Shown one piece after another: positions 1-64,000 of a stretch of 64,000 nucleotides of DNA (positions are counted from its first letter, which is position 1; the number at the start of each line of letters is the position of its first letter). The position numbers and the translations under genes were made by a program. Source of the DNA: Psychromonas aquimarina ATCC BAA-1526 (GTDB lineage Bacteria > Pseudomonadota > Gammaproteobacteria > Enterobacterales > Psychromonadaceae); NCBI RefSeq assembly GCF_000428725.1, contig NZ_KE386791.1, positions 186,001-250,000 on the forward strand. Reading direction: 5' to 3'. Below the pieces are notes generated by a model. It was not told the DNA's origin and ran no database searches. It worked only from the letters and a program-made list of their open reading frames with translations.

Positions 1-614
1 TCACCAACCACGCCGCGATGAATATGAACCTTGCCGTTACTCTGCGGATCACTGACTCCTGTGCCGTTAACCCCTGCATCACCACCTGGTGCCGCTGGAA
101 TACCTGGAACGCCTGGTGCACCGCCGGCTCCACCGACAATGAGTTCATCGTTTGCTTCTGTGCCGGCATCATAAGCATTCAACCAGATAGTATAAGTGCC
201 GTTTTTGCTTGGTATTTTCCAGCTGTCTAAACCAACAAATCCGTCATTAGTCGGCAGCATCATAGCGGCCAGTGACAAGTATCTGTTACCTGCAGATGCT
301 GATAAAGTAAAACTACTGCCTGCTGAGCCGGCTAACAAACCAGCTGCCGGATTTTCAACTATATCTGCACCGGCCGCTGCCAGGCTGCCGCTGACACCTG
401 ATATATCACCGCCCTCGGCGAGGGCCTGCAGTTCAGCAGAGGCATCGGCGGCAGGCGTAAAAATATTGGTGCTGTTGTCGTGAGCCGCTGCAATAATCGG
501 TGTGAAATAGATGCCGTAGCTGAGATTGGTTATGGTAATGTTGAGATCTTTAGCGCCGGCACCTATGCTGAATAGGCTGATTAACCCGGCGGCCGCGAGT
601 TGTTTGTTATTCAT
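1..614 (-). CDS. Secreted spondin-domain protein, C-terminus cut by window edge
   Basis: The reading frame starts at an ATG behind a good ribosome site (AAGGAG about 6 bases upstream) and runs off the left edge without a stop. A short hydrophobic signal-like N-terminus (MNNKQLAAAGLISLFS) leads into segments typical of the bacterial Spondin_N family: ITITNLSYGIYFTPIIAAAH, ELQALAEGGDISG, and MMLPTNDGFVGLDSWKIP near residues 120-140. After the domain comes a Gly/Pro-rich, collagen-like stretch (GGAGGAPGVPGIPAAPGG) followed by VHIHRGVVG, a pattern I associate with this family. The protein is probably exported. Its function is unknown, although such proteins are often suspected of surface or matrix roles. 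The gene stands alone, with about 220 bases to its upstream neighbour. Confidence 0.75.
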   Translation of the reverse strand, partial: MNNKQLAAAGLISLFSIGAGAKDLNITITNLSYGIYFTPIIAAAHDNSTNIFTPAADASAELQALAEGGDISGVSGSLAAAGADIVENPAAGLLAGSAGSSFTLSASAGNRYLSLAAMMLPTNDGFVGLDSWKIPSKNGTYTIWLNAYDAGTEANDELIVGGAGGAPGVPGIPAAPGGDAGVNGTGVSDPQSNGKVHIHRGVVG

Positions 615-782
615 TGTGAACTCCTTGTGTTGTTTAACAACAATGAAAAGTATAAACAGCACAAATTACGGAGTTATCACTGAGTTATTACAATTTAGTT
701 GAGAATCTGTTTCTTTTTGCCGCGGATAAAGTAGTACAAGAACAGAAATTTCAGGAAAGCAGCATCGCCCTAAAATTGGTTA

Positions 783-820
783 AGGGACTGCTGAAGCTGT
801 GATTTTGTGCAGTAGTCCCT
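783..820 (-). terminator. Stem-loop after the HD-GYP gene
   Basis: A 10-base stem (AGGGACTGCT pairing with AGTAGTCCCT, one G-U pair) with an 18-base loop lies 16 bases past the stop of the HD-GYP gene. There is no clear T-run, so a terminator role is only likely. Confidence 0.35.
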
Positions 821-836
821 AGGAATGTATTTATGC

Positions 837-1886
837 CTAATCAGCAAAGTCTTTGCTGATTTCAATAATACTGGATATATTTTTTTGAAAAACCGTTACT
901 AAAGCCGGATCAAAGGCCTCACCAGAGGCCGCATTAATATAATCGACAGCTTTTTTAACGGGCCAGGCATCTTTATAAGATCTTTGTGTTGTCAGTGCAT
1001 CAAAGACATCTGCAATAGCAGTAATACGTCCTTCAATGGGAATCGATTCACCCCGCAATTTAGACGGGTAACCTTTTCCGTCCCAGCGTTCGTGATGTGA
1101 AAGCGCAATAACTCTAGCCATCTGTACTATATCTGAGTCATTACTGCCGATCAGCGCTTCAGCAAAAATAGTATGTTTATCCATTATTATGCGTTCTGCA
1201 TCGTCTAGTTTCCCGGGTTTTAGTAAAATCTTATCAGGCACACCTATTTTACCAATATCGTGTAAAGGCGCGGTCTGTTCAATCATATTGACCAGTTCAG
1301 CGGGAAGTCCGTAACCTTCGGCTAATATGCGTGCATACTTTCCTACGCGGAAGACATGTTTGCCGGTATCGTCATCTTTTAGTTCGCCGGCGACAGCAAG
1401 GCTGTGTAGTAAGGAGTGAATTGATTTATTTAACTGTAGTGTCCTAAGCTGTATTTTCTGCTCTAGTATTTGATTACATTTCTCGTGCAGCAGGTAGCTT
1501 ACACGGATTTTAAGTAAGTTTTTTACTCTTAATATGAGTTCTATTTGATCAACGGGTTTATTGATAAAATCATTTGCGCCGCTTTCTAAAGCGCGGTTTC
1601 TTGTTGTTATACCGATTGTACCGGTAATAATGATAATCGGGAGTTGATCGGGCTCATAGGTTTTTCTCACTTGTTCCATTACCTCAAAGCCGTTGAGGTG
1701 GGGCATTTCCAGATCCAGTAGGATTAAGTCGATTCTCTGCTCTATCAGGGTAGATGCAATCTTTCTCGGATCAGTAAGTGTAATAACACCGGCATTAATT
1801 TCACTTTCAACCAGTTTAGTTAGAATTAGAACATTGGTGATTGAATCATCGCAAATCAGAATATTCAGATCTTCAAAATTATCCAT
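837..1886 (-). CDS. Response regulator with HD-GYP phosphodiesterase domain
   Basis: Two-domain cytoplasmic protein of 349 residues. Residues 7-125 form a CheY-like receiver with the acidic pair D13-D14, phosphoacceptor D58 (LILLDLEMP) and the conserved lysine K110. A helical linker follows, then an HD-GYP domain at about residues 160-340 with the HD pair at 209-210 (PLHDIGKIG) and the HHERWDGKGYP signature at 264-274. HD-GYP proteins hydrolyse cyclic di-GMP, so this regulator probably lowers c-di-GMP when phosphorylated. No histidine kinase gene is adjacent, so its partner is unknown. The length is typical of the RpfG/PdeR-like class. Confidence 0.9.
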   Translation of the reverse strand: MDNFEDLNILICDDSITNVLILTKLVESEINAGVITLTDPRKIASTLIEQRIDLILLDLEMPHLNGFEVMEQVRKTYEPDQLPIIIITGTIGITTRNRALESGANDFINKPVDQIELILRVKNLLKIRVSYLLHEKCNQILEQKIQLRTLQLNKSIHSLLHSLAVAGELKDDDTGKHVFRVGKYARILAEGYGLPAELVNMIEQTAPLHDIGKIGVPDKILLKPGKLDDAERIIMDKHTIFAEALIGSNDSDIVQMARVIALSHHERWDGKGYPSKLRGESIPIEGRITAIADVFDALTTQRSYKDAWPVKKAVDYINAASGEAFDPALVTVFQKNISSIIEISKDFAD

Positions 1887-2356
1887 TGTGCTTGTACTCT
1901 TCTGTCAGGATATGCTGCTTAGTTTTGTCTGCTGATAAAGCCGTTTATTTATTCGAAAATACGTTTGTTTTTAGAGCAAGTTATCATCAGCATCTATATC
2001 ATATTGAGGCTAACGCTTATCTGCCTATGTATCAGATTATAGTCAACATAAAATGTTTTTTAATAGATTGTTGTTAGAACAGATTGATAAATTGTTAAGA
2101 TGTTGTATCTGTAAAGATTATTAAAGAAGACTCTGCAGTTTTCTTAAGCTCAGCGCTGCTTAATCACAAGTTTTATCTGCTAGTAGACAGCAGTGTGGAC
2201 TGCTGCTCTAATTTAATTAATGATCCATATTTAATACAGTATAATCTGTGGTTTACAGTATTATCAGCTATACTTACAAGGCTTTATTCGCTGCATGTGC
2301 AGGGTTTTCTGCTGTTGCAGACTGCCTGCTGTTTTTTACGCTAAGGAATGCTTATT
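1887..2356. other. Intergenic region, no gene seen
   Basis: AT-rich divergent spacer between the HD-GYP gene and the DUF1496-like gene. It must hold both promoters, but I see no convincing -35/-10 pair, repeat or RNA. Short open frames here have no family features and overlap the start of the HD-GYP gene in antisense. Confidence 0.5.
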
Positions 2357-2602
2357 ATGAATCAAGTTAAATCTATTGCTAACGTTGGTGCGCAAGTTCC
2401 TGAAATGAAAAATTCGCCTATTGTTGATGATACTGATGAAGAATTTGATGTACTCAGGCAGGAAGTGGAAGAGCTGCCCTGCTGCTATTTTAATGATATT
2501 AGTTATACAGATGGAAGCTATGTGCATAGCGGTACAGATGTACTGGTATGCAGCAAAGGTCTATGGATTTACCAGAGCAGCAGTGATATCGATAAACCCT
2601 GA
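2357..2602 (+). CDS. Small DUF1496-like protein
   Basis: 81-residue protein. I chose the second ATG because AAGGA lies 9 bases before it; the upstream in-frame ATG overlaps that ribosome site. The N-terminal half is acidic (IVDDTDEEFDV). The C-terminal half, CCYFNDISYTDGSYVHSG followed by LVCSKGLW, resembles DUF1496, in which a short Cys-Tyr segment, a 'YxxGxxxxxG' step and a late LxC motif recur. There is no signal peptide or membrane segment. Function is unknown, and the family match is from memory of the pattern only. It is a single gene followed by a possible terminator. Confidence 0.6.
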   Translation: MNQVKSIANVGAQVPEMKNSPIVDDTDEEFDVLRQEVEELPCCYFNDISYTDGSYVHSGTDVLVCSKGLWIYQSSSDIDKP

Positions 2603-2671
2603 TCTACTTGAAAAGCTGCACAATTGAGCAGGAAGCGCAGGATAGAGTATTTACATTTTTTCTCTAACAAG

Positions 2672-2727
2672 CACTGAACTCGGCATTATTGACTGTATTG
2701 TCTGCAGTTGCGGGTTCAGTGTCTTTT
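2672..2727 (+). terminator. Possible terminator with long loop
   Basis: CACTGAAC at the left pairs exactly with GTTCAGTG at the right, followed by TCTTTTTAT. The 34-base loop is unusually long, so efficiency is uncertain. It would end transcription of the small DUF1496-like gene. Confidence 0.4.
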
Positions 2728-2760
2728 TATCTATCGTGTAATAAAATCTGTTTCCTGCGT

Positions 2761-3636
2761 TTATTCAAGCAGGGTAGTAAGTTGTTCTGCCAGCCAGATA
2801 CAGGCCGGTCCCATGATCCTATTTTTCGGGGTAATACGCTCAACGGGGACAGACCAGGGCTTGTGATCAAAACTTAGTTTTAATGCATGCAGTTGGCCGG
2901 AAATGAGTTCTTTTTCGACTAAATGTCTGGGTAAGTAACCCCAGCCGATTCCCTTTTCTATATAGCGCAGCTGCATACGGTAATCATTTGTCCACCATAT
3001 TAGCGGTGCTAGAGGCACTGACTGAGACTGATTATTATATAAGCCCTTAACCATAAGCTGGCGATGCGCTGTTAACTGCGGAGCTGATACGATTGAATGT
3101 TTTGTTAACGGATGAACGGGACTAACTACTGCAGCAAATGCTATGCTGCCTATGTAACACTGGTCAACTTCGCTGGTAAATGACATATCGCTGTACATCA
3201 GTGCAATATCAGCACGGCCATTTTTTATCAGGTCAATAATATCGGAACTGGCTGCAGTAAAGACCTCCAGTGAAGTCGCTGGAAAACGCGCTGCAAACTG
3301 TTCAAGAATGTTATAAAAGCGCTCCAGCATCAGGCCGTCATCAATGACCATGCTAAGTTTACTTTCTTCATTATTATTCAGCGCGTTAGCCGCACACTCA
3401 AATTCATGTACCTGCAGCAGAGCAGCTTCCGCAAAAGTCAGCAGGTGCTGACCAGCCTCGGTTAATCTCGGCTTACGTGTCGAACGATCAAATAGTTGAT
3501 TATTAACATCAATTTCTAAGTTTGCTATGCCCTGGCTTACCGCAGACTGGACCTTGCCCAGTTTCTTCGCGCAGGCAGAAAAAGAGCCCAGCTTAGCGCA
3601 CAGGACAAACATTTTTAACTGTTCTAGGTTATACAT
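2761..3636 (-). CDS. LysR-family transcriptional regulator
   Basis: 291-residue protein with the normal LysR layout: an N-terminal winged helix-turn-helix at residues 1-60 (LEQLKMFVLCAKLGSFSACA, then VQSAVSQGIANLE) and a periplasmic-binding-protein-like effector domain at about 90-290. It is divergent from the PACE-type efflux gene with only 89 bases between starts, the common arrangement in which the LysR protein controls the neighbouring transporter (as AceR controls AceI in Acinetobacter). The ligand cannot be told from sequence. Confidence 0.9.
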   Translation of the reverse strand: MYNLEQLKMFVLCAKLGSFSACAKKLGKVQSAVSQGIANLEIDVNNQLFDRSTRKPRLTEAGQHLLTFAEAALLQVHEFECAANALNNNEESKLSMVIDDGLMLERFYNILEQFAARFPATSLEVFTAASSDIIDLIKNGRADIALMYSDMSFTSEVDQCYIGSIAFAAVVSPVHPLTKHSIVSAPQLTAHRQLMVKGLYNNQSQSVPLAPLIWWTNDYRMQLRYIEKGIGWGYLPRHLVEKELISGQLHALKLSFDHKPWSVPVERITPKNRIMGPACIWLAEQLTTLLE

Positions 3637-3725
3637 ACTATCACCAAAACTGATACTAACTAACTAGATCTCATTGTATATTCATATACATTGACTGTAA
3701 ATTTATAGTTAACAGGAACAAAAGC

Positions 3726-4142
3726 ATGTCTATCAAAGAACGTATTATTCACAGCATATTATTTGAATTAATAGCGCTGATTATATTAATCAGTTTTTCT
3801 AAAGCATTTACTGAGCATAACCCGGCAACAGTCAGCGGCTTAGCCGTTTCCCTTTCGCTTACCGCAATGGTTTGGAATTATCTTTATAATCTGGGTTTTG
3901 ACAAAATATTTGGTGCGCAGCGTTTATCTCGAGGTGTTTTAAAACGTTTAGCTCATGGGGTTGGATTTGAAATAGGCTTATTGACTGTGAGCATGCCGAT
4001 GATTATGTGGGCACTGGATCGAGATTTCATTTCTGTTTTCATAATAAATATCGGGCTTTCTCTGTTTTTCGTAGCTTATGCTGTTATTTATAACTGGAGT
4101 TACGATAATATTCGCCGAAATTTGAAATTTGCATCTATTTAA
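3726..4142 (+). CDS. PACE-family multidrug efflux protein (AceI-like)
   Basis: 138-residue inner-membrane protein with four predicted hydrophobic helices arranged as two tandem bacterial transmembrane pair (BTP) units. The N-terminus SIKERIIHSILFE and the repeated RLAHGVGFEIGLL are typical of the proteobacterial antimicrobial compound efflux (PACE) family. The glutamates in the two FE motifs match the conserved acidic residues of the family, and the TAMVWNYLYNLGFDK segment joins helices 2 and 3. PACE proteins export biocides such as chlorhexidine and probably short diamines using the proton gradient. The divergent LysR gene is its likely regulator. Confidence 0.85.
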   Translation: MSIKERIIHSILFELIALIILISFSKAFTEHNPATVSGLAVSLSLTAMVWNYLYNLGFDKIFGAQRLSRGVLKRLAHGVGFEIGLLTVSMPMIMWALDRDFISVFIINIGLSLFFVAYAVIYNWSYDNIRRNLKFASI

Positions 4143-4212
4143 GCGGGAAAATATACGTATTTTCAAACCGGACTAGTTTAACCAATTAACCGCGGTGCAT
4201 AAATTGAATATA

Positions 4213-4250
4213 AAAAAAGCGGATTCCACTGTTGTAGAATCCGCTTTTTA
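4213..4250. terminator. Bidirectional terminator between efflux gene and gcvP
   Basis: AAAAAGCGGATTC pairs perfectly with GAATCCGCTTTTT around a 10-base loop, with A and T runs on the two sides. It lies between two convergent genes and can serve both. Confidence 0.85.
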
Positions 4251-4274
4251 ATTAGTTGGAGTTTGTTTAACTAT

Positions 4275-7178
4275 TTAGTCCTGTTGATCAATATAATTAG
4301 CAATGCTCGGGCATGAGCAGATTAAGTTTCGGTCGCCGAAGACATTATCAACACGGTTAACTGCCGGCCAGTATTTAGCGTCTTTAGTTTGTTTCGACGG
4401 GAAGCAGGCAAGTTCACGGCTGTAATTATACGGCCATTCACAGGCTGTTAAATCAGCCTGGGTATGAGGGGCATTTACCAGAGGGTTATCCTGCAGTGTC
4501 CATTCACCTTCTTCTACTTTAGTGATTTCAAAACGAATTGCGATCATCGCATCACAGAACCTGTCGAGCTCGGCCAGATCTTCCGATTCCGTAGGTTCAA
4601 TCATCAAAGTACCAGGAACAGGGAAAGACATAGTCGGCGCATGGAAACCATAGTCCATTAAGCGTTTCGCAACATCCTCTTCGGAGATACCTGAAGATTC
4701 TTTAAGCGGGCGAATATCAATGATACATTCATGGGCAATACGGCCGTTACTGCCGCGGTATAATACCGGGTAATAAACACGTAAACGCTCCATTACATAG
4801 TTGGCATTCAGTATTGCCAGTTTTGTCGCTTTAGTCAGACCTTCTTCACCCATCATGGCAATGTATGCGTAGGAGATCGGCAGGATAGAAGCTGAGCCTA
4901 ACTCTGCACCGGAGACTGCAAACTGCTCTTGTTCAGAATTAGTGGCTTCAACATGACCAGGCAGGAAGGGGGTCAGATGTGATTTAACACCAATCGGGCC
5001 CATACCCGGACCGCCGCCGCCGTGAGGGATACAGAATGTTTTATGTAAATTAAGATGTGATACATCGGATCCGATAAAGCCTGGATTGGTCAGGCCGACC
5101 TGGGCATTCATATTTGCGCCGTCCAGATAAACCTGACCACCTGCTTCATGCACCCATTCACAAACTTCACCAATCGCTTCTTCATATACGCCGTGAGTAG
5201 AAGGGTAGGTGATCATGATGCAGGATAGATTGTCGCGGTGAATTTCGATTTTCGCTTTAAGATCGCAATGGTCAATATTCCCGAATTCATCGCAGGCAAC
5301 CACAACAACTTTCATGGATACCATAGCGGCAGATGCCGGATTCGTACCGTGTGCAGAGCTTGGGATCAGGCAGATATTACGATGCTCATCACCGTTACTG
5401 TGATGATAGCGCTGAATGGCAATAAGACCCGCATATTCTCCCTGTGCACCTGAATTAGGCTGCAGGGAAAATGCATCGTAGCCGGTGACTGAACATAACA
5501 TCTCAGAAAATTCAACTGCCAGCTCCTGGTAACCTAATGTCTGCTCATAGGGCGCAAAGGGATGCATCTGAGCAAATTCCGGCCAGGTAATAGGAAGCAT
5601 TTCTGCGGCTGCATTTAATTTCATGGTACAGCTGCCCAGCGGGATCATGCCGTGAGTCAGTGAGTAATCGCGGTTTTCCAGCTTTTTCATATAACGCATC
5701 ATCTGCGTTTCACTATGGTGTTCGTTAAATACCGGATGAGTCAGGTAGTTGCTGGTGCGTCGGCATGACTCTGGTATGGCCGCAAATTCATCAGCTTCAA
5801 TTGCAGTGGTTAAATAAGATGCTTGAATTGTTTTACCGGTAAACAGCGCAATCAGCTGTTCAACATCGGCTGCCGTTGTTGTTTCATCCAGACTGATGCC
5901 TAACTGATCCACGCTGTTTTCAATATGCTGATAGTGGCGTAAATTGATGCCGACTTCTAAAGCTTTATTATAGATAGTATTGGTCTGTTCACCGGTATTC
6001 ACGGTTAAAGTGTCAAAGTAGGTTTTATTAACTAATTCAATACCGGAACTGGTTAATCCGGCCGCTAGAATAGCGGTTAAGTGATGAACGCGACGGCCAA
6101 TTTTGCGCAGGCCTTCCGGGCCGTGGTACAAGGCGTAGAAAGCTGACATATTGGCAAGTAAAGCCTGTGCAGTGCAGATATTTGATGTCGCTTTTTCACG
6201 GCGGATATGCTGTTCGCGTGTCTGCATAGCCATACGCAGTGACTGTTTACCTTTGCTGTCTACGGATACGCCGATAATGCGTCCGGGCATGGTGCGCTTG
6301 TATTTGTCTTTAGCGGCCATAAAACCGGCATGCGGGCCGCCGAACCCCATGGGTACACCGAAACGCTGGGCACTGCCGATCACCACATCTGCGTCCATTT
6401 CTCCTGGCGCTTTTAAAATGGTTAAGGCTAATAAATCAGAGGCAACGGCAACTAAGGTTTTCTTCGCATGTGCTTTTTCGATAATCTCAGTAAGATCTTC
6501 AACACTGCCGCTGCTGCCCGGGTACTGGAGCAGGGCACCAAACAGATCATGATTGTCTATATCAGTAAGCGGTCCGACAATCACATTGTAACCAACGTAC
6601 TTAGCACGTGTACGCACTACATCAATGGTCTGCGGATGCAGCTCGTCTGCCACAAAAAAGTTCAGGCTTTTACTTTTACCTGCGCGCTTACATAACGTCA
6701 TTGCTTCGGCTGCCGCAGTTGCTTCATCAAGCAGTGATGCATTAGCAACTTCCATCGCGGTTAAATCCATAATCATCTGCTGATAGTTAAGCAGTGACTC
6801 AAGACGGCCCTGGGAAATTTCCGGCTGATAAGGCGTATATGCTGTGTACCAGCCGGGGTTTTCTAGAATATTACGCAGTATGACATTGGGAGTTAAATTA
6901 TTGTAATAACCCTGACCGATATAACTGCGGTTGATGATGTTTTTCTTAGCCATGGCTTTTAGAGAAGCCAGCATGTGAATTTCACTCTGCGGCTGTGCTA
7001 ATTTCATCGGCTCGGGAAGACGAATAGCGGCTGGTACAGTTTGTTCAATAAGCTGATCAAGAGTGTTGAGACCGATTGTTTCCAGCATAACATGCTGCTG
7101 AGCTGCATCGGGGCCGTTGTGACGAGCGGCAAATTCTTTTTCGTCACTTAATAGATTGAGAAGTCTTGTGTCGGTCAT
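4275..7178 (-). CDS. gcvP: Glycine dehydrogenase (decarboxylating), P protein
   Basis: 967-residue single-chain P protein (E. coli GcvP is 957). It decarboxylates glycine with pyridoxal phosphate and passes the aminomethyl group to the lipoyl arm of GcvH. The N-terminal half has FAARHNGP and [20 protein letters not shown]; the C-terminal half has the PLP-binding [19 protein letters not shown] with its Schiff-base lysine. It lies downstream of gcvH on the same strand but after a 208-base gap that contains a stem-loop, so the two may be unequally expressed. In vibrios glyA commonly sits in this cluster; it is absent here. Confidence 0.98.
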
Positions 7179-7302
7179 TAGAGTTTCCTGAACGTTTATA
7201 GCTTTACATGCGCTTGTCGGCTGCTAAGCGATGATAAACTGTGGATCTGATGGTGTTTAATTGACTGCCTCTGCCGGTTCAGTTTGTATTGAAAGAGCCG
7301 TT

Positions 7303-7334
7303 AAAACGCAGATGAAATTTTATCTTCATCTGCG
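7303..7334 (-). terminator. Stem-loop between gcvH and gcvP
   Basis: CGCAGATGAA and TTCATCTGCG form a perfect 10-base stem with an 8-base loop, followed on the minus strand by TTTT. It resembles a weak terminator and could reduce read-through from gcvH into gcvP. Confidence 0.6.
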
Positions 7335-7386
7335 CATACACAGAGCAGTGTAACAGTCAGCTGTTACGTGACCTTTTTAATAGCGG

Positions 7387-7758
7387 TTAAAAGCTGGCAA
7401 GATAAGTATCACCGTCAAGCAGACTTTCAAGCTGCTTAGTATCTGCTAATCTGATTTTTGCAATCCAGCCGCCGGCGTAGGGCTCTTCATTGATAAGTTC
7501 CGGGTTGTCCTCTAACTCACTATTGATTTCTAAAATTTCACCGGAAACTGCAGCATAAATGTCAGATGCGGCTTTTACTGATTCAATAAGAGTAAAAGGT
7601 TCGCCTGCTTCGGTATGATCGCCGATCTCCGGAAGATCAACAAAAACCACATCACCCAGTAATTCCTGTGCCTGGTGTGAAATACCCGTCGTGATTGTGC
7701 CGTCACAGTTATCACGTACCCATTCATGACTTTCTGTGAACATCAGTGTCTTTTCCAT
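7387..7758 (-). CDS. gcvH: Glycine cleavage system H protein
   Basis: 123-residue lipoyl carrier (usual length 125-130). The lipoylation motif is ESVKAASD, with the modified lysine at residue 62, and the domain pattern GDVVFVDLPEIG and GEILEIN is complete. It shuttles the aminomethyl intermediate between GcvP and GcvT and is reoxidised by dihydrolipoamide dehydrogenase, which is not encoded here. A strong ribosome site (AGGAG) lies 8 bases before the ATG. Its promoter lies in the 508-base divergent region shared with the cupin-HTH regulator, which carries two matching inverted repeats. Confidence 0.97.
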   Translation of the reverse strand: MEKTLMFTESHEWVRDNCDGTITTGISHQAQELLGDVVFVDLPEIGDHTEAGEPFTLIESVKAASDIYAAVSGEILEINSELEDNPELINEEPYAGGWIAKIRLADTKQLESLLDGDTYLASF

Positions 7759-7928
7759 CTACAACTCCTAAAGATTTATTAAAAAAAATATTGATTTCAC
7801 CGGCAGCTGAAGCTGTGGTGAAGTGCTTTTTGATCTTTGCAATGTAATCTTGTTCTGCAGTTATTACACCGCTAATTTAGTAACAAGTCACTAACATTTA
7901 GTCTTTAAGGCAAGATTTAAAACAATAA

Positions 7929-7945
7929 GTTTCCAATAGTGAAAC
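7929..7945. promoter_or_regulatory. Candidate operator, gcvH side
   Basis: Inverted repeat GTTTC-N7-GAAAC within ATAAGTTTCCAATAGTGAAAC, about 170 bases upstream of gcvH. It shares the core ATAAGTTTCCAA..G.GAAAC with a second copy 210 bases away, near the regulator gene. It is flanked by a direct repeat of AACAATAAGT. Confidence 0.5.
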
Positions 7946-8138
7946 AATAAGTTGTTTGTTTATGCCTGCCAGACTGTCAGTTTTTCTTTGTGCTTTAAGC
8001 TTATGGATATCTGTAAAGGTGTAATATAACATTATGTTATATATGGTGTTTGTGTCGTTTGTTATGAATAAGAAAGATACATAGCTAAACTTTAATCACA
8101 ATATACAGTCTAGATTACCTTAATGTTTATGAACATAA

Positions 8139-8154
8139 GTTTCCAAAAGGAAAC
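8139..8154. promoter_or_regulatory. Candidate operator, regulator side
   Basis: Perfect palindrome GTTTCC-AAAA-GGAAAC, about 112 bases upstream of the cupin-HTH regulator start. It matches the repeat on the gcvH side, which suggests that the same dimeric protein, most simply the regulator encoded next to it, binds both. Confidence 0.55.
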
Positions 8155-8266
8155 TTTATCCCGTCTTTGTGCTGCGGATCATGTTTTTAACAAGATTCAC
8201 CTTAATTATTGACTTAAATTTATGTGAGAATGAAAACAAATCAGAACTACATCAAGGAGGACAGAT

Positions 8267-8893
8267 ATGAGTGACGAGAGTCCACAGGATATTTATCCGT
8301 CGATGACTATCGCTTCAGAGCAGTCATCAGAAAAAATCGAACCTCTAAAGCTAGGGAAACGTTTAAAAGAGATACGTAAGTCATTTGGTTTGACTTTAGA
8401 GGAAGCGAGTCAGAAAACAGGACTGGCGCGTTCAACCCTGTCTAAGATTGAAAATGAACAGATCTCGCCGACATTTCAGGCGATGCAGAAATTAGCCAAC
8501 GGCCTGCAGGTGGATATTCCGCAGCTGTTTGCACCGCCGAAACAGGTAACAGCAACGGGACGCCGTGATATTACGCGTAGTGAAGAAGGTAAAGCACATC
8601 CGACTTCCACCTATGAACATGAATTGTTAGCAACGCAGCTGACCAACAAAAAAATGATGCCGTTTAAATCCCGGATCAGGGCGCGCAGTTTTGATGATTA
8701 CGGGGACTGGATCCGCCATGACGGTGAAGAGTTTCTACTGGTCTTACAGGGGGAGATAAACTTTTTTTCGGAATTTTACGAACCGGTTAATTTAAGTGAA
8801 GGTGATTCGGTTTATTACGATGCCAATATGGGACACATGTTAGCGTCAGTTAGTGAGGAAGATGCCCTGATCCTTTGGGTCACGGCTTCTTAA
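8267..8893 (+). CDS. XRE-family regulator with C-terminal cupin, probable gcv regulator
   Basis: 208-residue two-domain regulator. Residues about 28-82 form an HTH_3 (Cro/CI-like) domain (LKEIRKSFGLTLEEASQKTG, then LARSTLSKIENEQISPTFQ). Residues about 130-205 form a small cupin (RHDGEEFLLVLQGEINFF and LSEGDSVYYDANMGH). Proteins of this layout bind a small ligand in the cupin and often control the adjacent amino-acid catabolic operon. It is encoded just upstream of gcvT (65-base gap) and divergent from gcvH, as in vibrio gcv clusters, so control of glycine cleavage is the best guess. A strong ribosome site (AAGGAGG) precedes the ATG. The ligand is unknown. Confidence 0.9.
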   Translation: MSDESPQDIYPSMTIASEQSSEKIEPLKLGKRLKEIRKSFGLTLEEASQKTGLARSTLSKIENEQISPTFQAMQKLANGLQVDIPQLFAPPKQVTATGRRDITRSEEGKAHPTSTYEHELLATQLTNKKMMPFKSRIRARSFDDYGDWIRHDGEEFLLVLQGEINFFSEFYEPVNLSEGDSVYYDANMGHMLASVSEEDALILWVTAS

Positions 8894-8958
8894 TTTTTTA
8901 AACAGCAGTTAATCTGAATAATAAGGCGCAAACGCGCGCTCTATGGAGTATTAAACGT

Positions 8959-10077
8959 ATGTCTGAACAATTATTGGTTACGCCTCTGCATCTATTACAC
9001 ATTGAAGCGGGTGCTAAAATGGTGCCTTTTGCTGGTTATGATATGCCGGTGCAGTATGAACTTGGTGTACGTAAGGAACATCTGCACTGCCGCGCACAGG
9101 CGGGTTTATTTGATGTTTCACATATGGGCCAGTTACGCCTTCATGGTGAAAATGCAGCAGCTGCTGTGGAAGCGTTAGTACCCGTGGATATTATTGATTT
9201 ACCTGCCGGTAAGCAGCGTTATGCCTTTTTTACCAATGAGCAGGGCGGTATTAATGACGATCTGATGGTGACTAATTTTGGAGATCATCTGTTTGTGGTG
9301 GTTAATGCCGCCTGTAAAGAGCAGGATATAAAACATCTACAGGATAATCTGCCTGAAGATGTGGAACTTGAGATTATTGAAGACCGTGCATTATTAGCTC
9401 TGCAGGGCCCGCAGGCTGCTGAGGTATTAGCCCGCCTTAATCCGCTGGTCAGTGATATGGTGTTTATGGATGCTCAAAAAATCGAGCTGGCCGGGACTGA
9501 GTGTTATGTAAGCCGTTCTGGTTATACAGGTGAAGACGGTTACGAAATCTCTGTAGCGGCAGATGCCGCACAGCTGTTAGCGCGTCAGTTGTTAGCAAAT
9601 AGTGAAGTGGAATGGATTGGACTTGGAGCACGTGATTCGCTACGTCTTGAATGTGGTTTATGCCTGTACGGGCATGATCTTGATCCGACAACCACTCCTG
9701 TTGAAGCGAGTCTGCTCTGGGGCATTAGCCCTGTCCGTCGTACAGCCGGTGAGCGTGCCGGCGGTTTTCCGGGAGCCGATTTGATTTTAGAGCAGATCCG
9801 CACCAAGGAAATCGCCCGTAAACGTGTTGGTTTAATCGGACTTTCTAAAGCGCCGGTGCGTGAAGGCAGCCGCTTGTTTGACGCTGAAAATAATGAGATC
9901 GGCATAGTCACCAGCGGTACGTTTGGTCCGTCAAAAGGGGTACCGGTGGCCATGGCTTATGTACATACTGATTTTGCCGCTTTAGGCAGTGAAGTTTTTG
10001 CTGACGTACGAGGAAAAAAGCTGCCCATGACTGTAGAGAAAATGCCCTTTGTGCCGCAGCGGTATTACCGCGGTTGA
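8959..10077 (+). CDS. gcvT: Glycine cleavage system T protein (aminomethyltransferase)
   Basis: 372-residue T protein (family about 360-375). It transfers the one-carbon unit from the H-protein arm to tetrahydrofolate and releases ammonia. Recognisable segments are MVPFAGYDMPVQY, GLFDVSHMGQ, the folate-binding region SRSGYTGEDGYEI, and LGARDSLRLECGLCLYGHDL. The C-terminal barrel ends with VTSGTFGPS. It follows the cupin-HTH regulator, probably in one transcript, and is followed by a good terminator. Confidence 0.97.
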   Translation: MSEQLLVTPLHLLHIEAGAKMVPFAGYDMPVQYELGVRKEHLHCRAQAGLFDVSHMGQLRLHGENAAAAVEALVPVDIIDLPAGKQRYAFFTNEQGGINDDLMVTNFGDHLFVVVNAACKEQDIKHLQDNLPEDVELEIIEDRALLALQGPQAAEVLARLNPLVSDMVFMDAQKIELAGTECYVSRSGYTGEDGYEISVAADAAQLLARQLLANSEVEWIGLGARDSLRLECGLCLYGHDLDPTTTPVEASLLWGISPVRRTAGERAGGFPGADLILEQIRTKEIARKRVGLIGLSKAPVREGSRLFDAENNEIGIVTSGTFGPSKGVPVAMAYVHTDFAALGSEVFADVRGKKLPMTVEKMPFVPQRYYRG

Positions 10078-10105
10078 TAAGCTGCTGTTAGTTTAAAGCC
10101 TGAAT

Positions 10106-10137
10106 AAGTGTATTACCGGTCTGTAATACACTTTTGT
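10106..10137 (+). terminator. Terminator after gcvT
   Basis: AAGTGTATTA pairs with TAATACACTT (10 bases, 8-base loop) and is followed by TTGTATTTATT. Confidence 0.8.
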
Positions 10138-10182
10138 ATTTATTCATCCAGATCTTTTCTCTGATATTAATTCGGGGCTCCT

Positions 10183-10380
10183 ATGAATATGCTGGTTAGT
10201 TGTTTTGTTTGCTGCCCTTACTGTGGTGAAACAATCGAAATGGTCGTTGACTGTTCAGCTGCAGAGCAGAATTATATTGAAGACTGCCAGGTCTGCTGCT
10301 GTCCGATAACCGTATCTGTCACAGTACCTGAAAACCGGCCTCCGCTTGTTGTTGTCTCACATCAGGACGAGTCGTTTTAA
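10183..10380 (+). CDS. CPXCG-motif cysteine-rich small protein
   Basis: 65-residue protein with the family signature CPYCGE near the N-terminus and a second cysteine group (DCQVCCCPI) about 30 residues later. Together they look like a zinc ribbon. The segment AAEQNYIEDCQVCC is strongly typical of this widespread gammaproteobacterial family, whose function is unknown. It is a single gene lying between the gcvT terminator and a thioredoxin-fold lipoprotein. Confidence 0.85.
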   Translation: MNMLVSCFVCCPYCGETIEMVVDCSAAEQNYIEDCQVCCCPITVSVTVPENRPPLVVVSHQDESF

Positions 10381-10462
10381 TCGAATTGTAATTTTCGTTT
10401 TTTATCTGTTAAGAAAGTGATATTGTTGATTTTCATAACTTAATTACTTATCGGGACAAAAA

Positions 10463-11086
10463 ATGAAATTCCTCAGCAAACCATTATTTATTCTACTTTC
10501 TTCTGTACTGTTTCTGGCCGCCTGCTCTGAATCGAGCATTCCTGAAGAAGGCAAACAGTATGTGCAGCTTCCTGAAAACCTGCAGGATCAAGATTTAGCT
10601 CCGGTAACAGAAGTTTTTTCTCTAGGCTGCGGTCACTGCCGTAAGATGGAAGAGTTTATTCCCGTTATAAGTGAAAATGCCGATGCAGAGATTGGTAAAA
10701 TGCATATCGTCTTTAATCAGTCTGCGCAGTTTGCCGCTATGTTTTATTACGCCGCGGAAATGCAGTTAAAAGCAGTTCCGGATCATGCTTTTATGGAAGA
10801 TCTGTTTGCGGCTATGCAGATGTCTAAGGAAAGCTCTGCTGAAGAGAAAACAACGGCTATGTCAGAAGCATTTACCTCTCGTGGTCTGGTCAGCCCCTTT
10901 GATTACAATGAACAGCAGAGTGCAGAACTGATTGCTAAAGTTGAGGAAATAAGCCAGTTATCTCAGCGTAGTAAGATTGATGCGGTGCCTACTTTTGTTG
11001 TTAACGGCCGTTACCAGGTATTAGTTGCCGGGCATAAAGATCCTGCAAAAATTGCAGAAACTATTTCTTATCTTCTAGAAAAATAA
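10463..11086 (+). CDS. DsbA-like thiol:disulfide interchange lipoprotein
   Basis: 207 residues. A lipoprotein signal (LFLAAC, lipidated C21) should anchor it to a membrane on the periplasmic side. The thioredoxin-fold domain has the active site CGHC at residues 56-59, in a context like DsbA ([14 protein letters not shown]). The cis-proline loop [11 protein letters not shown] lies near residue 180, with a helical insertion between. DsbA itself is not lipidated and normally has CPHC, so this is a DsbA-like paralogue whose redox direction is uncertain. The last codons and the downstream DNA are repeated in tandem (see the repeat entry). Confidence 0.88.
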
Positions 11087-11360
11087 TTCAGCTGTGAATA
11101 GCAGATAGTGCGGGTGTTTTCTTTAAACAAAGTGATGCCCGTTGGTATTTTTAAATTCAGCATTTCAAATACAGACCCTGTCAATATGTCACAGAAACTA
11201 TTTCATATCTTCTAGAAAAATAATTCAGCTGTGAATAGCAGATAGTGCGGGTGTTTTCTTTAAATAAAGAAATGCCTGCTTGTTTGTTAAATTCACTATT
11301 TCTAATAAAGATACAGTCAGTAAGCTGCAGAAATCATTTTATCTCTTCTAGAAAATAATT
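11051..11360. repeat. 137-base tandem repeat covering the 3' end of the DsbA-like gene
   Basis: The segment beginning CAGAAA (11055), with TTCTAGAAAAATAATTCAG and AGATAGTGCGGGTGTTTTC, recurs 137 bases later (11192). A partial, more divergent third copy begins at 11328. Copy 1 contains the end of the lipoprotein gene (ETISYLLEK and stop). Copy 2 keeps the same short reading frame and stop, although it lies outside the gene. Copy 3 ends within TTCTAGAAAATAATTAAC. Confidence 0.85.
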
Positions 11361-11406
11361 AACTATGCTGTATTTGTTTAAAAACGCTTGTAATGAGATT
11401 GAAAAT

Positions 11407-11428
11407 AACCGGCTCGCTTGAGCCGGTT
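11407..11428 (-). terminator. Terminator after the ElyC/YdcF-like gene
   Basis: AACCGGCT pairs with AGCCGGTT around a 6-base loop, followed on the minus strand by TATTTTC. It lies 7 bases past the stop of the minus-strand gene. Confidence 0.75.
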
Positions 11429-11434
11429 GTACGA

Positions 11435-12529
11435 TTAACGCTGTTCTAACGGGTAAGAGCGGTAACTCCACATTCCGTAAACGCGTAATGCATCGCGGTA
11501 AATTCCAAGCAGCTCTGCATCGCTCGGTGTTTTTAACTCCTCTAATGACTGATCTGTGCCGGCAACGGTATCAAAGGTAATATCTGCAGGACCGCTTTTC
11601 CATGAGGCAACTTCAAACAGAGCCTGACCGCGGCGGACGTGACTTGCTGAACTGATAATTGTTGCATGATCAATATTATGTCTTGCTAATGCGTAACTGC
11701 TGTACAATGCATTTTCAACGGTGCTTCTCGCATAGTTATCTTCAATAAGGCGTGAACGTGCGATACCGTGAGCCACTAACCAGTCAGCCATTAACTTACC
11801 TTCAGTTTTATGATTTTTCGGTACGCCGCCCGTGGTGATTATATATGAATCAGGATATTTCTTAGCCATTGCTAGAGTGATATTCAGGCGGTCAATTAAT
11901 ATCTCATGCATAGAGCCGTCCGGGTTTAAGGCATAACCTAAGGTTACAATAGCTGTTTTTCCCTGCTGTTCGCCGCCTGCCTGGTTCTTTAAAGGAGTCT
12001 GAACAATACGGTTTACGGTTGACATGATTTTTTTAAGATCCTGCACTCTGCCGTTATTGATATTCTTTAACGCATTAAGGTGTTTCTGCACCGCTTTTTC
12101 ATTATTTTTAAAGTGCTGCCATATGACCAGATAGGAGTGAGCATCGAGATCATTAGGGGCGACAGTTAATACCTTCTCAAACAGCTCAATCGCTTTATCG
12201 ATATTACTGTTATAAACCTGCGCATTAGCAGCTGAAATAAGAAGGTCTGTTCTATAAGGTTCTAGTTGATAGGCCTGCAGAAGACGCTCTGTTATCAGTT
12301 CCATATTGCTCGGCATTTTAGCTGTGAAACCGGCATGGGAGATGCGTGCAGGAGACTTGAATGTCTGATAGGCATCATTTAATAACTGCTCAACAACCTG
12401 ACGCTTGGATGTAAACTGACTGAGTTCAATATCTGGCTGAATACTTTCAGGGGCGGCCGTGGCCGTATTAACAAAAACAGCACTGGACAGGGCCAGGGTG
12501 AATGGCAGAAGTAATTTTGTACGTTTCAT
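11435..12529 (-). CDS. Exported ElyC/SanA/YdcF-family protein with TPR-like N-terminus
   Basis: 364 residues. A clear signal peptide (positively charged MKRTK, hydrophobic core, cleavage near TATAA-PES) is followed by an alpha-helical, TPR-like region at about residues 60-150 (LLISAANAQVYNSNIDKAIE, then LFEKVLTVAPNDLDA). A DUF218 domain spans about 195-345, with TLGYALNPDGS, SYIITTGGVPKN, EDNYARSTVENALYS and ISSASHVRRG. DUF218 proteins include ElyC and SanA, linked to envelope integrity. The periplasmic TPR plus DUF218 combination occurs in a YdcF-like subgroup of unknown reaction. It is a single gene with its own terminator. Confidence 0.85.
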   Translation of the reverse strand: MKRTKLLLPFTLALSSAVFVNTATAAPESIQPDIELSQFTSKRQVVEQLLNDAYQTFKSPARISHAGFTAKMPSNMELITERLLQAYQLEPYRTDLLISAANAQVYNSNIDKAIELFEKVLTVAPNDLDAHSYLVIWQHFKNNEKAVQKHLNALKNINNGRVQDLKKIMSTVNRIVQTPLKNQAGGEQQGKTAIVTLGYALNPDGSMHEILIDRLNITLAMAKKYPDSYIITTGGVPKNHKTEGKLMADWLVAHGIARSRLIEDNYARSTVENALYSSYALARHNIDHATIISSASHVRRGQALFEVASWKSGPADITFDTVAGTDQSLEELKTPSDAELLGIYRDALRVYGMWSYRSYPLEQR

Positions 12530-12877
12530 TATAAACCTTGTTTAATTATTGATTTTACTAGTTAAAGCTGCTGAATTGTACTTTATTAAATGCAGTGGTA
12601 CAGTTAATTTACATAGCGAATTTATGGTTTGGTTAACGGCTGTTAATTGTCTTAAAATCTGCACAAAAGAGATACAGGACGGGAATTAGCTATAGCAGCA
12701 CAGAAACAAATGCTTGATTGTGTCGCTACTATAAACAATCATTTTCTTTTTGTCGTATATATCACCAATAAAGCTTTATGTATTATTACTTCAAGCAGCG
12801 GGGAGTCACAAAACAGCGTAACTATCCGTTTGTATTATTTAAATTAGTAAAACTAAAATATTCAATTGAGGGTTAAA
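12530..12877. other. Intergenic region, divergent promoters
   Basis: AT-rich spacer between two divergent genes. I see no ORF with family features, no strong hairpin and no clear operator. Confidence 0.5.
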
Positions 12878-13597
12878 ATGAAGAAGTTAATTGTAATTAC
12901 CGGAGCAAGTTCAGGTATTGGTGCGGCTATCGCAAAACGTTTCAGCAAAGAAGGGCATCCGCTTCTGCTGCTGGCGCGCCGTATTGACAAATTAGAAGCA
13001 CTGCAGCTGCCGGATATGTTGTGTGAAAAAGTAGATGTCACCGATAAAAAGAGTTTCGAAGCTGCGATTAAAAAAGCTGAAGCAGTTTACGGCCCAGCTG
13101 ACTGCCTGGTTAATAACGCAGGTAAAATGTTATTAGGTCAAATTGATACGCAGGACTCGTCTGAGTGGAAAAGTATGTTTGATGTTAATGTAATCGGACT
13201 TTTGAATGGTCTGCAGGCTGTGCTGGCTCCCATGAAAGAGCGTAACTGCGGTACTGTTATTAATATCAGCTCTATTGCCGGTCGTAAAACATTTGCAAAT
13301 CATGCAGCATATTGCGGCACAAAGTTTGCCGTACATGCTATTTCTGAAAATGTAAGGGAAGAAGTTGCAGATTCAAATGTGCGGGTAACTACCATTGCTC
13401 CTGGAGCAGTGGAAACTGAACTGCTTTCACATACCACTTCGACAGAAATTAAAGAGGGTTATGATTCATGGAAAGACTCCATGGGCGGAGTACTGAAAGC
13501 GGATGATATTGCCCGTTCAGTGCTATTTGCTTATCAGCAGCCGCAGGGGGTTTGTATTCGTGAAATCGTTGTTGGTCCGACACGTCAGCAGCCGTAA
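12878..13597 (+). CDS. Short-chain dehydrogenase/reductase (SDR)
   Basis: 239 residues from the ATG, which sits 6 bases after GAGGGT; a TTG 12 bases upstream is less likely because it overlaps that site. This is a classical SDR: TGASSGIG at 8-15 for NAD(P) binding, NNAG at 79-82, catalytic Ser in NISSIAG at 131-132, and YCGTK giving Tyr145 and Lys149. The basic residues after the second strand (LLARRIDKLE) suggest NADPH preference. It is similar in size to YdfG-type 3-hydroxy acid dehydrogenases, but the substrate cannot be fixed. It is a single gene with a strong terminator. Confidence 0.88.
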   Translation: MKKLIVITGASSGIGAAIAKRFSKEGHPLLLLARRIDKLEALQLPDMLCEKVDVTDKKSFEAAIKKAEAVYGPADCLVNNAGKMLLGQIDTQDSSEWKSMFDVNVIGLLNGLQAVLAPMKERNCGTVINISSIAGRKTFANHAAYCGTKFAVHAISENVREEVADSNVRVTTIAPGAVETELLSHTTSTEIKEGYDSWKDSMGGVLKADDIARSVLFAYQQPQGVCIREIVVGPTRQQP

Positions 13598-13629
13598 TCA
13601 ATGACTTGTTTGTTTTAACAGGTTAAAAA

Positions 13630-13664
13630 AAATCAGCCCTGAATAGTAATTTCAGGGCTGATTT
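13630..13664. terminator. Bidirectional terminator
   Basis: Perfect 14-base stem (AAATCAGCCCTGAA with TTCAGGGCTGATTT) and 7-base loop between the convergent SDR and punC genes. The minus strand has a run of Ts after it. Confidence 0.9.
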
Positions 13665-13738
13665 AGCGCACACTTTTGCTTTTTTGGTTTATTCACTTTG
13701 ACCCTCCCTGGCCAACTGTAAACTAAATGTTGTTAAGT

Positions 13739-14974
13739 TTACTGCGCTGTTTGAGCCTGCTGCTGTGCTTTAACACTTTTAGCAACTAAAGGATATGCAG
13801 CTATTACAATTACTGCCTGAAGAAGCATCACTGTTGTCATTGCTACTAAACCGTAACCACTGATAAATGCCGATACCAGGCCGCTTGCAATAACACAAAG
13901 CATCATCTGTAAAAAGTTCATTAACCCCGAAGCAGACGCGCTGTTTTCTTTAAAGTCAGATAAAGCACTGTTAGCAACAATCGGATAAATTGCACCATTT
14001 GCCGCCGCCATAAAGCACATTAGAACCAGAAAGGGGATGATCGAGGTGCTGGTAAAATTTATTGCCACAATAAACATAAGCAGAACACTGACAGTAAACA
14101 GCTTTAATAACCACGGAAGTATTACTGCTGATTCATGTTTATTTAATAAAACGCGGCAGGTATAACCACCAACAATAAATGCAATGGTTTGCGGTACGTA
14201 ACTAAGACCAATATCTGCGCCTGAGTAACCCATGCTGGTCATTACAAAAGGTGAACCGGTCAGCCAGGCAAAAAAAGCGGCTGAGCAGGCTGCATAAATC
14301 AGCATATTGCCGGTGAATTTTTTTGAATGCAGAATAGTTTTGTACGACTGAAAAACATTTAATGGTTTTGCTGGTGCTGACAACTGCTCTTTTTGAACTG
14401 GTGCTGCAGGCTTAGGCATTTTAAAGTCAATAAAGCTGCTGCGCAGGATCAGCACTGCACCAATTGCAACTAATGAATAGAAAATAGACTGCCACCCGAA
14501 CTGTGCTTCTAATACAGCTCCGAGTAATGGAGCTAAAGCAGGCGATAATGCTACCAGCGGCATTACGGTTGCAAATACACGCTGTGATGTTTTTGAATCA
14601 TATTTTTCGATGACAAATGATTGCCAAATTATTGTGGACCCGCAGGCGCCGACTGCCTGAATAAAACGGCCGAATAACAGCACTTCGATACTGCTGGAAA
14701 AAGCACAAATAATGGTGCCGATACTGAAAACTATCAAGCTTGCGCATAATACTAGTTTTTTACCGAAACGATTTGCTAATGGCCCGTAAACCAGCTGTCC
14801 GCCTGCCATTCCGAACAGAAATATAGTTAATGACCAGCCTATTAAGCGCTCACTGGTTTGTAAATCCTGACGAATAATATCAAAAGCAGGCAGATACATA
14901 TCTGTTGCTAAAAAACCCAGCATACTAAGTCCAGCCAGCCAGATATACGGAATTGCAATTTTTTCTTTTGTCAT
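13739..14974 (-). CDS. punC: MFS transporter, probable purine nucleoside exporter PunC
   Basis: 411-residue, 12-helix major facilitator of the Bcr/CflA drug-efflux subfamily, with MLGFLATDMYLPAFDII in helix 1 and the motif-A loop GPLANRFGKK between helices 2 and 3. The divergent LysR gene 90 bases away resembles E. coli PunR (YdhB) closely, and PunC (YdhC) is its partner there, so I assign punC largely on context. In E. coli the pair is linked to adenosine handling and purine transport. Without the neighbour I would call it only a Bcr/CflA efflux protein. Confidence 0.82.
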   Translation of the reverse strand: MTKEKIAIPYIWLAGLSMLGFLATDMYLPAFDIIRQDLQTSERLIGWSLTIFLFGMAGGQLVYGPLANRFGKKLVLCASLIVFSIGTIICAFSSSIEVLLFGRFIQAVGACGSTIIWQSFVIEKYDSKTSQRVFATVMPLVALSPALAPLLGAVLEAQFGWQSIFYSLVAIGAVLILRSSFIDFKMPKPAAPVQKEQLSAPAKPLNVFQSYKTILHSKKFTGNMLIYAACSAAFFAWLTGSPFVMTSMGYSGADIGLSYVPQTIAFIVGGYTCRVLLNKHESAVILPWLLKLFTVSVLLMFIVAINFTSTSIIPFLVLMCFMAAANGAIYPIVANSALSDFKENSASASGLMNFLQMMLCVIASGLVSAFISGYGLVAMTTVMLLQAVIVIAAYPLVAKSVKAQQQAQTAQ

Positions 14975-15067
14975 TGTTACCTCTGAAATAATGAATTTTC
15001 ATCAGTTTATTCTTGCTATTTAGTATTGTGAAACGGTATATTTTCACTATTCCTTTCAAAATAATTG

Positions 15068-15976
15068 ATGCGTATGTTTTCCAATCAAGATCTTGTTGTT
15101 ATTGATACAGTCGCCCGCCGAGGCAGCTTTTCAGCGGCCGCTGACGAGCTGCATAAAGTGCCCAGCGCCATAAGTTACACGGTTAAATCCATCGAAAATA
15201 AATTAAATGTGGTTCTTTTTAAACGCCTGCACCGTAAAGTAAAACTTACCCCTGCAGGTGATTATTTTGTAGAGCAGGCGCGGCTGCTGTTAAAGCAGAT
15301 GGATGATATAAAATTTCAAACCCAGCGGGTTGCTAACGGATGGCAGAGCAGCGTATCAATTGCGCTGGATAATGTGGTACGTGAAGCCAGCGTGAATCAG
15401 CTGGTAAGGGATTTTTATGATGAATTTCCCGATGTTGAGCTGCTGCTTACCATGGAGGTATTTAACGGAGTATGGGATGCACTGGCTGACGGCCGAGCGG
15501 ATATTGCTATTGGTGCAACAGCTTCAGTACCGATTGCCGGAAATATATCTTATCGCGCCATGGGCTCTCTTTCATGGGATTTTGTGGTAAGCGCAGATCA
15601 TGAATTAGCCGGGCACAGTGGTCCGCTTAAGGAAAGTGAGCTTATCCATTACCCGTGTATCTGTTTAGATGATAGTTCACGCAAACTGCCGAAACGAACT
15701 ACCTGGCTTCTGGATAATCAGAGACGTCTGGTTGTACCTAACTGGCACAGTGCTGAACAGTGTTTTATAGCCGGTCTAGGGATCGGTATTATGCCGTCGC
15801 ACCGCTCAAGACCTCTGGTGGAAAAAGGAGTGCTGATTCAGCGCACACTGCAGAAACCGCATCCCAACAGTCCCTGCTGTCTAGCCTGGAATAATGACAG
15901 CTTAAATCCCGCAGTTATCTGGTTATTAAATTACCTGGGTGACAGTGAAAAACTGCATGCTGAATGGCTTTGTTAG
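15068..15976 (+). CDS. punR: LysR-family regulator PunR (YdhB-like)
   Basis: About 302 residues. The HTH region (VARRGSFSAAADELHKVPSA, then ISYTVKSIE) and effector domain follow E. coli PunR nearly throughout as I recall it, including MEVFNGVWDALADGRADIAI, LPKRTTWLLDNQRRLVVPNW and the C-terminal WLLNYLGDSEKL. PunR activates punC in response to adenosine in E. coli. The start is uncertain: ATGs at 15068 and 15074 are both possible, and alignment with E. coli PunR favours 15074. No strong ribosome site separates them. It is divergent from punC. Confidence 0.88.
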   Translation: MRMFSNQDLVVIDTVARRGSFSAAADELHKVPSAISYTVKSIENKLNVVLFKRLHRKVKLTPAGDYFVEQARLLLKQMDDIKFQTQRVANGWQSSVSIALDNVVREASVNQLVRDFYDEFPDVELLLTMEVFNGVWDALADGRADIAIGATASVPIAGNISYRAMGSLSWDFVVSADHELAGHSGPLKESELIHYPCICLDDSSRKLPKRTTWLLDNQRRLVVPNWHSAEQCFIAGLGIGIMPSHRSRPLVEKGVLIQRTLQKPHPNSPCCLAWNNDSLNPAVIWLLNYLGDSEKLHAEWLC

Positions 15977-16029
15977 TGTTTTATTGTTGATATCTTTGTG
16001 GGTATTCTAAGCTCCTGCGCTGACTAATT

Positions 16030-17178
16030 TCAGCTGCCCAGTGATAAAATTCTTTCACGCAGTCTTAATGCGCAGTCGGCAGCGTTAGCCTGACAGACAA
16101 ATAAGCCTATCTGCTCATAACCGCCCATCTTCTGGGTTTGAGCAAGAAACTCAAAATATAAGCCGCAGCCGGGTCCGTTATTGACTATCATATTGTAGGC
16201 AGGCTGGATGTCCATATCCTGCATAAGCCCGATAATTGTCTGTATGGACTCCTGAATGGCAAGGGTAACCTGCTGTTTTTCTACCACAGTTAACTGATGC
16301 AGGTAACGTTTTCTGCTGTCTTTTACCATCAGCATCATATCCAGAGGACGCTTCATAAAGTAGGGCACAATTAATATTACCTCTCCATAATCCTTGACAA
16401 TTAAGTTAGCTGGATTTTCATCCTGCATAAACTGGCTGAAGCTTTTGTCGTGGCGTTTACGAAAGCGTAAATTATTAAAAAAGCGCTGCGGTAAAATATT
16501 ACTGTAGGCGATCTGCTGGTGGCCGTGGGTTAATGATGCGCCGGCCGCCGCCCCGTAGTTTTTTATAATAGAAACATAGCCGCTGACCAGCTGCTGTTCC
16601 ATTTTTGTGATTGAGCGGGACATAAAACTGGTTGTCTGGCAGAGTAAAATTTTTTCTAGTGTTGCCAGCTGTTCAAAGCTTATTAATGCATCTGCAAAGG
16701 GCAGATTATGCCAGTCCTTATCATGAATCGATGAGGTCCATTGTAAAAGATGAAATCCGTAAGAGGCACGGCCTTTATGCTCTAAATCCTGATGCAGAAA
16801 ATAATCAGCTTCCTCCTGAGGAAGTTCTTTAATGGGGTGAAAAATGGGATAAATGTTTTTATTAATAAAGGTAAACCCCTCACTCTGTTCAGCAATATCG
16901 AGGATCTCGGAGCTGCTGCCGCTGCAGATGGGGCAGTTGTCGGACTCTTTAGTCCGGGGCGGTTTGTCAACTGTAGTATGAATCCGTTTAGCGCGGGAAG
17001 AGTTATAAACCACTAGATTACCATTGCGCGGATCAATCTGGCAGATACCGTCGGGTGAATATTTATTAAGCAGTTCATCATTATTAATATTGTTTAATAT
17101 TTCGGCAAAGTCTAACTTGCCTATATCACAGCTGAGCATCAGTTTTTTTGCATCTTCCAGTTTCAGCTGCTGTTTCAT
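16030..17178 (-). CDS. GalT-like nucleotidyltransferase (HIT superfamily)
   Basis: 382 residues from the ATG preceded by GGGAT; an in-frame ATG 48 bases upstream lacks a ribosome site. It has galactose-1-phosphate uridylyltransferase architecture: a CPIC zinc-type motif at 82-85 (DNCPICSG) and a histidine triad region SLTHGHQQI with His218 and His220. In GalT and ADP-glucose phosphorylase the triad carries the nucleotidylated histidine. The sequence around the triad (THGHQQ rather than PHPHGQ) departs from classical GalT, and no galactose genes are nearby, so the sugar phosphate is unknown. It may be an ADP-sugar or UDP-sugar phosphorylase-like enzyme. Confidence 0.72.
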   Translation of the reverse strand: MKQQLKLEDAKKLMLSCDIGKLDFAEILNNINNDELLNKYSPDGICQIDPRNGNLVVYNSSRAKRIHTTVDKPPRTKESDNCPICSGSSSEILDIAEQSEGFTFINKNIYPIFHPIKELPQEEADYFLHQDLEHKGRASYGFHLLQWTSSIHDKDWHNLPFADALISFEQLATLEKILLCQTTSFMSRSITKMEQQLVSGYVSIIKNYGAAAGASLTHGHQQIAYSNILPQRFFNNLRFRKRHDKSFSQFMQDENPANLIVKDYGEVILIVPYFMKRPLDMMLMVKDSRKRYLHQLTVVEKQQVTLAIQESIQTIIGLMQDMDIQPAYNMIVNNGPGCGLYFEFLAQTQKMGGYEQIGLFVCQANAADCALRLRERILSLGS

Positions 17179-17478
17179 ATAAACCATCCCTGACTTGTTC
17201 CTATTTATTTTCAGTATAGGTAACAAAATATTATTTCAATGCTTGTGGATTTTTTAGCCGCTGCAGCGTTATAAATAATATATCTACTGTGATGCTTTGC
17301 AGTAGATAATGCTGAGATTACCTGCACTTAGATGGGTGGTCATTGTAATATTATATATACATCAATTTTTTAATTATATTGAAGTCGGCTTAGCAAAAGT
17401 TTCAATTAGTTATAAGCTGTTAAAGGGGCTGTTGGAAAATCAGTCTCCCTGCTACTAATACATACAGAGGATGTAACT

Positions 17479-19359
17479 ATGAAAGTATCCATCAAAGTTG
17501 TTTTAATATCTTCCTTGGTGCTGGTTTTAGCGATTAGTTCACTGTCGTTTTTCCAGTATAGGGAAATAAAAAGCACCTTGCAGAATCAGTCCAGCGGTGC
17601 AATAGAGGAGTCTAGTGATGCGTTGGCACAGCAGATAACCTACTGGCTGAATGGTAAATTAGAAATCATAGATCTGATGGCGCAGGTGATTGACTCCGAT
17701 TTTAGCGGGGCTAATATACAGAAAACTTTCGACAGCCCGCTGCTTAAGCAGAACTTCTTACTTATATTCGGCGGACTGCACACTGACGGTATACGAATTA
17801 CTAATGATCCCAGCTGGCAGCCGGAAGGCTGGGACGCAAGAAAACGTCCCTGGTACGATGTTGCTAAAAATGCAAACCAGGCGATGATCACTGAACCCTA
17901 TGCCGATGCGGTAACTAAAGATATTTTAATTTCTGTTGTAGCTAATTTATCCGATAAGGGCCGCTTTAAAGGTGCTTTCGGCGGTGATCTTAGTCTAAAA
18001 ACAGTATCCGATGCTTTGAATACTCTTACTTTTAATGACGCTGGTTATGCTTTTTTGTTAACTAAGAACGGCAATATTATCAGCCATCCCGATAGTGAAA
18101 ATAACGGTAAAAACTATTCACAGCTGTTTGACGGTCAGTCGGTGGCAATGGATAAAAAGGTCAGGGAAATTGAAGTTGACGGTCAGTCTATGTGGGTTAG
18201 TTTTACACCGCTTAAAGGACTGCGCGGCATGGACTGGTATATCGGTGTTGTAGTTGATGCTGATATTGTGATGGCCGAGGCTGATGCAATGGGCTGGCGC
18301 TCATTTATTGGTGTAGTGATCAGTGTCGCTATCGGCTTTTTTGTTCTTGGTACCCTGATGCAGACAATTTTAAAACCGATTACTTTGTTGAGTGAGTCAT
18401 TAGTTGAGATTAACAGCGGTAATGGCGATTTAACCAAACGCCTGCCGATTATATCCAAGGATGAATTCGGAGATGTAGCGATTCAGTTTAATATCTTTGT
18501 GGAAAATCTTCAGGGCATTGTTTCTAAAGTCAAAAATCTTGCTTCACAGATAGGAGGCAGCACAGTTCAGGTTAGTGATGAATCGGAAAAAGCTTCCCAT
18601 GAGCTGCAGCAGCAGTTAACTGAGCTGGATCAGCTGGCCACTGCTATGAATGAGATGGCGTCAAGTGCAGTTGAGGTAGCAAAAAATGCCCAGGTAGCGG
18701 CTGAGGCCGCCGGTACCGCCGATGTAGAAACAGGTAACGGCGTAATGGTTGTTTCCGGTGCAACGGACTCGATGAACCAGCTGGCGGCTCAGATGGAAGG
18801 TGCGGTTGACTCGGTGGTTGAGCTTGCCAATTTCAGCAATAACATTGAATCTATATTATCTGTTATTACAGGTATTGCCGATCAGACTAATCTGCTGGCG
18901 TTAAATGCAGCCATTGAAGCAGCCAGGGCGGGTGAATCTGGCCGAGGTTTTGCGGTTGTTGCAGACGAAGTTCGCTCATTAGCTTCGCGTACACAGGAAT
19001 CAACCAGTGAAATAAGATCCATGATTGAGCAGCTGCAGACCGGGGTACGGCAGTCGGAGGAAATTATTAAACAGAGCCGCGAAGCAGCTATAAGTACGGC
19101 GGAAGAGGCCGGCAAAGCAAATGAAATGCTGGCAACAATTCAGTCCGCTATTGTGCAGATTAATGATATGAATCTGCAGATAGCAGCCGCTGCCGAGGAG
19201 CAGTCAGCAACTTCAGAAGAGATTAATCGTAATACTACGAATATCAGAGATATCACTCAAGATGTTAGCAATGGAGCACACGAGCAGGTGAAACATGCTG
19301 AGCTGATGCGTGATCAGGTTGGTGAACAGGATGACCAGTTAAATAACTTTAAGGTTTAA
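17479..19359 (+). CDS. Methyl-accepting chemotaxis protein with dCache sensor
   Basis: 626-residue chemoreceptor. TM1 is at residues about 5-27, followed by a large periplasmic dCache_1 domain to about 270 ([21 protein letters not shown]-type segments, [20 protein letters not shown]), TM2 at about 272-296, HAMP to about 350, and the cytoplasmic signalling domain to the C-terminus. The hairpin tip ([20 protein letters not shown], then [20 protein letters not shown]) is fully conserved. dCache domains of this type often bind amino acids or related small molecules. It is a single gene ending at a strong terminator. Confidence 0.95.
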
Positions 19360-19383
19360 ACTGTTTATTACAAAGTAAAATAA

Positions 19384-19414
19384 AAAGCCCGCGGGATACT
19401 GTTCCGCGGGCTTT
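19384..19414. terminator. Bidirectional terminator
   Basis: AAAGCCCGCGG pairs with CCGCGGGCTTT, with flanking A and T runs, between the convergent chemoreceptor and EamA genes. Confidence 0.9.
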
Positions 19415-19418
19415 ATTT

Positions 19419-20330
19419 TTACAGTTTACTGTCGAGGGGGTTAAGCTTCTGAGCTGCCGGCGGCTTTTTATCCGTAAGTTTAATCTGCGCCAGCATTACC
19501 CCGGAAATAACCATAATGCCGCCGAGAAGATGGTACGACTGCAGTTTTTCACCAAGAAACAGTGCCGCTAATGAGGCCGCTACCACAGGCAGCAGATTCA
19601 TAAACATGGCACTAGACTCTGCACCGATTAAATCAATGGCTTTAACCCACATCCAGGGAGCAATAATTGAAGCGCCGACAGCTGCATAAGCGATTAACGG
19701 CAGTGATTCAGCTGTTGGTAAAAGTGACTGACTGGTTAACCATAACGGACAGAGCATAACCACTGAAAACAGTCCCTGCATATAGATAAGCTGCCAGCTG
19801 CTCAGCGGCATTTTCCAGCGTTTTAGCAGTACACAGTATGTAGCATAAACAGTCGCAGCTATGACCATCAGAGCGTCACCCTGGGTAATAGACTGGTCGA
19901 ACATAAACAGAAGATCACCGCTGCCGAGCATATAAGCCAAGCCGATAATAGAAATAACTGCGCCGATAATGCTCAGTGTGGAAAGACGCTTTCCAAGCAG
20001 CGGTACGGCAATAAAAATACTCAGCAGCGGCACCAGTGCTGTAATCAGTGACATATTAGTTGCAGTGGTAGTCAAACCCGCGTAATAACCTAGTGACTGG
20101 TTTAATACCATGCCCAGCAAACCTAAGAAAGCCAGCTTGGCAAGGTAAGGGCGGATAGTTTTACGTGCTTTAATAACCGCAGGTAAACAAAACGGAGTTA
20201 AAATCAGCATGGCAAAAAACCATCTGAAAAAGCTCATGGCGCTGGGCTCTATAAGCGAAACTGAGGTGACATTGACGATTGAGTTGCCACCCCAGATAAT
20301 AACGGTGAACAGCGGAAGTAGATAATTCAT
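19419..20330 (-). CDS. EamA/DMT-family transporter
   Basis: 303-residue inner-membrane protein with ten hydrophobic helices forming two EamA repeats (FTVIIWGGNSIVNVTSVSLI at the start; a second repeat from about residue 150). The pattern PSAMSFFRWFFAML in helix 2 is typical of the drug/metabolite exporters. It is divergent from an AraC regulator 100 bases away, which probably controls it. The substrate is unknown; relatives export amino acids, nucleosides or drugs. Confidence 0.88.
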   Translation of the reverse strand: MNYLLPLFTVIIWGGNSIVNVTSVSLIEPSAMSFFRWFFAMLILTPFCLPAVIKARKTIRPYLAKLAFLGLLGMVLNQSLGYYAGLTTTATNMSLITALVPLLSIFIAVPLLGKRLSTLSIIGAVISIIGLAYMLGSGDLLFMFDQSITQGDALMVIAATVYATYCVLLKRWKMPLSSWQLIYMQGLFSVVMLCPLWLTSQSLLPTAESLPLIAYAAVGASIIAPWMWVKAIDLIGAESSAMFMNLLPVVAASLAALFLGEKLQSYHLLGGIMVISGVMLAQIKLTDKKPPAAQKLNPLDSKL

Positions 20331-20430
20331 GGGCTTAGTGTCTGTTAAGAATAATGATGCAAATAGTGTGGCAGGTCTGTATGGTTATATATATCTCTAT
20401 TCAGACATAAAATCTCATTAGGAAGACAAT

Positions 20431-21219
20431 ATGTTAAGCATGCGTAATATTCAGCCGGCTCTGCAGTTAAAAGACCTTCCGGCTGCACAATTTCTTCTTT
20501 TTGATGCTTTCCGTTCAAATACAGAAACACGCCCGCATTCGCATCCCTGGGGACAGTTACAGATCGTCAGCGGCGGTTTACTGGAACTGCAGGCGCAGGG
20601 CAAACGTTTTTTATCACCGCCCAATCTGGCCATCTGGGTACCACCCGGCATTATGCACCAGAGTTATAACCGTAAACCTATTGATTACTGTTCGGTAAAT
20701 ATAGTTCCTGAGCTTGCAGAGCATTTACCTGATCACGTGTGTTTATTAGCGGTAACTGCCATTATTGAAGCGCTGATTTCTGACTTGCGGGCCAGAGATA
20801 TTCGTACTGCGCATAGTCTGGCTGACAAACGTCTGTTTAAGGTGCTGCTGGATCAGCTGGCTATAACGGAGCAGATTGAACATTTTTTACCGGTTAGTAA
20901 TCATAAATTACTCGCACCTGTGTTAAAGGCGCTAGAGCTTAACCCTGCCGATGAAACGCCTCTGCATGTCTGGGCGAAACGCGTACACAGTACAGAAAGA
21001 ACGCTGGCGCGGCACTGTCAGAATGAGCTGGGCATGAACTTTACCGAGTGGCGTTTAAGAATGCGTTATATTTATTCTCTAGAGCTGCTGAGAAGCGGCA
21101 GGTCGGTAAAAGATACTGCTTTTACACTCGGTTATAATCAGGCCAGCCCGTTTATTACCATGTTTAAAAGATATGCTGAGTGCACACCGGAGCAGTATAA
21201 ACTCAAGCATGCCATATAA
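20431..21219 (+). CDS. AraC-family regulator with N-terminal cupin
   Basis: 262 residues. The N-terminal cupin (HSHPWGQLQIVSGGLLELQ, IWVPPGIMHQSYN) at about 35-110 is followed by an AraC-type double HTH at about 170-260 (VHSTERTLARHC, and VKDTAFTLGYNQASPFITMF). The domain order and motifs resemble the NimR/YeaM group, whose members repress or activate a divergent exporter gene. Here the divergent gene is an EamA transporter. AGGAAG lies 5 bases before the ATG. Confidence 0.88.
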   Translation: MLSMRNIQPALQLKDLPAAQFLLFDAFRSNTETRPHSHPWGQLQIVSGGLLELQAQGKRFLSPPNLAIWVPPGIMHQSYNRKPIDYCSVNIVPELAEHLPDHVCLLAVTAIIEALISDLRARDIRTAHSLADKRLFKVLLDQLAITEQIEHFLPVSNHKLLAPVLKALELNPADETPLHVWAKRVHSTERTLARHCQNELGMNFTEWRLRMRYIYSLELLRSGRSVKDTAFTLGYNQASPFITMFKRYAECTPEQYKLKHAI

Positions 21220-21316
21220 TTATTTAATAAGGGAATAAGTGAGATCAATACCGCGGCTGCTGATCCGGCTAGACGAAAAATAGAAACAGTTTTTTGTAAA
21301 AAAAACAAATGTTTCT

Positions 21317-23713
21317 TCAGCCCTGCTCTAGTTGATATTTGTTTTCAATAACACTTTGCCATGTCAGCGGCTGAGTAAAATAGAAACCTTGTACTATATC
21401 GCAGCCGAGGTTTCTGACATGTTTAAACTCATCCTGAGTTTCAATGCCCTCAACAATAACCTCTAACTGATAAACTTTGGCAAGCTCAAAGATAATATCC
21501 AGGGTAGGTTTTTTACCTGCAGGAGTTTTATTAAGGTTTTTAATAAAAGAACGGTCAATCTTAAGTGTATCGAGCGGATAGTTATTTAACTGACTAAATG
21601 ACGTATAGCCTGTGCCGAAATCATCAAGCGTAACTTTTACACCCAGTGATTTCAGCTGCGTCAGACTTGCCACCGCCTTTTTGTCGTCGGGCATCAGGCA
21701 TGTTTCAGTTATTTCAAGCTCCAGCTGTTTCGGATTGATCTTGTGTTTATTTATCAGCATCTGTAAGTGTTTGTACAGCCGATTATTTTTTAAGGAGCGC
21801 GAAGATATATTGACGGAGATAAAACCGCAAAAATCATTCGTTAAAACCATCTCGGCCAGTCTGGCTAGTGCATTTTCTGCAACCCACATATCAATTTTTA
21901 TTATCAGATCGGTTTTTTCAGCGATAGGTATAAAGATATCCGGGCCAATATTTTCTTTACTTAGAGCCGGGCACCTTAATAATAACTCGTAACCCTGCAG
22001 TTTTAGGTTGGCAGCTGAGTAGGCGGGCATAAAGACAAAAAACAATTCATTTTTTGCCAGTGCATTTGTTATCTCTTTTTCAATTTTTTTCTCATGATCT
22101 ATTTCAGCTTCAATTTCCGGCGAAAAAACTTTATAGGTATTTTTGCCGTCTCTTTTAGCCATATACATTGCCGAGTCGGCTTGATTGAGCAGCGTCTCAC
22201 CCGAGTCGCTGTTATCATTTGAATAAGCGATGCCGATACTGGCATGGACGTCATATACATTGTTATCAATAACAAAACCATTGTTGAATAAAGCACAAAT
22301 TCTTTTGGCAATATTCTCAATTACCTCCAGTGTCGGCAGACCATCGATAAGAATAACAAACTCGTCCCCGCCGAGTCTGGCTATGCTGTTAATCGTGTCG
22401 GCAGTGATAAATTTATCCTGACTTCTTAAGGTCTTTTTTAATCTCTGACTAAATGCGATCAGCAGCTGATCGCCGGTTTCATGGCCGAAGGTATCATTAA
22501 CATGTTTAAAATTATCTAAATCAATAAAAAATAGAGCGAGATAGTGTTTTTGAGCAGTAGTGCGGTTATCTATTAGTAATAATTTTTTATTAAAACTGCC
22601 TCGGTTAGACAGTCCGGTCAACGCATCATTGCTGGCAAGATTATTAATTTTATTAATAAATGAAATATAACTTTCATTAAGATCGGCAACCTCGTCCTTT
22701 GTAGATAAAGGTTTAAGCTTTATATCATCAGATAATTCAACCTGCTTAATACTTTTAGCAAGATTAGTGATTGGTAATATTATCTGTTTGTCAATCATCA
22801 TCAGTAGAATAAAAGAGCAGGTTACAATAAGCATTATATTAAGAACAGAGAGCTTTAAAATAATACTCCATAAAATATCGTCAAAGTAGCGCTCATCGAG
22901 AATAAATTTCACCTCAAAAAGTTCAGTTTCGAAGGTACTTTCATAAAGACCGTTGTTATTGTTTATTAACGGGGTGCCGGAAACAGAAATATTATTGGTC
23001 ACGCTGTTTTTGTCGGTAAACGTAAAGCTCATATAGTCTTTATGTTCACTGATAATGCGCTGTATCTCTTCTTTTACAAAATCCACATTAATTTCACTCT
23101 GTATAAGATAGAGCTCGTCATTTTTGTTATAAGTAGGTTTTGAAGTGAGATAAAAGGGTGAGAATATTTCAATAATATTCATGGATGAAAACTTCTGTTC
23201 ACTGTCTGTTTCAATAAAATAATAATACTGAAACAATTTGTCACTATCTGGCTCTGTAACTGCCGCTTTATCGATTATTTTCTCTGTTTGTTTTTTTAAT
23301 TCTGCTTGTGCAAAGGGATCCCTAGTATTAACGTAAAATAAAACCTCTTTATCAAATCCGAAAATAGTAAAATCATTAACTATATTGGTGGTGTTATTTG
23401 AGTCATTCTGTTTATCAACAAAGCGTTTAAGAAGCTGGGTGATGTAGGGAGCCGCCATCTCTTTTCCCTGCTTAATTACATCAAAGATAAGAAATGCCTC
23501 TTTGCTGTCTATCTTTTGTCTTATAAAACTTTTCGTGTAGGCCAGGTGGTATTGGCTCATTAACTTTAGATTCTGCAGGCGGTCATCAAGTGATAACAAT
23601 TTGTTGGCGATTATCTGATCTTTATAGACATTATAATAAACGGCAGTACTCATAGTAAAAACCAAGGCGATAACCGGTATTAGAATGTAACGTATTTTTT
23701 TTCTAAGCTGCAT
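21317..23713 (-). CDS. mbaA: Membrane GGDEF-EAL protein, MbaA-like partner of NspS
   Basis: 798 residues from the ATG preceded by GAAGGG; a longer frame exists but overlaps the upstream gene. TM1 is at about 7-27, followed by a periplasmic region of about 260 residues, TM2 (LNIMLIVTCSFILLMMI), HAMP, then GGDEF and EAL domains. The GGDEF motif (RLGGDEFVIL) is intact; the EAL motif reads ELL with its glutamate kept, and the catalytic DDFGTGYTS and VEGIET are present. So both synthase and phosphodiesterase activity are possible. It starts 7 bases after a PotD-like periplasmic protein, the order and spacing of Vibrio cholerae nspS-mbaA (MbaA 791 residues), which sense norspermidine and spermidine to control c-di-GMP and biofilm. 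Confidence 0.85.
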   Translation of the reverse strand: MQLRKKIRYILIPVIALVFTMSTAVYYNVYKDQIIANKLLSLDDRLQNLKLMSQYHLAYTKSFIRQKIDSKEAFLIFDVIKQGKEMAAPYITQLLKRFVDKQNDSNNTTNIVNDFTIFGFDKEVLFYVNTRDPFAQAELKKQTEKIIDKAAVTEPDSDKLFQYYYFIETDSEQKFSSMNIIEIFSPFYLTSKPTYNKNDELYLIQSEINVDFVKEEIQRIISEHKDYMSFTFTDKNSVTNNISVSGTPLINNNNGLYESTFETELFEVKFILDERYFDDILWSIILKLSVLNIMLIVTCSFILLMMIDKQIILPITNLAKSIKQVELSDDIKLKPLSTKDEVADLNESYISFINKINNLASNDALTGLSNRGSFNKKLLLIDNRTTAQKHYLALFFIDLDNFKHVNDTFGHETGDQLLIAFSQRLKKTLRSQDKFITADTINSIARLGGDEFVILIDGLPTLEVIENIAKRICALFNNGFVIDNNVYDVHASIGIAYSNDNSDSGETLLNQADSAMYMAKRDGKNTYKVFSPEIEAEIDHEKKIEKEITNALAKNELFFVFMPAYSAANLKLQGYELLLRCPALSKENIGPDIFIPIAEKTDLIIKIDMWVAENALARLAEMVLTNDFCGFISVNISSRSLKNNRLYKHLQMLINKHKINPKQLELEITETCLMPDDKKAVASLTQLKSLGVKVTLDDFGTGYTSFSQLNNYPLDTLKIDRSFIKNLNKTPAGKKPTLDIIFELAKVYQLEVIVEGIETQDEFKHVRNLGCDIVQGFYFTQPLTWQSVIENKYQLEQG

Positions 23714-23720
23714 AAGCCCT

Positions 23721-24752
23721 TCATTCCCTGGTGCTGAGCATAGATACAATTCTATTACGAAGCACAACTTGTTCCCTGCTCAGTAAACGATAGTGATAAC
23801 TGCGCAGCAGCACACTTTTATCCGGGGATATTTCTGTGTCGTTTTTATATTCTGCACTGGCTTTTTCCAGTGCGCTTTGGCTGGTGGTGGAAAACCACAT
23901 ATCCTGTGCATTCATGTAAGCAATTTCCGGCTCATTAATAAACTCAAGAAATGCTTTAGTCCCCTGCAGAACCGGTTTACCGGCAGGTGCTACAAAACAG
24001 TCTACAAAAAACAGGGTACCTTCCTTCGGCACTATATACTGCCAGTCCTGTTGTCCGGTAAAGTCTTTGAGGTTCTGTAAATCACCGGCATAGAGAGCCG
24101 CCATAGTAAGTTTGGAGCGGCTGCCGTGCTCTGTGACATAAGCAACCGGGTGTCCGTATGCAAGCAGATATTGTGACTGGCTGCTTAATAGAGAATAAGC
24201 AGACTTTAATTCCTGTTTATCACTGGTGAAAGGATTTAGACCTCTGGCAAGCAGGGCAATTGCAACGGTATCTATATCGTTTTTGAGCATCATTGTACTG
24301 CCTCTGTGCTCCTGCGGCGGCTGCAGGAGATCATTCCATGAATCGATTTTTTTGGGGGATATGGAGGTGCGGTAGGCTATGCCCATTGTACCTTTGGCAA
24401 AGGGCACGCCGCTGCCGCCGCAGGAAGCCCGCGATTTTTTGGAGTTATGATCCATGTTTTTTAAAGATAAAGCAGATAAGGGGGCGAACAAGCCTAATTT
24501 TGTATAACTGACGGTATTGGCATTATCGACAAGAATCAGATCATATTTTCCGGCTTGTTCATTAACCAGAATAGCATCTCGAGCAACCTCGTCATCATAT
24601 AGATACTGTTTGACCGTATGCCCGGTTCGTTCGTTGAAAATACGCACTACCTGATCGGAAATATAATGATCCCATATATAAATTTTGACTTCCTGGGCAT
24701 ATAAAGGCGCAACTAAAATAGCGGAGAATAATGCTAACAGCATATATTTCAT
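23721..24752 (-). CDS. nspS: Periplasmic polyamine-binding sensor, NspS-like
   Basis: 343 residues with a signal peptide (cleavage near APLYA-QE). The mature protein has the PotD/PotF fold pattern: VKIYIWDHYISDQVV at the start, YDLILVDNANTV, MGIAYRTS, and FFVDCFVAPAGK near residue 250. No ABC permease or ATPase genes accompany it. It lies directly upstream of a membrane GGDEF-EAL gene, so a sensory rather than transport role is most likely, as for V. cholerae NspS. The ligand could be norspermidine, spermidine or another polyamine; the pocket residues cannot be judged by eye. Confidence 0.85.
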   Translation of the reverse strand: MKYMLLALFSAILVAPLYAQEVKIYIWDHYISDQVVRIFNERTGHTVKQYLYDDEVARDAILVNEQAGKYDLILVDNANTVSYTKLGLFAPLSALSLKNMDHNSKKSRASCGGSGVPFAKGTMGIAYRTSISPKKIDSWNDLLQPPQEHRGSTMMLKNDIDTVAIALLARGLNPFTSDKQELKSAYSLLSSQSQYLLAYGHPVAYVTEHGSRSKLTMAALYAGDLQNLKDFTGQQDWQYIVPKEGTLFFVDCFVAPAGKPVLQGTKAFLEFINEPEIAYMNAQDMWFSTTSQSALEKASAEYKNDTEISPDKSVLLRSYHYRLLSREQVVLRNRIVSMLSTRE

Positions 24753-25025
24753 AAAAGCTCCCTGCTTAAATTTCGGCTGGTAATCTTCTCTTGACCTGTT
24801 TACTGACTAAAGGAAGTTACACGGTTAATAATTAATTCTGATATATCTGTTAATAATAGTGCTGATTTCATTTATTTGGATAATAAATTTCACCTGACTG
24901 GCGCTTAATAAGCTAACAGATAATTAAATTTTTCAATATGTTATCTCTGTCCGTATTTTTTGTGCCGCGGCTTATAGGCAGGAATCATAAAGATGACCGA
25001 TTTTATGGTTTGTTGTTAAAGCTTC

Positions 25026-25058
25026 AAGCTAAAGGCGCAGCATAGGCGCCTTTAGCTT
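25026..25058. terminator. Terminator in the spacer before the Dcu gene
   Basis: AAGCTAAAGGCGC pairs with GCGCCTTTAGCTT (13 bases, 7-base loop). It ends transcription from the minus-strand Dcu-type gene. The rest of the 316-base spacer up to nspS shows nothing but AT-rich promoter DNA. Confidence 0.8.
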
Positions 25059-25068
25059 GTCTGCTTTA

Positions 25069-26397
25069 TCAGCCGATAACTATCTGGCCGAGAACGTAAC
25101 CAAGACAACAGGCGCTGCTTACGCCGATTATACCAACTGACATAAATGAGTGGTTGAAATACCATTTACCTATTTTAGTGGTACCGGAAGAATCAAAGTT
25201 CACCGTTGCAATATCTGACGGATAATTCGGAATGAAGAAATATCCGTAGACCGCCGGCATTAATCCGATAAGTAAAGCAGGATCTAAACCTAATCCTAAT
25301 CCGACAGGAAGCATCATACGGGCTGTGGCCGCCTGTGAATTAACCACCACGGAAACAATAAACAGCGCTAGAGCAAAAGTCCACGGGTGATCTGTCACCA
25401 TGCCGATGATCCCGGATTGAAACTGCGGCATTGCATACTGGAAATAAGTATCGGACATCCAGGCTATACCGAAAATAGCAATAGCCGCTACCATGCCGGA
25501 TTTAAAAACAACACCGTTGGGTACGTCTCTAGGGTGGGTATCGGTTGCTAATAAAATTACCCCGCCAAATGCCAGCATCATCATCTGGATAATGACAGAC
25601 ATACTGATCGGCTTGCCGCCTTCAGTTATGGTCCTGATTTCCGGTACCATGGCAATAAATACAATCATCGCAATTGCGCTTAAAAATATCAGTACGGAGT
25701 TTCGCGCAGAAGTAGGCAGCTTTTCATCTAAAGAGGTGGAGGTGGTATTTAATATTTTTTCACGCCACACAGGATCTTCTAAGCGGGCCTGATAATCCGG
25801 ATCATCATCTAATTCCTTACCGCGTTTTAAGCTGTATAGCGACATTAACAGGGTGCCGAACAGAGTTGCAGGTACGGTCACCATTAGTATTGAAAGTAGT
25901 GTAATATCAGCCTGAATATCAACCAGTTGTGCTAAGTAATAGACTACAGCCGCTGAAATAGGAGAAGCGGTAATAGCTATTTGTGATGCGACCGAGGAAG
26001 CCGCCATAGGCCTTTCCGGGCGTATACCGTTTTTTAATGCGACATCACCGATGATCGGCATAATGGAGTAAACCGCATGGCCGGTTCCGAGCATAAAGGT
26101 CATAGTATAGGTTACAAAAGGTGCAATCAGGGTGACACGTTTAGGATTTTTACGCAGGATCCGCTCGGCAACCTGAAGCATATACTTTAGACCTCCGGCG
26201 GCTTCCAGAATCGAAGCACAGGTAACTACGGCTAAAATAATCAGCATAACGGTTACAGGAGGGGAGGTCGGCGGCATCTTGAAGATAAAGACTTCAATAA
26301 CCAGACCTATGCCGGAGATAACCCCTAAACCGATTCCGCCATAGCGGGAACCGATATAGAGCATTACTAACAGAAATAAAAACTCAAGATACAGCAT
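25069..26397 (-). CDS. Anaerobic C4-dicarboxylate transporter, DcuA/DcuB family
   Basis: 442-residue inner-membrane protein (DcuB 446, DcuA 433). The family's conserved segments are GARKGG-like IGSRYGGIGLGVISGIG, RILRKNPKRVTLIAPFVTY, GTGHAVYSIMPIIGDVA and RPERPMAASSVASQIAITAS. The GTGHAVYSIMP segment is nearer DcuB, while AITASPISAAVVYYLAQ is nearer DcuA. These carriers exchange fumarate, malate or aspartate for succinate during anaerobic growth. It is a single gene with its own terminator. I see no convincing FNR site in its upstream region. Confidence 0.9.
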   Translation of the reverse strand: MLYLEFLFLLVMLYIGSRYGGIGLGVISGIGLVIEVFIFKMPPTSPPVTVMLIILAVVTCASILEAAGGLKYMLQVAERILRKNPKRVTLIAPFVTYTMTFMLGTGHAVYSIMPIIGDVALKNGIRPERPMAASSVASQIAITASPISAAVVYYLAQLVDIQADITLLSILMVTVPATLFGTLLMSLYSLKRGKELDDDPDYQARLEDPVWREKILNTTSTSLDEKLPTSARNSVLIFLSAIAMIVFIAMVPEIRTITEGGKPISMSVIIQMMMLAFGGVILLATDTHPRDVPNGVVFKSGMVAAIAIFGIAWMSDTYFQYAMPQFQSGIIGMVTDHPWTFALALFIVSVVVNSQAATARMMLPVGLGLGLDPALLIGLMPAVYGYFFIPNYPSDIATVNFDSSGTTKIGKWYFNHSFMSVGIIGVSSACCLGYVLGQIVIG

Positions 26398-26671
26398 AAT
26401 AATCCTTATAAATAGTGATGGTTAAGCTATTGTCCATCTGTTTGTAAAACAATGATTAAAGGTAATTCACATAATTTGCACAGAATAAAAACAATCTCTA
26501 TTTATTAGAACAGGACCACATTTTTAGGCTGTAAAGTTCATGTAAGGTTATGATTTTGTTAAATAATTGTGTGGTGTACGGGGGCGGGGGATAATAGTCT
26601 TTGTCCAGTAGAGATGGATTGCTACTTGTAATAGTAGCTGTAAATCGGCATTTTAATTTACAGATGCATAA

Positions 26672-27457
26672 CTATTTGCCGAACCATTTGATTCTTATCT
26701 GCTCAAGTCTTCCATTTTTACGCAGACGTTTTTTGCCCTGATCAAAAGCGCTTAAAAATTCCTTACCTTTGGGGTTGCTTTTAAGTGCTGCCAGATACTC
26801 AGAAGTGGAGCCGAAAGCATCGAGCTTTCTGTATTTATCATGCCAGTTCTGCCGCTGCAGAATATAATCCCAGTTAAATTCATAACCGGCAAATCCGTCA
26901 ATACGCCCGGCATTTAACATTTTAAATCCCTGTAGAATTGTCAAAACATCATATTTATTGACAGCAGATGCCTGCCGCCATGCATTACCATAGCTAAAAC
27001 CTTTTTTGACTCCGATAGTCAGTCCGTTTAATGACTGTAAACCCCGCCACTGTATGGGGTCATCTGCTCTGACATAAACAATGTAGTCGGCATGATTAAC
27101 CGATTCCAGGGAATAAGTAAATATCTTGAGGCGTTTGCTGTTTTTACCCGTCGGAAAAACGATATCAGCTTTGTTATTTTTAACATTAGCAACAGCTCTT
27201 GCCCATGGTCTGATTGACAAGTGGACTACATATCCCATTTCATGAAAGCTTTCCCTTAATATATCCCAGCTGTAACCGCTGAACCCGAGTGCATCCTGAC
27301 CGGGAACTATGACCTGATTGATTTCATAGTCCCCGCTGGTCATACAAAAAGGCGCGTAATCATGTAAAGTTACAATTTTAACTATTTTCGGGGCCGCATA
27401 AGTAAGCGGTATGCCCGCTGATAAAATGATCGCTATACACAAAGCTCTGCAGTACAT
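26672..27457 (-). CDS. Orphan periplasmic solute-binding protein (SBP_bac_3 type)
   Basis: 261 residues. The signal peptide is cleaved near LTYA-APK. The mature protein follows the amino-acid-binding protein pattern: DYAPFCM near the start, GYSWDILRESFHEMGY, IRPWARAVANVKNNKADIVF, and GLTIGVKKGFSYG. No permease or ATPase gene is nearby, so it may be a sensor component or an orphan of unknown role. It starts 12 bases after a periplasmic double-rhodanese gene and has its own ribosome site (AGGAGA), so the two are almost certainly co-transcribed. Confidence 0.82.
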   Translation of the reverse strand: MYCRALCIAIILSAGIPLTYAAPKIVKIVTLHDYAPFCMTSGDYEINQVIVPGQDALGFSGYSWDILRESFHEMGYVVHLSIRPWARAVANVKNNKADIVFPTGKNSKRLKIFTYSLESVNHADYIVYVRADDPIQWRGLQSLNGLTIGVKKGFSYGNAWRQASAVNKYDVLTILQGFKMLNAGRIDGFAGYEFNWDYILQRQNWHDKYRKLDAFGSTSEYLAALKSNPKGKEFLSAFDQGKKRLRKNGRLEQIRIKWFGK

Positions 27458-27469
27458 AGCATCTCCTGA

Positions 27470-28249
27470 TTATTCTTGTTGAAAACTGAGTACGCCGTCT
27501 TTGAGAAAATAATAATCTGTATAATGATATTTCTTTAAATAGTATTGCAGCCAGCGTACCTGGCGTCCGGTTGCATCCATAATATATAGTGTTTTATCTT
27601 TTAGTCGGCCTTGTTTTATCTGCTTATACATTTTTGCAATCGTAATTGAGCGCTGGTGTCTAACGGCTGTAACTGTAATATTTGTACGTTGAACAATGTC
27701 TCGAATATCAATTAAATAATTGCTTTGACTAGATTTAATAAAACTTTCTGAGCTAAGCAGATGAGCCTGGAATTCAGCTTCTGAGATAATGTCCTGCGGT
27801 GCTGCCGGGTTTTTCCCCAGTAGTACAGTAAACTGCGGATAAGCCTTCAGCCAGTCGATAATACCGGTATCAAAAACCCGGCTGCTGATTTTGTAATCAA
27901 GTAATAACCTGCCCGCCTGATAACTTTTCTGACATTGATGGCCGTTACAGTAGACAACCAGCTGTTTATCTGGAAATTGTGCAGTTAATTTTTTTATTCT
28001 GTTTAGAAATCCTCGGTTGGATAAGGGGATATTGATTGCCCCCTGGATGTGCACGGTATCAAATTCTAAAGGTGTTCGGACATCAATTAGTATACTGCGG
28101 CTAAGCTCTTCTCTAAGGTCTGCAATGCTGATATAAGAGAGTTCTGGGAATGTATTTCGATCCGGAAAATGAATATTAGTTTCTGCGCTGCAAAAAACTG
28201 CCAATAAGGCGCTGCAGAGTAAGAACACTGCCGATAATTTTTTACTCAT
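27470..28249 (-). CDS. Periplasmic protein with two rhodanese domains, one degenerate
   Basis: 259 residues. An N-terminal signal (hydrophobic to about residue 20) is followed by a first rhodanese domain at about 38-135 with ILIDVRTPLEFDTVHIQGAI and active-site Cys101 in YCNGHQCQKS. A second rhodanese-like domain follows at about 155-255 (NYLIDIRDIVQR and YIMDATGRQVRWLQYYL), in which aspartate stands where the catalytic cysteine should be. This looks like an exported sulfurtransferase or redox-linked protein with a non-catalytic second domain. It is the first gene of a two-gene unit with an orphan solute-binding protein and has a strong ribosome site (GGAGG). The role is unknown. Confidence 0.8.
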   Translation of the reverse strand: MSKKLSAVFLLCSALLAVFCSAETNIHFPDRNTFPELSYISIADLREELSRSILIDVRTPLEFDTVHIQGAINIPLSNRGFLNRIKKLTAQFPDKQLVVYCNGHQCQKSYQAGRLLLDYKISSRVFDTGIIDWLKAYPQFTVLLGKNPAAPQDIISEAEFQAHLLSSESFIKSSQSNYLIDIRDIVQRTNITVTAVRHQRSITIAKMYKQIKQGRLKDKTLYIMDATGRQVRWLQYYLKKYHYTDYYFLKDGVLSFQQE

Positions 28250-28563
28250 AGTGCCTCCTTTTTATTAATGTAGACGATATCCGTTAGTGAAGCTAAATAA
28301 TTATCACTATTACAGGGCTTAATATATCTAAATTGCTGTTGATTTGTTAAAAAACATGTATTTGCTGTATTAAAGTGCACCGCTTAGTCTCAAACCCACT
28401 GTTTCCGGTATTTATCGGCCAGTCTACGCGGCTGATTACTATATTTTTTCTCCTGTTTATTATTAAAATTGTTGATTTTTTACAGTAATTACAGGGGGCG
28501 GGGTTAGCAGTTAATGATTATTTATGCGATGTTATTTATCTGAGCCGATGAGGAGTATAAAAG
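28250..28563. other. Intergenic region, divergent promoters
   Basis: AT-rich spacer with a short G-run (AGGGGGCGGGG) near 28491. No gene, strong stem-loop or clear operator is visible. GAGGAG, the ribosome site of the next gene, lies at its right end. Confidence 0.45.
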
Positions 28564-29664
28564 ATGGATCTTGAACAGCAGCGCCAGCAGCAGCAGAAGT
28601 TATTTGCAGAAAGCGGGCGAAATATTGAAATAGGGGATCTGAAAGGGTTTCCGCTGACACTAGCGCAGTTAAAAGCAACCAGCAGTGTTTCTGATTATGT
28701 TGTTGAATCGTTTAATTCCGGCCTGACCGCGGTAGTACATCATCTGCAGTTCGCCGATCAGCACTGGACGCTAAAGTTAAAAAGACCGGTTAGTCTGGTG
28801 AATAATATCGACGGGCAGACCTCTTTTCTTAACGAAGTACAGCGCCGCCGGGATTTGACTCTTCTGAAGCAAAGCGAACCGTCGGCATTTAAACATATAA
28901 TCGATACGCAGTTTGCATCATTTACAGAGGGTATTATTCTCTCCCCGTGGATAAACGGGGAGCCGCCGCTGATTTTCAGTCAAAGGTTATTTGAACAGAT
29001 TTTCTCCTGCATCGTAAATCTGGAATTAAATGGTTTATTTGAATGGGATTTTTGTCCGGGTAATATTTTAGTAGATACTGATAATGAAATTAAACTGTTT
29101 GATTTTGGTTATATGTATCAGTTTGATCCGCAGAAACACTTTAACAGTAACGGCCGGGCAACGCCTTTATTTCACGGCATTGAACGTTTTGAAACGCGTT
29201 TCTTTTTTGATTATTTAATGAAGAATCCGCTTAATCTTAGCGAATCGGATTTGTTTGAATTATACCGGTTGGAAAAGCAGTGTGCGCTGCCGGCTTATCA
29301 GCTTAAACTACAGAGACTGCGTGATGCGGGGGCGGAGGCAAGTGTTATCTCACGTCAGTATGTTATTAATCAAAGCTGGGAAAAAGCGCTGGCCAGCGAA
29401 AGTGCTTTAACAGAGCTGTATTTAGTGGAAAGTTACCGCTCTAATGTGCTGGATCTGCTTGATGATCTGCATGGTCAGTCATGCAGTCCTTACACAATTA
29501 AAAAAGCGGATCTTATTTTAGGCTTTATCAGTAGTAATTTTGCCCGGCTTCAGAAGGGCGATGCATTTTTCTTTGGTGACGAGAAATTAACCCGGGATGA
29601 ACTGATCATTAAATATACGCTGCTGCGTAAAGATGCTCAGCGCTTTCAACTGAATATTTGCTAA
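28564..29664 (+). CDS. Protein kinase-fold (RIO/APH-like) protein of unknown target
   Basis: 366 residues with a Gln-rich N-terminus (QQRQQQQ). The middle shows kinase-fold landmarks: a lysine in WTLKLKRP (71-73), a candidate C-helix glutamate at 91, a catalytic-loop-like WDFCPGNILV with Asp162 and Asn167, and IKLFDFGYM with Asp180 of a DFG motif. The C-terminal 150 residues are helical and match nothing I recognise. The residues needed for ATP and magnesium binding are kept, so it could phosphorylate a small molecule or protein. There is no signal peptide, and it is not obviously in an operon. Confidence 0.65.
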   Translation: MDLEQQRQQQQKLFAESGRNIEIGDLKGFPLTLAQLKATSSVSDYVVESFNSGLTAVVHHLQFADQHWTLKLKRPVSLVNNIDGQTSFLNEVQRRRDLTLLKQSEPSAFKHIIDTQFASFTEGIILSPWINGEPPLIFSQRLFEQIFSCIVNLELNGLFEWDFCPGNILVDTDNEIKLFDFGYMYQFDPQKHFNSNGRATPLFHGIERFETRFFFDYLMKNPLNLSESDLFELYRLEKQCALPAYQLKLQRLRDAGAEASVISRQYVINQSWEKALASESALTELYLVESYRSNVLDLLDDLHGQSCSPYTIKKADLILGFISSNFARLQKGDAFFFGDEKLTRDELIIKYTLLRKDAQRFQLNIC

Positions 29665-29876
29665 GAGAAATACTCGGTGTCTTTTATCGCCTGCACAAAA
29701 AGTAAAACTTGCAGGCAATATCATTTATTAATTCTTATTTTAATGACAATTTTGTGTGAATTTGTTCGCTTATTGTGCTTAAAATCAATCTAAAGCGCCG
29801 TTGTGTTTGTCGTTGCTCCTTTACTCGTATACCATACGCGTTTTTTATCCTATTCGTTTTATTTTTCTGAGGTTAT

Positions 29877-30521
29877 ATGTCGTTGAGTTCAAAACATTGT
29901 GTCGTTATCGCTATTGCTGGGGCTTCAGCATCGGGTAAAAGTCTTATCGCAAATACGATATTTGAGGAGTTATGTCATGAACTTGGCACGGACCAGATCG
30001 GCATTGTTTCTGAAGATGCATATTATCGCGACCAGAGCCACTTAACTTTAGATGTACGTATGCAGACCAATTATGATCACCCTAAAGCATTTGACCATGG
30101 GCTTTTATGTGATCATTTGAAAGCGTTGAAAAACAACGAGTCAGTAGATATTCCTGTTTATAGTTATACAGAGCATACCCGTATGCAGGAAAGCAATGTA
30201 TTAACGCCTAAAAAGGTTATTATACTTGAAGGTATATTACTGCTGACTGATCCTGCTGTTAGAGAGCAGATTGATGCCAGTATCTTTATTGATACGCCGC
30301 TGGATATTTGTTTAATGCGCCGTTTAGCGCGAGATATTGCCGAACGCGGTAGAACCATGGAAAATGTAATAGCACAGTATACAGCAACGGTTCGTCCGAT
30401 GTTCCTGCAGTTTATTGAACCTTCTAAGCAATATGCCGATATCATTATTCCCCGCGGCGGAAAAAACCGTATTGCAACGGATATTTTAAAGACTCGTATT
30501 AAATACCTTTTAAACGATTAA
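29877..30521 (+). CDS. udk: Uridine kinase
   Basis: 214 residues (E. coli Udk 213). The P-loop GASASGKS spans 15-22, followed by EDAYYRDQ, the FDH motif YDHPKAFDH, and LEGILLLTD. The C-terminal [17 protein letters not shown] lid region is complete. It phosphorylates uridine and cytidine with ATP or GTP in pyrimidine salvage. It is a single gene in its own transcription unit by spacing (213 bases before, 311 after). Confidence 0.96.
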
Positions 30522-30832
30522 CACTACAGTAGCCTCAGGATTCGAGTTTTGTTTTAAAACACTAAACCTAACTTGTGCTGCTCAGAACACTATTTCCGGC
30601 CACCGCGCTCTCAGCATTGCAGTGCCGGAATACTCTTCATCATATTTCACCGCAGTTACTCTTACTATTCGCGAATGTATTCATAAGAACTTAAACTGGC
30701 CGATTTTGATTATTTGTCAAAGTTCTTATCCGGCGAGACTGCATTGTTTGAGTGATTTCTGTATAATATCGCGCTTTTTGCAGCAGACTTAAGACGTTAA
30801 ACGAATTACCCTGGATTAACTAAGGATCCTGA
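30522..30832 (+). promoter_or_regulatory. Spacer with likely promoter for the acyl-CoA ligase gene
   Basis: A perfect TATAAT at 30762-30767 lies about 66 bases before the ligase start, without a good -35 box. A loose inverted repeat (TCCGGCCAC with GTGCCGGA) spans 30592-30631. No gene is seen. Confidence 0.4.
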
Positions 30833-32539
30833 ATGACCATACAGCTTGAAAATAATACTTTGGCCGCCTTAACTGAGCGCTCGACTTCTCTTTATGAAGA
30901 CAGACTTTTAGTCTCAAATATTGGAGAAATTGAAATAACATATGCTCAGGCCAGAGCAAAGATTGCTCAGATTCACAGCATTTTCGAGGAGTTAGGAATA
31001 AAACAGGGTGATAAAGTTGCTATCTGCAGTGAGAATATGCCGCACTGGGGAATTGTCTACCTTGCTGTTACTTCCATTGGAGCGATAACTGTACCTATTC
31101 TGCCTGATTTTCACAGCAATGAAGTGCATCATATTATTAAGCACTCGGAAGCAGTCGCTATCTTCGTTTCCAAAAAAATCAGTGCGAAACTCAATGAGGA
31201 TGATTTCAGTTCATCCCTGCAGTATGTCTTTTCACTGGAATCGCTGCAGATATTAGAAGATAAAACACCCAGACAGTCGGAACTGGTAATTAAAGGTGCC
31301 GAAAAAATTGCCCAGATTAAGGCAAAAGCGATGCAGCTGGCGCATCGCCAGACGGAGAGTCAAACATTAACAATTAATGAAGATGATCTTGCTTCGATTA
31401 TCTATACATCGGGTACAACCGGGCAGTCAAAAGGGGTTATGCTGTCGCATAAAAACCTGATTGCACAGGTTATGCAGGCACAAAGTCTGACCAAGATTCA
31501 TAGCGATGATAAGTTTCTGTCGATATTACCTTTAGCACATACTTTTGAATGTTCTGTTGGGTTCTTAGTGCCTTTTGCAAACGGTGCTTCCATTTATTAC
31601 ATCAGTAAAGTGCCGTCACCAAAAATAATTTTAGCCGCTATGCAGAAAGTCAAACCGACATGCATGTTAAGCGTGCCGCTGGTGATTGAAAAGATTTACA
31701 AATCAAAAGTACAGGCCGGTTTTAATAAAAACAGGGCGGTTAAATTTCTTTATGAAAACCTGACTTGCGTGCGTAAAAAATTAAATAAAATTGCAGGTAA
31801 AAAACTGCAGCAAAGTTTCGGTGGTGAGATGCGTCTGTTTGGTATCGGCGGTGCGAAATTATCTCCCTTTGTAGAAGCATTTTTAAAGGAAGCTGATTTC
31901 CCTTACGCGATTGGTTACGGTCTGACCGAAACAGCTCCGATTATTGCCGGTGCAGTTCCAGGAGCTACTAAAGTCGGCACCACGGGAATTATTGCTCCGG
32001 GTATTGAATGCCGCTTTGAAAAACAGTCTGAAGACAGCCGTGACGGCGAGCTGCACGTACGCGGTCCTAATATTATGATGGGTTATTATAAAGATCCTGA
32101 ACGTACGGCTGAGGTCTTAAATGAAGACGGCTGGTTAAATACAGGTGACCTGGGTTATATCGATGACAACGGCGTGCTGACCATTAACGGGCGCAGTAAA
32201 AATGTGATTATCGGTGCAAGCGGAGAGAATATTTATCCGGAAGCTGTGGAGTCGGTTATCAATCAGAACCCGCTGGTTTTAGATTCTCTGGTTTATGAAC
32301 TCGACCATAAAGTGGTTGCTAAAATACATATTGATTATGATCAGTTTGACGAATCTCATAATATCAGCCAGACCAGTGATTCCGCTCTGCACGATGATAT
32401 TTTACTGCTGTTAGAAGAGATTCGAACTGAAGTCAACACGCAGTTGTCCAGCTATTCAAAGATTACAAAAGTTGTAGAGCAGCGCGAGCCGTTTATTAAA
32501 ACGCCGACCAAAAAGATTAAACGTTATTTACACACTTAA
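30833..32539 (+). CDS. AMP-forming acyl-CoA synthetase (long-chain type)
   Basis: 568 residues of the ANL superfamily. The phosphate-binding motif YTSGTTGQSKGVML is at 191-204, followed by GYGLTETAPI, the adenine/ribose motif NTGDLGYIDDNG and the hinge NGRSKNVIIGASGENIYPE. The C-terminal catalytic lysine lies in TPTKKIKRYL. It activates a carboxylate with ATP and transfers it to CoA. Length and motifs fit medium/long-chain fatty acid ligases, but it is not the standard FadD, and no beta-oxidation genes are near. A strong terminator follows. Confidence 0.87.
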   Translation: MTIQLENNTLAALTERSTSLYEDRLLVSNIGEIEITYAQARAKIAQIHSIFEELGIKQGDKVAICSENMPHWGIVYLAVTSIGAITVPILPDFHSNEVHHIIKHSEAVAIFVSKKISAKLNEDDFSSSLQYVFSLESLQILEDKTPRQSELVIKGAEKIAQIKAKAMQLAHRQTESQTLTINEDDLASIIYTSGTTGQSKGVMLSHKNLIAQVMQAQSLTKIHSDDKFLSILPLAHTFECSVGFLVPFANGASIYYISKVPSPKIILAAMQKVKPTCMLSVPLVIEKIYKSKVQAGFNKNRAVKFLYENLTCVRKKLNKIAGKKLQQSFGGEMRLFGIGGAKLSPFVEAFLKEADFPYAIGYGLTETAPIIAGAVPGATKVGTTGIIAPGIECRFEKQSEDSRDGELHVRGPNIMMGYYKDPERTAEVLNEDGWLNTGDLGYIDDNGVLTINGRSKNVIIGASGENIYPEAVESVINQNPLVLDSLVYELDHKVVAKIHIDYDQFDESHNISQTSDSALHDDILLLLEEIRTEVNTQLSSYSKITKVVEQREPFIKTPTKKIKRYLHT

Positions 32540-32554
32540 GACAATACTGGAAGA

Positions 32555-32575
32555 GGGAGCCGCGGCTCCCTTTTT
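32555..32575 (+). terminator. Terminator after acyl-CoA ligase
   Basis: GGGAGCC and GGCTCCC form a GC-rich stem followed by TTTTTC, 16 bases past the stop codon. Confidence 0.9.
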
Positions 32576-32627
32576 CTATTGTTAGGAAAAGGAAGCCGCA
32601 TTTTGAAGGGGATACTCGAGTGAGTAT

Positions 32628-34085
32628 TCAGCTGTTCTCGGGCAGCTGATACTGAGAAAGTATTCCTTCCAGCTGCACAGATGATTTACTCAGATCCGAT
32701 GCTAAAGTCACCGACCGCTGTGCTGTCTGTCTAATGGTTTCTGACTGCTCTCTAATATCATTAAGCTGCGAGCTGATTTCTCGGGCGGATACACTCTGCT
32801 CTTCTGCTGATGCTGCAATTTGTGAGCTCATATCGAACACATCACTGGTTGAAGCCGCCATTGACTCAACATCGTCGCCAACGGAAACAATCGAGTCGCG
32901 TCCTTTATCTGCCTGTTCAACAATTTCATCGGTTACTTTTGAAAGCGTTGCCGAGCCGGACTGCAGACCTTCAATCATAGACTGGATTTCAACCGTTGCC
33001 TGCTGGGTACGGCCTGCTAAGGTTCTAACTTCATCGGCCACAACAGCAAAACCGCGGCCCTGCTCACCTGCACGCGCCGCTTCAATGGCTGCATTTAATG
33101 CCAGTAAGTTAGTCTGTTCAGAAATGGCGTTAATAGTGGTGACTACCACCCCGATTTCCGAAGCATTATTTGACAACTGTGAAACTGATTCGGAGGCTGA
33201 GTCAATTTTATTGACCAGGGTTGAAATTCTGATCACAGCCTGAGAGATCTGCTCTTTACTGGAAGCCGCCTGACCGGAATTGTCTTTGGTCTGCAGAGAA
33301 GTATTAGCCGCGTTGCGGGAAACATCCTCTATGGCCGCTGTCATCTGCTCCATAGCAACTGATACTGTATCTAAGAACTGATGCTGCAGACTGATCAGCT
33401 CTTCACTCTGCTGTGCCTGCTGATTAAATTCATCAGCAGCTTCCGCAAGGCTGGCTGCATTATTTCCAATTGCCGTGACCATCTCGCTCATATTATCGGC
33501 ACTGCGGTCAATTTCAGTGGCGATCATACTGAAATCATCAACACCAAAGAAATTAAGGCGCTGTGATAAGTCACCGTCGGCTAAACGTTTGATGGCGATA
33601 TACATATCCCATAAACCGCCTCCCAGCGATGTTGATGTCCAGTAGCTTAATTGAAACAACGGCAGTAATCCCAGAAGGGCAACCCATAACATCAAACCTG
33701 CATCATCTAACGCCTGCTGCTCCCAGCCGCTGACATTAGTGCTCAGTTGAAGATAACGGCGGCCTACGGGGGCGCTTACGGTTACTGAATCTCCCTGACG
33801 GGAACTGTTCAGCTGCGAGGTCAGCTGCAGATTATGTTGTCTGGCAAATTCGCTCAGTGCATCAGTCTCCAGGCTCTGTTTAGATGCGACCTGCGCGAAG
33901 CTGTCTACCATTGCCTGAGCTCTGGCCTGTGAGCTTACGGCGGTTTGTTGTTTCACCTGATTTAAGTTGAACAGTGCAATAGTGGTGGTGATCACAGCCA
34001 CAAGAGAGCAAAGTAGAAAAAACTTTCCATTTAGACTCAGCTTTATCATCAGCGCGTCAATTTTTCTAAATTCAATCTGTTTCAT
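32628..34085 (-). CDS. Methyl-accepting chemotaxis protein
   Basis: 485 residues from the ATG; an upstream in-frame TTG is less likely. TM1 is at about 14-34, then a small periplasmic region of about 90 residues, TM2 ([20 protein letters not shown]), a HAMP-like segment and the long helical signalling domain with the tip [20 protein letters not shown] and [20 protein letters not shown]. The periplasmic part is too small for a dCache domain and contains no family I recognise. Ligand unknown. It is a single gene, tail to tail with the acyl-CoA ligase. Confidence 0.93.
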
Positions 34086-34194
34086 ATTGGTTACCAACGT
34101 AATTCTATTAAGAAAAAATATAAGTATAACGTGTTACAGAAACTCTGTTTGCCTGCAGTTCCTATATTGGAGCTGCAGCGCAAAATTAGTCAAA

Positions 34195-34698
34195 CTACTC
34201 TGTCCTTGCCTTTGTAGTTATTTTGCTCATTTCAGTCATTTTCTGCCATTTGCGGGTAATGCTGATCAGCTGACCGGTAAATAATGTCATCGAATAACCC
34301 AGCAGGGCGCCGATTATTAATGCCGGTATAATAATTACAACATCTCCGCCTACTGCAAATGTTATGCAGCAGCCGATAAATGCGCCAGGAATAAAAGAGA
34401 ATTTTTGATGACTGGCCTGTAAACACATGGCTGAAGTTGCTATTCCTGTGAAAATATAACCCATAAACGGCGTGTCGAAATAGCTGCTTCCGTTGATAAT
34501 TAACCATGCCCATAAAACACCGGACAGTGTTGTACACCAGGTAACAACAACTCCTTTAAAATTGGAGTTCGGCTGCGCAAAATAGGTACTGCAGCCTAAA
34601 AAACCTATCCAGGTGACAAGATGAAACAGATCTGCGATGCCGCACCATACTGCTGCTAGAATTCCTGCTGATAACGCGATTTGCCAACGATTTTCCAT
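34195..34698 (-). CDS. DUF1097 family membrane protein (YcdZ-like)
   Basis: 167 residues from the ATG preceded by AAGGGTA. It has five or six hydrophobic helices with the DUF1097 landmarks ALSAGILAAVWCGIADLF near the start, WIGFLGCSTYFAQP, and a glycine-rich PALIIGALLGYSMTLF near the end. E. coli YcdZ belongs to the same family; function unknown. A longer frame starts 18 bases upstream without a clear ribosome site. It is encoded just upstream of a chemoreceptor on the same strand, with a 109-base gap. Confidence 0.82.
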   Translation of the reverse strand: MENRWQIALSAGILAAVWCGIADLFHLVTWIGFLGCSTYFAQPNSNFKGVVVTWCTTLSGVLWAWLIINGSSYFDTPFMGYIFTGIATSAMCLQASHQKFSFIPGAFIGCCITFAVGGDVVIIIPALIIGALLGYSMTLFTGQLISITRKWQKMTEMSKITTKARTE

Positions 34699-35075
34699 GA
34701 TTACCCTTATTGCCATTAACTAATTATTTATTAAACAATACCGCATGCGGTGATGTTTTTATCTGCATTGATCTGCCGTGATCAGTGCTTATTCGCAGGC
34801 AGTCTATTTACTCAACAGCGTAGAAAATGCGATCTGGCTCTATAGAATGATCAATACTCGGGTTTCTCCTGTAATCGTTTACAAAATATGTTGTTAATAG
34901 TAAAAGGGCAGTGAGTTCTGAACTCTGAAGGGTAGCGCTGTATCGGGACTTAAATGCAGTCTTAAGCTGGTAGCATTATCAAGTGAAATAACTAAGGTAG
35001 AATCCTGCAGGGCAAAGTGTCTTTTGTATTGCCCTGACGACTGCATTTATTAAGCTAAGGGTATATATAAAATTA
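34699..35075. other. Intergenic region with one small hairpin
   Basis: Holds an 8-base inverted repeat (CAGGGCAA with TTGCCCTG, 35008-35036) that may be the end of transcription for the small exported protein encoded beside it. Otherwise I see nothing. Confidence 0.4.
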
Positions 35076-35261
35076 TTATTTACGGTCACGTCCGCTTAAC
35101 TTACGTAGACACGCAAATTTTTCAGCACCAACTTTTACTACACATTCAGAATAAACGATATCGTTATTAATCTGCTGTGTGTTTGATAAAGCTGAAGCGG
35201 GTGCAGTAAATAGTGATGCGCCTAAAACCGCGGCCGCAAATAAACTAATTAACCTGATCAT
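35076..35261 (-). CDS. Small exported protein, unknown
   Basis: 61 residues from the ATG, which follows GGAG by 8 bases; an upstream in-frame GTG overlaps the ribosome site. A signal peptide (LISLFAAAVLGASLFTAP, then ASA-LS) leaves a mature peptide of about 38 residues with two cysteines (YSECVVKVG and FACLRKLSG) that could form one disulfide, and a basic C-terminus. I do not recognise a family. It is a single gene. Confidence 0.65.
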   Translation of the reverse strand: MIRLISLFAAAVLGASLFTAPASALSNTQQINNDIVYSECVVKVGAEKFACLRKLSGRDRK

Positions 35262-35372
35262 AATCACCTCTCCTTTTCAAGCTGAAGAAATACGTAAGAA
35301 ATGTATTTCTTATACAATAAAAGAACGGGGCAGATCACAATAAATTTCATATTTATTTAAAATAATATGTTG

Positions 35373-35723
35373 TTATTTTTTAACAAACATATGGTTTGCA
35401 GGTGTAACACCGCGATGATAGGTACAAAATGTATCCGTTGCTTCGGGTGTTCGGCTGTGAATTTTGATATTTGTAATAACTTCTAAAGCACCGGCGTCGT
35501 AACAGGCTTGCTGGGCATTTTTAACAATATCAAGCAGCTGGTTTAATTCCCCTGTCATTGTTGTTTCCATCGCGCCTACCTGATAGGGCACGTCAGCTTG
35601 CCTTACAACTTCAATGGCTTTATCGACTACTTCAAAATTATTACCCTCTTTGAGTCTTGGGATAACTTGAAACGCTAAGAAAACTTCATTTTCGGCTGGT
35701 GATAATGTGGTCAATTTATTCAT
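35373..35723 (-). CDS. Thiamine-binding family protein (MTH1187/YkoF type)
   Basis: 116 residues with the pattern of the PF01910 family: FLAFQVIPRL at the start of the fold, VPYQVGAMETTMTGELNQLL with the conserved Gly-Pro/Ala-Met-x-T-T step, and GALEVITNIKIHSR near the C-terminus. Members form dimers or tetramers and some bind thiamine or hydroxymethylpyrimidine. The cell role is unproven. It is a single gene; no thiamine genes are nearby. Confidence 0.82.
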   Translation of the reverse strand: MNKLTTLSPAENEVFLAFQVIPRLKEGNNFEVVDKAIEVVRQADVPYQVGAMETTMTGELNQLLDIVKNAQQACYDAGALEVITNIKIHSRTPEATDTFCTYHRGVTPANHMFVKK

Positions 35724-35887
35724 CCTAAGGTTATTTTTAATTAGAAATATTAATTTTAGTCAATGCTGCAAAGCAGCCCGGCAATTATAACGGGTATATA
35801 TTAATGTACTAAGCTCAGTTTTTCAGACGAAAAGCTGGTGCAGAAATTATGCTCTAAGCTTGAATATGCTGCGCAGGTAAATTTAAG

Positions 35888-35916
35888 ATACCGGTTTTTT
35901 ACAGTAAAACCGGTAT
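35888..35916. terminator. Stem-loop between thiamine-binding gene and decayed fragment
   Basis: ATACCGGTTTT pairs with AAAACCGGTAT (11 bases, 7-base loop). It lies just past the stop of the decayed minus-strand fragment and looks like that gene's old terminator. Confidence 0.65.
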
Positions 35917-35928
35917 TAAATTGAGGAA

Positions 35929-36290
35929 TTACTGCTGAGTACTTACCACGCTGCCCTGTGCATTGTCACCAATGCCTAGTGTGAAGGTTAATGTTACATA
36001 ATGATAGCGGGTTGTTGCCTGACCGTCATGAATTGCAATATTGAAATCATAGGTACCGCCTATTTTTATTCTCTTATCGTCTTCAGGAAAACCAGTATCG
36101 AGTTTGCGTTTAAAGATGACGGTATATTTACCATCTTTCCATAAGGATGCAGCTTCCTGATTAGTACCTGCAGAGCCTTCTCCTTTACGGTTTAAACGTC
36201 CCAGCAGATACTGACCTTCTTTAACCCCTGTTTACTGCTTGAATACGGCGTTCTGCGGCACTCTGATTATATTAACGTAAAGCTTAAAAA
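35929..36290 (-). pseudogene. Decayed ethylbenzene-dehydrogenase-like heme-domain fragment
   Basis: The minus strand encodes about 100 residues ending in a normal stop: VKEGQYLLGRLNRKG, LWKDGKYTVIFKRKLDTGFP, YDFNIAIHDGQATTRYHYV and LTFTLGIGDNAQ. This matches my memory of the C-terminal part of EB_dh-type (PF09459) heme domains found in some c-type cytochromes. An in-frame TAA at 36232-36234 cuts the frame. Upstream of it the same frame continues as IIRVPQNAVFKQ, also family-like, then loses similarity, and there is no start codon or ribosome site. It appears to be a remnant of a larger respiratory cytochrome. Its old terminator remains. Confidence 0.6.
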
Positions 36291-36502
36291 GTTTATGTTT
36301 TAGAAGGTTTTTTATTCGTTATAAATTCACTAGCCTGAGTTATAGATGCATATCTGTGATGCAGTTTAAAAACTGTTGTGTAAATGATTAACACCAAGTG
36401 CTTTTTTTTGTTATAAAGGCGTTATTAAACTCTGCCGCCGTTAAATATTCCGGCGAGCGGGACTTATTCTTTTATTCTAATTCTTTTAATGCGTGGTATG
36501 TG
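36291..36502 (+). promoter_or_regulatory. AT-rich leader of kbl-tdh
   Basis: Non-coding AT-rich DNA between the decayed fragment and kbl. An upstream in-frame extension of kbl exists but is not family-like. No clear operator is seen. Confidence 0.35.
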
Positions 36503-37696
36503 ATGTCTAATAAATTTTATGAGCAAATTAATCAGCAGCTTGAACAGGTAAAAAATGAAGGCCTGTATAAATCAGAGCGTATTATTACTTCAGCACAAAA
36601 GGCAAGTGTTTCTATTACCGGCGGTGAAGAGGTTTTAAATTTCTGTGCGAATAACTATTTAGGTTTAGCTAATAATGCTTCGCTGATTAATGCGGCAAAA
36701 AAAGGATTAGACGAGCAGGGATTCGGTATGGCTTCTGTGCGTTTTATATGCGGAACACAGGATAAACATAAAGAGTTAGAAGCAAAGCTTTCAACATTTT
36801 TGGGCATGGAAGATACTATTCTTTATACCTCTTGTTTTGATGCAAATACCGGTCTGTTTGAAACTATTCTCGATGCACAGGATGCCATTATTTCTGATGC
36901 GCTTAACCATGCATCAATTATTGACGGTGTGCGTTTATGTAAAGCGAAACGTTACCGTTACGCTAATAACGATATGACTGAATTAGAGCAGAAGCTGATT
37001 GATGCCGATCAGGCCGGCGTTCGTCATAAACTGATTGTGACCGACGGTGTTTTCTCTATGGACGGCGTGGTGGCAAATCTGCCTGCAATTTGTGATCTGG
37101 CTGATAAGTACAATGCATTAGTGATGGTTGATGACTCTCATGCGGTTGGGTTTATGGGCGATAACGGCCGCGGCACTCATGAGTACCATGATGTGATTGA
37201 CCGTATTGATATTATTACCGGTACTCTTGGCAAAGCCATGGGCGGCGCATCCGGCGGCTACACGGCGGGCAAAAAAGAGGTGATTGACTGGTTACGCCAG
37301 CGTTCTCGTCCTTACCTTTTTTCTAACTCGTTAGCACCAGCCATTGTAGCCGCATCAATTGAAGTGATTGATCTGCTGGCTGACAGCGCTAATCTGCGTG
37401 ATAAGCTATGGGAAAATGCCGCGCATTTCCGCACCAGCATGACTGAAGCCGGTTTTACCATGGCAGGATGTGACCATGCGATTATTCCTATTATGCTCGG
37501 TGATGCTAAAGTTGCCGCTGAATTCGCAGAAAGAGCACTGCACAAGGGTATTTACGTAATTGCTTTCTCCTTCCCTGTTGTACCAAAGGGACAGGCGCGT
37601 ATCCGCACACAGATGTCAGCAGCCCACTCTCGAGAGCAGCTGGATCGTGCTATTGCTGTGTTTATTGAAGTAGGTAAAGAGATGGGATTAATTTAA
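36503..37696 (+). CDS. kbl: Glycine C-acetyltransferase (2-amino-3-ketobutyrate CoA ligase)
   Basis: 397 residues from the ATG giving [12 protein letters not shown], matching E. coli Kbl (398). A longer frame 105 bases upstream adds residues foreign to the family. This PLP enzyme of the alpha-oxoamine synthase group has [49 protein letters not shown], and the PLP-lysine segment [14 protein letters not shown]. It splits 2-amino-3-oxobutyrate with CoA to glycine and acetyl-CoA. It lies 11 bases before tdh in the standard kbl-tdh operon. Confidence 0.97.
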
Positions 37697-37707
37697 GGGC
37701 CATAACC

Positions 37708-38742
37708 ATGAAAATAAAAGCACTTGCAAAATTACAGCCGCAAGTCGGCATCTGGATGACCGAAGTTGATAAACCTGAGCCCGGTCATAATGATCTGCTT
37801 ATTAAGATCCATAAAACAGCTATCTGCGGCACCGATGTACATATCTATAACTGGGATGACTGGTCACAGAAAACCATTCCAGTGCCTATGGTGGTCGGCC
37901 ATGAATATGTTGGTGAAGTGGTCGGCATGGGCCAGGAAGTCAGAGGTTTCAGCGTTGGTGACCGGGTTTCCGGAGAAGGGCATATAACCTGCGGTCACTG
38001 TCGAAACTGCCGCGGCGGGCGAACGCACCTGTGCCGTAATACAATTGGTGTCGGTGTTAACCGCACCGGTGCTTTTGCGGAGTATTTAGTCATTCCGGCT
38101 TTTAATGCTTTTAAGATCCCCGATGGTATTTCTGATGATTTAGCCGCTATTTTTGATCCGCTGGGTAATGCGGTTCACTCTGCACTGTCATTTGATATTG
38201 TCGGTGAAGATGTATTAATTACTGGAGCCGGCCCCATTGGCATTATGGCGGCAGCTGTTGCTAAACACGTTGGTGCGCGGCATGTGGTGATCACGGATGT
38301 TAATGAATACCGCTTGTCTTTAGCTCGAAAAATGGGCGTAACGCGTGCAGTGAATGTCGCGGAGCAGAAACTCGAAGATGTTATGGCAGAATTAGGTATG
38401 ACGGAAGGTTTTGATGTCGGGCTGGAGATGTCTGGAGCGCCGGTTGCTTTTAACAGCATGCTGGCTAATATGACCCATGGCGGTAAGATTTCACTGCTGG
38501 GCATTCCTCCTGCAGATATGACCGTTGACTGGAATATGGTTATCTTTAAAGGTTTGATTATTAAAGGCATATACGGCCGAGAAATGTTTGAAACCTGGTA
38601 TAAAATGGCCAGTCTGATTCAGTCTGGTTTAGATTTAAGCGAGATGATAACCCATACTTACCCTGTTGAGCAGTTCCAGGAAGGTTTCGATATGATGCGT
38701 TCCGGACAGTCCGGTAAAGTCATTTTAGACTGGACAGTCTAA
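37708..38742 (+). CDS. tdh: L-threonine 3-dehydrogenase
   Basis: 344 residues (E. coli 341), a zinc-dependent medium-chain dehydrogenase. The catalytic zinc region is [15 protein letters not shown] with Cys40-type and GHEYVGEVV ligands; the structural zinc site is [15 protein letters not shown]; the NAD-binding turn is [12 protein letters not shown]. It oxidises threonine to 2-amino-3-oxobutyrate, the substrate of Kbl. It is the second gene of kbl-tdh and ends at a clear terminator. Together the pair makes glycine that could enter the glycine cleavage system. Confidence 0.97.
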
Positions 38743-38778
38743 CGGACGAGACAGTTAACTCCCTGATTAATTATTAAC

Positions 38779-38815
38779 AAACAGCAGTAAGTTTAAAATG
38801 TTTACTGCTGTTTTT
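38779..38815 (+). terminator. Terminator after tdh
   Basis: AAACAGCAGTAA pairs with TTACTGCTGTTT (12 bases, 11-base loop) and is followed by TTATTCC. It separates kbl-tdh from the molybdoenzyme operon. Confidence 0.85.
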
Positions 38816-38894
38816 ATTCCTGTTCAGCCTTAAGCACTGCTTTTAACCTTTACTTATCTAAACCTCCCGCTTTTGATTGTTTTTTCTACAATTT

Positions 38895-38908
38895 TTGATC
38901 TTTATCAT
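38895..38908 (+). promoter_or_regulatory. FNR-like site upstream of the molybdoenzyme operon
   Basis: TTGAT-CTTT-ATCAT differs from the FNR consensus TTGAT-N4-ATCAA at one position. A weak -10-like TAATGT at 38932-38937 would place the site near -41.5, the class II activating position; a second candidate, TATAGT at 38948-38953, would place it near -58. The operon start is about 170 bases downstream. Confidence 0.5.
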
Positions 38909-39074
38909 AATTCCCTTATTTATCCGATGGTTAATGTTTAGTCGTACTATAGTTAAAAAGATCCATGGCGCTTCTGTCAGCTATGGCCACTTCAGCGGTG
39001 TGACTGACTGGTAATATTTAAATTTCTCTCCCACTGCATCCGGTTTTTAAACAAGGTGAATTGGAGATAAGTTT

Positions 39075-41618
39075 ATGGACACAAAGGACGGTTGGAAACT
39101 ATCGAGGCGTCAGCTGCTGCTGGGTACAGGCAGTTTAGCGCTGGCTTCACTGTTTGCCCCTAAGCTGATTATGGCTGCGATGGCTAAGGCAGGTGTGGTG
39201 TATGCACCAGGCAGCGGCAAATGGGTGGGAACTACTTGTAACGGCTGTACCTCTTTCTGCGCTAAGCAGGTATATATTCAGGACGGCCGTGCGCTGCATA
39301 TTCGCGGTAACGAATATTCTAAAGTGCATGGTACGGCAAGCTGTCCGCGTCAGTATCTGGCACTGCAGGAGCTTTATGATCCGGATCGCGTACGCACACC
39401 TATGCTGCGCGGCAATCCGGAAAAAGGCCGCGGGATTGATCCGCAGTTTAAATCGATCAGCTGGGAAGAAGCGATCAAACTGATGGCAGACCAGTTTATG
39501 GCCCTGCGTGAACAAAATGAAACCCATCGTTATGTAGCACTTCGCGGCCGTTACTCCTATCTTAGTGATCTGCTCATTAAAAACTTTACTCAGGTGATGG
39601 GCTCGCCTAATGCCATTACCCACAGTGCCCTGTGTGCAGAAGCTGACAAATTAGGCAGTTTCTTTACCGAGGGTAACTGGGGATACCGTCAGTACGATAT
39701 TAAGGATACCCGTTATATCCTCTCCTTTGGTGTAGACCCTCTCAGTTCCAACCGTCAGGTTTCCTACTATTGTAAGGAGTGGGGTAATACCCTGGATCGT
39801 GCTCAGGTTGCGATTGTTGATCCGCGCTTCTCAGCGTCTGCCGCTAAGGCCGATGAGTGGCTGCCTGTCGTTCCGGGGCAGGATGCTGCGCTGGGTCTGG
39901 CACTGGCGCATCAGGTTATGGTAAACGGCGGCTGGCACCGCCCCTTTGTCGGTGACTTTGTTGACGGAAAAAATCGTTTTATTGCCGGTAGTGAGGTCGA
40001 GCCTGATAGTTTCAAAGAACAGCATACCCTGGGACTGGTTGAATGGTGGAATTTAGAGCTTAAGGATCGTACTCCGGAATGGGCTGCCGAATTATGCGGT
40101 ATTAAAGCAGAGCAGATACGGCGTATTGCAGTCAAACTAGCCGATGCTGCTCCAAAAGTACAGATCTGGCGTTCCCGTGGTGCTCAGATGCAGCATAGAG
40201 GCGGCTATACCGCGATCGCCCTGCATGCACTTAATGGTTTACTGGGCAGTATTGATCAGGAAGGCGGGGTGCTTAAGTGGGCTTCGGTTCCTCTAGGAAA
40301 GATGCCGTCTTCTAAGAAATATGTTGATGAGGTCGGTTCGCACGGCCTGAAAATGGAGAAAATAGACCGCCGCGGACGTCTGGAATATCCTGCTCTTAAA
40401 AAAGGTAAAAGCGGGGGAGGTGTGGTTACAGCCGCGGTTGCTGAGAGTATTCTTAGTGAAGACCCTTATCTGCCGGAGTTTGTACTTGGCTATTTTAATA
40501 ACTTTACTTTTTCGGCACCAGGCGGGCAGCAGTGGGAAAAAGCCCTTAAGAAAGTCTCATTTGTCACCCATCTCACCACTAATATCAGTGAATTCAGTTA
40601 TTACGCGGATCTGATTCTTCCGGCGCCGCATTTTATGTTTGAACGCTGGGGAATTCAGAAAACCGCAGGTAACCGCTACACCCAGGTGTCCATTAGTCAG
40701 CCTGCGGTAAAACGCCTGGGTATGTCAGTTGAAGATGAGTGCGGCCTGCCGTGGTTATTAGCTGAGGAATTAGCGAAGCGGGGTTTTGAAAATCCGCTTA
40801 ACTACCTTAAAACTGAATTTAAGGATCCGGAAACGGGCAGAGAGCCGACCAGTGCAGATGAAGTCGCCCTGTATGCAACTAAAATACTCACGCAGACGTT
40901 CTGGGATCCGGCTAAATATAAGGAAGGGGATCACCTCAGCGGCTGGCAGGAGTTTATGGAGAAAGGCATCTGGAATTCCAAACCGTATGCATTCCGTAAA
41001 CGCTGGAGCCATATGAAAACGAAGAGCAAAAAGTTTGAGTTTTACAGTGAAACGCTCAAATACGCGCTGCAGAAGCACGCTAAAAAACACCATACTGATG
41101 TCGATGGAGTAATGCAGGCTACCGGTTATTTAGCACGCGGCGAGCTGGCTTTTATCCCCCATTACGAGACTCCGTACCGCTTTGGTGATGAAAGTAAATT
41201 CCCGATGTTATTTGTTGATTATAAGTCACGCTTAAACCGCGAGGGCCGTTCGGCAAACACTGCCTGGTACCAGTACAATCTGGATATTGATCCCGGATCA
41301 CACAAACTTGCTGATGCGGCTAAACTCAATCCCTTAGATGCGCAGAAGCTGGGAATTAGTGACGGAGATACCATCCGTATCACCTCGCTGCAGGGAAGTA
41401 TCACTTGTCAGGCGGCTCTGTTCGAAGGCGTTCGGCCCGGTACCGTTGCTAAAGCTTTTGGTCAGGGGCATTGGGCCTATGGCAGGACAGCATCGCAGCA
41501 GTTTGGTAAAACCCCCTTCGGCGGCAATAATAACGAATTACTACCACCGGTATATGAGCAATTGTCTGGATCCTCTGCCTTTTACGGTCAGATTGGTGTC
41601 CGGGTAGAGAAAGTCTAG
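39075..41618 (+). CDS. arrA: Molybdopterin oxidoreductase, probable respiratory arsenate reductase catalytic subunit
   Basis: 847 residues with a twin-arginine signal (SRRQLLLGTG). The 4Fe-4S site C-x2-C-x3-C-x27-C spans Cys55 to Cys90. The likely molybdenum ligand is Cys187 in THSALCAEADK. With an offset of six, residues reported around arsenate in Shewanella ANA-3 ArrA (from memory R165, Y166, H189, C193, K198, Y210) line up with R159, Y160, H183, C187, K192 and Y204. Segments targeted by published arrA primers recur: ISWEEAI, FFTEGNWGY and WWNLELKDRTPEW (324-336). Length fits ArrA (854). ArxA (arsenite oxidase) or a close polysulfide/selenium relative cannot be excluded. It is the first gene of a three-gene operon. 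Confidence 0.8.
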   Translation: MDTKDGWKLSRRQLLLGTGSLALASLFAPKLIMAAMAKAGVVYAPGSGKWVGTTCNGCTSFCAKQVYIQDGRALHIRGNEYSKVHGTASCPRQYLALQELYDPDRVRTPMLRGNPEKGRGIDPQFKSISWEEAIKLMADQFMALREQNETHRYVALRGRYSYLSDLLIKNFTQVMGSPNAITHSALCAEADKLGSFFTEGNWGYRQYDIKDTRYILSFGVDPLSSNRQVSYYCKEWGNTLDRAQVAIVDPRFSASAAKADEWLPVVPGQDAALGLALAHQVMVNGGWHRPFVGDFVDGKNRFIAGSEVEPDSFKEQHTLGLVEWWNLELKDRTPEWAAELCGIKAEQIRRIAVKLADAAPKVQIWRSRGAQMQHRGGYTAIALHALNGLLGSIDQEGGVLKWASVPLGKMPSSKKYVDEVGSHGLKMEKIDRRGRLEYPALKKGKSGGGVVTAAVAESILSEDPYLPEFVLGYFNNFTFSAPGGQQWEKALKKVSFVTHLTTNISEFSYYADLILPAPHFMFERWGIQKTAGNRYTQVSISQPAVKRLGMSVEDECGLPWLLAEELAKRGFENPLNYLKTEFKDPETGREPTSADEVALYATKILTQTFWDPAKYKEGDHLSGWQEFMEKGIWNSKPYAFRKRWSHMKTKSKKFEFYSETLKYALQKHAKKHHTDVDGVMQATGYLARGELAFIPHYETPYRFGDESKFPMLFVDYKSRLNREGRSANTAWYQYNLDIDPGSHKLADAAKLNPLDAQKLGISDGDTIRITSLQGSITCQAALFEGVRPGTVAKAFGQGHWAYGRTASQQFGKTPFGGNNNELLPPVYEQLSGSSAFYGQIGVRVEKV

Positions 41619-41628
41619 GAGGCTGACA

Positions 41629-42327
41629 ATGCGTTATGGAATGGTAATCGATCAACAAAAATGTGTGGGTTGTGCCGGTTGTGTTTTCGCCTGTAAAGCT
41701 GAAAATCATACGCCGCCCGAGATTAACTGGTGTGACAAGATAATTACAAGCAGCGGTCAATTTCCAGATGTTCGTTTTGAATATCTGTCAACTATGTGTA
41801 ATCACTGCGACGATGCTCCTTGTGTTAAAGGCTGCCCGACACAGGCGATGCATAAAGGAGAGGGAGGATTGACTCTTCACGAACAGGAAAAGTGTATCGG
41901 CTGTAAAGCCTGTATGGAGAATTGTCCCTACGGAGTGATAAGCTTTAACTGGCAGCGCCCGCATCAGGAATGGCAGGAAAATAAAGGGCTGGCCGCTGGT
42001 ACTTTTACGCCGTCGGTTATGCTTGCAGAGGCAGGCGGAGAAGGCAGTCCGCTTAGTAATCCCGAACGCGGCGGCAGCTACCCGTTAATGCGGTCGCGCG
42101 GCACGGTTGAAAAATGTAACTTCTGCGACCATCGACTTAAAGTCGGGCTGAATCCAGTTTGCGTGGACGCCTGTCCTTCGAACGCCCGGGTAGTAGGTGA
42201 TCTTGATGATCCCAATAGTGAAGTTTCGATGCTGATCCGCAAGTATGACGGCAAGCCGCTTAAACCAGAGCTGGGTACCGGAAGCAAGGTGTTTTATATC
42301 CGCCGTTATACTCCGGAAAACCGCTGA
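41629..42327 (+). CDS. arrB: Four-cluster ferredoxin subunit of the molybdoenzyme (ArrB-like)
   Basis: 232 residues (ArrB of Shewanella 234). There are four cysteine groups for four 4Fe-4S clusters: CVGCAGCVFAC, CNHCDDAPCVKGC, CIGCKACMENCPYG and CNFCDHRL with CVDAC. It carries electrons between the membrane quinol-oxidising anchor and the catalytic subunit. There is no signal peptide, as expected for a subunit exported with its TAT partner. It starts 10 bases after the catalytic gene with AGGAGG before the ATG, so translation is tightly linked. Confidence 0.85.
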   Translation: MRYGMVIDQQKCVGCAGCVFACKAENHTPPEINWCDKIITSSGQFPDVRFEYLSTMCNHCDDAPCVKGCPTQAMHKGEGGLTLHEQEKCIGCKACMENCPYGVISFNWQRPHQEWQENKGLAAGTFTPSVMLAEAGGEGSPLSNPERGGSYPLMRSRGTVEKCNFCDHRLKVGLNPVCVDACPSNARVVGDLDDPNSEVSMLIRKYDGKPLKPELGTGSKVFYIRRYTPENR

Positions 42328-42339
42328 TAGGAGAGAAAC

Positions 42340-43371
42340 ATGAAAACTGCAAACTTCAATAAAATGTTGTTGGCGCTGTCTGCTGCCGGATTATTGTTCG
42401 GGGGGTATTTTGCTTTAATGGAATGGTTTGTCGGTCCAATGTTTGTGACCAATGACGCTCTGTTCTGGACATTACCCCTGGTAGCCTACATATTCCTGGC
42501 CTTGACCAGCACAGGTATATCTATCCTAATGACAGCAGGTGAGCTGTTGAACAACAAGGCTGTTATAGCACACAAGCCGGTCTTATTGACTGCAGCCCTG
42601 TCTCTGCTGATAGGTGCTTTTGCCGCCTTGACTGCTGAAATGGGTTCTCCGCTGCATGTTGTCTGGCTGCTGTTCAGCCCTAACCTGAGTTCACCTATCT
42701 GGTGGATGGGAACACTGTATGCCGTGGAACTGCTGCTGCTTGGTATTAAATATTACGCCTTGCTGCGCGGCCGGCCGCTGGGTTCTGAGTTGTGGTTAAC
42801 CTCAGCTGCATTGTGCGTGGCCGTGGCCGCCGCTTTAGTATTAGGCAGTGTATTCGGAACGGCAGTCGGCCGTACTGGTTATCAAGGTGCGGATGCGTCG
42901 GTGCTTACCCTGCTTTGTGCTCTGGCAAGCGGTATGAGCTTAGCGCCGCTGCTGTTTAAAGAACAGGCGCGGGAAGTGCTGCAGCTGCCCGGCAGAAGCA
43001 TGCTTGCCGGCCTGGCGTTGTTTTTGTTTACCCTGTATTTGTATTCTTCCCGCAGTACGGTTGTGGCGGAAATAGTCTGGGTGCAGTTGTGGATGCCGCT
43101 GCTGCTGCTGGGCGCATTACTTGCTTATAAAGTAAAACCGGCACTGAGTGCGCTGATCGCTTTGCCGACTGTGCTGCTGGTGGAGTTGTTCTTTGTTATT
43201 CAGGGACAGATGCAGGTATTAGGTCCGAAACAAACCTGGTTAGGTGCGGTGCAGAGCTATATGCCCAATACAGCTGAAATAGCGATTCTTATATTCGGCT
43301 GCTCCGTTGCTTATCTTTGCTTCTTCTTATTTAACCGGCTGGCACTACGTCCGGGCGGCTCTGCAGACTAA
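42340..43371 (+). CDS. arrC: NrfD/PsrC-type membrane anchor (ArrC-like)
   Basis: 343-residue inner-membrane protein with eight or nine hydrophobic helices. The pattern of the NrfD/PsrC family is visible: SGISILMTAGELL-like helix 2-3 region (STGISILMTAGELLNNK), AEMGSPLHVVWLLFSPNLSS (the quinol-site region) followed by PIWWMGTLYAVE. It oxidises menaquinol or ubiquinol and passes electrons to the ferredoxin subunit. It starts 12 bases after that gene. Arsenate reductase operons with an NrfD-type ArrC are known outside Shewanella; PsrC-type anchors also serve polysulfide reductases, so this subunit does not decide the substrate. Confidence 0.82.
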   Translation: MKTANFNKMLLALSAAGLLFGGYFALMEWFVGPMFVTNDALFWTLPLVAYIFLALTSTGISILMTAGELLNNKAVIAHKPVLLTAALSLLIGAFAALTAEMGSPLHVVWLLFSPNLSSPIWWMGTLYAVELLLLGIKYYALLRGRPLGSELWLTSAALCVAVAAALVLGSVFGTAVGRTGYQGADASVLTLLCALASGMSLAPLLFKEQAREVLQLPGRSMLAGLALFLFTLYLYSSRSTVVAEIVWVQLWMPLLLLGALLAYKVKPALSALIALPTVLLVELFFVIQGQMQVLGPKQTWLGAVQSYMPNTAEIAILIFGCSVAYLCFFLFNRLALRPGGSAD

Positions 43372-43393
43372 ATGCCGTGAACAGCAGTGAGTA

Positions 43394-43426
43394 AAACCGG
43401 TGCGGCCTGGCTGCGCCGGTTTTTGT
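43394..43426 (+). terminator. Terminator of the molybdoenzyme operon
   Basis: AAAACCGG pairs with CCGGTTTT, extended by further pairs inward, followed by TTGTTTATG, about 25 bases past the stop of the anchor gene. Confidence 0.8.
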
Positions 43427-43437
43427 TTATGCGTCAA

Positions 43438-43477
43438 TTGAAATTTTCTACACTTGCTTATAATGATATTGGTTATC
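43438..43477 (+). promoter_or_regulatory. Promoter of slyD-like gene with Fur-like box
   Basis: TTGAAA and TATAAT are separated by 15 bases (a little short). The -10 box overlaps TATAATGATATTGGTTATC, which agrees with the 19-base Fur consensus at 15 positions by my count. Confidence 0.4.
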
Positions 43478-43524
43478 ATGCTGTTAATCAGTACAATGCA
43501 GGCTCATTAAAAAAGAGAATCATT

Positions 43525-44004
43525 ATGCTTATAAGTAAAAATTCAGTTGTACAGTTTCATTATGTTTTAAGTGAAGCAGATCAGGAGCTTGAAAACAGTT
43601 TCCAGAGTGAGCCGTTAGTTTATCTGCATGGTCATGACGGTCTGTTTGAAACCTTAGAAAAACAACTCGAAGGTAAAACCAGCGGTGACAAACTGCAGGT
43701 GACACTTAAACCTGAGCAGGCTTACGGTCAGCGTAGAGAAGGTGGTCTGCAGCGTATTCCAATTAAACATCTGCAGGGGGCTAAGGTCTGGAAGCCGGGT
43801 ATGACAGCTGTTGTTGAATCAAATCAAGGCCGTCAGCAGGTAACAATCGTAAAAGTTGGGCGTTTTAATGCCGACTGCGATTTAAACCATCCCTTTGCCG
43901 GTAAAACATTAACCTTTGTCATTGAGATTGTATCGGTACGTGCTGCAACAGATGAAGAGATCAGCCATGGTCATGTGCATGGCGCCGGCGGCTGCGGGCA
44001 TTAG
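43525..44004 (+). CDS. FKBP-type peptidyl-prolyl isomerase, SlyD-like
   Basis: 159 residues from the ATG giving MLISKNSVVQFHY. The longer frame would run through the promoter and the preceding terminator. It shows the SlyD/FkpB layout: FKBP half-domain with VQFHYVLSEADQELENS and PLVYLHGHDGLFETLEKQLEG, an inserted flap at about 70-125 (TLKPEQAYGQRREGGLQRIP), then NHPFAGKTLTFVIEI. The C-terminus HGHVHGAGGCGH is a short metal-binding tail like that of SlyD, though much shorter. It is a cytoplasmic folding helper and possible nickel/zinc handler. Confidence 0.88.
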   Translation: MLISKNSVVQFHYVLSEADQELENSFQSEPLVYLHGHDGLFETLEKQLEGKTSGDKLQVTLKPEQAYGQRREGGLQRIPIKHLQGAKVWKPGMTAVVESNQGRQQVTIVKVGRFNADCDLNHPFAGKTLTFVIEIVSVRAATDEEISHGHVHGAGGCGH

Positions 44005-44019
44005 ATTTATTGATTAAAA

Positions 44020-44044
44020 AAGGTCATTAATAGTTAATGACCTT
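44020..44044 (+). terminator. Terminator after slyD-like gene
   Basis: AAGGTCATTAA pairs with TTAATGACCTT around a 3-base loop, 15 bases past the stop, followed by CTTGTC. Confidence 0.7.
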
Positions 44045-44101
44045 CTTGTCTGCGCTTTGTTCTCCGCTTGTTTTTAGACTTTCCTATTGTACTTTTTCTG
44101 G

Positions 44102-47077
44102 CTATTTAGTGGTCAACGTAAAGGTTGTAGAAATAGTATTATTGACTGCTTGGCCGTCTAGTGACGGCTGTAAAGCAAATACCTGCCCATTGGCTACTTT
44201 GTCGTGTTTAATCAGCTGCGCTTTGATAATACTGATCCGCTGCTGAGCCAGAGTGCTTAACTCCAGACTGGACAGAGGCTGCCTGGTTAACAGAGCCTGA
44301 TAAAGTGACTGCTCATATTTATCGGCTGCAGCCTGCAGCTGCTTAGTTTTGTTTTCTGAGTTCTCTTTTACTGCTGCCGTTTCTGTGTGCATATCACTTT
44401 GTAGTCCGGCAAGCTCTTTTTCTCCATTATGCTTGGTTAACTGCTGTTCCAGCACCGAGATACGTTTATGCTGTTCTTCATTGTCGGCACCGGATTCTTT
44501 TAACAGCTTATCCATTTTTATCTGTTTTAATACCTCGCCGTCTTGCTTTTCATCAACTATAGCGCGGATTTCCAGGATCAATTGTGGACGTTTGTTTAAT
44601 ACCTCCGCAAGTGTATCCAGCTGAGCTGTCTGATCTGCAGTTAAGGCCGCACTGCCGGGAGCAAATGCCACAGAGTTCAGTTTATCAGGATCACCTCCAA
44701 CCAGATCAGCTATCATAGAAAAGGGTGAAGTGACTGCTTTACTGAGCACATTCATAAATGCTTTCATCACTAAACCGCCGACCGCAAAATCCGGATCATT
44801 CATATCACCTTTGGTTGGAAGGCTGATATCAATGATTCCGTCACTGTCTTTAAACAGTGCCAGTGCTAGTTTAAGCGGCAGATCCAGTGATTCGTCGCTG
44901 TCTACCGTAGAGCCTAACTCAAACTGATCTAGAATCAGACGATTATGGCCATCGAGTAAACTGTCGGCTATTTTGTAATTTAGATTAAGGCTGAGTTTAC
45001 CTTTATCAATAACATAACCGGCATAACGGCCTGAATAGGGAGTAAGCGTGGTGAGTTCTATCTTGTCAAAGTCAGCATTGATATCTGTATATAGATCGCC
45101 GCTGAGCGGGTTTATTTTCCCTTTTACCAGCATCTTTCCATATTCTTCAATGGTGCCGCTGATATTCACATCAGCACGAGCCAGGTTATCAGAAGAGAGG
45201 CCGTCCACTGACCCGTTCATATTTTGAATACTGGTGCCGAACTGCGGGCGCAGCGACAGGTCCGCAAAATAGGCGCTGCCGTCCTTAAGTTCAATTTTAT
45301 CTATTTTAACCGGCAGCGGCTGCTTTTTATCTGCTTTACTGCTGCTTTTGCTTTTGCCTTTGTCCGCCTGTTTACTGTCAACTGCTAACTGTGCAAAATT
45401 AATACTGCGCTGTTCAGTGACGATTAAACGCAGATAAGGTTTTATTAATGTCACCTTGTTCACAGCAATGCTTAACGGGTTTAAATCAACTTTTACCGGA
45501 GCAATGTCAAGAGTCTGCCAACCGACTAAACGCTGCTTAAGCAGCTGGTCTTTACTATTAAACTCTCTTATATCAAAGCCTCCTTGAAAGTCGCCTTGAA
45601 TCTCTCCCTGCTGATCTTTGTGTAAGTTAAGATCGCCGTTCATTGACAGTTTTCCCTGCTCTAAAGTGATTCTGGCTAGATCATTTATATAAGGCTGCAG
45701 CATGGGTAAAGCAAAATCATTGATCTTTAAGTGTGCCTGCAGCTTGAGCGGCTGCGGTTTTACCTGACCATTAACAGTGTTTTTGCCGGAATTGTTTACA
45801 TAGTAGGATAGATTAAAAGGCAGATCAGCACCTAAGTCTTGGTTGAGCCCTTCAAGGTTAAAATTAATCCTGTTGACCTCTATTTGTGCTTTTGTACTAG
45901 GATATTTATCAACAAAGTTAACCTGGCTGTTAGTTAAAATAACATCTGCAATCGACCACTGAAAAGGTGATTGAGAAGGGGCCTCTTCTGCTGCTGTTTC
46001 AGTTGTGTTTTCTGAATCATAGCTGCCGGAGAAGGGCGCCAGTATATTAAGCATCCCTTGTTTGTCACGCTCAATCAGCAAACTTGCTGTATCAATTTTA
46101 ACTGACTCTGCCTGTAGTCTTTTTTCTGCCAGATTAAAGTCTAATGGACCAATTTTAACTGCTTTTATATCTGCAAAACTCTGTGCTTGTTGTTTATCAG
46201 CCAGCTTAATATCGTTAATTTGTATCGTGCTTTGTTGAATCTTCAGCTCAGCGGACTCGCCTGCCATGCTTATCTCATACTGACCGTTAAAGCCGGCAAG
46301 GGCATGCTCTAGAGTATAGGGAGCTTGTTCGGAGAGATAATCCCGGAAGTTATGTACTCTAATACCATTTATATTCAGTGAGCCGCTGGAATGCAAGGGC
46401 GCAAGGCCGATAGTACCGCTCCAGTTTAATGTTTGTCCGCCGCCCAGGGCGATATTGAGCTGATAGCTGCCGTCTTCTTTAATGTAGGTGGATAAGTTTT
46501 TTAAATTAAATGCAATAGGGTTAAGTTGATGTTTAACCGTTTTAGCAGGAGTATGGTCAACAATACTAATCTCGCCGCCGCTAACATTAATATTATCAAA
46601 TAACAGTTTGGGTAAAGCGCTGTCTGTTTTGTCTTGTGTTTCAGCTTCTACTGTTGGTGCGCTGTTGGCTTTCTGTTCCAGCAGTGCCTGCTGGAAATTA
46701 GTCAGTCCGTTTTTATCAATTTCTACTTTGATGCTCGGAGCGGTCAGTTCAATGTCGGCAAAGGTAAAAGCACCCTCTATAAGTGAGCGCAGTTCGAAAT
46801 TCATATGATAGCGGGCAAAAGACAGCTGCTCCTGTGCCTGCTTATTCAGTATTTTTAAATTATGGATTGTCAGCGTTAATGCATAGGGATTGAACTCAAT
46901 TTTTTCAATTTCAGCCCGCCAGCCGAGGTGCTGATCAACCTGTTCAACTAGTGTTTTGTGAATAATATTGGGTAAAAGTAAAAAGCCGGCAAGGCTGTAT
47001 GCTGCTGTCAGTGATAAAAGCCAGAAAAGGCTGGAACGGTAGAATTGTCGGCTGCATAATTTTTGTAAATATTTCAC
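44102..47077 (-). CDS. Large DUF748 (AsmA-related) envelope protein
   Basis: 991 residues. A single N-terminal membrane anchor (about 17-37: SLFWLLSLTAAYSLAGFLLL) is followed by a long periplasmic beta-rich region with DUF748 features: HLGWRAEIEKIEFNPYALTL, IDLNPYSL-like repeats, INDFALPMLQPYINDLARIT, and near residue 640 ISGTIEEYGKMLVKGKINP. Near residues 805-850 there is an OmpA-like segment (APGSAALTADQTAQLDTLAE, then VLNKRPQLILEIRA). DUF748 proteins belong to the AsmA-like group that includes proposed lipid carriers between the two membranes. Exact role unknown. It is a single gene. Confidence 0.85.
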   Translation of the reverse strand: MKYLQKLCSRQFYRSSLFWLLSLTAAYSLAGFLLLPNIIHKTLVEQVDQHLGWRAEIEKIEFNPYALTLTIHNLKILNKQAQEQLSFARYHMNFELRSLIEGAFTFADIELTAPSIKVEIDKNGLTNFQQALLEQKANSAPTVEAETQDKTDSALPKLLFDNINVSGGEISIVDHTPAKTVKHQLNPIAFNLKNLSTYIKEDGSYQLNIALGGGQTLNWSGTIGLAPLHSSGSLNINGIRVHNFRDYLSEQAPYTLEHALAGFNGQYEISMAGESAELKIQQSTIQINDIKLADKQQAQSFADIKAVKIGPLDFNLAEKRLQAESVKIDTASLLIERDKQGMLNILAPFSGSYDSENTTETAAEEAPSQSPFQWSIADVILTNSQVNFVDKYPSTKAQIEVNRINFNLEGLNQDLGADLPFNLSYYVNNSGKNTVNGQVKPQPLKLQAHLKINDFALPMLQPYINDLARITLEQGKLSMNGDLNLHKDQQGEIQGDFQGGFDIREFNSKDQLLKQRLVGWQTLDIAPVKVDLNPLSIAVNKVTLIKPYLRLIVTEQRSINFAQLAVDSKQADKGKSKSSSKADKKQPLPVKIDKIELKDGSAYFADLSLRPQFGTSIQNMNGSVDGLSSDNLARADVNISGTIEEYGKMLVKGKINPLSGDLYTDINADFDKIELTTLTPYSGRYAGYVIDKGKLSLNLNYKIADSLLDGHNRLILDQFELGSTVDSDESLDLPLKLALALFKDSDGIIDISLPTKGDMNDPDFAVGGLVMKAFMNVLSKAVTSPFSMIADLVGGDPDKLNSVAFAPGSAALTADQTAQLDTLAEVLNKRPQLILEIRAIVDEKQDGEVLKQIKMDKLLKESGADNEEQHKRISVLEQQLTKHNGEKELAGLQSDMHTETAAVKENSENKTKQLQAAADKYEQSLYQALLTRQPLSSLELSTLAQQRISIIKAQLIKHDKVANGQVFALQPSLDGQAVNNTISTTFTLTTK

Positions 47078-47183
47078 GTTATATCCTTGTTCTTTAAGAA
47101 AAGAACTATTTTCGAATGGTGCTGTTTCAAAGAAAAATTATAGCCTAGCCATACTGTTATTTACAATCGCAGCAGGGAAGAGT

Positions 47184-47357
47184 ATGGATTTAAAGCATAA
47201 TAGCCCGGTGTATGTTGACGGCGAACAATTCACCGGTTTAAACAAGGGCGCTGAACGTTATCAGGGCAGGGGGCAGTTTTCACTGGATATTTCCGACGCA
47301 CAGCCCGGAAAAACCTACAGCGATACTATTCACCTGCTTTTTGAGGCTGATTTTTAA
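47184..47357 (+). CDS. 57-residue ORF, possible remnant of a fimbrial-type protein
   Basis: Open frame from MDLKHNSPVYVDG to HLLFEADF in an otherwise non-coding region. The end, DAQPGKTYSDTIHLLFEADF, resembles the last beta-strands of Csu/SCPU-like fimbrial subunits (Gly-x-Tyr-x-Asp-x-Ile pattern). There is no signal peptide or other strands, and the GGAAGAG before the ATG is too close to be a good ribosome site. It is more likely a leftover 3' end than a working gene. The rest of the 391-base spacer shows only the promoter region of the DUF748 gene and the secF terminator. Confidence 0.3.
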   Translation: MDLKHNSPVYVDGEQFTGLNKGAERYQGRGQFSLDISDAQPGKTYSDTIHLLFEADF

Positions 47358-47421
47358 TTTTAGGCTTTCTTAAGTTGTGCAGTGATTCACTGCCGCGGCA
47401 GTTTCTGCATACAGCTTAAAA

Positions 47422-47451
47422 ATAACCACCAGTAACAGTGCTGGTGGTTAT
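47422..47451 (-). terminator. Terminator after secF
   Basis: ATAACCACCAG pairs with CTGGTGGTTAT (11 bases, 8-base loop) and is followed on the minus strand by TTTTTAAG. Confidence 0.85.
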
Positions 47452-47468
47452 AAACTGCAGTCTTAGTA

Positions 47469-48359
47469 TTATATTAACTCAGGCGCAGGCTCTTTCGGCT
47501 GATAATCCTCAGCGCTTAAACCGAGCTTTTCAGGCAGTGTCGGTGCGACACAAATAGAAGAGATAGTACCGACTACGATGCCGAAAAACAGGGCAATGGA
47601 AAAGCCTTCAAGCGGCCTTCCCGCTAACAGCCATATTGCCCCTACAGTGGTTAAGGTTGTTCCCGAGGTAATCAAGGTTCGGCTCATGGTTGACTGAATC
47701 GCCTGATTAATGCTTTGCGATACAGCTTGTTTAGGCTTACTGCGCAGTATTTCGCGGATTCGATCAGCCACGACAATGGAGTCATTGAGTGAATAACCAA
47801 TAACCGCCAGAACTGCCGCTAATACGGTAAGATTAAACTCCAGACCGCTCCAGGCAAAGATACCTAGTATGATGACCACATCATGAAATAATGCCAGCAC
47901 TGCGCCAAAAGCAAAACGCCATTCAAATCTAAATGCTAGATAGATAAAAATAGCTATAACCGCAGCCAGCATAGCCAGGCCGCCTTGTTCAAGCAGTTCA
48001 TCACCAACCTGCGGCCCTATTATACTGGAGTTCAGCAGTGTAGTTTCCGTAGCGGTATTAGCTCCAAGCTGAGCTATCCAGGATAGATCCTGATTTTTTA
48101 ATAGAGACTGGCGTATATTCCAGGTATGTCCCTCGTCAATCAGGTTAACAGCGGCTTCCGGGCCGAGAAGCAGACTGACCTGATTATTCATCTCCTGTAG
48201 ATTAACTACTTCTGTTGTACTGATCTCGGTGACAATACCGCCGGTAAATTCGAGTCCCTGATTTAGTCCAAAAGTAAATAAACCGGAAAGAGATAAAAGC
48301 ACACCGGCTAAACCTAATACACAGCCGTAAAAACGTAATCTGGTTAATTTAGTATTCAT
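47469..48359 (-). CDS. secF: Protein translocase subunit SecF
   Basis: 296-residue inner-membrane protein with six helices. SecF landmarks: LEFTGGIVTEI near residue 38, QVGDELLEQGGLAMLAAVIA, EWRFAFGAVLALFHDVVIIL, and NDSIVVADRIREILR followed by SRTLITSGTTLTTV. With SecD it uses the ion gradient to help pull proteins across the membrane after SecA has acted. It overlaps the secD stop by one base. No yajC or tgt lies upstream, so this is probably the secondary secDF pair. Confidence 0.95.
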   Translation of the reverse strand: MNTKLTRLRFYGCVLGLAGVLLSLSGLFTFGLNQGLEFTGGIVTEISTTEVVNLQEMNNQVSLLLGPEAAVNLIDEGHTWNIRQSLLKNQDLSWIAQLGANTATETTLLNSSIIGPQVGDELLEQGGLAMLAAVIAIFIYLAFRFEWRFAFGAVLALFHDVVIILGIFAWSGLEFNLTVLAAVLAVIGYSLNDSIVVADRIREILRSKPKQAVSQSINQAIQSTMSRTLITSGTTLTTVGAIWLLAGRPLEGFSIALFFGIVVGTISSICVAPTLPEKLGLSAEDYQPKEPAPELI

Positions 48360-50200
48360 TATTTTGCCCCCTGTAAAGCACGATTGTGTGACGTTTTTTT
48401 CTTTCTTAATAAGGTTAAATTAACTAATGCTCTGGAAGTAAATACACCGGTGAAGATACTGGTCAAAATACCTAGACCAAGGGTAATAGCAAAACCTTTT
48501 ACCGGTCCGTAACCGATGGAAAATAAAACTACTGCACAGATCATCGTGGTGATATTGGCATCCATAATGGTGGTTAGTGCCCCGCGATATCCAGCCTCAA
48601 CCGCCATGGCTAAACTGCGTCCCCGTTTAGACTCCTCTTTAATACGTTCAAAAATAAGTACATTAGTATCTACCGCCATACCAATAGTTAATACCAGTCC
48701 GGCAATGCCGGGAAGAGTCAGTACAGCTCCCGGCAGTAAAGACATCAGGCCGATCAGCATTACCAGGTTAGTGAGCAGAGAAAGGTTGGCAATCCATCCT
48801 AAGCGCCGATACCACAGGGCCATAAAGGTAACGATAACACCAAGTCCAAGAAGCAGGGCTGCAAAGCCGTTTTCAATATTATCCTGTCCTAATGAAGGGC
48901 CTATGGTGCGCTCTTCAATAATGGAAACCGGTGCAGACAAGGAACCGGCGCGAAGCAGCAGTGCTAATTCCTGAGCCGCTTTGGAGTTCTCCATACCGCT
49001 GATCTGAAAGCGGCTGCCCAGGTGAGCGCGAATGGTGGCGACATTAATCACTTTACTCTCTTTGATTAAGCTGCCGTCTTCATCTTGTCGATATTCGGTA
49101 TACAGAGTTGCCATCGGTTTACCGATATTGTCACGGGTAAAGCTGGACATTAACTTGCCGCCGCTGGCATCCAGGGTCAGACTGACCTGTGCGCCGCCGA
49201 ACTCATCGCGGCCGCTGCGTGCGTCGCTGATATGCTGACCGGTTAATATCGGCTGACGTGCTATGGATATGGTCTCTCCCCGCTGAGTTTTTATGAGTCG
49301 CCCGCCTCCTGCCAGCACAGGGTAAAACTCAAGTGAAGCAGTAGCACCGATTACGCGTTTTGCCTCGGCAGGATCCTGCACGCCGGGCAGTTCAATACGA
49401 ATTCGATCATGGCCCTGACGCTGTGTTACCGCTTCGGTAATACCTAAAGCTTCAATTCTGCCTCTAAGGGTGTGCAGGTTTTCCTGCAGGGTAAGCTGAC
49501 GAATTAAATGCTGCTCTGCCTCTGGAATGGTGACTGAGATGCGTCCGCCGCCATGAACAGTAGTTTTTAAATTAGGATAAAGCTCCTGCAGTTCTGCTTT
49601 TAAGCGGCTTTTGAGCCGGCTGCTGATACCAGGGGAGTTGATTTCGATTGACTCGAGTCCGCTGATCACCACAGTGCTGTTTCTGATTTTTAATTCGCGT
49701 AATGAAATTCGGATCTCCTCCTGCATCTGCGTGAGTTTGTCACGTAGTGCCTGATCTGTATCAACATTAAGCAGAAACTGTACGCCGCCGCGCAGATCTA
49801 AGCCGAGTTTTATCGGCTCCAAACCCAGGCTTTTAAGCCAGGCTGGTGATGCAGAGTGCATCGACATAGCCACTGTTGTTTTATGTCCGAGTGCCCGCTG
49901 CAGTACCTTCTGTGCTTTAGCCTGCTGGTTATTGTCTTTTAATAAGACGGTTAACTCGTTGTTGTTAACATCAATTTTTGTTAGCGGAATATCCTGCTCC
50001 TGCAGGATTCGGTAAACCTGGGTCGCCGGAAGCATTGAATCAGATCTGCTGCGGATATTGAGCGCGGCATTCTGACCGAAAATATTCGGCAATGCGCTGA
50101 TAAACAGCATGGCGATGGTAAATATAAGGATCAGGTACTGCCATTTAGAATAGCGGTTAATAACTTTTGGTTTTACTTTCATAAGAGATCTATCCAGCAT
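48359..50200 (-). CDS. secD: Protein translocase subunit SecD
   Basis: 613 residues (E. coli 615). TM1 is followed by the large periplasmic P1 domain and five C-terminal helices, with the conserved LGLDLRGGVQFLLNVD near residue 135, IRIELPGVQDPAEAKRVIGA, LTLPGIAGLVLTIGMAVDTN with VLIFERIKEE, and MDANITTMI. The start may instead be 18 bases downstream (MKVKPKV); neither ATG has a strong ribosome site. The standard yajC neighbour is missing. Instead a secreted protein of unknown function is encoded just upstream. In vibrios two SecDF pairs with different coupling ions are known; this may be the second. Confidence 0.95.
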   Translation of the reverse strand: MLDRSLMKVKPKVINRYSKWQYLILIFTIAMLFISALPNIFGQNAALNIRSRSDSMLPATQVYRILQEQDIPLTKIDVNNNELTVLLKDNNQQAKAQKVLQRALGHKTTVAMSMHSASPAWLKSLGLEPIKLGLDLRGGVQFLLNVDTDQALRDKLTQMQEEIRISLRELKIRNSTVVISGLESIEINSPGISSRLKSRLKAELQELYPNLKTTVHGGGRISVTIPEAEQHLIRQLTLQENLHTLRGRIEALGITEAVTQRQGHDRIRIELPGVQDPAEAKRVIGATASLEFYPVLAGGGRLIKTQRGETISIARQPILTGQHISDARSGRDEFGGAQVSLTLDASGGKLMSSFTRDNIGKPMATLYTEYRQDEDGSLIKESKVINVATIRAHLGSRFQISGMENSKAAQELALLLRAGSLSAPVSIIEERTIGPSLGQDNIENGFAALLLGLGVIVTFMALWYRRLGWIANLSLLTNLVMLIGLMSLLPGAVLTLPGIAGLVLTIGMAVDTNVLIFERIKEESKRGRSLAMAVEAGYRGALTTIMDANITTMICAVVLFSIGYGPVKGFAITLGLGILTSIFTGVFTSRALVNLTLLRKKKTSHNRALQGAK

Positions 50201-50286
50201 AGTCGACAGAAAAAGCCGACAAAAAATGTCTCCAGCGTTAGTTAACGCCGGCGGTAATTTTTATTACTTTGGTGAGGATGCAGTAA

Positions 50287-50850
50287 TTAGCTGTGGTAGG
50301 TAATGGAGCCGCTGTAAAGGCTGTTACTCTCTTTCCAGCCGGCAATACGTGCAGGGCAGCTGCTGGAAGTTGATAAAAACCAGGGACGAAAATCATTGGC
50401 CGCAAATGAAGGAGTAGATTTTTGTGTAGGGGGAAGCGGGGGATTAAACTCAATTTCAAGCTGGTAAAGCGGCTGGCGTTGATAATCACTGAGCAGGTAA
50501 GCATCTCTGTTCAGTCCTGGATCAACATGCACCCCGCCTTTTAATTTCTGCTGTTGTTTTGGCGCTGGAAATTTTTGACTTAACAGTTTTATCTGTGTAT
50601 TCGCAGCCTGTTTGCCTGTAGTTATATTTTGTTTAACCGGACTGTGTTTGAGTTGAGAGTTATCCTGAGAAATTACATTTTTCGGGATTGAACCTTGCTG
50701 CTCAGCGTCTGATTTTACTACTGAGAAGTCAGCTGCTAACTGTGCCGGGTTTGATTGGAGTGCTTCTTCAAACGGAGTGCATGAGCCGGCATAAGCACAA
50801 AAGCTCATTAAAAACAGCAAAGAAATTAAAAGACTTCTTACACTCCGCAC
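50287..50850 (-). CDS. Exported protein of unknown function upstream of secDF
   Basis: 187 residues. A clear signal peptide (LLISLLFLMSFCAYA-GS) leads to a mature chain rich in Gln, Lys and Pro without a recognisable domain. It has two cysteines, CTPFEE near the mature N-terminus and SSSCPAR near the C-terminus, that could form a disulfide. The C-terminal quarter (LYQLEIEFNPPLPP, then WKESNSLYSGSITYHS) looks folded. It is on the same strand as secD with an 86-base gap and is probably first in that operon. A Fur-like sequence lies 33 bases upstream of the start. Confidence 0.65.
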   Translation of the reverse strand: MRSVRSLLISLLFLMSFCAYAGSCTPFEEALQSNPAQLAADFSVVKSDAEQQGSIPKNVISQDNSQLKHSPVKQNITTGKQAANTQIKLLSQKFPAPKQQQKLKGGVHVDPGLNRDAYLLSDYQRQPLYQLEIEFNPPLPPTQKSTPSFAANDFRPWFLSTSSSCPARIAGWKESNSLYSGSITYHS

Positions 50851-50882
50851 TAAAATTGTCCACTTGAATTGATTTGAAAAGA

Positions 50883-50901
50883 GAATATGGTGATCATTAT
50901 C
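50883..50901 (-). promoter_or_regulatory. Fur-like box upstream of the exported protein and secDF
   Basis: On the minus strand GATAATGATCACCATATTC agrees with the 19-base Fur consensus at 15 positions by my count. The same sequence contains the palindrome GTGATCATTATCAC, allowing one-base shifts. Confidence 0.35.
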
Positions 50902-51124
50902 ACATTTGTCAATGCCTGAACGGAAATAGTGATAAATAAATTTATCTGCAGCGGACGCAAGTTGGTTGATTTAACTGCTTATCCGCTGGTTTTTTGTTGT
51001 TAATGGAACTTAATAGTCATTTTCAGCTCTAAGTTTAACCTTAACTTATTCGTAAAGTCCTGCAAAAAGGTTCTTCTGTGCAGTTAAAGCGCATAAGTCA
51101 TTAATATAAATAAAAGAGTTAGCA

Positions 51125-51565
51125 ATGATTGCAAAGATTAAAGATTTTTTAAATTCAATTATAGAAACAGATGTATCAGCTTCAGAAGAGGATCACAGAA
51201 TCGCGATTGTTTCTTTACTGTGTGAGGTTTGTAATGCCAATCATTCGATTGCACATAAAGAGGAAGCTGCTGTGATCAGAACCTTGAGCAAACTCCTGCA
51301 TATTGAAACGGTTAAGGCACAGGAGCTCCTGGAAATCGGTAAAGAAGAGATTAAATCATCAAATTCATTATTTGACTTTACCTCGCAGTTAAGTGATTTA
51401 GATAATGAAACCCGTATCAGATTAATAAGTTCAATGTGGGAAGTTGCGTATGCAGACAATCATTTAGATCCGATTGAAGAATCGATTATTCGTAAGGTCG
51501 CCGCTTTAATTTATGTAGGACATAATGAGTTTATCCGCACTAAACTGGCGGTTATGCCTTCATAA
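51125..51565 (+). CDS. TerB-family protein
   Basis: 146-residue cytoplasmic helical protein of the TerB-like (COG4103) family. It has two repeats of the acidic helix pattern: VSLLCEVCNANHSIAHKEEA near residue 30 and SMWEVAYADNHLDPIEESII near residue 110. The acidic residues in these repeats bind metal ions in related proteins. Stand-alone TerB proteins of this type are common in proteobacteria and are not by themselves evidence of tellurite resistance. No terC, terD or other ter gene is present. It is a single gene with a strong terminator. Confidence 0.85.
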   Translation: MIAKIKDFLNSIIETDVSASEEDHRIAIVSLLCEVCNANHSIAHKEEAAVIRTLSKLLHIETVKAQELLEIGKEEIKSSNSLFDFTSQLSDLDNETRIRLISSMWEVAYADNHLDPIEESIIRKVAALIYVGHNEFIRTKLAVMPS

Positions 51566-51585
51566 AAGAAATACAGGTAAATATA

Positions 51586-51622
51586 AAAAAAGGTGTCCCT
51601 CTTAATAATGGACACCTTTTTT
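51586..51622. terminator. Bidirectional terminator
   Basis: AAAAAAGGTGTCC pairs with GGACACCTTTTTT between the convergent TerB and YccT-like genes, with A and T runs on both sides. Confidence 0.9.
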
Positions 51623-51649
51623 ACGGCTGCTGTGAAAGTAACGGGGGGG

Positions 51650-52270
51650 TTATTTCATCTCTTGTTCAAGCAGCCAGATTCTAAAGGCTTTACGCTCTTC
51701 TTTGCTTGCCGAGTTATACAGCTGCATCAACTGTTCGGATTTTGCCAGGTTTAAATTGTTATTCGGCTTGTCCGCAGCTGCAGTCGCTGCTGTTGTCACC
51801 GCTACCGGAGCATTCGCTAGCGTAATACCCTGTTCTTTATTATAAGCAGTGATCAGTTTTTCGATATCACTATAAGGCAGGTATCCTTGTCCTGTCAGTA
51901 TATCACTGCCGACTATTTTTGTAGTTTCTTGTTCATTGCTGACAATCCAGGTAAGACCTTTACGCATTTCACTTTCAGCTTGGCTCTGAGTATTGAAATT
52001 TTTGACTGCGATTTCAGTCTCTCCGATAACATCAATATCAAAAATATACGGCTTACTGTGGATCAGCTCTTTATTTCTAAAACTGTTTACATATTTGACC
52101 ACCACCTGATGGCTGCCTTCAGTTAACTGCGCATCTGCGCTGGAGAAAAATCCACCTTTTATCTTCTGACCGTCAACGGCTAATATTTCTACCGCTTTTC
52201 CTGCGATCAGATTGTTAGCCTGAGTAAACGGAGCAATGATTAATGTTAATATTAAAACTAAACCTTTCAT
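51650..52270 (-). CDS. DUF2057 family exported protein (YccT-like)
   Basis: 206 residues with a signal peptide (LILTLIIAPFTQA-NN). The N-terminal half has the DUF2057 pattern: VEILAVDGQKIKGG, LTEGSHQVVVKYVNSFRNK and PYIFDIDVIGETEIAV. The C-terminal quarter has a low-complexity Ala/Thr linker (AVTTAATAAADKPNNN) and a helical tail (LMQLYNSASKEERKAFRIWL) that occurs in many members. E. coli YccT (CsgI) has been linked to curli control, but no curli genes lie here. It is a single gene. Confidence 0.85.
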   Translation of the reverse strand: MKGLVLILTLIIAPFTQANNLIAGKAVEILAVDGQKIKGGFFSSADAQLTEGSHQVVVKYVNSFRNKELIHSKPYIFDIDVIGETEIAVKNFNTQSQAESEMRKGLTWIVSNEQETTKIVGSDILTGQGYLPYSDIEKLITAYNKEQGITLANAPVAVTTAATAAADKPNNNLNLAKSEQLMQLYNSASKEERKAFRIWLLEQEMK

Positions 52271-52425
52271 TTAAACTTTTCCTTTTAAGTATCACGTATT
52301 GTTTTGTTCGACACGTTACTATGTTGTTGATTAAAAATATAGGAGCTTCTGGTCTTTTTTAATTTGTCTGGTAATTAATGTGTTGACTTCAAAATCAGCA
52401 GGCCTAAATAATGTCTACTGCTTAA

Positions 52426-53052
52426 TTAATCTGGAGCACTGCATCCCTGCAGGAAAAACTTCACCGCCTGTTGGGCCGATTTATGAATTTCCTGTTCGCT
52501 CGGGCAGGGCAGTCCGACCAGTGCTTCCTGAAAAAAATCACCTTTTAATAACCCTAATAAGCGGGTGGCTGCTAATGGAGCCTTGTTTATGTTCAGTTTT
52601 CCCTGCTCAGCCTGCTGCAGTAGAAACTCAGTTAAAATACGATGAAAATGCTGCGGACCCCGTGACAAGAAAAATTCTGCAAGTTCCGGATCACGGCGTG
52701 ATTCTGTAATGACTATGCGGTGCATGTTCAGCAGCTGCGGAGAACACAGGGTTTTAATATATAAATAACCAAATTCATTGAGCTGTTTGATCAGGGCAGT
52801 ATCTGAATCATTTTCAAACTGAAAAACACTTTTCATCTCCTCGGTACCCTGAGTAATGACCTCATTGAGAATACCTTTTTTATCACCAAAATAACGGTAA
52901 AGGGTTTGTTTTGAGCCGCCGCACTGTTCGATGATCTGATCCAGAGTGGTTTCCGGGTATCCCTGCTTGAAAAACAGCTGTGTTGCCGCCGAAATGATTT
53001 TTTGACGCTTTATAAGGGTGGATGGACGCATAACTACCTCTTTTTTATCCAT
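52426..53052 (-). CDS. TetR/AcrR-family regulator of the divergent pump
   Basis: 208 residues. The TetR DNA-binding domain at about 10-57 has IKRQKIISAATQLFFKQGYP and LDQIIEQCGGSKQTLYRYFG; the C-terminal ligand domain is of the AcrR C-terminal type. It is divergent from an EmrAB-like operon, with 165 bases between starts. A 21-base palindrome between the pump promoter and its start codon is the likely operator, so the protein probably represses the pump. The inducer is unknown. Confidence 0.9.
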   Translation of the reverse strand: MDKKEVVMRPSTLIKRQKIISAATQLFFKQGYPETTLDQIIEQCGGSKQTLYRYFGDKKGILNEVITQGTEEMKSVFQFENDSDTALIKQLNEFGYLYIKTLCSPQLLNMHRIVITESRRDPELAEFFLSRGPQHFHRILTEFLLQQAEQGKLNINKAPLAATRLLGLLKGDFFQEALVGLPCPSEQEIHKSAQQAVKFFLQGCSAPD

Positions 53053-53171
53053 ATTAAATCAGTTAGTTTGATTACATGCAATTCTCAGCCGCGGGGCCGC
53101 TGCTTATATCGCTTTTTTATTCCGCCGTCTGCCTGTAAATATAACTTGATCAATTCTGTATAATAACTTAT

Positions 53172-53192
53172 TGTACTGTTCGGTACAGTACA
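53172..53192. promoter_or_regulatory. Palindromic operator, probable TetR-type site
   Basis: TGTACTGT-N5-ACAGTACA, perfect 8-base arms. It lies 7 bases downstream of a perfect -10 box (TATAAT, 53159-53164) and 26 bases before the start of the membrane-fusion gene, so a bound repressor would block the promoter. Confidence 0.75.
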
Positions 53193-53217
53193 TAATCAAC
53201 AGAAAAGAGTATAGGAT

Positions 53218-54249
53218 ATGAACAACAAAATCAAAGTGCTGCTGACAGCTTTAGTCTTAAGTGTTTCTGCTACCGGCATTTATTACACATTTGCTCTGAA
53301 AGCAGGTCAGGTGAAAACTGATAATGCCTATGTTCATGGTGAAATCACCCAGATAAGTGCAGAAGCCTCTGGTCGAATTACGAAAATATTTATCAGTGAT
53401 AATCAGCTGGTAAAGGCCGGTGAACTGCTGGCAGTTATTGATGAGCGTGACTATATAGCGCGACGGGATCAGGCTCAGGCCGCCTTGGCAGCAGCGCAGG
53501 CGGCGTTAGATAACAACCTGACGCGAATTGAGCTGCAGCAGCTGAAAATAAAACAAGCAAGTGCTCAGCTTAATACGCTGCAGGCTGAAGATAAACTGCA
53601 GAAAAGTGAATTGATACGCTATTCCCGACTGGTAACAAGTGGTGCGGTAAGTAAAACCAAGTACGATCTGCAGCAGACCACCACAACAAAAGCCGCCTCG
53701 AATCTGCAGGCCGGTAAGTTTACCCTGGCTGCGTCAAAGCAGACTGTGCAGACTTTATACAGCGAACGGGCACAGATTATAGCGCAGCTTCAGCAGGCTG
53801 AAGCTGCGCTGGCCCTGAGTGAACTGGCACTTCAGGACACTAAAATCCGCGCGCCGATTACTGGAGTTGTTGGTAACCGTTCCCTGCAGGTCGGCAAGTT
53901 TATTAAAGCTGGAACGGGAATTCTGGCGATAGTGCCGGTTAATGATCTGTGGCTAAACGCAAACTATAAAGAAACACAGCTGACTAATGTCCAGCCGGGG
54001 CAGGTGGTTGATGTGCAGCTGGATATGTTTCCGGGTAAACATATTAAGGGGTTAGTCAGCAGTATTTCACCGTCTACGGGGGCACAGTTCAGTCTGCTGC
54101 CGCCGGACAACTCTACGGGCAACTTTGTAAAAGTGGTACAGCGGGTCACAGTTAAAATTGAACTGGATATTCCCGAGCAGCTGCAGGGGCGTATTGTGCC
54201 GGGACTTTCTGCACAGGTTGTGATTCACGCAGAAAATACGGGAGTTTAA
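53218..54249 (+). CDS. HlyD/EmrA-type membrane fusion protein
   Basis: 343 residues. One N-terminal membrane helix (about 7-25) is followed by the periplasmic adaptor: barrel-sandwich half KTDNAYVHGEITQISAEASG with RITKIFISDNQLVKAGELLA, a long coiled-coil hairpin (about 95-205), the second half LQDTKIRAPITGVVGNRSLQ, and a beta-barrel domain (LNANYKETQLTNVQPGQVV). This is the EmrA subfamily that pairs with 14-helix MFS exporters. It overlaps the next gene by one base. Controlled by the palindrome upstream. Confidence 0.92.
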   Translation: MNNKIKVLLTALVLSVSATGIYYTFALKAGQVKTDNAYVHGEITQISAEASGRITKIFISDNQLVKAGELLAVIDERDYIARRDQAQAALAAAQAALDNNLTRIELQQLKIKQASAQLNTLQAEDKLQKSELIRYSRLVTSGAVSKTKYDLQQTTTTKAASNLQAGKFTLAASKQTVQTLYSERAQIIAQLQQAEAALALSELALQDTKIRAPITGVVGNRSLQVGKFIKAGTGILAIVPVNDLWLNANYKETQLTNVQPGQVVDVQLDMFPGKHIKGLVSSISPSTGAQFSLLPPDNSTGNFVKVVQRVTVKIELDIPEQLQGRIVPGLSAQVVIHAENTGV

Positions 54250-55772
54250 TGATGAAAGCGCCTATTGAACTTATTGTGCTGGTATCCGTACTGATGATTC
54301 CCTTCGGCATCACTTCAGCTGTTTATAATTCCAGCTCGGCTGAGATAGCCGCCGCGCTGCGTTTATCAGCAGACGATACTGCCTGGTTCAATATACTTTA
54401 TATTGGCGCACAGTTAATAATGCTGCCCTTTGCCTCCTGGCTGACTTACCGCTTTGGTGCGGTGCGTTTACTTATCGGCGGTGCTGTTATTGGTTTAGTC
54501 AGTGCAGTAATAAGTGCTTTTTGTAATATACCCGAGGCACATTACTTTACCTGGACTGGGCACGGCATCGCCGCCAGTGCAATGATAGTGGCCGGCCAGG
54601 TACTGGTGCTGCGAAATTTGTCTATTCGTAATATTGCTTATGCTGAAAGCATTATGCTGCTGATGACCACTTTGTTACCTTTTGGTATTTATCCGTGGAT
54701 TTTAGCTGAATTAGCTGAAAATCAGCTTTGGCAGCTCTCTTTTGCTGTACAGATACTTGTTTATATCATCTTTTTTGCCTGGATCTGGTTACGTCCTTTT
54801 CCCTATAAAGATGAAAAGCGGGCTGTCACATTTAACCTTCTTCAGGCTGTGTTGATGACGGCCGCCATTGCCGGCGTTGTTTTTATACTGATGCGCGGTC
54901 AGTTTTATAACTGGTTTGACAGCCCGCTAATAAGTAATGCCGCTGTGATAACAGCCGCGCTGATCCTGCTTTGCGTCTTTGCGCTTAAAAAACGCTGGGG
55001 CAGGGGGGAATATATTCGCTCCGATGTACTGGCTTCTGCTAAGAATATCGTCTCTATGTATAACGGCGCGTTAGCTGGATTTGCAGTGTTAGGTACTTCT
55101 ATGCTGATTTCAAGTTACCTTGCCGGCGTTCTGCAGTACAGTCATAGTCAACTGGGCTGGATTCAAGTTCCTGCATTAAGCAGTATGCTGCTGGGCCTGC
55201 TGGTGAGTATATGGATTTGTAACCATCCGACCTTAAAACCTGATGTAGTGATTCCTGTCGGAGTACTGATGATCCTGCTCTCCAGTGCTTTTCTTGCCGG
55301 CAGTAATGCCTACAGCGGCGTTAGCGACATGTGGTTAGCGCTGCTGCTGCGCGGTTTTGGTGTCGGCGTGCTTAATGTAACAGTAACAATTTATATTCTT
55401 GGCGGATTTGAAAAAAAATATATAGCGCAAGGTGTAAGTTATTTCTACTTGTTTCGTACATTTGGCGGTCTGGCAGGGGGCGCTTTGTTTTCCCGTTTAA
55501 TGAGTCAGGAAGCTTCCACTGCCGTTAATGTTCTGGGTGAGAATTTTAATGAAATGAATCAGGCTTTTATTCTTTATCAAGGGGCCATGGTGCGCACTCT
55601 GGAAAATGCGATGCTGGAAGCAACACCTGCCCGCGTTGCTCTGCTGCTGAGCGGGCAGCTGAAAACTCAGACAGCGGCAGTAGCGGGGGTTAATAATTTC
55701 CAGTGGTTTGTTATTTGTATTTTTATACTTGCTCCGATACTGCTTATTGGTAAGAAACTGGCGGCAAAGTAA
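54249..55772 (+). CDS. DHA2/EmrB-type MFS exporter
   Basis: 507-residue, 14-helix major facilitator. LSADDTAWFNILYIGAQLIM and the motif-A-like loop TYRFGAVRLL near residue 65 fit the DHA2 group, but several consensus prolines and the usual DRxGRR sequence are altered, as in the subgroup found with short EmrA proteins. Its start overlaps the stop of the fusion-protein gene (TAATG), so expression is coupled. Together with an outer-membrane channel such as TolC, not encoded here, it would pump toxic compounds out of the cell. Substrate unknown. Confidence 0.88.
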   Translation: MMKAPIELIVLVSVLMIPFGITSAVYNSSSAEIAAALRLSADDTAWFNILYIGAQLIMLPFASWLTYRFGAVRLLIGGAVIGLVSAVISAFCNIPEAHYFTWTGHGIAASAMIVAGQVLVLRNLSIRNIAYAESIMLLMTTLLPFGIYPWILAELAENQLWQLSFAVQILVYIIFFAWIWLRPFPYKDEKRAVTFNLLQAVLMTAAIAGVVFILMRGQFYNWFDSPLISNAAVITAALILLCVFALKKRWGRGEYIRSDVLASAKNIVSMYNGALAGFAVLGTSMLISSYLAGVLQYSHSQLGWIQVPALSSMLLGLLVSIWICNHPTLKPDVVIPVGVLMILLSSAFLAGSNAYSGVSDMWLALLLRGFGVGVLNVTVTIYILGGFEKKYIAQGVSYFYLFRTFGGLAGGALFSRLMSQEASTAVNVLGENFNEMNQAFILYQGAMVRTLENAMLEATPARVALLLSGQLKTQTAAVAGVNNFQWFVICIFILAPILLIGKKLAAK

Positions 55773-55952
55773 AACAATTCAGCATAAAAAATATACTTTA
55801 GTGCACAGTAGACAACTCCTTATTGAGTGTGTGGAGATGTGAGAGCCGGCACAATCTGACGTTAATATATTGCTCAGTGAATAAGGGATAGGTAAACTGC
55901 ATCCGCAGACGCTTAGTCTCAACACATATAAACAATAATTAAGGATGAAAAA

Positions 55953-57230
55953 GTGCTAACGAAACATAAAGGAATCTTGTCCAATATTGGGACACAGGTA
56001 GTTATTGCCATGATTATAGGCTCCCTTGTCGGGGTTTATATGGGTGATGCTGCATCTATGTTTGCGCCGCTGGGTGCAATATTTATTCATTTAATCAAAA
56101 TGCTGGTAATCCCTCTAGTAGCCGTGGCTATTATTACGGGGGCGGCAAATCTTGGTGACAGTCCGGCTGCTGGTAAAATTGGTCTTACCACTTTCGGCTT
56201 CTTCATGCTGACTTCTGCAATTGCTGTTGCATTAGCAATCTTTATGGGTGAGATGTTTACTCCTGGTGTTGGAGTTGATTTATCAAGCATGCAGGGAATA
56301 TTCTCTAATGAGTATGCAGATAAAGGTAACGTACCAGGCTTTTTCGAAACAGTATTAGGCATGATCCCGACGAATGTCTTCCAGTCGTTAAATAATGCCA
56401 ACATTCTGCAGATTCTAGTTTTCTGTCTGTTCCTGGGTATCGCACTGTCTAAAGTTGAGAAGAAACGCAGCGAACCGTTAATGAATATTCTTAACGGCCT
56501 TGTTGATGCGTTTGTATGGATGATTAATGTTGTTATGCGTATAGCACCGATTGGTGTATTCGGTCTTATGGCTGAAGCAGTAGGTACGTTTGGTTTTGAT
56601 GTACTAACAACAGTAATGCAGCTGTTTATTGTCTATGTAGCGGCAATCCTGATCTTTGGTTTTGTTGTTTACCCGTTATTTATCAAACTGTTTTCAGATG
56701 TACCGGTGGGACGCTTTCTCTCGGCAATGAAACGTCCGCAGGCTGTTGCACTTTCAACTGCTTCTTCTATGGCAACACTGCCGGTTACTTTAGATACAGT
56801 AGAAAAAGAGCTGGATGTTTCTAACTCTACCGCTTCTTTTGTACTGCCGCTGGGCGCTACTATTAATATGAGTGGTAATGCTATCTACTACGGTCTAGTT
56901 GCGGTATTTTTTGCACAGGTATTTAATGTAGATCTTGGTTTTGCAGCTTATGCGGCTATTATTTTCACCGCAACTATCGGTGCAATCGGTCAGGCAGGTG
57001 TACCTGGTCCGTCTTTCCTTGTTGTTGCAGTACTGCTGGCTGCCGGTATTCCTATTGAAGGTTTACCGCTGCTGTTTGCACTGGACCGTATCTTCGATAT
57101 GATCCGTACTGCGTTGAATATTACCGGTGACGCCGCTTGTGCGGTAATCGTAGATAAATTCAACCCGGAAAATCAGGTTGATGCTGAAGTCACGCCGATT
57201 AACGGGCAGGAAGAGAAGAAGGTCGCTTAA
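55953..57230 (+). CDS. Dicarboxylate/amino acid:cation symporter (DAACS)
   Basis: 425 residues starting at GTG; AAGGA lies 7 bases before it, and the only nearby ATG runs straight into a stop. This is the GltP/GltT/DctA fold: IHLIKMLVIPLVAVAIITGA, the hairpin-1 serine-rich segment VALSTASSMATLPVT, the helix-7 motif GATINMSGNAIYY and hairpin 2 GQAGVPGPSFLVVAVLLAAG. These residues bind substrate and cation. Likely substrates are glutamate, aspartate or C4-dicarboxylates with sodium or protons. It is a single gene with a strong terminator. Confidence 0.92.
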   Translation: MLTKHKGILSNIGTQVVIAMIIGSLVGVYMGDAASMFAPLGAIFIHLIKMLVIPLVAVAIITGAANLGDSPAAGKIGLTTFGFFMLTSAIAVALAIFMGEMFTPGVGVDLSSMQGIFSNEYADKGNVPGFFETVLGMIPTNVFQSLNNANILQILVFCLFLGIALSKVEKKRSEPLMNILNGLVDAFVWMINVVMRIAPIGVFGLMAEAVGTFGFDVLTTVMQLFIVYVAAILIFGFVVYPLFIKLFSDVPVGRFLSAMKRPQAVALSTASSMATLPVTLDTVEKELDVSNSTASFVLPLGATINMSGNAIYYGLVAVFFAQVFNVDLGFAAYAAIIFTATIGAIGQAGVPGPSFLVVAVLLAAGIPIEGLPLLFALDRIFDMIRTALNITGDAACAVIVDKFNPENQVDAEVTPINGQEEKKVA

Positions 57231-57602
57231 TTTTTTTATTAAGTGAATATCTTGTTAAGGGAGCTTATTTAAGCTCCCTTTTTTATTGCTGATCTTGTCT
57301 CATCAGCGTTTCATTGCTTTTCTAACATATCTGCCTAGCCTGCATTCAGGCAAATTTTCAAAAAATGTTTAGTCACATTAACTGCATAAACAAATCAATA
57401 TTTTGCTTCTCTGAACATGGTGATAAAAACATCAATTACAGTTATTCGGTTTATTATTAGATACTTGTACTAAATTTTTTGTTCCTGCTATACACAGCTT
57501 GAAAATAAATATATATTCACTATTTATGTGTATACATTCACTTTGTGTGTTTGTTTTTAAATAATACAGCTGCTCACAGCTTTACTTGGGAATAAGAATA
57601 AG
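57231..57602 (+). other. Intergenic region with terminator
   Basis: AAGGGAGCTT pairs with AAGCTCCCTT at 57257-57280, followed by TTTTATT: a good terminator for the symporter gene. The remaining 320 bases are very AT-rich and must carry the NhaC promoter; I see no clear boxes. Confidence 0.8.
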
Positions 57603-59123
57603 ATGCAGGAAATAGATGTAACCTCACTGCTGCCGATTGTTGTAACTCTGGTGCTTTCATTAACCACACGAAACGTAGTGATCGGCCTGTTTAGCGGTGT
57701 ATTAACGGGGATTGTTATGTTAAACGGCTTCAGCCCGCTGCATAATGTCGAGTTAATGGTTAAAGATTATATTGCACCGCAGCTGACTGACAGTTATAAC
57801 GCCGGTGTATTAGTTCTGCTGGTATTTATCGGCGGTTTTGTAGCATTGATGGAACAGTCCGGTGGCGGTTTTGCTTTTGCCTCTAAAGTAACCGACTGGG
57901 TCAGTACAAAATTTAAAGCTCAGACTGCTTCATGGTTTGGCGGTATTATTATCTTCTTCTCTGATTTAGGAACTCCGCTGATTGTCGGGCCGGTATTTCG
58001 TCCTATTTTTGACAAGTTAAAAATTTCCCGTCAGAAACTCGCATTTATTCTTGATTCAACTTCTTCGCCTGTGGCTATTCTTATTCCTTTTATCGGCTGG
58101 GGAGTTTACATAATGGGGCTGCTGCATAAGGAGTTCAGTGTTTTAAATGTGGATATTAGTGACTGGCAGGCGTTTATCTCAGCTGTGCCTTATCAGTTTT
58201 ATGCTTTTCTGGCTATTTTTATAGTGCCTCTAGTGGCATTTAATAAACTAGATTTCGGCCCTATGGCCGCCGCAGAAGAAAACACTCAGAAGGGCATTAG
58301 TATTGGTAACAGTAAAGAATCGCTGCAGCCCTTTACCCATGACAAAGCTAATGCCTCATTTGTCTGGGCACCGCTTGTGGTGATGGCAGTTGTGCTGTTT
58401 ACTATGCTGCTGCCGTTAGGTTTCCCTTTTGAGAAAATATCCGGTTCAGATTTTAGAGCTGCATTGTCCAGTGCTTACTTTTTTGCCGCTGTTACCTTGA
58501 TCTGTCTGATGGCCCTGTACAAGGTAAGAAATCTGTCTAACGGCATTTCTGTTTATCTAAAAGGTATGGGTAATATGATGCAGGTGGCGATCATCCTGAT
58601 CCTTGCCTGGACATTAAGCACTATAGGTAAAGAGTTAGGTACTGCCGCATATATCGCTCAGCAGGCGCAAAGTGGTTTTCCTTACTGGTTAGTCCCGGCG
58701 GTCTCTTTTCTGCTGGCGGGTATTATATCTTTTGCTACAGGCTCGTCATGGGGAACATTTGCCATTATGATACCGCTGGTGGTACCGACTGCGTTTGCTG
58801 TCGATGCGCCACTTTATGTTTGCATCGGCGCTGTTTTATCCGGCGGCCTGTTCGGCGATCACTGCTCCCCGATTTCTGAAACAACTATATTGTCTTCCAC
58901 TGGATCCGGCTGTGACCAGTTTGAGCATTTCCGTACACAGCTGCCTTATGCCTTATTAAACGGCGCTATCGCGCTGATCAGCTTTATTGCCGCCGGTGTA
59001 TCTGCAAGCCCGCTGGTATTAGCAGCGGCACTGGTCGCACAGATATGTCTGGTTTATATTTTGTCAAAGCTCCATCGTAAACGCCAAACCCATAAGCCGC
59101 TGACTAACACTGCTGCGGTATAA
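57603..59123 (+). CDS. Na+/H+ antiporter, NhaC family
   Basis: 506-residue inner-membrane protein with about 12 helices. NhaC-family features: LLPIVVTLVLSLTTRNVVIG with GLFSGVLTG at the start, IIIFFSDLGTPLIVGPVFRP, LDSTSSPVAILIPFIGWGVY, FATGSSWGTFAIMIPLVVP, and GGLFGDHCSPISETTILSS. Members exchange sodium for protons or, in some cases, carry organic acids or amino acids with sodium. The sodium role fits a marine host but is not proven. It is a single gene. Confidence 0.88.
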   Translation: MQEIDVTSLLPIVVTLVLSLTTRNVVIGLFSGVLTGIVMLNGFSPLHNVELMVKDYIAPQLTDSYNAGVLVLLVFIGGFVALMEQSGGGFAFASKVTDWVSTKFKAQTASWFGGIIIFFSDLGTPLIVGPVFRPIFDKLKISRQKLAFILDSTSSPVAILIPFIGWGVYIMGLLHKEFSVLNVDISDWQAFISAVPYQFYAFLAIFIVPLVAFNKLDFGPMAAAEENTQKGISIGNSKESLQPFTHDKANASFVWAPLVVMAVVLFTMLLPLGFPFEKISGSDFRAALSSAYFFAAVTLICLMALYKVRNLSNGISVYLKGMGNMMQVAIILILAWTLSTIGKELGTAAYIAQQAQSGFPYWLVPAVSFLLAGIISFATGSSWGTFAIMIPLVVPTAFAVDAPLYVCIGAVLSGGLFGDHCSPISETTILSSTGSGCDQFEHFRTQLPYALLNGAIALISFIAAGVSASPLVLAAALVAQICLVYILSKLHRKRQTHKPLTNTAAV

Positions 59124-59144
59124 CCTTTACTGCTCCGTTAACAT

Positions 59145-59178
59145 AACGAAAAAGTGTCTGTTAAGACATTTTTTCGTT
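59145..59178 (+). terminator. Terminator after NhaC-family gene
   Basis: AACGAAAAAGTGTCT pairs with AGACATTTTTTCGTT around a 4-base loop (one G-T pair), followed by TTTATTTTT. Confidence 0.8.
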
Positions 59179-59297
59179 TTTATTTTTCTGCGCTCATAAA
59201 TATATGTAAATTTTGCAGAATATCATTTCATGTGATCTGGATCGTGTTACCCTAAGCACTCCCGTCTACTGTCAAATTTATCTATGCAGGAAATTCT

Positions 59298-60488
59298 ATG
59301 AGTTCAAACTCGTCATCAAAGCTGAGTTTATTACTGGTTATTATATTAGGTGCAATATCAGCTCTTACACCCTTAGCCATCGATATGTACCTACCGGCTA
59401 TGCCGAGCATTGCCCGGGAACTAGGAGTGAGTTCCGGATCGATTCAAATCACTTTAACCGCCTATGTAAGCGGATTTGCAGTGGGGCAGCTGCTGCACGG
59501 TCCTCTGGCTGACAGTTATGGACGTAAACCGGTACTATTGACTGGTACTGCATTATTTGCGGCAGCATCGGTGATCAGTGCAACAACCGAGGGTATCAAT
59601 GCATTAATGTGGGTGCGTGCAGCGCAGGGTTTTGCCGGTGCCGCCTCTGCTGTGGTTATTCAGGCGATAGTCAGGGATATGTTTGAAAAAGAAGATTATG
59701 CCCGCACCATGTCGATGATAACCCTAGTGATGACTATTGCTCCTTTAGTGGCACCTATGATTGGCGGGCATATGGCTGTGTGGTTCGGCTGGCGTTCAAT
59801 CTTCTGGCTGCTGGCATTAATTGCTGTGGTGGTGATTATTGCTTCAAGCTGGGTTATCCCGGAAACACTTGCAGTAGAAAAAAGACCGTCATTTAGTCTG
59901 CATACAACTCTGCGTAATTATTTTCAGCTGTCTACCCGGCCTGAAGCGATAGGCCTGATTTTTACCGGTGCATTTTCATTTTCAGGCATGTTCGCATTTT
60001 TAACTGCCGGCTCTTTTGTGTACATCGAACTTTATGGTGTTGATATCGAACATGTGGGTTATCTGTTTGGTTTGAATGTCCTGTTGATGATGGTTATGAC
60101 CAGTCTTAACGGCCGTCTGGTCAAAAAAATGGGCTCTCACTGGATGCTGCGTTTCGGCTTAAATATCCAGCTGCTGGCTGGTTTTATGCTAGTTGCAGCG
60201 CAGATCTTGAATCTTGGTTTATGGGGCGTAGTGATTCCGGTGATGATGTTTGTCAGCACTATTTCAATTATCGGCAGTAACAGCATGGCGCTGCTGCTGA
60301 GCGAATATCCCCATATTGCCGGGACCGCATCATCGCTGGCCGGTACTTTACGTTTTGGAACCGGCGCACTGATGGCCGCCTGTATATCTTTGCTGCCCGG
60401 TTCGTCAGCCTGGCCTATGGTTGCATTGATGGCATTAAGCGCAGTACTGTCTATGGTCATTTATCTGCGATTTGCCAGAAATGTTTGA
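59298..60488 (+). CDS. Bcr/CflA-family drug efflux MFS transporter
   Basis: 396-residue, 12-helix transporter. Subfamily features are LTPLAIDMYLPAMPSIAREL in helix 1, VSGFAVGQLLHGPLADSYGR with the motif-A loop, and RAAQGFAGAASAVVIQAIVR in helix 4. The family exports bicyclomycin, chloramphenicol, cysteine or other compounds. Its second copy in this window is punC, which is only distantly similar. It is a single gene; no regulator is adjacent, so its control is unknown. Confidence 0.9.
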   Translation: MSSNSSSKLSLLLVIILGAISALTPLAIDMYLPAMPSIARELGVSSGSIQITLTAYVSGFAVGQLLHGPLADSYGRKPVLLTGTALFAAASVISATTEGINALMWVRAAQGFAGAASAVVIQAIVRDMFEKEDYARTMSMITLVMTIAPLVAPMIGGHMAVWFGWRSIFWLLALIAVVVIIASSWVIPETLAVEKRPSFSLHTTLRNYFQLSTRPEAIGLIFTGAFSFSGMFAFLTAGSFVYIELYGVDIEHVGYLFGLNVLLMMVMTSLNGRLVKKMGSHWMLRFGLNIQLLAGFMLVAAQILNLGLWGVVIPVMMFVSTISIIGSNSMALLLSEYPHIAGTASSLAGTLRFGTGALMAACISLLPGSSAWPMVALMALSAVLSMVIYLRFARNV

Positions 60489-60598
60489 TTAGTACCGCTG
60501 TTGAAGCTGGTTGTGTGTAGGCTGCTTAACTTCTATACTTTAAATTAGCCGCTTGTAGATTGTTTATGCGGGTGTTTTAAGTGAAATAAGAGGTGATT

Positions 60599-60784
60599 AT
60601 GGATATGAGCGTTGTCGGCGGGGTAATGACCCAGCAGGCCAAAATTAGTACCCTTGAAAAGGTTAATGTCAGTTTACTTAAAACAGCTAATAAGCAGGCA
60701 GAAGAGCAGACCGTGAAGTTATTAGAATCTGTTAAGCCGGCTCCCGTTGGTAATCTTGGTAAACATATAGACATTGAAGTTTAA
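60599..60784 (+). CDS. YjfB-type putative motility protein, copy 1
   Basis: 61 residues from the ATG preceded by AAGAGG. The in-frame GTG six bases upstream overlaps that site, and the chosen start makes the two copies align residue for residue. Pattern: MDMSVVGGVM, TLEKVNVSLLKTANKQAEEQ, and LGKHIDIEV at the end. The N-terminal hydrophobic step, central Leu-Lys-x-Ala helix and C-terminal Gly-x-x-x-Asp-Ile-x-Val match the YjfB_motility family (PF14070), named for a motility link in Bacillus. Function in gammaproteobacteria is unknown. No flagellar genes lie in the window. Confidence 0.72.
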   Translation: MDMSVVGGVMTQQAKISTLEKVNVSLLKTANKQAEEQTVKLLESVKPAPVGNLGKHIDIEV

Positions 60785-60937
60785 TCTGAAGCTTGGTCTT
60801 CGGCAGTGCTGTAAGAGTCTTTACAGCGCTGCCGTTTTAGTTTCAGCTATATCATTTTCACCCGCAAACAGACCCAACCTCCAGCTATAACAAGTTTTTC
60901 CCTCAATACCGCTGTAAATTATTGAGCAAAGTATTAC

Positions 60938-60964
60938 TCAAGATATTTAAAGTTATGCCGATAC
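60938..60964 (+). promoter_or_regulatory. Sigma-28-like promoter for YjfB copy 2
   Basis: TCAAGATA-N11-GCCGATAC. Flagellar sigma-28 (FliA) promoters have a TAAAG or TCAAG type -35 and GCCGATAA at -10 with 11 bases between; seven of eight -10 positions match. A start near 60972 gives an 88-base leader. Confidence 0.55.
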
Positions 60965-61059
60965 AGTAAGCACGTTCGATAATAGTGTTTACAGGGGTAT
61001 TTAACCTGCAGTATGTGTGATTATCAGCGTTGTTAAAATAAAATTCATGAGGTCAAATT

Positions 61060-61254
61060 ATGAGTCTAAGCAGTGTCGGCGGTGCAATGGGAGTTCAAGC
61101 TCAGGTAAATACCTTAGAGCAGGTAAATATGAGTCTGATTAAAACAGCAAATAACCAGGCGGAACAGCAGGTCTCACAGTTATTACAGTCAGTTAGTCCG
61201 ACTACGTCTACTTCTGACGACAGCCGCGGACAGCACGTAGATATTTACGTGTAA
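61060..61254 (+). CDS. YjfB-type putative motility protein, copy 2
   Basis: 64 residues, about half identical to copy 1: MSLSSVGGAM, TLEQVNMSLIKTANNQAEQQ, and GQHVDIYV at the C-terminus, with a slightly longer Ser/Thr linker (PTTSTSDDSRG). GAGG lies 6 bases before the ATG. The family pattern is as for copy 1. It is preceded by a good sigma-28-like promoter, which supports a flagellar-regulon role. No flagellar structural gene is in view. Confidence 0.75.
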   Translation: MSLSSVGGAMGVQAQVNTLEQVNMSLIKTANNQAEQQVSQLLQSVSPTTSTSDDSRGQHVDIYV

Positions 61255-61606
61255 TTCTTTTTGTATATAAAGTTAATCTGATAGTTGTATTTTACCGGCT
61301 GTCGGATTAGTCCTGCTGCATAATCCTGTAATCTGCCCGCTTTTAAACAGCCCCAACCTCCAAGAATAAAAATACACAAATATACTCATCAAGTTTAATT
61401 TAAATATACCGGATGAAGTAATAAGCTACATATAGTGAAATTATTAAACCGCTAAGACTGGTCCGTAAAAATATTGCTAATAGTAGGGGGAGAGCCATGG
61501 TGCATTATTGTTTTGCGGTTAATAACTCATTGGCAAAGGTTTAAAGTTCTACGCCGGGTAGTAATGAAACCTTGTTAATACTACCCGGCGCACTTTTTAA
61601 TATTGT
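61255..61606. other. Spacer with orphan promoter-like element and terminator
   Basis: TCAAGTTT-N11-ACCGGATG at 61389-61415 is a degraded counterpart of the sigma-28-like promoter but leads to no gene I can find. CGCCGGGTAGTA and TACTACCCGGCG (61552-61563, 61579-61590) form a strong 12-base stem next to the end of eda, followed by CACTTTTTAA on the plus strand. It may serve both sides. Confidence 0.6.
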
Positions 61607-62236
61607 TTAACAGTGTACCTGCTGAGCCGTTTCACGTGTTAAGCGCCCGATTTCCTGCCAGTCTGCTTCATTAATCATTTTCTTATCTACCATCCAGGTG
61701 CCGCCGCAGGCCACAACGCGGTCTAGTGCCAGATAGTCTTTTACATTGCTGGGGTTAATACCGCCGGTGGGCATAAATTCAACCTGTGTATAGGGGGCAA
61801 GTAATGACTTAAGCATATTAATGCCGCCGGATGCTTCTGCCGGGAAGAACTTTAAAGTGGTCAGCCCCATTTCCAGAGCTGCTTCAACAGCAGAAGGGTT
61901 ATTAACACCAGGTATAATATCAATGCCGATCTCCCGGCAGGCACGCACCGTGTTCGGGTTGAAACCAGGTGAAACAACAAATGTCGCACCGGCATCTTTA
62001 GCCGCCTGTGCCTGCTCTCGATTCAGTACTGTCCCTGCGCCGATCAGCATATCCGGCTGTGCTTGACGTAACAATCGAATCGCTTCCGCAGCCGCATCTG
62101 AACGGAAAGTGATTTCAGCAGCTGCCAGACCGTTTTCTACCAGAGCTTTTCCTAATGGGATAATATCTTCAGCGTTATCAATTGCGATCACCGGAATAAT
62201 TTTAATCTGTTTAAGTTGTTGTGAAATAGAGTTCAT
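61607..62236 (-). CDS. eda: KDPG aldolase (Entner-Doudoroff)
   Basis: 209 residues (E. coli Eda 213). Class I aldolase: catalytic Glu41 in AAAEITFRS and Schiff-base Lys129 in LTTLKFFPAE; LIGAGTVLN and VSPGFNP form the phosphate-binding region, with TGGINPSN near residue 160. It cleaves 2-keto-3-deoxy-6-phosphogluconate to pyruvate and glyceraldehyde-3-phosphate. It is last in the uxaC-kdgK-eda operon, 23 bases after kdgK, which completes the hexuronate route to central metabolism. Confidence 0.96.
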   Translation of the reverse strand: MNSISQQLKQIKIIPVIAIDNAEDIIPLGKALVENGLAAAEITFRSDAAAEAIRLLRQAQPDMLIGAGTVLNREQAQAAKDAGATFVVSPGFNPNTVRACREIGIDIIPGVNNPSAVEAALEMGLTTLKFFPAEASGGINMLKSLLAPYTQVEFMPTGGINPSNVKDYLALDRVVACGGTWMVDKKMINEADWQEIGRLTRETAQQVHC

Positions 62237-62259
62237 TGTCTGTTTTTCCTGCTGATATT

Positions 62260-63195
62260 TTAATTGTAATTAATGTGGCTTGTGGCTGATCTCGGGATAA
62301 CTGCCCCTTTATGCTGAATAACTACGGAGGCCAGCTGATGGCCCTGTAGTGCACAATCACGCGGCGTTTTGCCGGTCAGGTAACCTGCTAAGAAACCGGC
62401 ATTAAAGGAATCTCCCGCAGAGGTGGTGTCAATAACATTAGTCACTGCGGCCGCTGCAGTATGCTCAGTTTCACCGTCGAGCAGATTATGATAAATACAG
62501 CCTTCTGCCCCCAGCTTGAGCACCATCTCCTTAACACCGGCACTGCGCAGCCGGCAGCTGGTGTGCTCTGTTGAACTGTCACCCCAAAGGGCCTGTTCAT
62601 CATCATCCGTCACTAACGCAAGATCTGTGACTGCGAGAATCTCCTGGTAACATAAGCGTGCCTGCTCAGCATCTTTCCACAGAGCAGGGCGGTAGTTAGA
62701 ATCAAAGGCTATTTTAACTCCCCGGGCAGCCAGTTTCTGCAGCAGTGCAGTCAGCTGCTGACGATCTTGATCGGGTAATATCGCTAAACTGATGCCGCTA
62801 AGATAGATCATGTCTGCGCCCTGCAGCTGTTCTGTTACAGTTGGAAAATCATCATGCCGCAGCAGGTAACGTGCTGCAGACTGATCCCGCCAGTACATAA
62901 AGGTACGTTCACCCTGGTCGTCCAGCTGAATCAAATATAAACCCGGCCGGCGTGCAGGATCGCGCAGTACACAGTGAGTGTTTATACCTTCCTGCTGCCA
63001 GCGCCTGAGCATGCCGTCGCTTACAGCATCACTGCCCAGCGCGCTGACATAATCCACTGCAATTGAACGATCTGCAGTACGCGCCATATAAACGGCGGTG
63101 TTTAAGCTGTCACCGCCGTAGGACTGATGCATCTGTGCAAATGGTTTACCGTTGAGTTCAATCATACATTCGCCGATAACTGCTATGCGTTTCAT
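62260..63195 (-). CDS. kdgK: 2-keto-3-deoxygluconate kinase
   Basis: 311 residues (E. coli KdgK 309), PfkB/ribokinase family. Features: [12 protein letters not shown] at the start, [14 protein letters not shown] (sugar site), [24 protein letters not shown], and [18 protein letters not shown] with the catalytic aspartate and anion hole. It phosphorylates KDG to KDPG with ATP. Its start overlaps the uxaC stop by 4 bases (ATGA), which indicates translational coupling. Confidence 0.96.
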
Positions 63196-64000
63196 TTCTG
63201 CTCCTCAGGCTGGCGAAAGTATGCCTTGGCATTATTGAAACAGATATCTTTAACCATTTGTCCAAGCAGTTTAATATCATTCGGCGCTTCGCCGTTTTCA
63301 ACCCACAAACCTATGATATTGCAGAGAATACGTCGGAAATACTCATGGCGCGTATATGACAGAAAGCTGCGTGAATCAGTAAGCATACCGACAAACTGAC
63401 TCAGCAGACCCAGCTGTGCTAACTGCTGCATCTGCCGTTCCATACCGTCTTTCTGATCGTTAAACCACCACCCGGAGCCGAACTGTACTTTTCCGGCAAT
63501 GCCGCCGCCTTGATAATTTCCAATCATAGTCGCCATCATTTCGTTATCACGAGGATTGAGGCAGTACAGTATGGTTTTAGGTAGTTGATCACTGCTGTCA
63601 AGGGCATCAAGCAGTGATGCTAACTGAAATGAAAAACTGCTGTCGCTGATTGAATCGAAACCCGCGTCAGCGCCAAGCAGTTTAAACATCCGGCTGCTGT
63701 TATTGCGCTGTGCTCCGATATGCAGCTGCATAACCCAGCCGCGCTGCGCATACTGTCTGCCCAGCCACACCTGTACAGCGGTGGAAAACTGATCTATTTC
63801 AAGAGAGCTTAACTGCTCCCCCTTTAAGCGCCGTGATAATAAACTGTCCAGTACTTTTTCCGTCGGCACAGATGCATAACGTACAACTTCAATTCCGTGA
63901 TCCGCGGCGCGGCAGCCGTGCGCGCTGAAGTGATCCAGACGGCGCTGCAGTGCGCTCAGCAGATCATTAAAAGAGCCGATTTCTATATCAGCAGCCTTGC
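63192..64000 (-). CDS. uxaC: Glucuronate isomerase (C-terminal part, cut by window edge)
   Basis: The frame enters from the right edge and ends at a TGA shared with the kdgK start. About 268 residues are seen of roughly 470. UxaC features: [20 protein letters not shown] with the metal-binding His-Gly-like region, [46 protein letters not shown] and the C-terminal [18 protein letters not shown]. It interconverts glucuronate and fructuronate (or galacturonate and tagaturonate). The later steps, uxuA/B or uxaA/B, are not in this window, and may lie beyond the edge. Confidence 0.95.

Follow-up and report, generated by a model that had tools for sequence, protein, structure and literature searches.

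Which enzyme is encoded by the three-gene operon found in a 64-kb stretch of the Psychromonas aquimarina genome (the window)? The initial annotation of this window proposed a respiratory arsenate reductase operon, arrABC, and left a choice of two options, either a distinct marine Arr lineage or a sister enzyme with another oxyanion or a sulfur substrate that shares the Arr pocket. On the evidence of its sequence, motifs, pocket residues, tree position, fold and gene context, arrABC very probably encodes a quinol:arsenate oxidoreductase that is anchored in the membrane, faces the periplasm and serves anaerobic arsenate respiration; its substrate, direction, electron route and regulation are what we infer from these data.

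The features of the locus are collected in Table 1. The three genes follow each other on one strand in the order A-B-C, separated by 10 and 12 bases; all frames are open and full length, and every catalytic residue is retained. The upstream neighbours are kbl-tdh (threonine degradation), while the gene downstream of arrC encodes a SlyD-like peptidyl-prolyl isomerase and has its own start at 43525. Since terminator-like hairpins follow both kbl-tdh and arrC, arrABC is its own transcription unit.

Table 1. Features of the arrABC locus (positions in the window).
Feature	Position	Strand	Remarks
Terminator-like hairpin 3' of tdh	38779..38813	+	14-pair stem, T tail; upstream operon limit
FNR-like box TTGATCTTTATCAT	38895..38908	+	One mismatch to TTGAT-N4-ATCAA; 167-180 bp upstream of arrA
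arrA	39075..41618	+	Molybdopterin catalytic subunit, 847 aa, twin-arginine N-terminus (SRRQLLLG)
C-x2-C-x3-C-x27-C [4Fe-4S] site codons (C55-C90)	39237..39344	+	Cys there in nearly all aligned ArrA
R159-Y160 codons of RGRY (ArrA signature)	39549..39554	+	Identical across all aligned ArrA
H183, C187 (Mo ligand position), K192 and Y204 pocket codons	39621..39686	+	Alignment
arrB	41629..42327	+	Iron-sulfur subunit, 232 aa, four 4Fe-4S motifs
arrC	42340..43371	+	NrfD-type membrane anchor, 343 aa
Terminator-like hairpin 3' of arrC	43393..43423	+	14-pair stem, 8 G-C, T tail; downstream limit

Over its full length, the catalytic subunit is 57% identical to the crystallised ArrA of Shewanella sp. ANA-3 (6cz7_A), and the match scores 1113 bits, far beyond chance; the next solved family, the polysulfide/thiosulfate reductase of Thermus, reaches 120 bits. 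An AlphaFold model (pLDDT 87, from an alignment of 26 sequences), a check that the initial annotation had suggested, superposes on 6cz7_A with TM 0.94/0.98 and 1.3 Å; the second-best fold is polysulfide reductase, with TM 0.67/0.77 and 20% identity. The NCBIfam model for ArrA (NF041714) gives 1255 bits, below its cut-off of 1600, which is an annotation threshold and not a biological definition. On the same model, scores of 1097-1309 bits are reached by nine further ArrA that span six phyla (Desulfobacterota, Bacillota, Planctomycetota, Chloroflexota, Pseudomonadota, and the phylum of a methanotrophic archaeon); the ANA-3 protein (1769) is the only one in that set to pass, and ArxA obtains 434 bits. 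Since most of the non-Shewanella ArrA tested fall below 1600, the missed cut-off says little against ArrA membership: it marks a Shewanella-narrow subgroup rather than the ArrA family, and this curated name threshold overlooks most of the non-Shewanella ArrA tested.

The sequence of ArrA begins with a Tat signal, followed by the N-terminal C-x2-C-x3-C-x27-C [4Fe-4S] site, both of them marks of ArrA. This cluster site and the segments ISWEEA (residue 128), FFTEGNWGY (residue 196) and WWNLELKDRTPEW (residue 324), which the first reading had pointed out, are all found in the translated ORF. The six pocket residues (RYHCKY) are the same in every ArrA of an alignment of 82 proteins, where R159/Y160/H183/C187/K192/Y204 correspond to R168/Y169/H192/C196/K201/Y213 of the ANA-3 ORF. 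The start used for this ORF appears to be three codons upstream of the usual one; renumbered from the latter, the ANA-3 residues become R165/Y166/H189/C193/K198/Y210, and the offset is thus six, as had been claimed for the Shewanella pocket. These residues reportedly received their role in the arsenate pocket from the work of Glasser and colleagues in 2018. The RGRY sequence at residues 157-160 has the (R/K)GRY form that, near the Mo site, distinguishes ArrA from ArxA, which has XGRGWG (PMC6549141). Conservation extends beyond the pocket, as 187 of the 204 columns that are at least 97% conserved in other ArrA remain so when the marine relatives described below are added. Four replacements are specific to this clade (Q56N, W61F, E557G and W783F), none at a pocket residue; Q56N and W61F lie beside the cluster cysteines and could alter redox behaviour.

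Phylogenetic analysis, likewise proposed at the outset, was done with trees of 55, 40 and 32 proteins, the last of which includes PhsA and TtrA besides ArxA. The Psychromonas ArrA groups, with full support, with enzymes from Photobacterium, Vibrio, Neptunomonas and Aestuariirhabdus in a marine clade nested in ArrA, and ArxA, PhsA and TtrA form separate clades; in the tree with PhsA and TtrA, where the outgroup branches are long, the node separating ArrA from the rest has a support of 85/98. Identity is highest with the ArrA of Photobacterium obscurum (85%), followed by a Neptunomonas MAG (82%), an Aestuariirhabdus MAG (80%), P. ganghwense (74%) and Vibrio (62-63%). The clade is possibly sister to the Shewanella/Ferrimonas/Marinobacter-type ArrA, although the support (84/54 and 86/80) is not firm. 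Its mixed host families suggest horizontal transfer within the clade, and arrA is present in 5 of 330 Vibrionaceae genomes. Carriage of close relatives on plasmids was considered and rejected, since the plasmid collection gave no match at 1e-100.

The other two subunits fit the same family. ArrB, described beforehand as a ferredoxin subunit of ArrB length with four clusters, indeed contains four 4-Cys motifs with 16 cluster cysteines in its 232 residues; it scores 323 bits against 6cz7_B (60% identity to ANA-3 ArrB) and 346 bits on the NCBIfam ArrB model, below the cut-off of 450. The assignment of the third gene to an NrfD-type anchor agrees with a comparison of the ArrC family profile with that of the Desulfobacterota-type ArrC (probability 100, E 1.2e-41), while the Pfam NrfD score (22.5 bits) is just below the cut-off of 25.8. 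The gene order A-B-C had been judged unexpected. It does differ from the orders arrAB and arrCAB described in 2008 (PMC2500031), but it is also common among the Desulfobacterota arr loci compared. The loci of P. obscurum, P. ganghwense, Neptunomonas and Aestuariirhabdus (ArrA 74-85% identical) share this order and a homologous anchor. Vibrio maerlii, Vibrio sp. PID17_43 and G860, which fall in the same clade or identity range (62-63%), differ: their ArrB carries a second ferredoxin module as a fusion, and NrfD is replaced by a protein of the cytochrome b561 type.

The lack of ars genes noted at first sight stands for the surroundings of the operon, as no ars homologue occurs in 104 kb (the window with its 20-kb flanks), but not for the genome: the suggested search, which covered acr3, the ArsC family and TorD genome-wide, found acr3 immediately downstream of an ArsR-family gene on contig 8, away from arr. 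Acr3 scores above its cut-off in 21 of 24 genomes of the genus; it therefore represents background resistance, its position far from arr does not argue against a role in arsenic metabolism, and we rejected it as a marker gained together with arr. The same genome has an ArsC on C4 that passes TIGR00014 and adjoins an Hda-like gene. The pair resembles the housekeeping yfgD-hda locus of E. coli, which makes this ArsC a doubtful candidate for dedicated arsenic resistance. As for the missing TorD-like chaperone, the window indeed contains no torD, but this is unremarkable, since torD was absent beside arr in all clade loci examined and such a gene is variable among arr clusters (PMC6549141). Two relatives have arsenic genes next to arr. 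In P. ganghwense (L011), arrABC is surrounded by genes for an ArsJ-associated GAPDH, ArsR regulators, an ArsE-family thioredoxin-like protein, two permeases and Acr3, and by pst genes, so that, unlike in Psychromonas, the operon lies inside an arsenic gene island; in Vibrio PID17_43 (L012), ArsD and ArsA are encoded downstream of arr. The nos genes beside arr in P. obscurum neither support nor oppose an arsenic role. Taken with tree, motif, pocket and structure match, the arsenic genes of these two relatives favour the first option, that of a distinct marine Arr lineage.

These data also bear on the possibility that the enzyme is Arr by descent but has another oxyanion, most plausibly antimonate, as its main natural acceptor, with arsenate as a side substrate. 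PMC11521347 names ArrAB as an Sb(V) respiratory reductase, and the ANA-3 study appears among the references of PMC10100899; the empty 104 kb and the substitutions beside the ArrA iron-sulfur cluster would fit as well. On the other hand, ArrA that reduce arsenate have exactly the same pocket, clade relatives stand among arsenic-specific genes, and high specificity for arsenic oxyanions has been attributed to ArxA/ArrA (PMC10100899). We consider this alternative improbable.

Upstream of arrA we found a box resembling the FNR consensus TTGAT-N4-ATCAA. Such a box, with 0-1 mismatches, is located at -136 to -180 of arrA in six of seven clade members, and an eighth has a perfect one upstream of arrA (7/8 in total); it is present in V. 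maerlii, PID17_43 and G860, and in three of the four loci of P. obscurum, P. ganghwense, Neptunomonas and Aestuariirhabdus. The chance of a box is 0.02-0.05 per region, and among 26 other ArrA loci it occurs in 3, figures to be read knowing that the FNR idea arose after the first site had been seen and that the genes of two Vibrio copies are almost identical. The evidence is good but not conclusive, and points to arrABC being probably controlled by FNR when oxygen is low. CRP control was discarded, the only candidate being a two-mismatch site that overlaps the FNR-like box.

The nearest sister species (L146) keeps remains of the operon in the same tdh-isomerase interval: arrB (95% identical), arrC (87%) and a remnant of arrA. 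Most of this arrA has given way to an IS200-type transposase ORF, to which its final 82 codons are joined. The next two nearest genomes carry two unrelated genes at this position, and no ArrA match was detected in the other 22 genomes of the genus. Because arrBC are kept at the same place, arrABC was probably present in the ancestor of P. aquimarina and its sister species and has been broken once since. The loss of arrA implies that the arr function is dispensable there; the operon as a whole was probably acquired horizontally, by an ancestor of these two species. An operon that is intact but silent or decaying in P. aquimarina too would agree with the fate of arrA in the sister species and with the empty genomes of the genus, but is very unlikely given the full-length frames, the conserved catalytic residues, the terminators and the FNR-like box.

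Even less probable is an enzyme working in reverse, as an Arx-like anaerobic arsenite oxidase. ArxA is a related arsenic family of the same superfamily, Arx operons carry arxC (PMC6549141), and an NrfD-like gene lies beside one of the ArxA genes compared (L109). Yet identity to ArxA (L109, L117-L119) is ~30% and the pocket is different: all four aligned ArxA have XGRGWG, which is absent from the Psychromonas protein, and L109 has G and M at the sites of Y160 and K192. The tree splits the enzyme from all four ArxA with full support (100/100), and its neighbours include no arxB2, arxD or arxXSR. Motif and tree thus refute ArxA membership. Finally, a polysulfide, thiosulfate or tetrathionate reductase, the sulfur variant of the second option, would share the psr/phs order A-B-C with a membrane anchor (PMC2500031), but this order is also frequent in Desulfobacterota arr loci, and family scores (1255 bits for ArrA, 244 for PhsA, 71 for TtrA) together with the distant PhsA and TtrA clades rule out a PsrA/PhsA or TtrA identity and leave this reading a negligible chance.

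For a respiratory arsenate reductase, the following scheme can be proposed. ArrA would fold in the cytoplasm, together with its molybdenum cofactor, and, judging from the SRR motif, be exported with ArrB by the Tat pathway. Quinol would give two electrons to ArrC, and ArrB would relay them via its four [4Fe-4S] clusters to the ArrA cluster and the Mo-bisPGD site, where arsenate would be reduced to arsenite in the periplasm; the route quinol to ArrC to ArrB to ArrA has been described for ArrABC (PMC2500031, PMC8076601). FNR would probably switch on the operon at low oxygen, and the arsenite would presumably be removed by the unlinked Acr3.

Among known systems, the ArrAB of ANA-3 (6cz7) shares the fold, the pocket residues, RGRY, the Tat signal and the four-cluster ArrB, but belongs to another clade, is adjoined by ars genes and has no NrfD-type C subunit beside it; there CymA serves in place of ArrC (PMC2500031). 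The ArrABC of Desulfobacterota and relatives (e.g., L021, L026 and L029) resemble the Psychromonas system in gene order, NrfD-type anchor and ArrA (~55% identity), but form a separate clade and have an ArrC only ~30% identical. The enzyme is real but ordinary in kind and belongs to a little-noticed branch found in a small number of marine bacteria (Psychromonas, Photobacterium, Vibrio and Oceanospirillales-type); the open-licence literature yielded no published arr in the first three genera. Tentatively, and with more doubt than confidence, this branch may be pictured as a marine gammaproteobacterial Arr lineage that is horizontally shared and FNR-controlled, has in many cases left the arsenic-resistance island, exchanges its membrane anchor (NrfD in some members, cytochrome b561 with a fused ferredoxin in others), and would act on arsenate or antimonate at low levels in the sea, not in arsenic-rich sites.

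Judged by sequence, respiratory arsenate reduction is extended by these findings to Psychromonas and the Vibrionaceae. The clade also offers a testable set, in which a single catalytic lineage is combined with two kinds of anchor and a sister species provides a natural knockout of arrA.

The curated cut-off of the NCBIfam ArrA family NF041714 (1600 bits) was applied to the window arrA; in a tested set spanning a range of phyla, this cut-off leaves out nine of the ten ArrA proteins.

In relatives, the nos (nitrous oxide reductase) genes of Photobacterium obscurum lie immediately 5′ of arr, while the arrABC of P. ganghwense is surrounded by an arsenic gene island. Fuchsiella carries, upstream of its arrAB, another molybdoenzyme/ferredoxin pair that is distantly related (24% and 30% identity). 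The Vibrio operons (L012, L013 and L170) have a second ferredoxin module fused to ArrB and a cytochrome b561-type anchor, NrfD being absent from that place.

Coordinates of the arr-associated features
Locus	Position	Feature
Window	39075-41618	arrA
P. obscurum L009	1692-7645	nos genes
P. ganghwense L011	823-17891	ArsJ-type GAPDH, pstSCAB-phoU, ArsR, ArsE-like protein, two permeases, Acr3
Fuchsiella L080	3269-6186, 7998-11286	second pair
Vibrio L012, L013	10558-12686	ArrB-ferredoxin fusion, cytochrome b561-type anchor
Vibrio L170	10893-13011	ArrB-ferredoxin fusion, cytochrome b561-type anchor
Sister species L146	11869-12413	arrA remnant

In the nearest sister species (G016), only the last 82 codons of arrA remain, and an IS200-type transposase ORF (Y1_Tnp) sits where the truncated gene breaks off; arrB and arrC nevertheless retain open reading frames. 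This locus is a naturally occurring loss of arrA.
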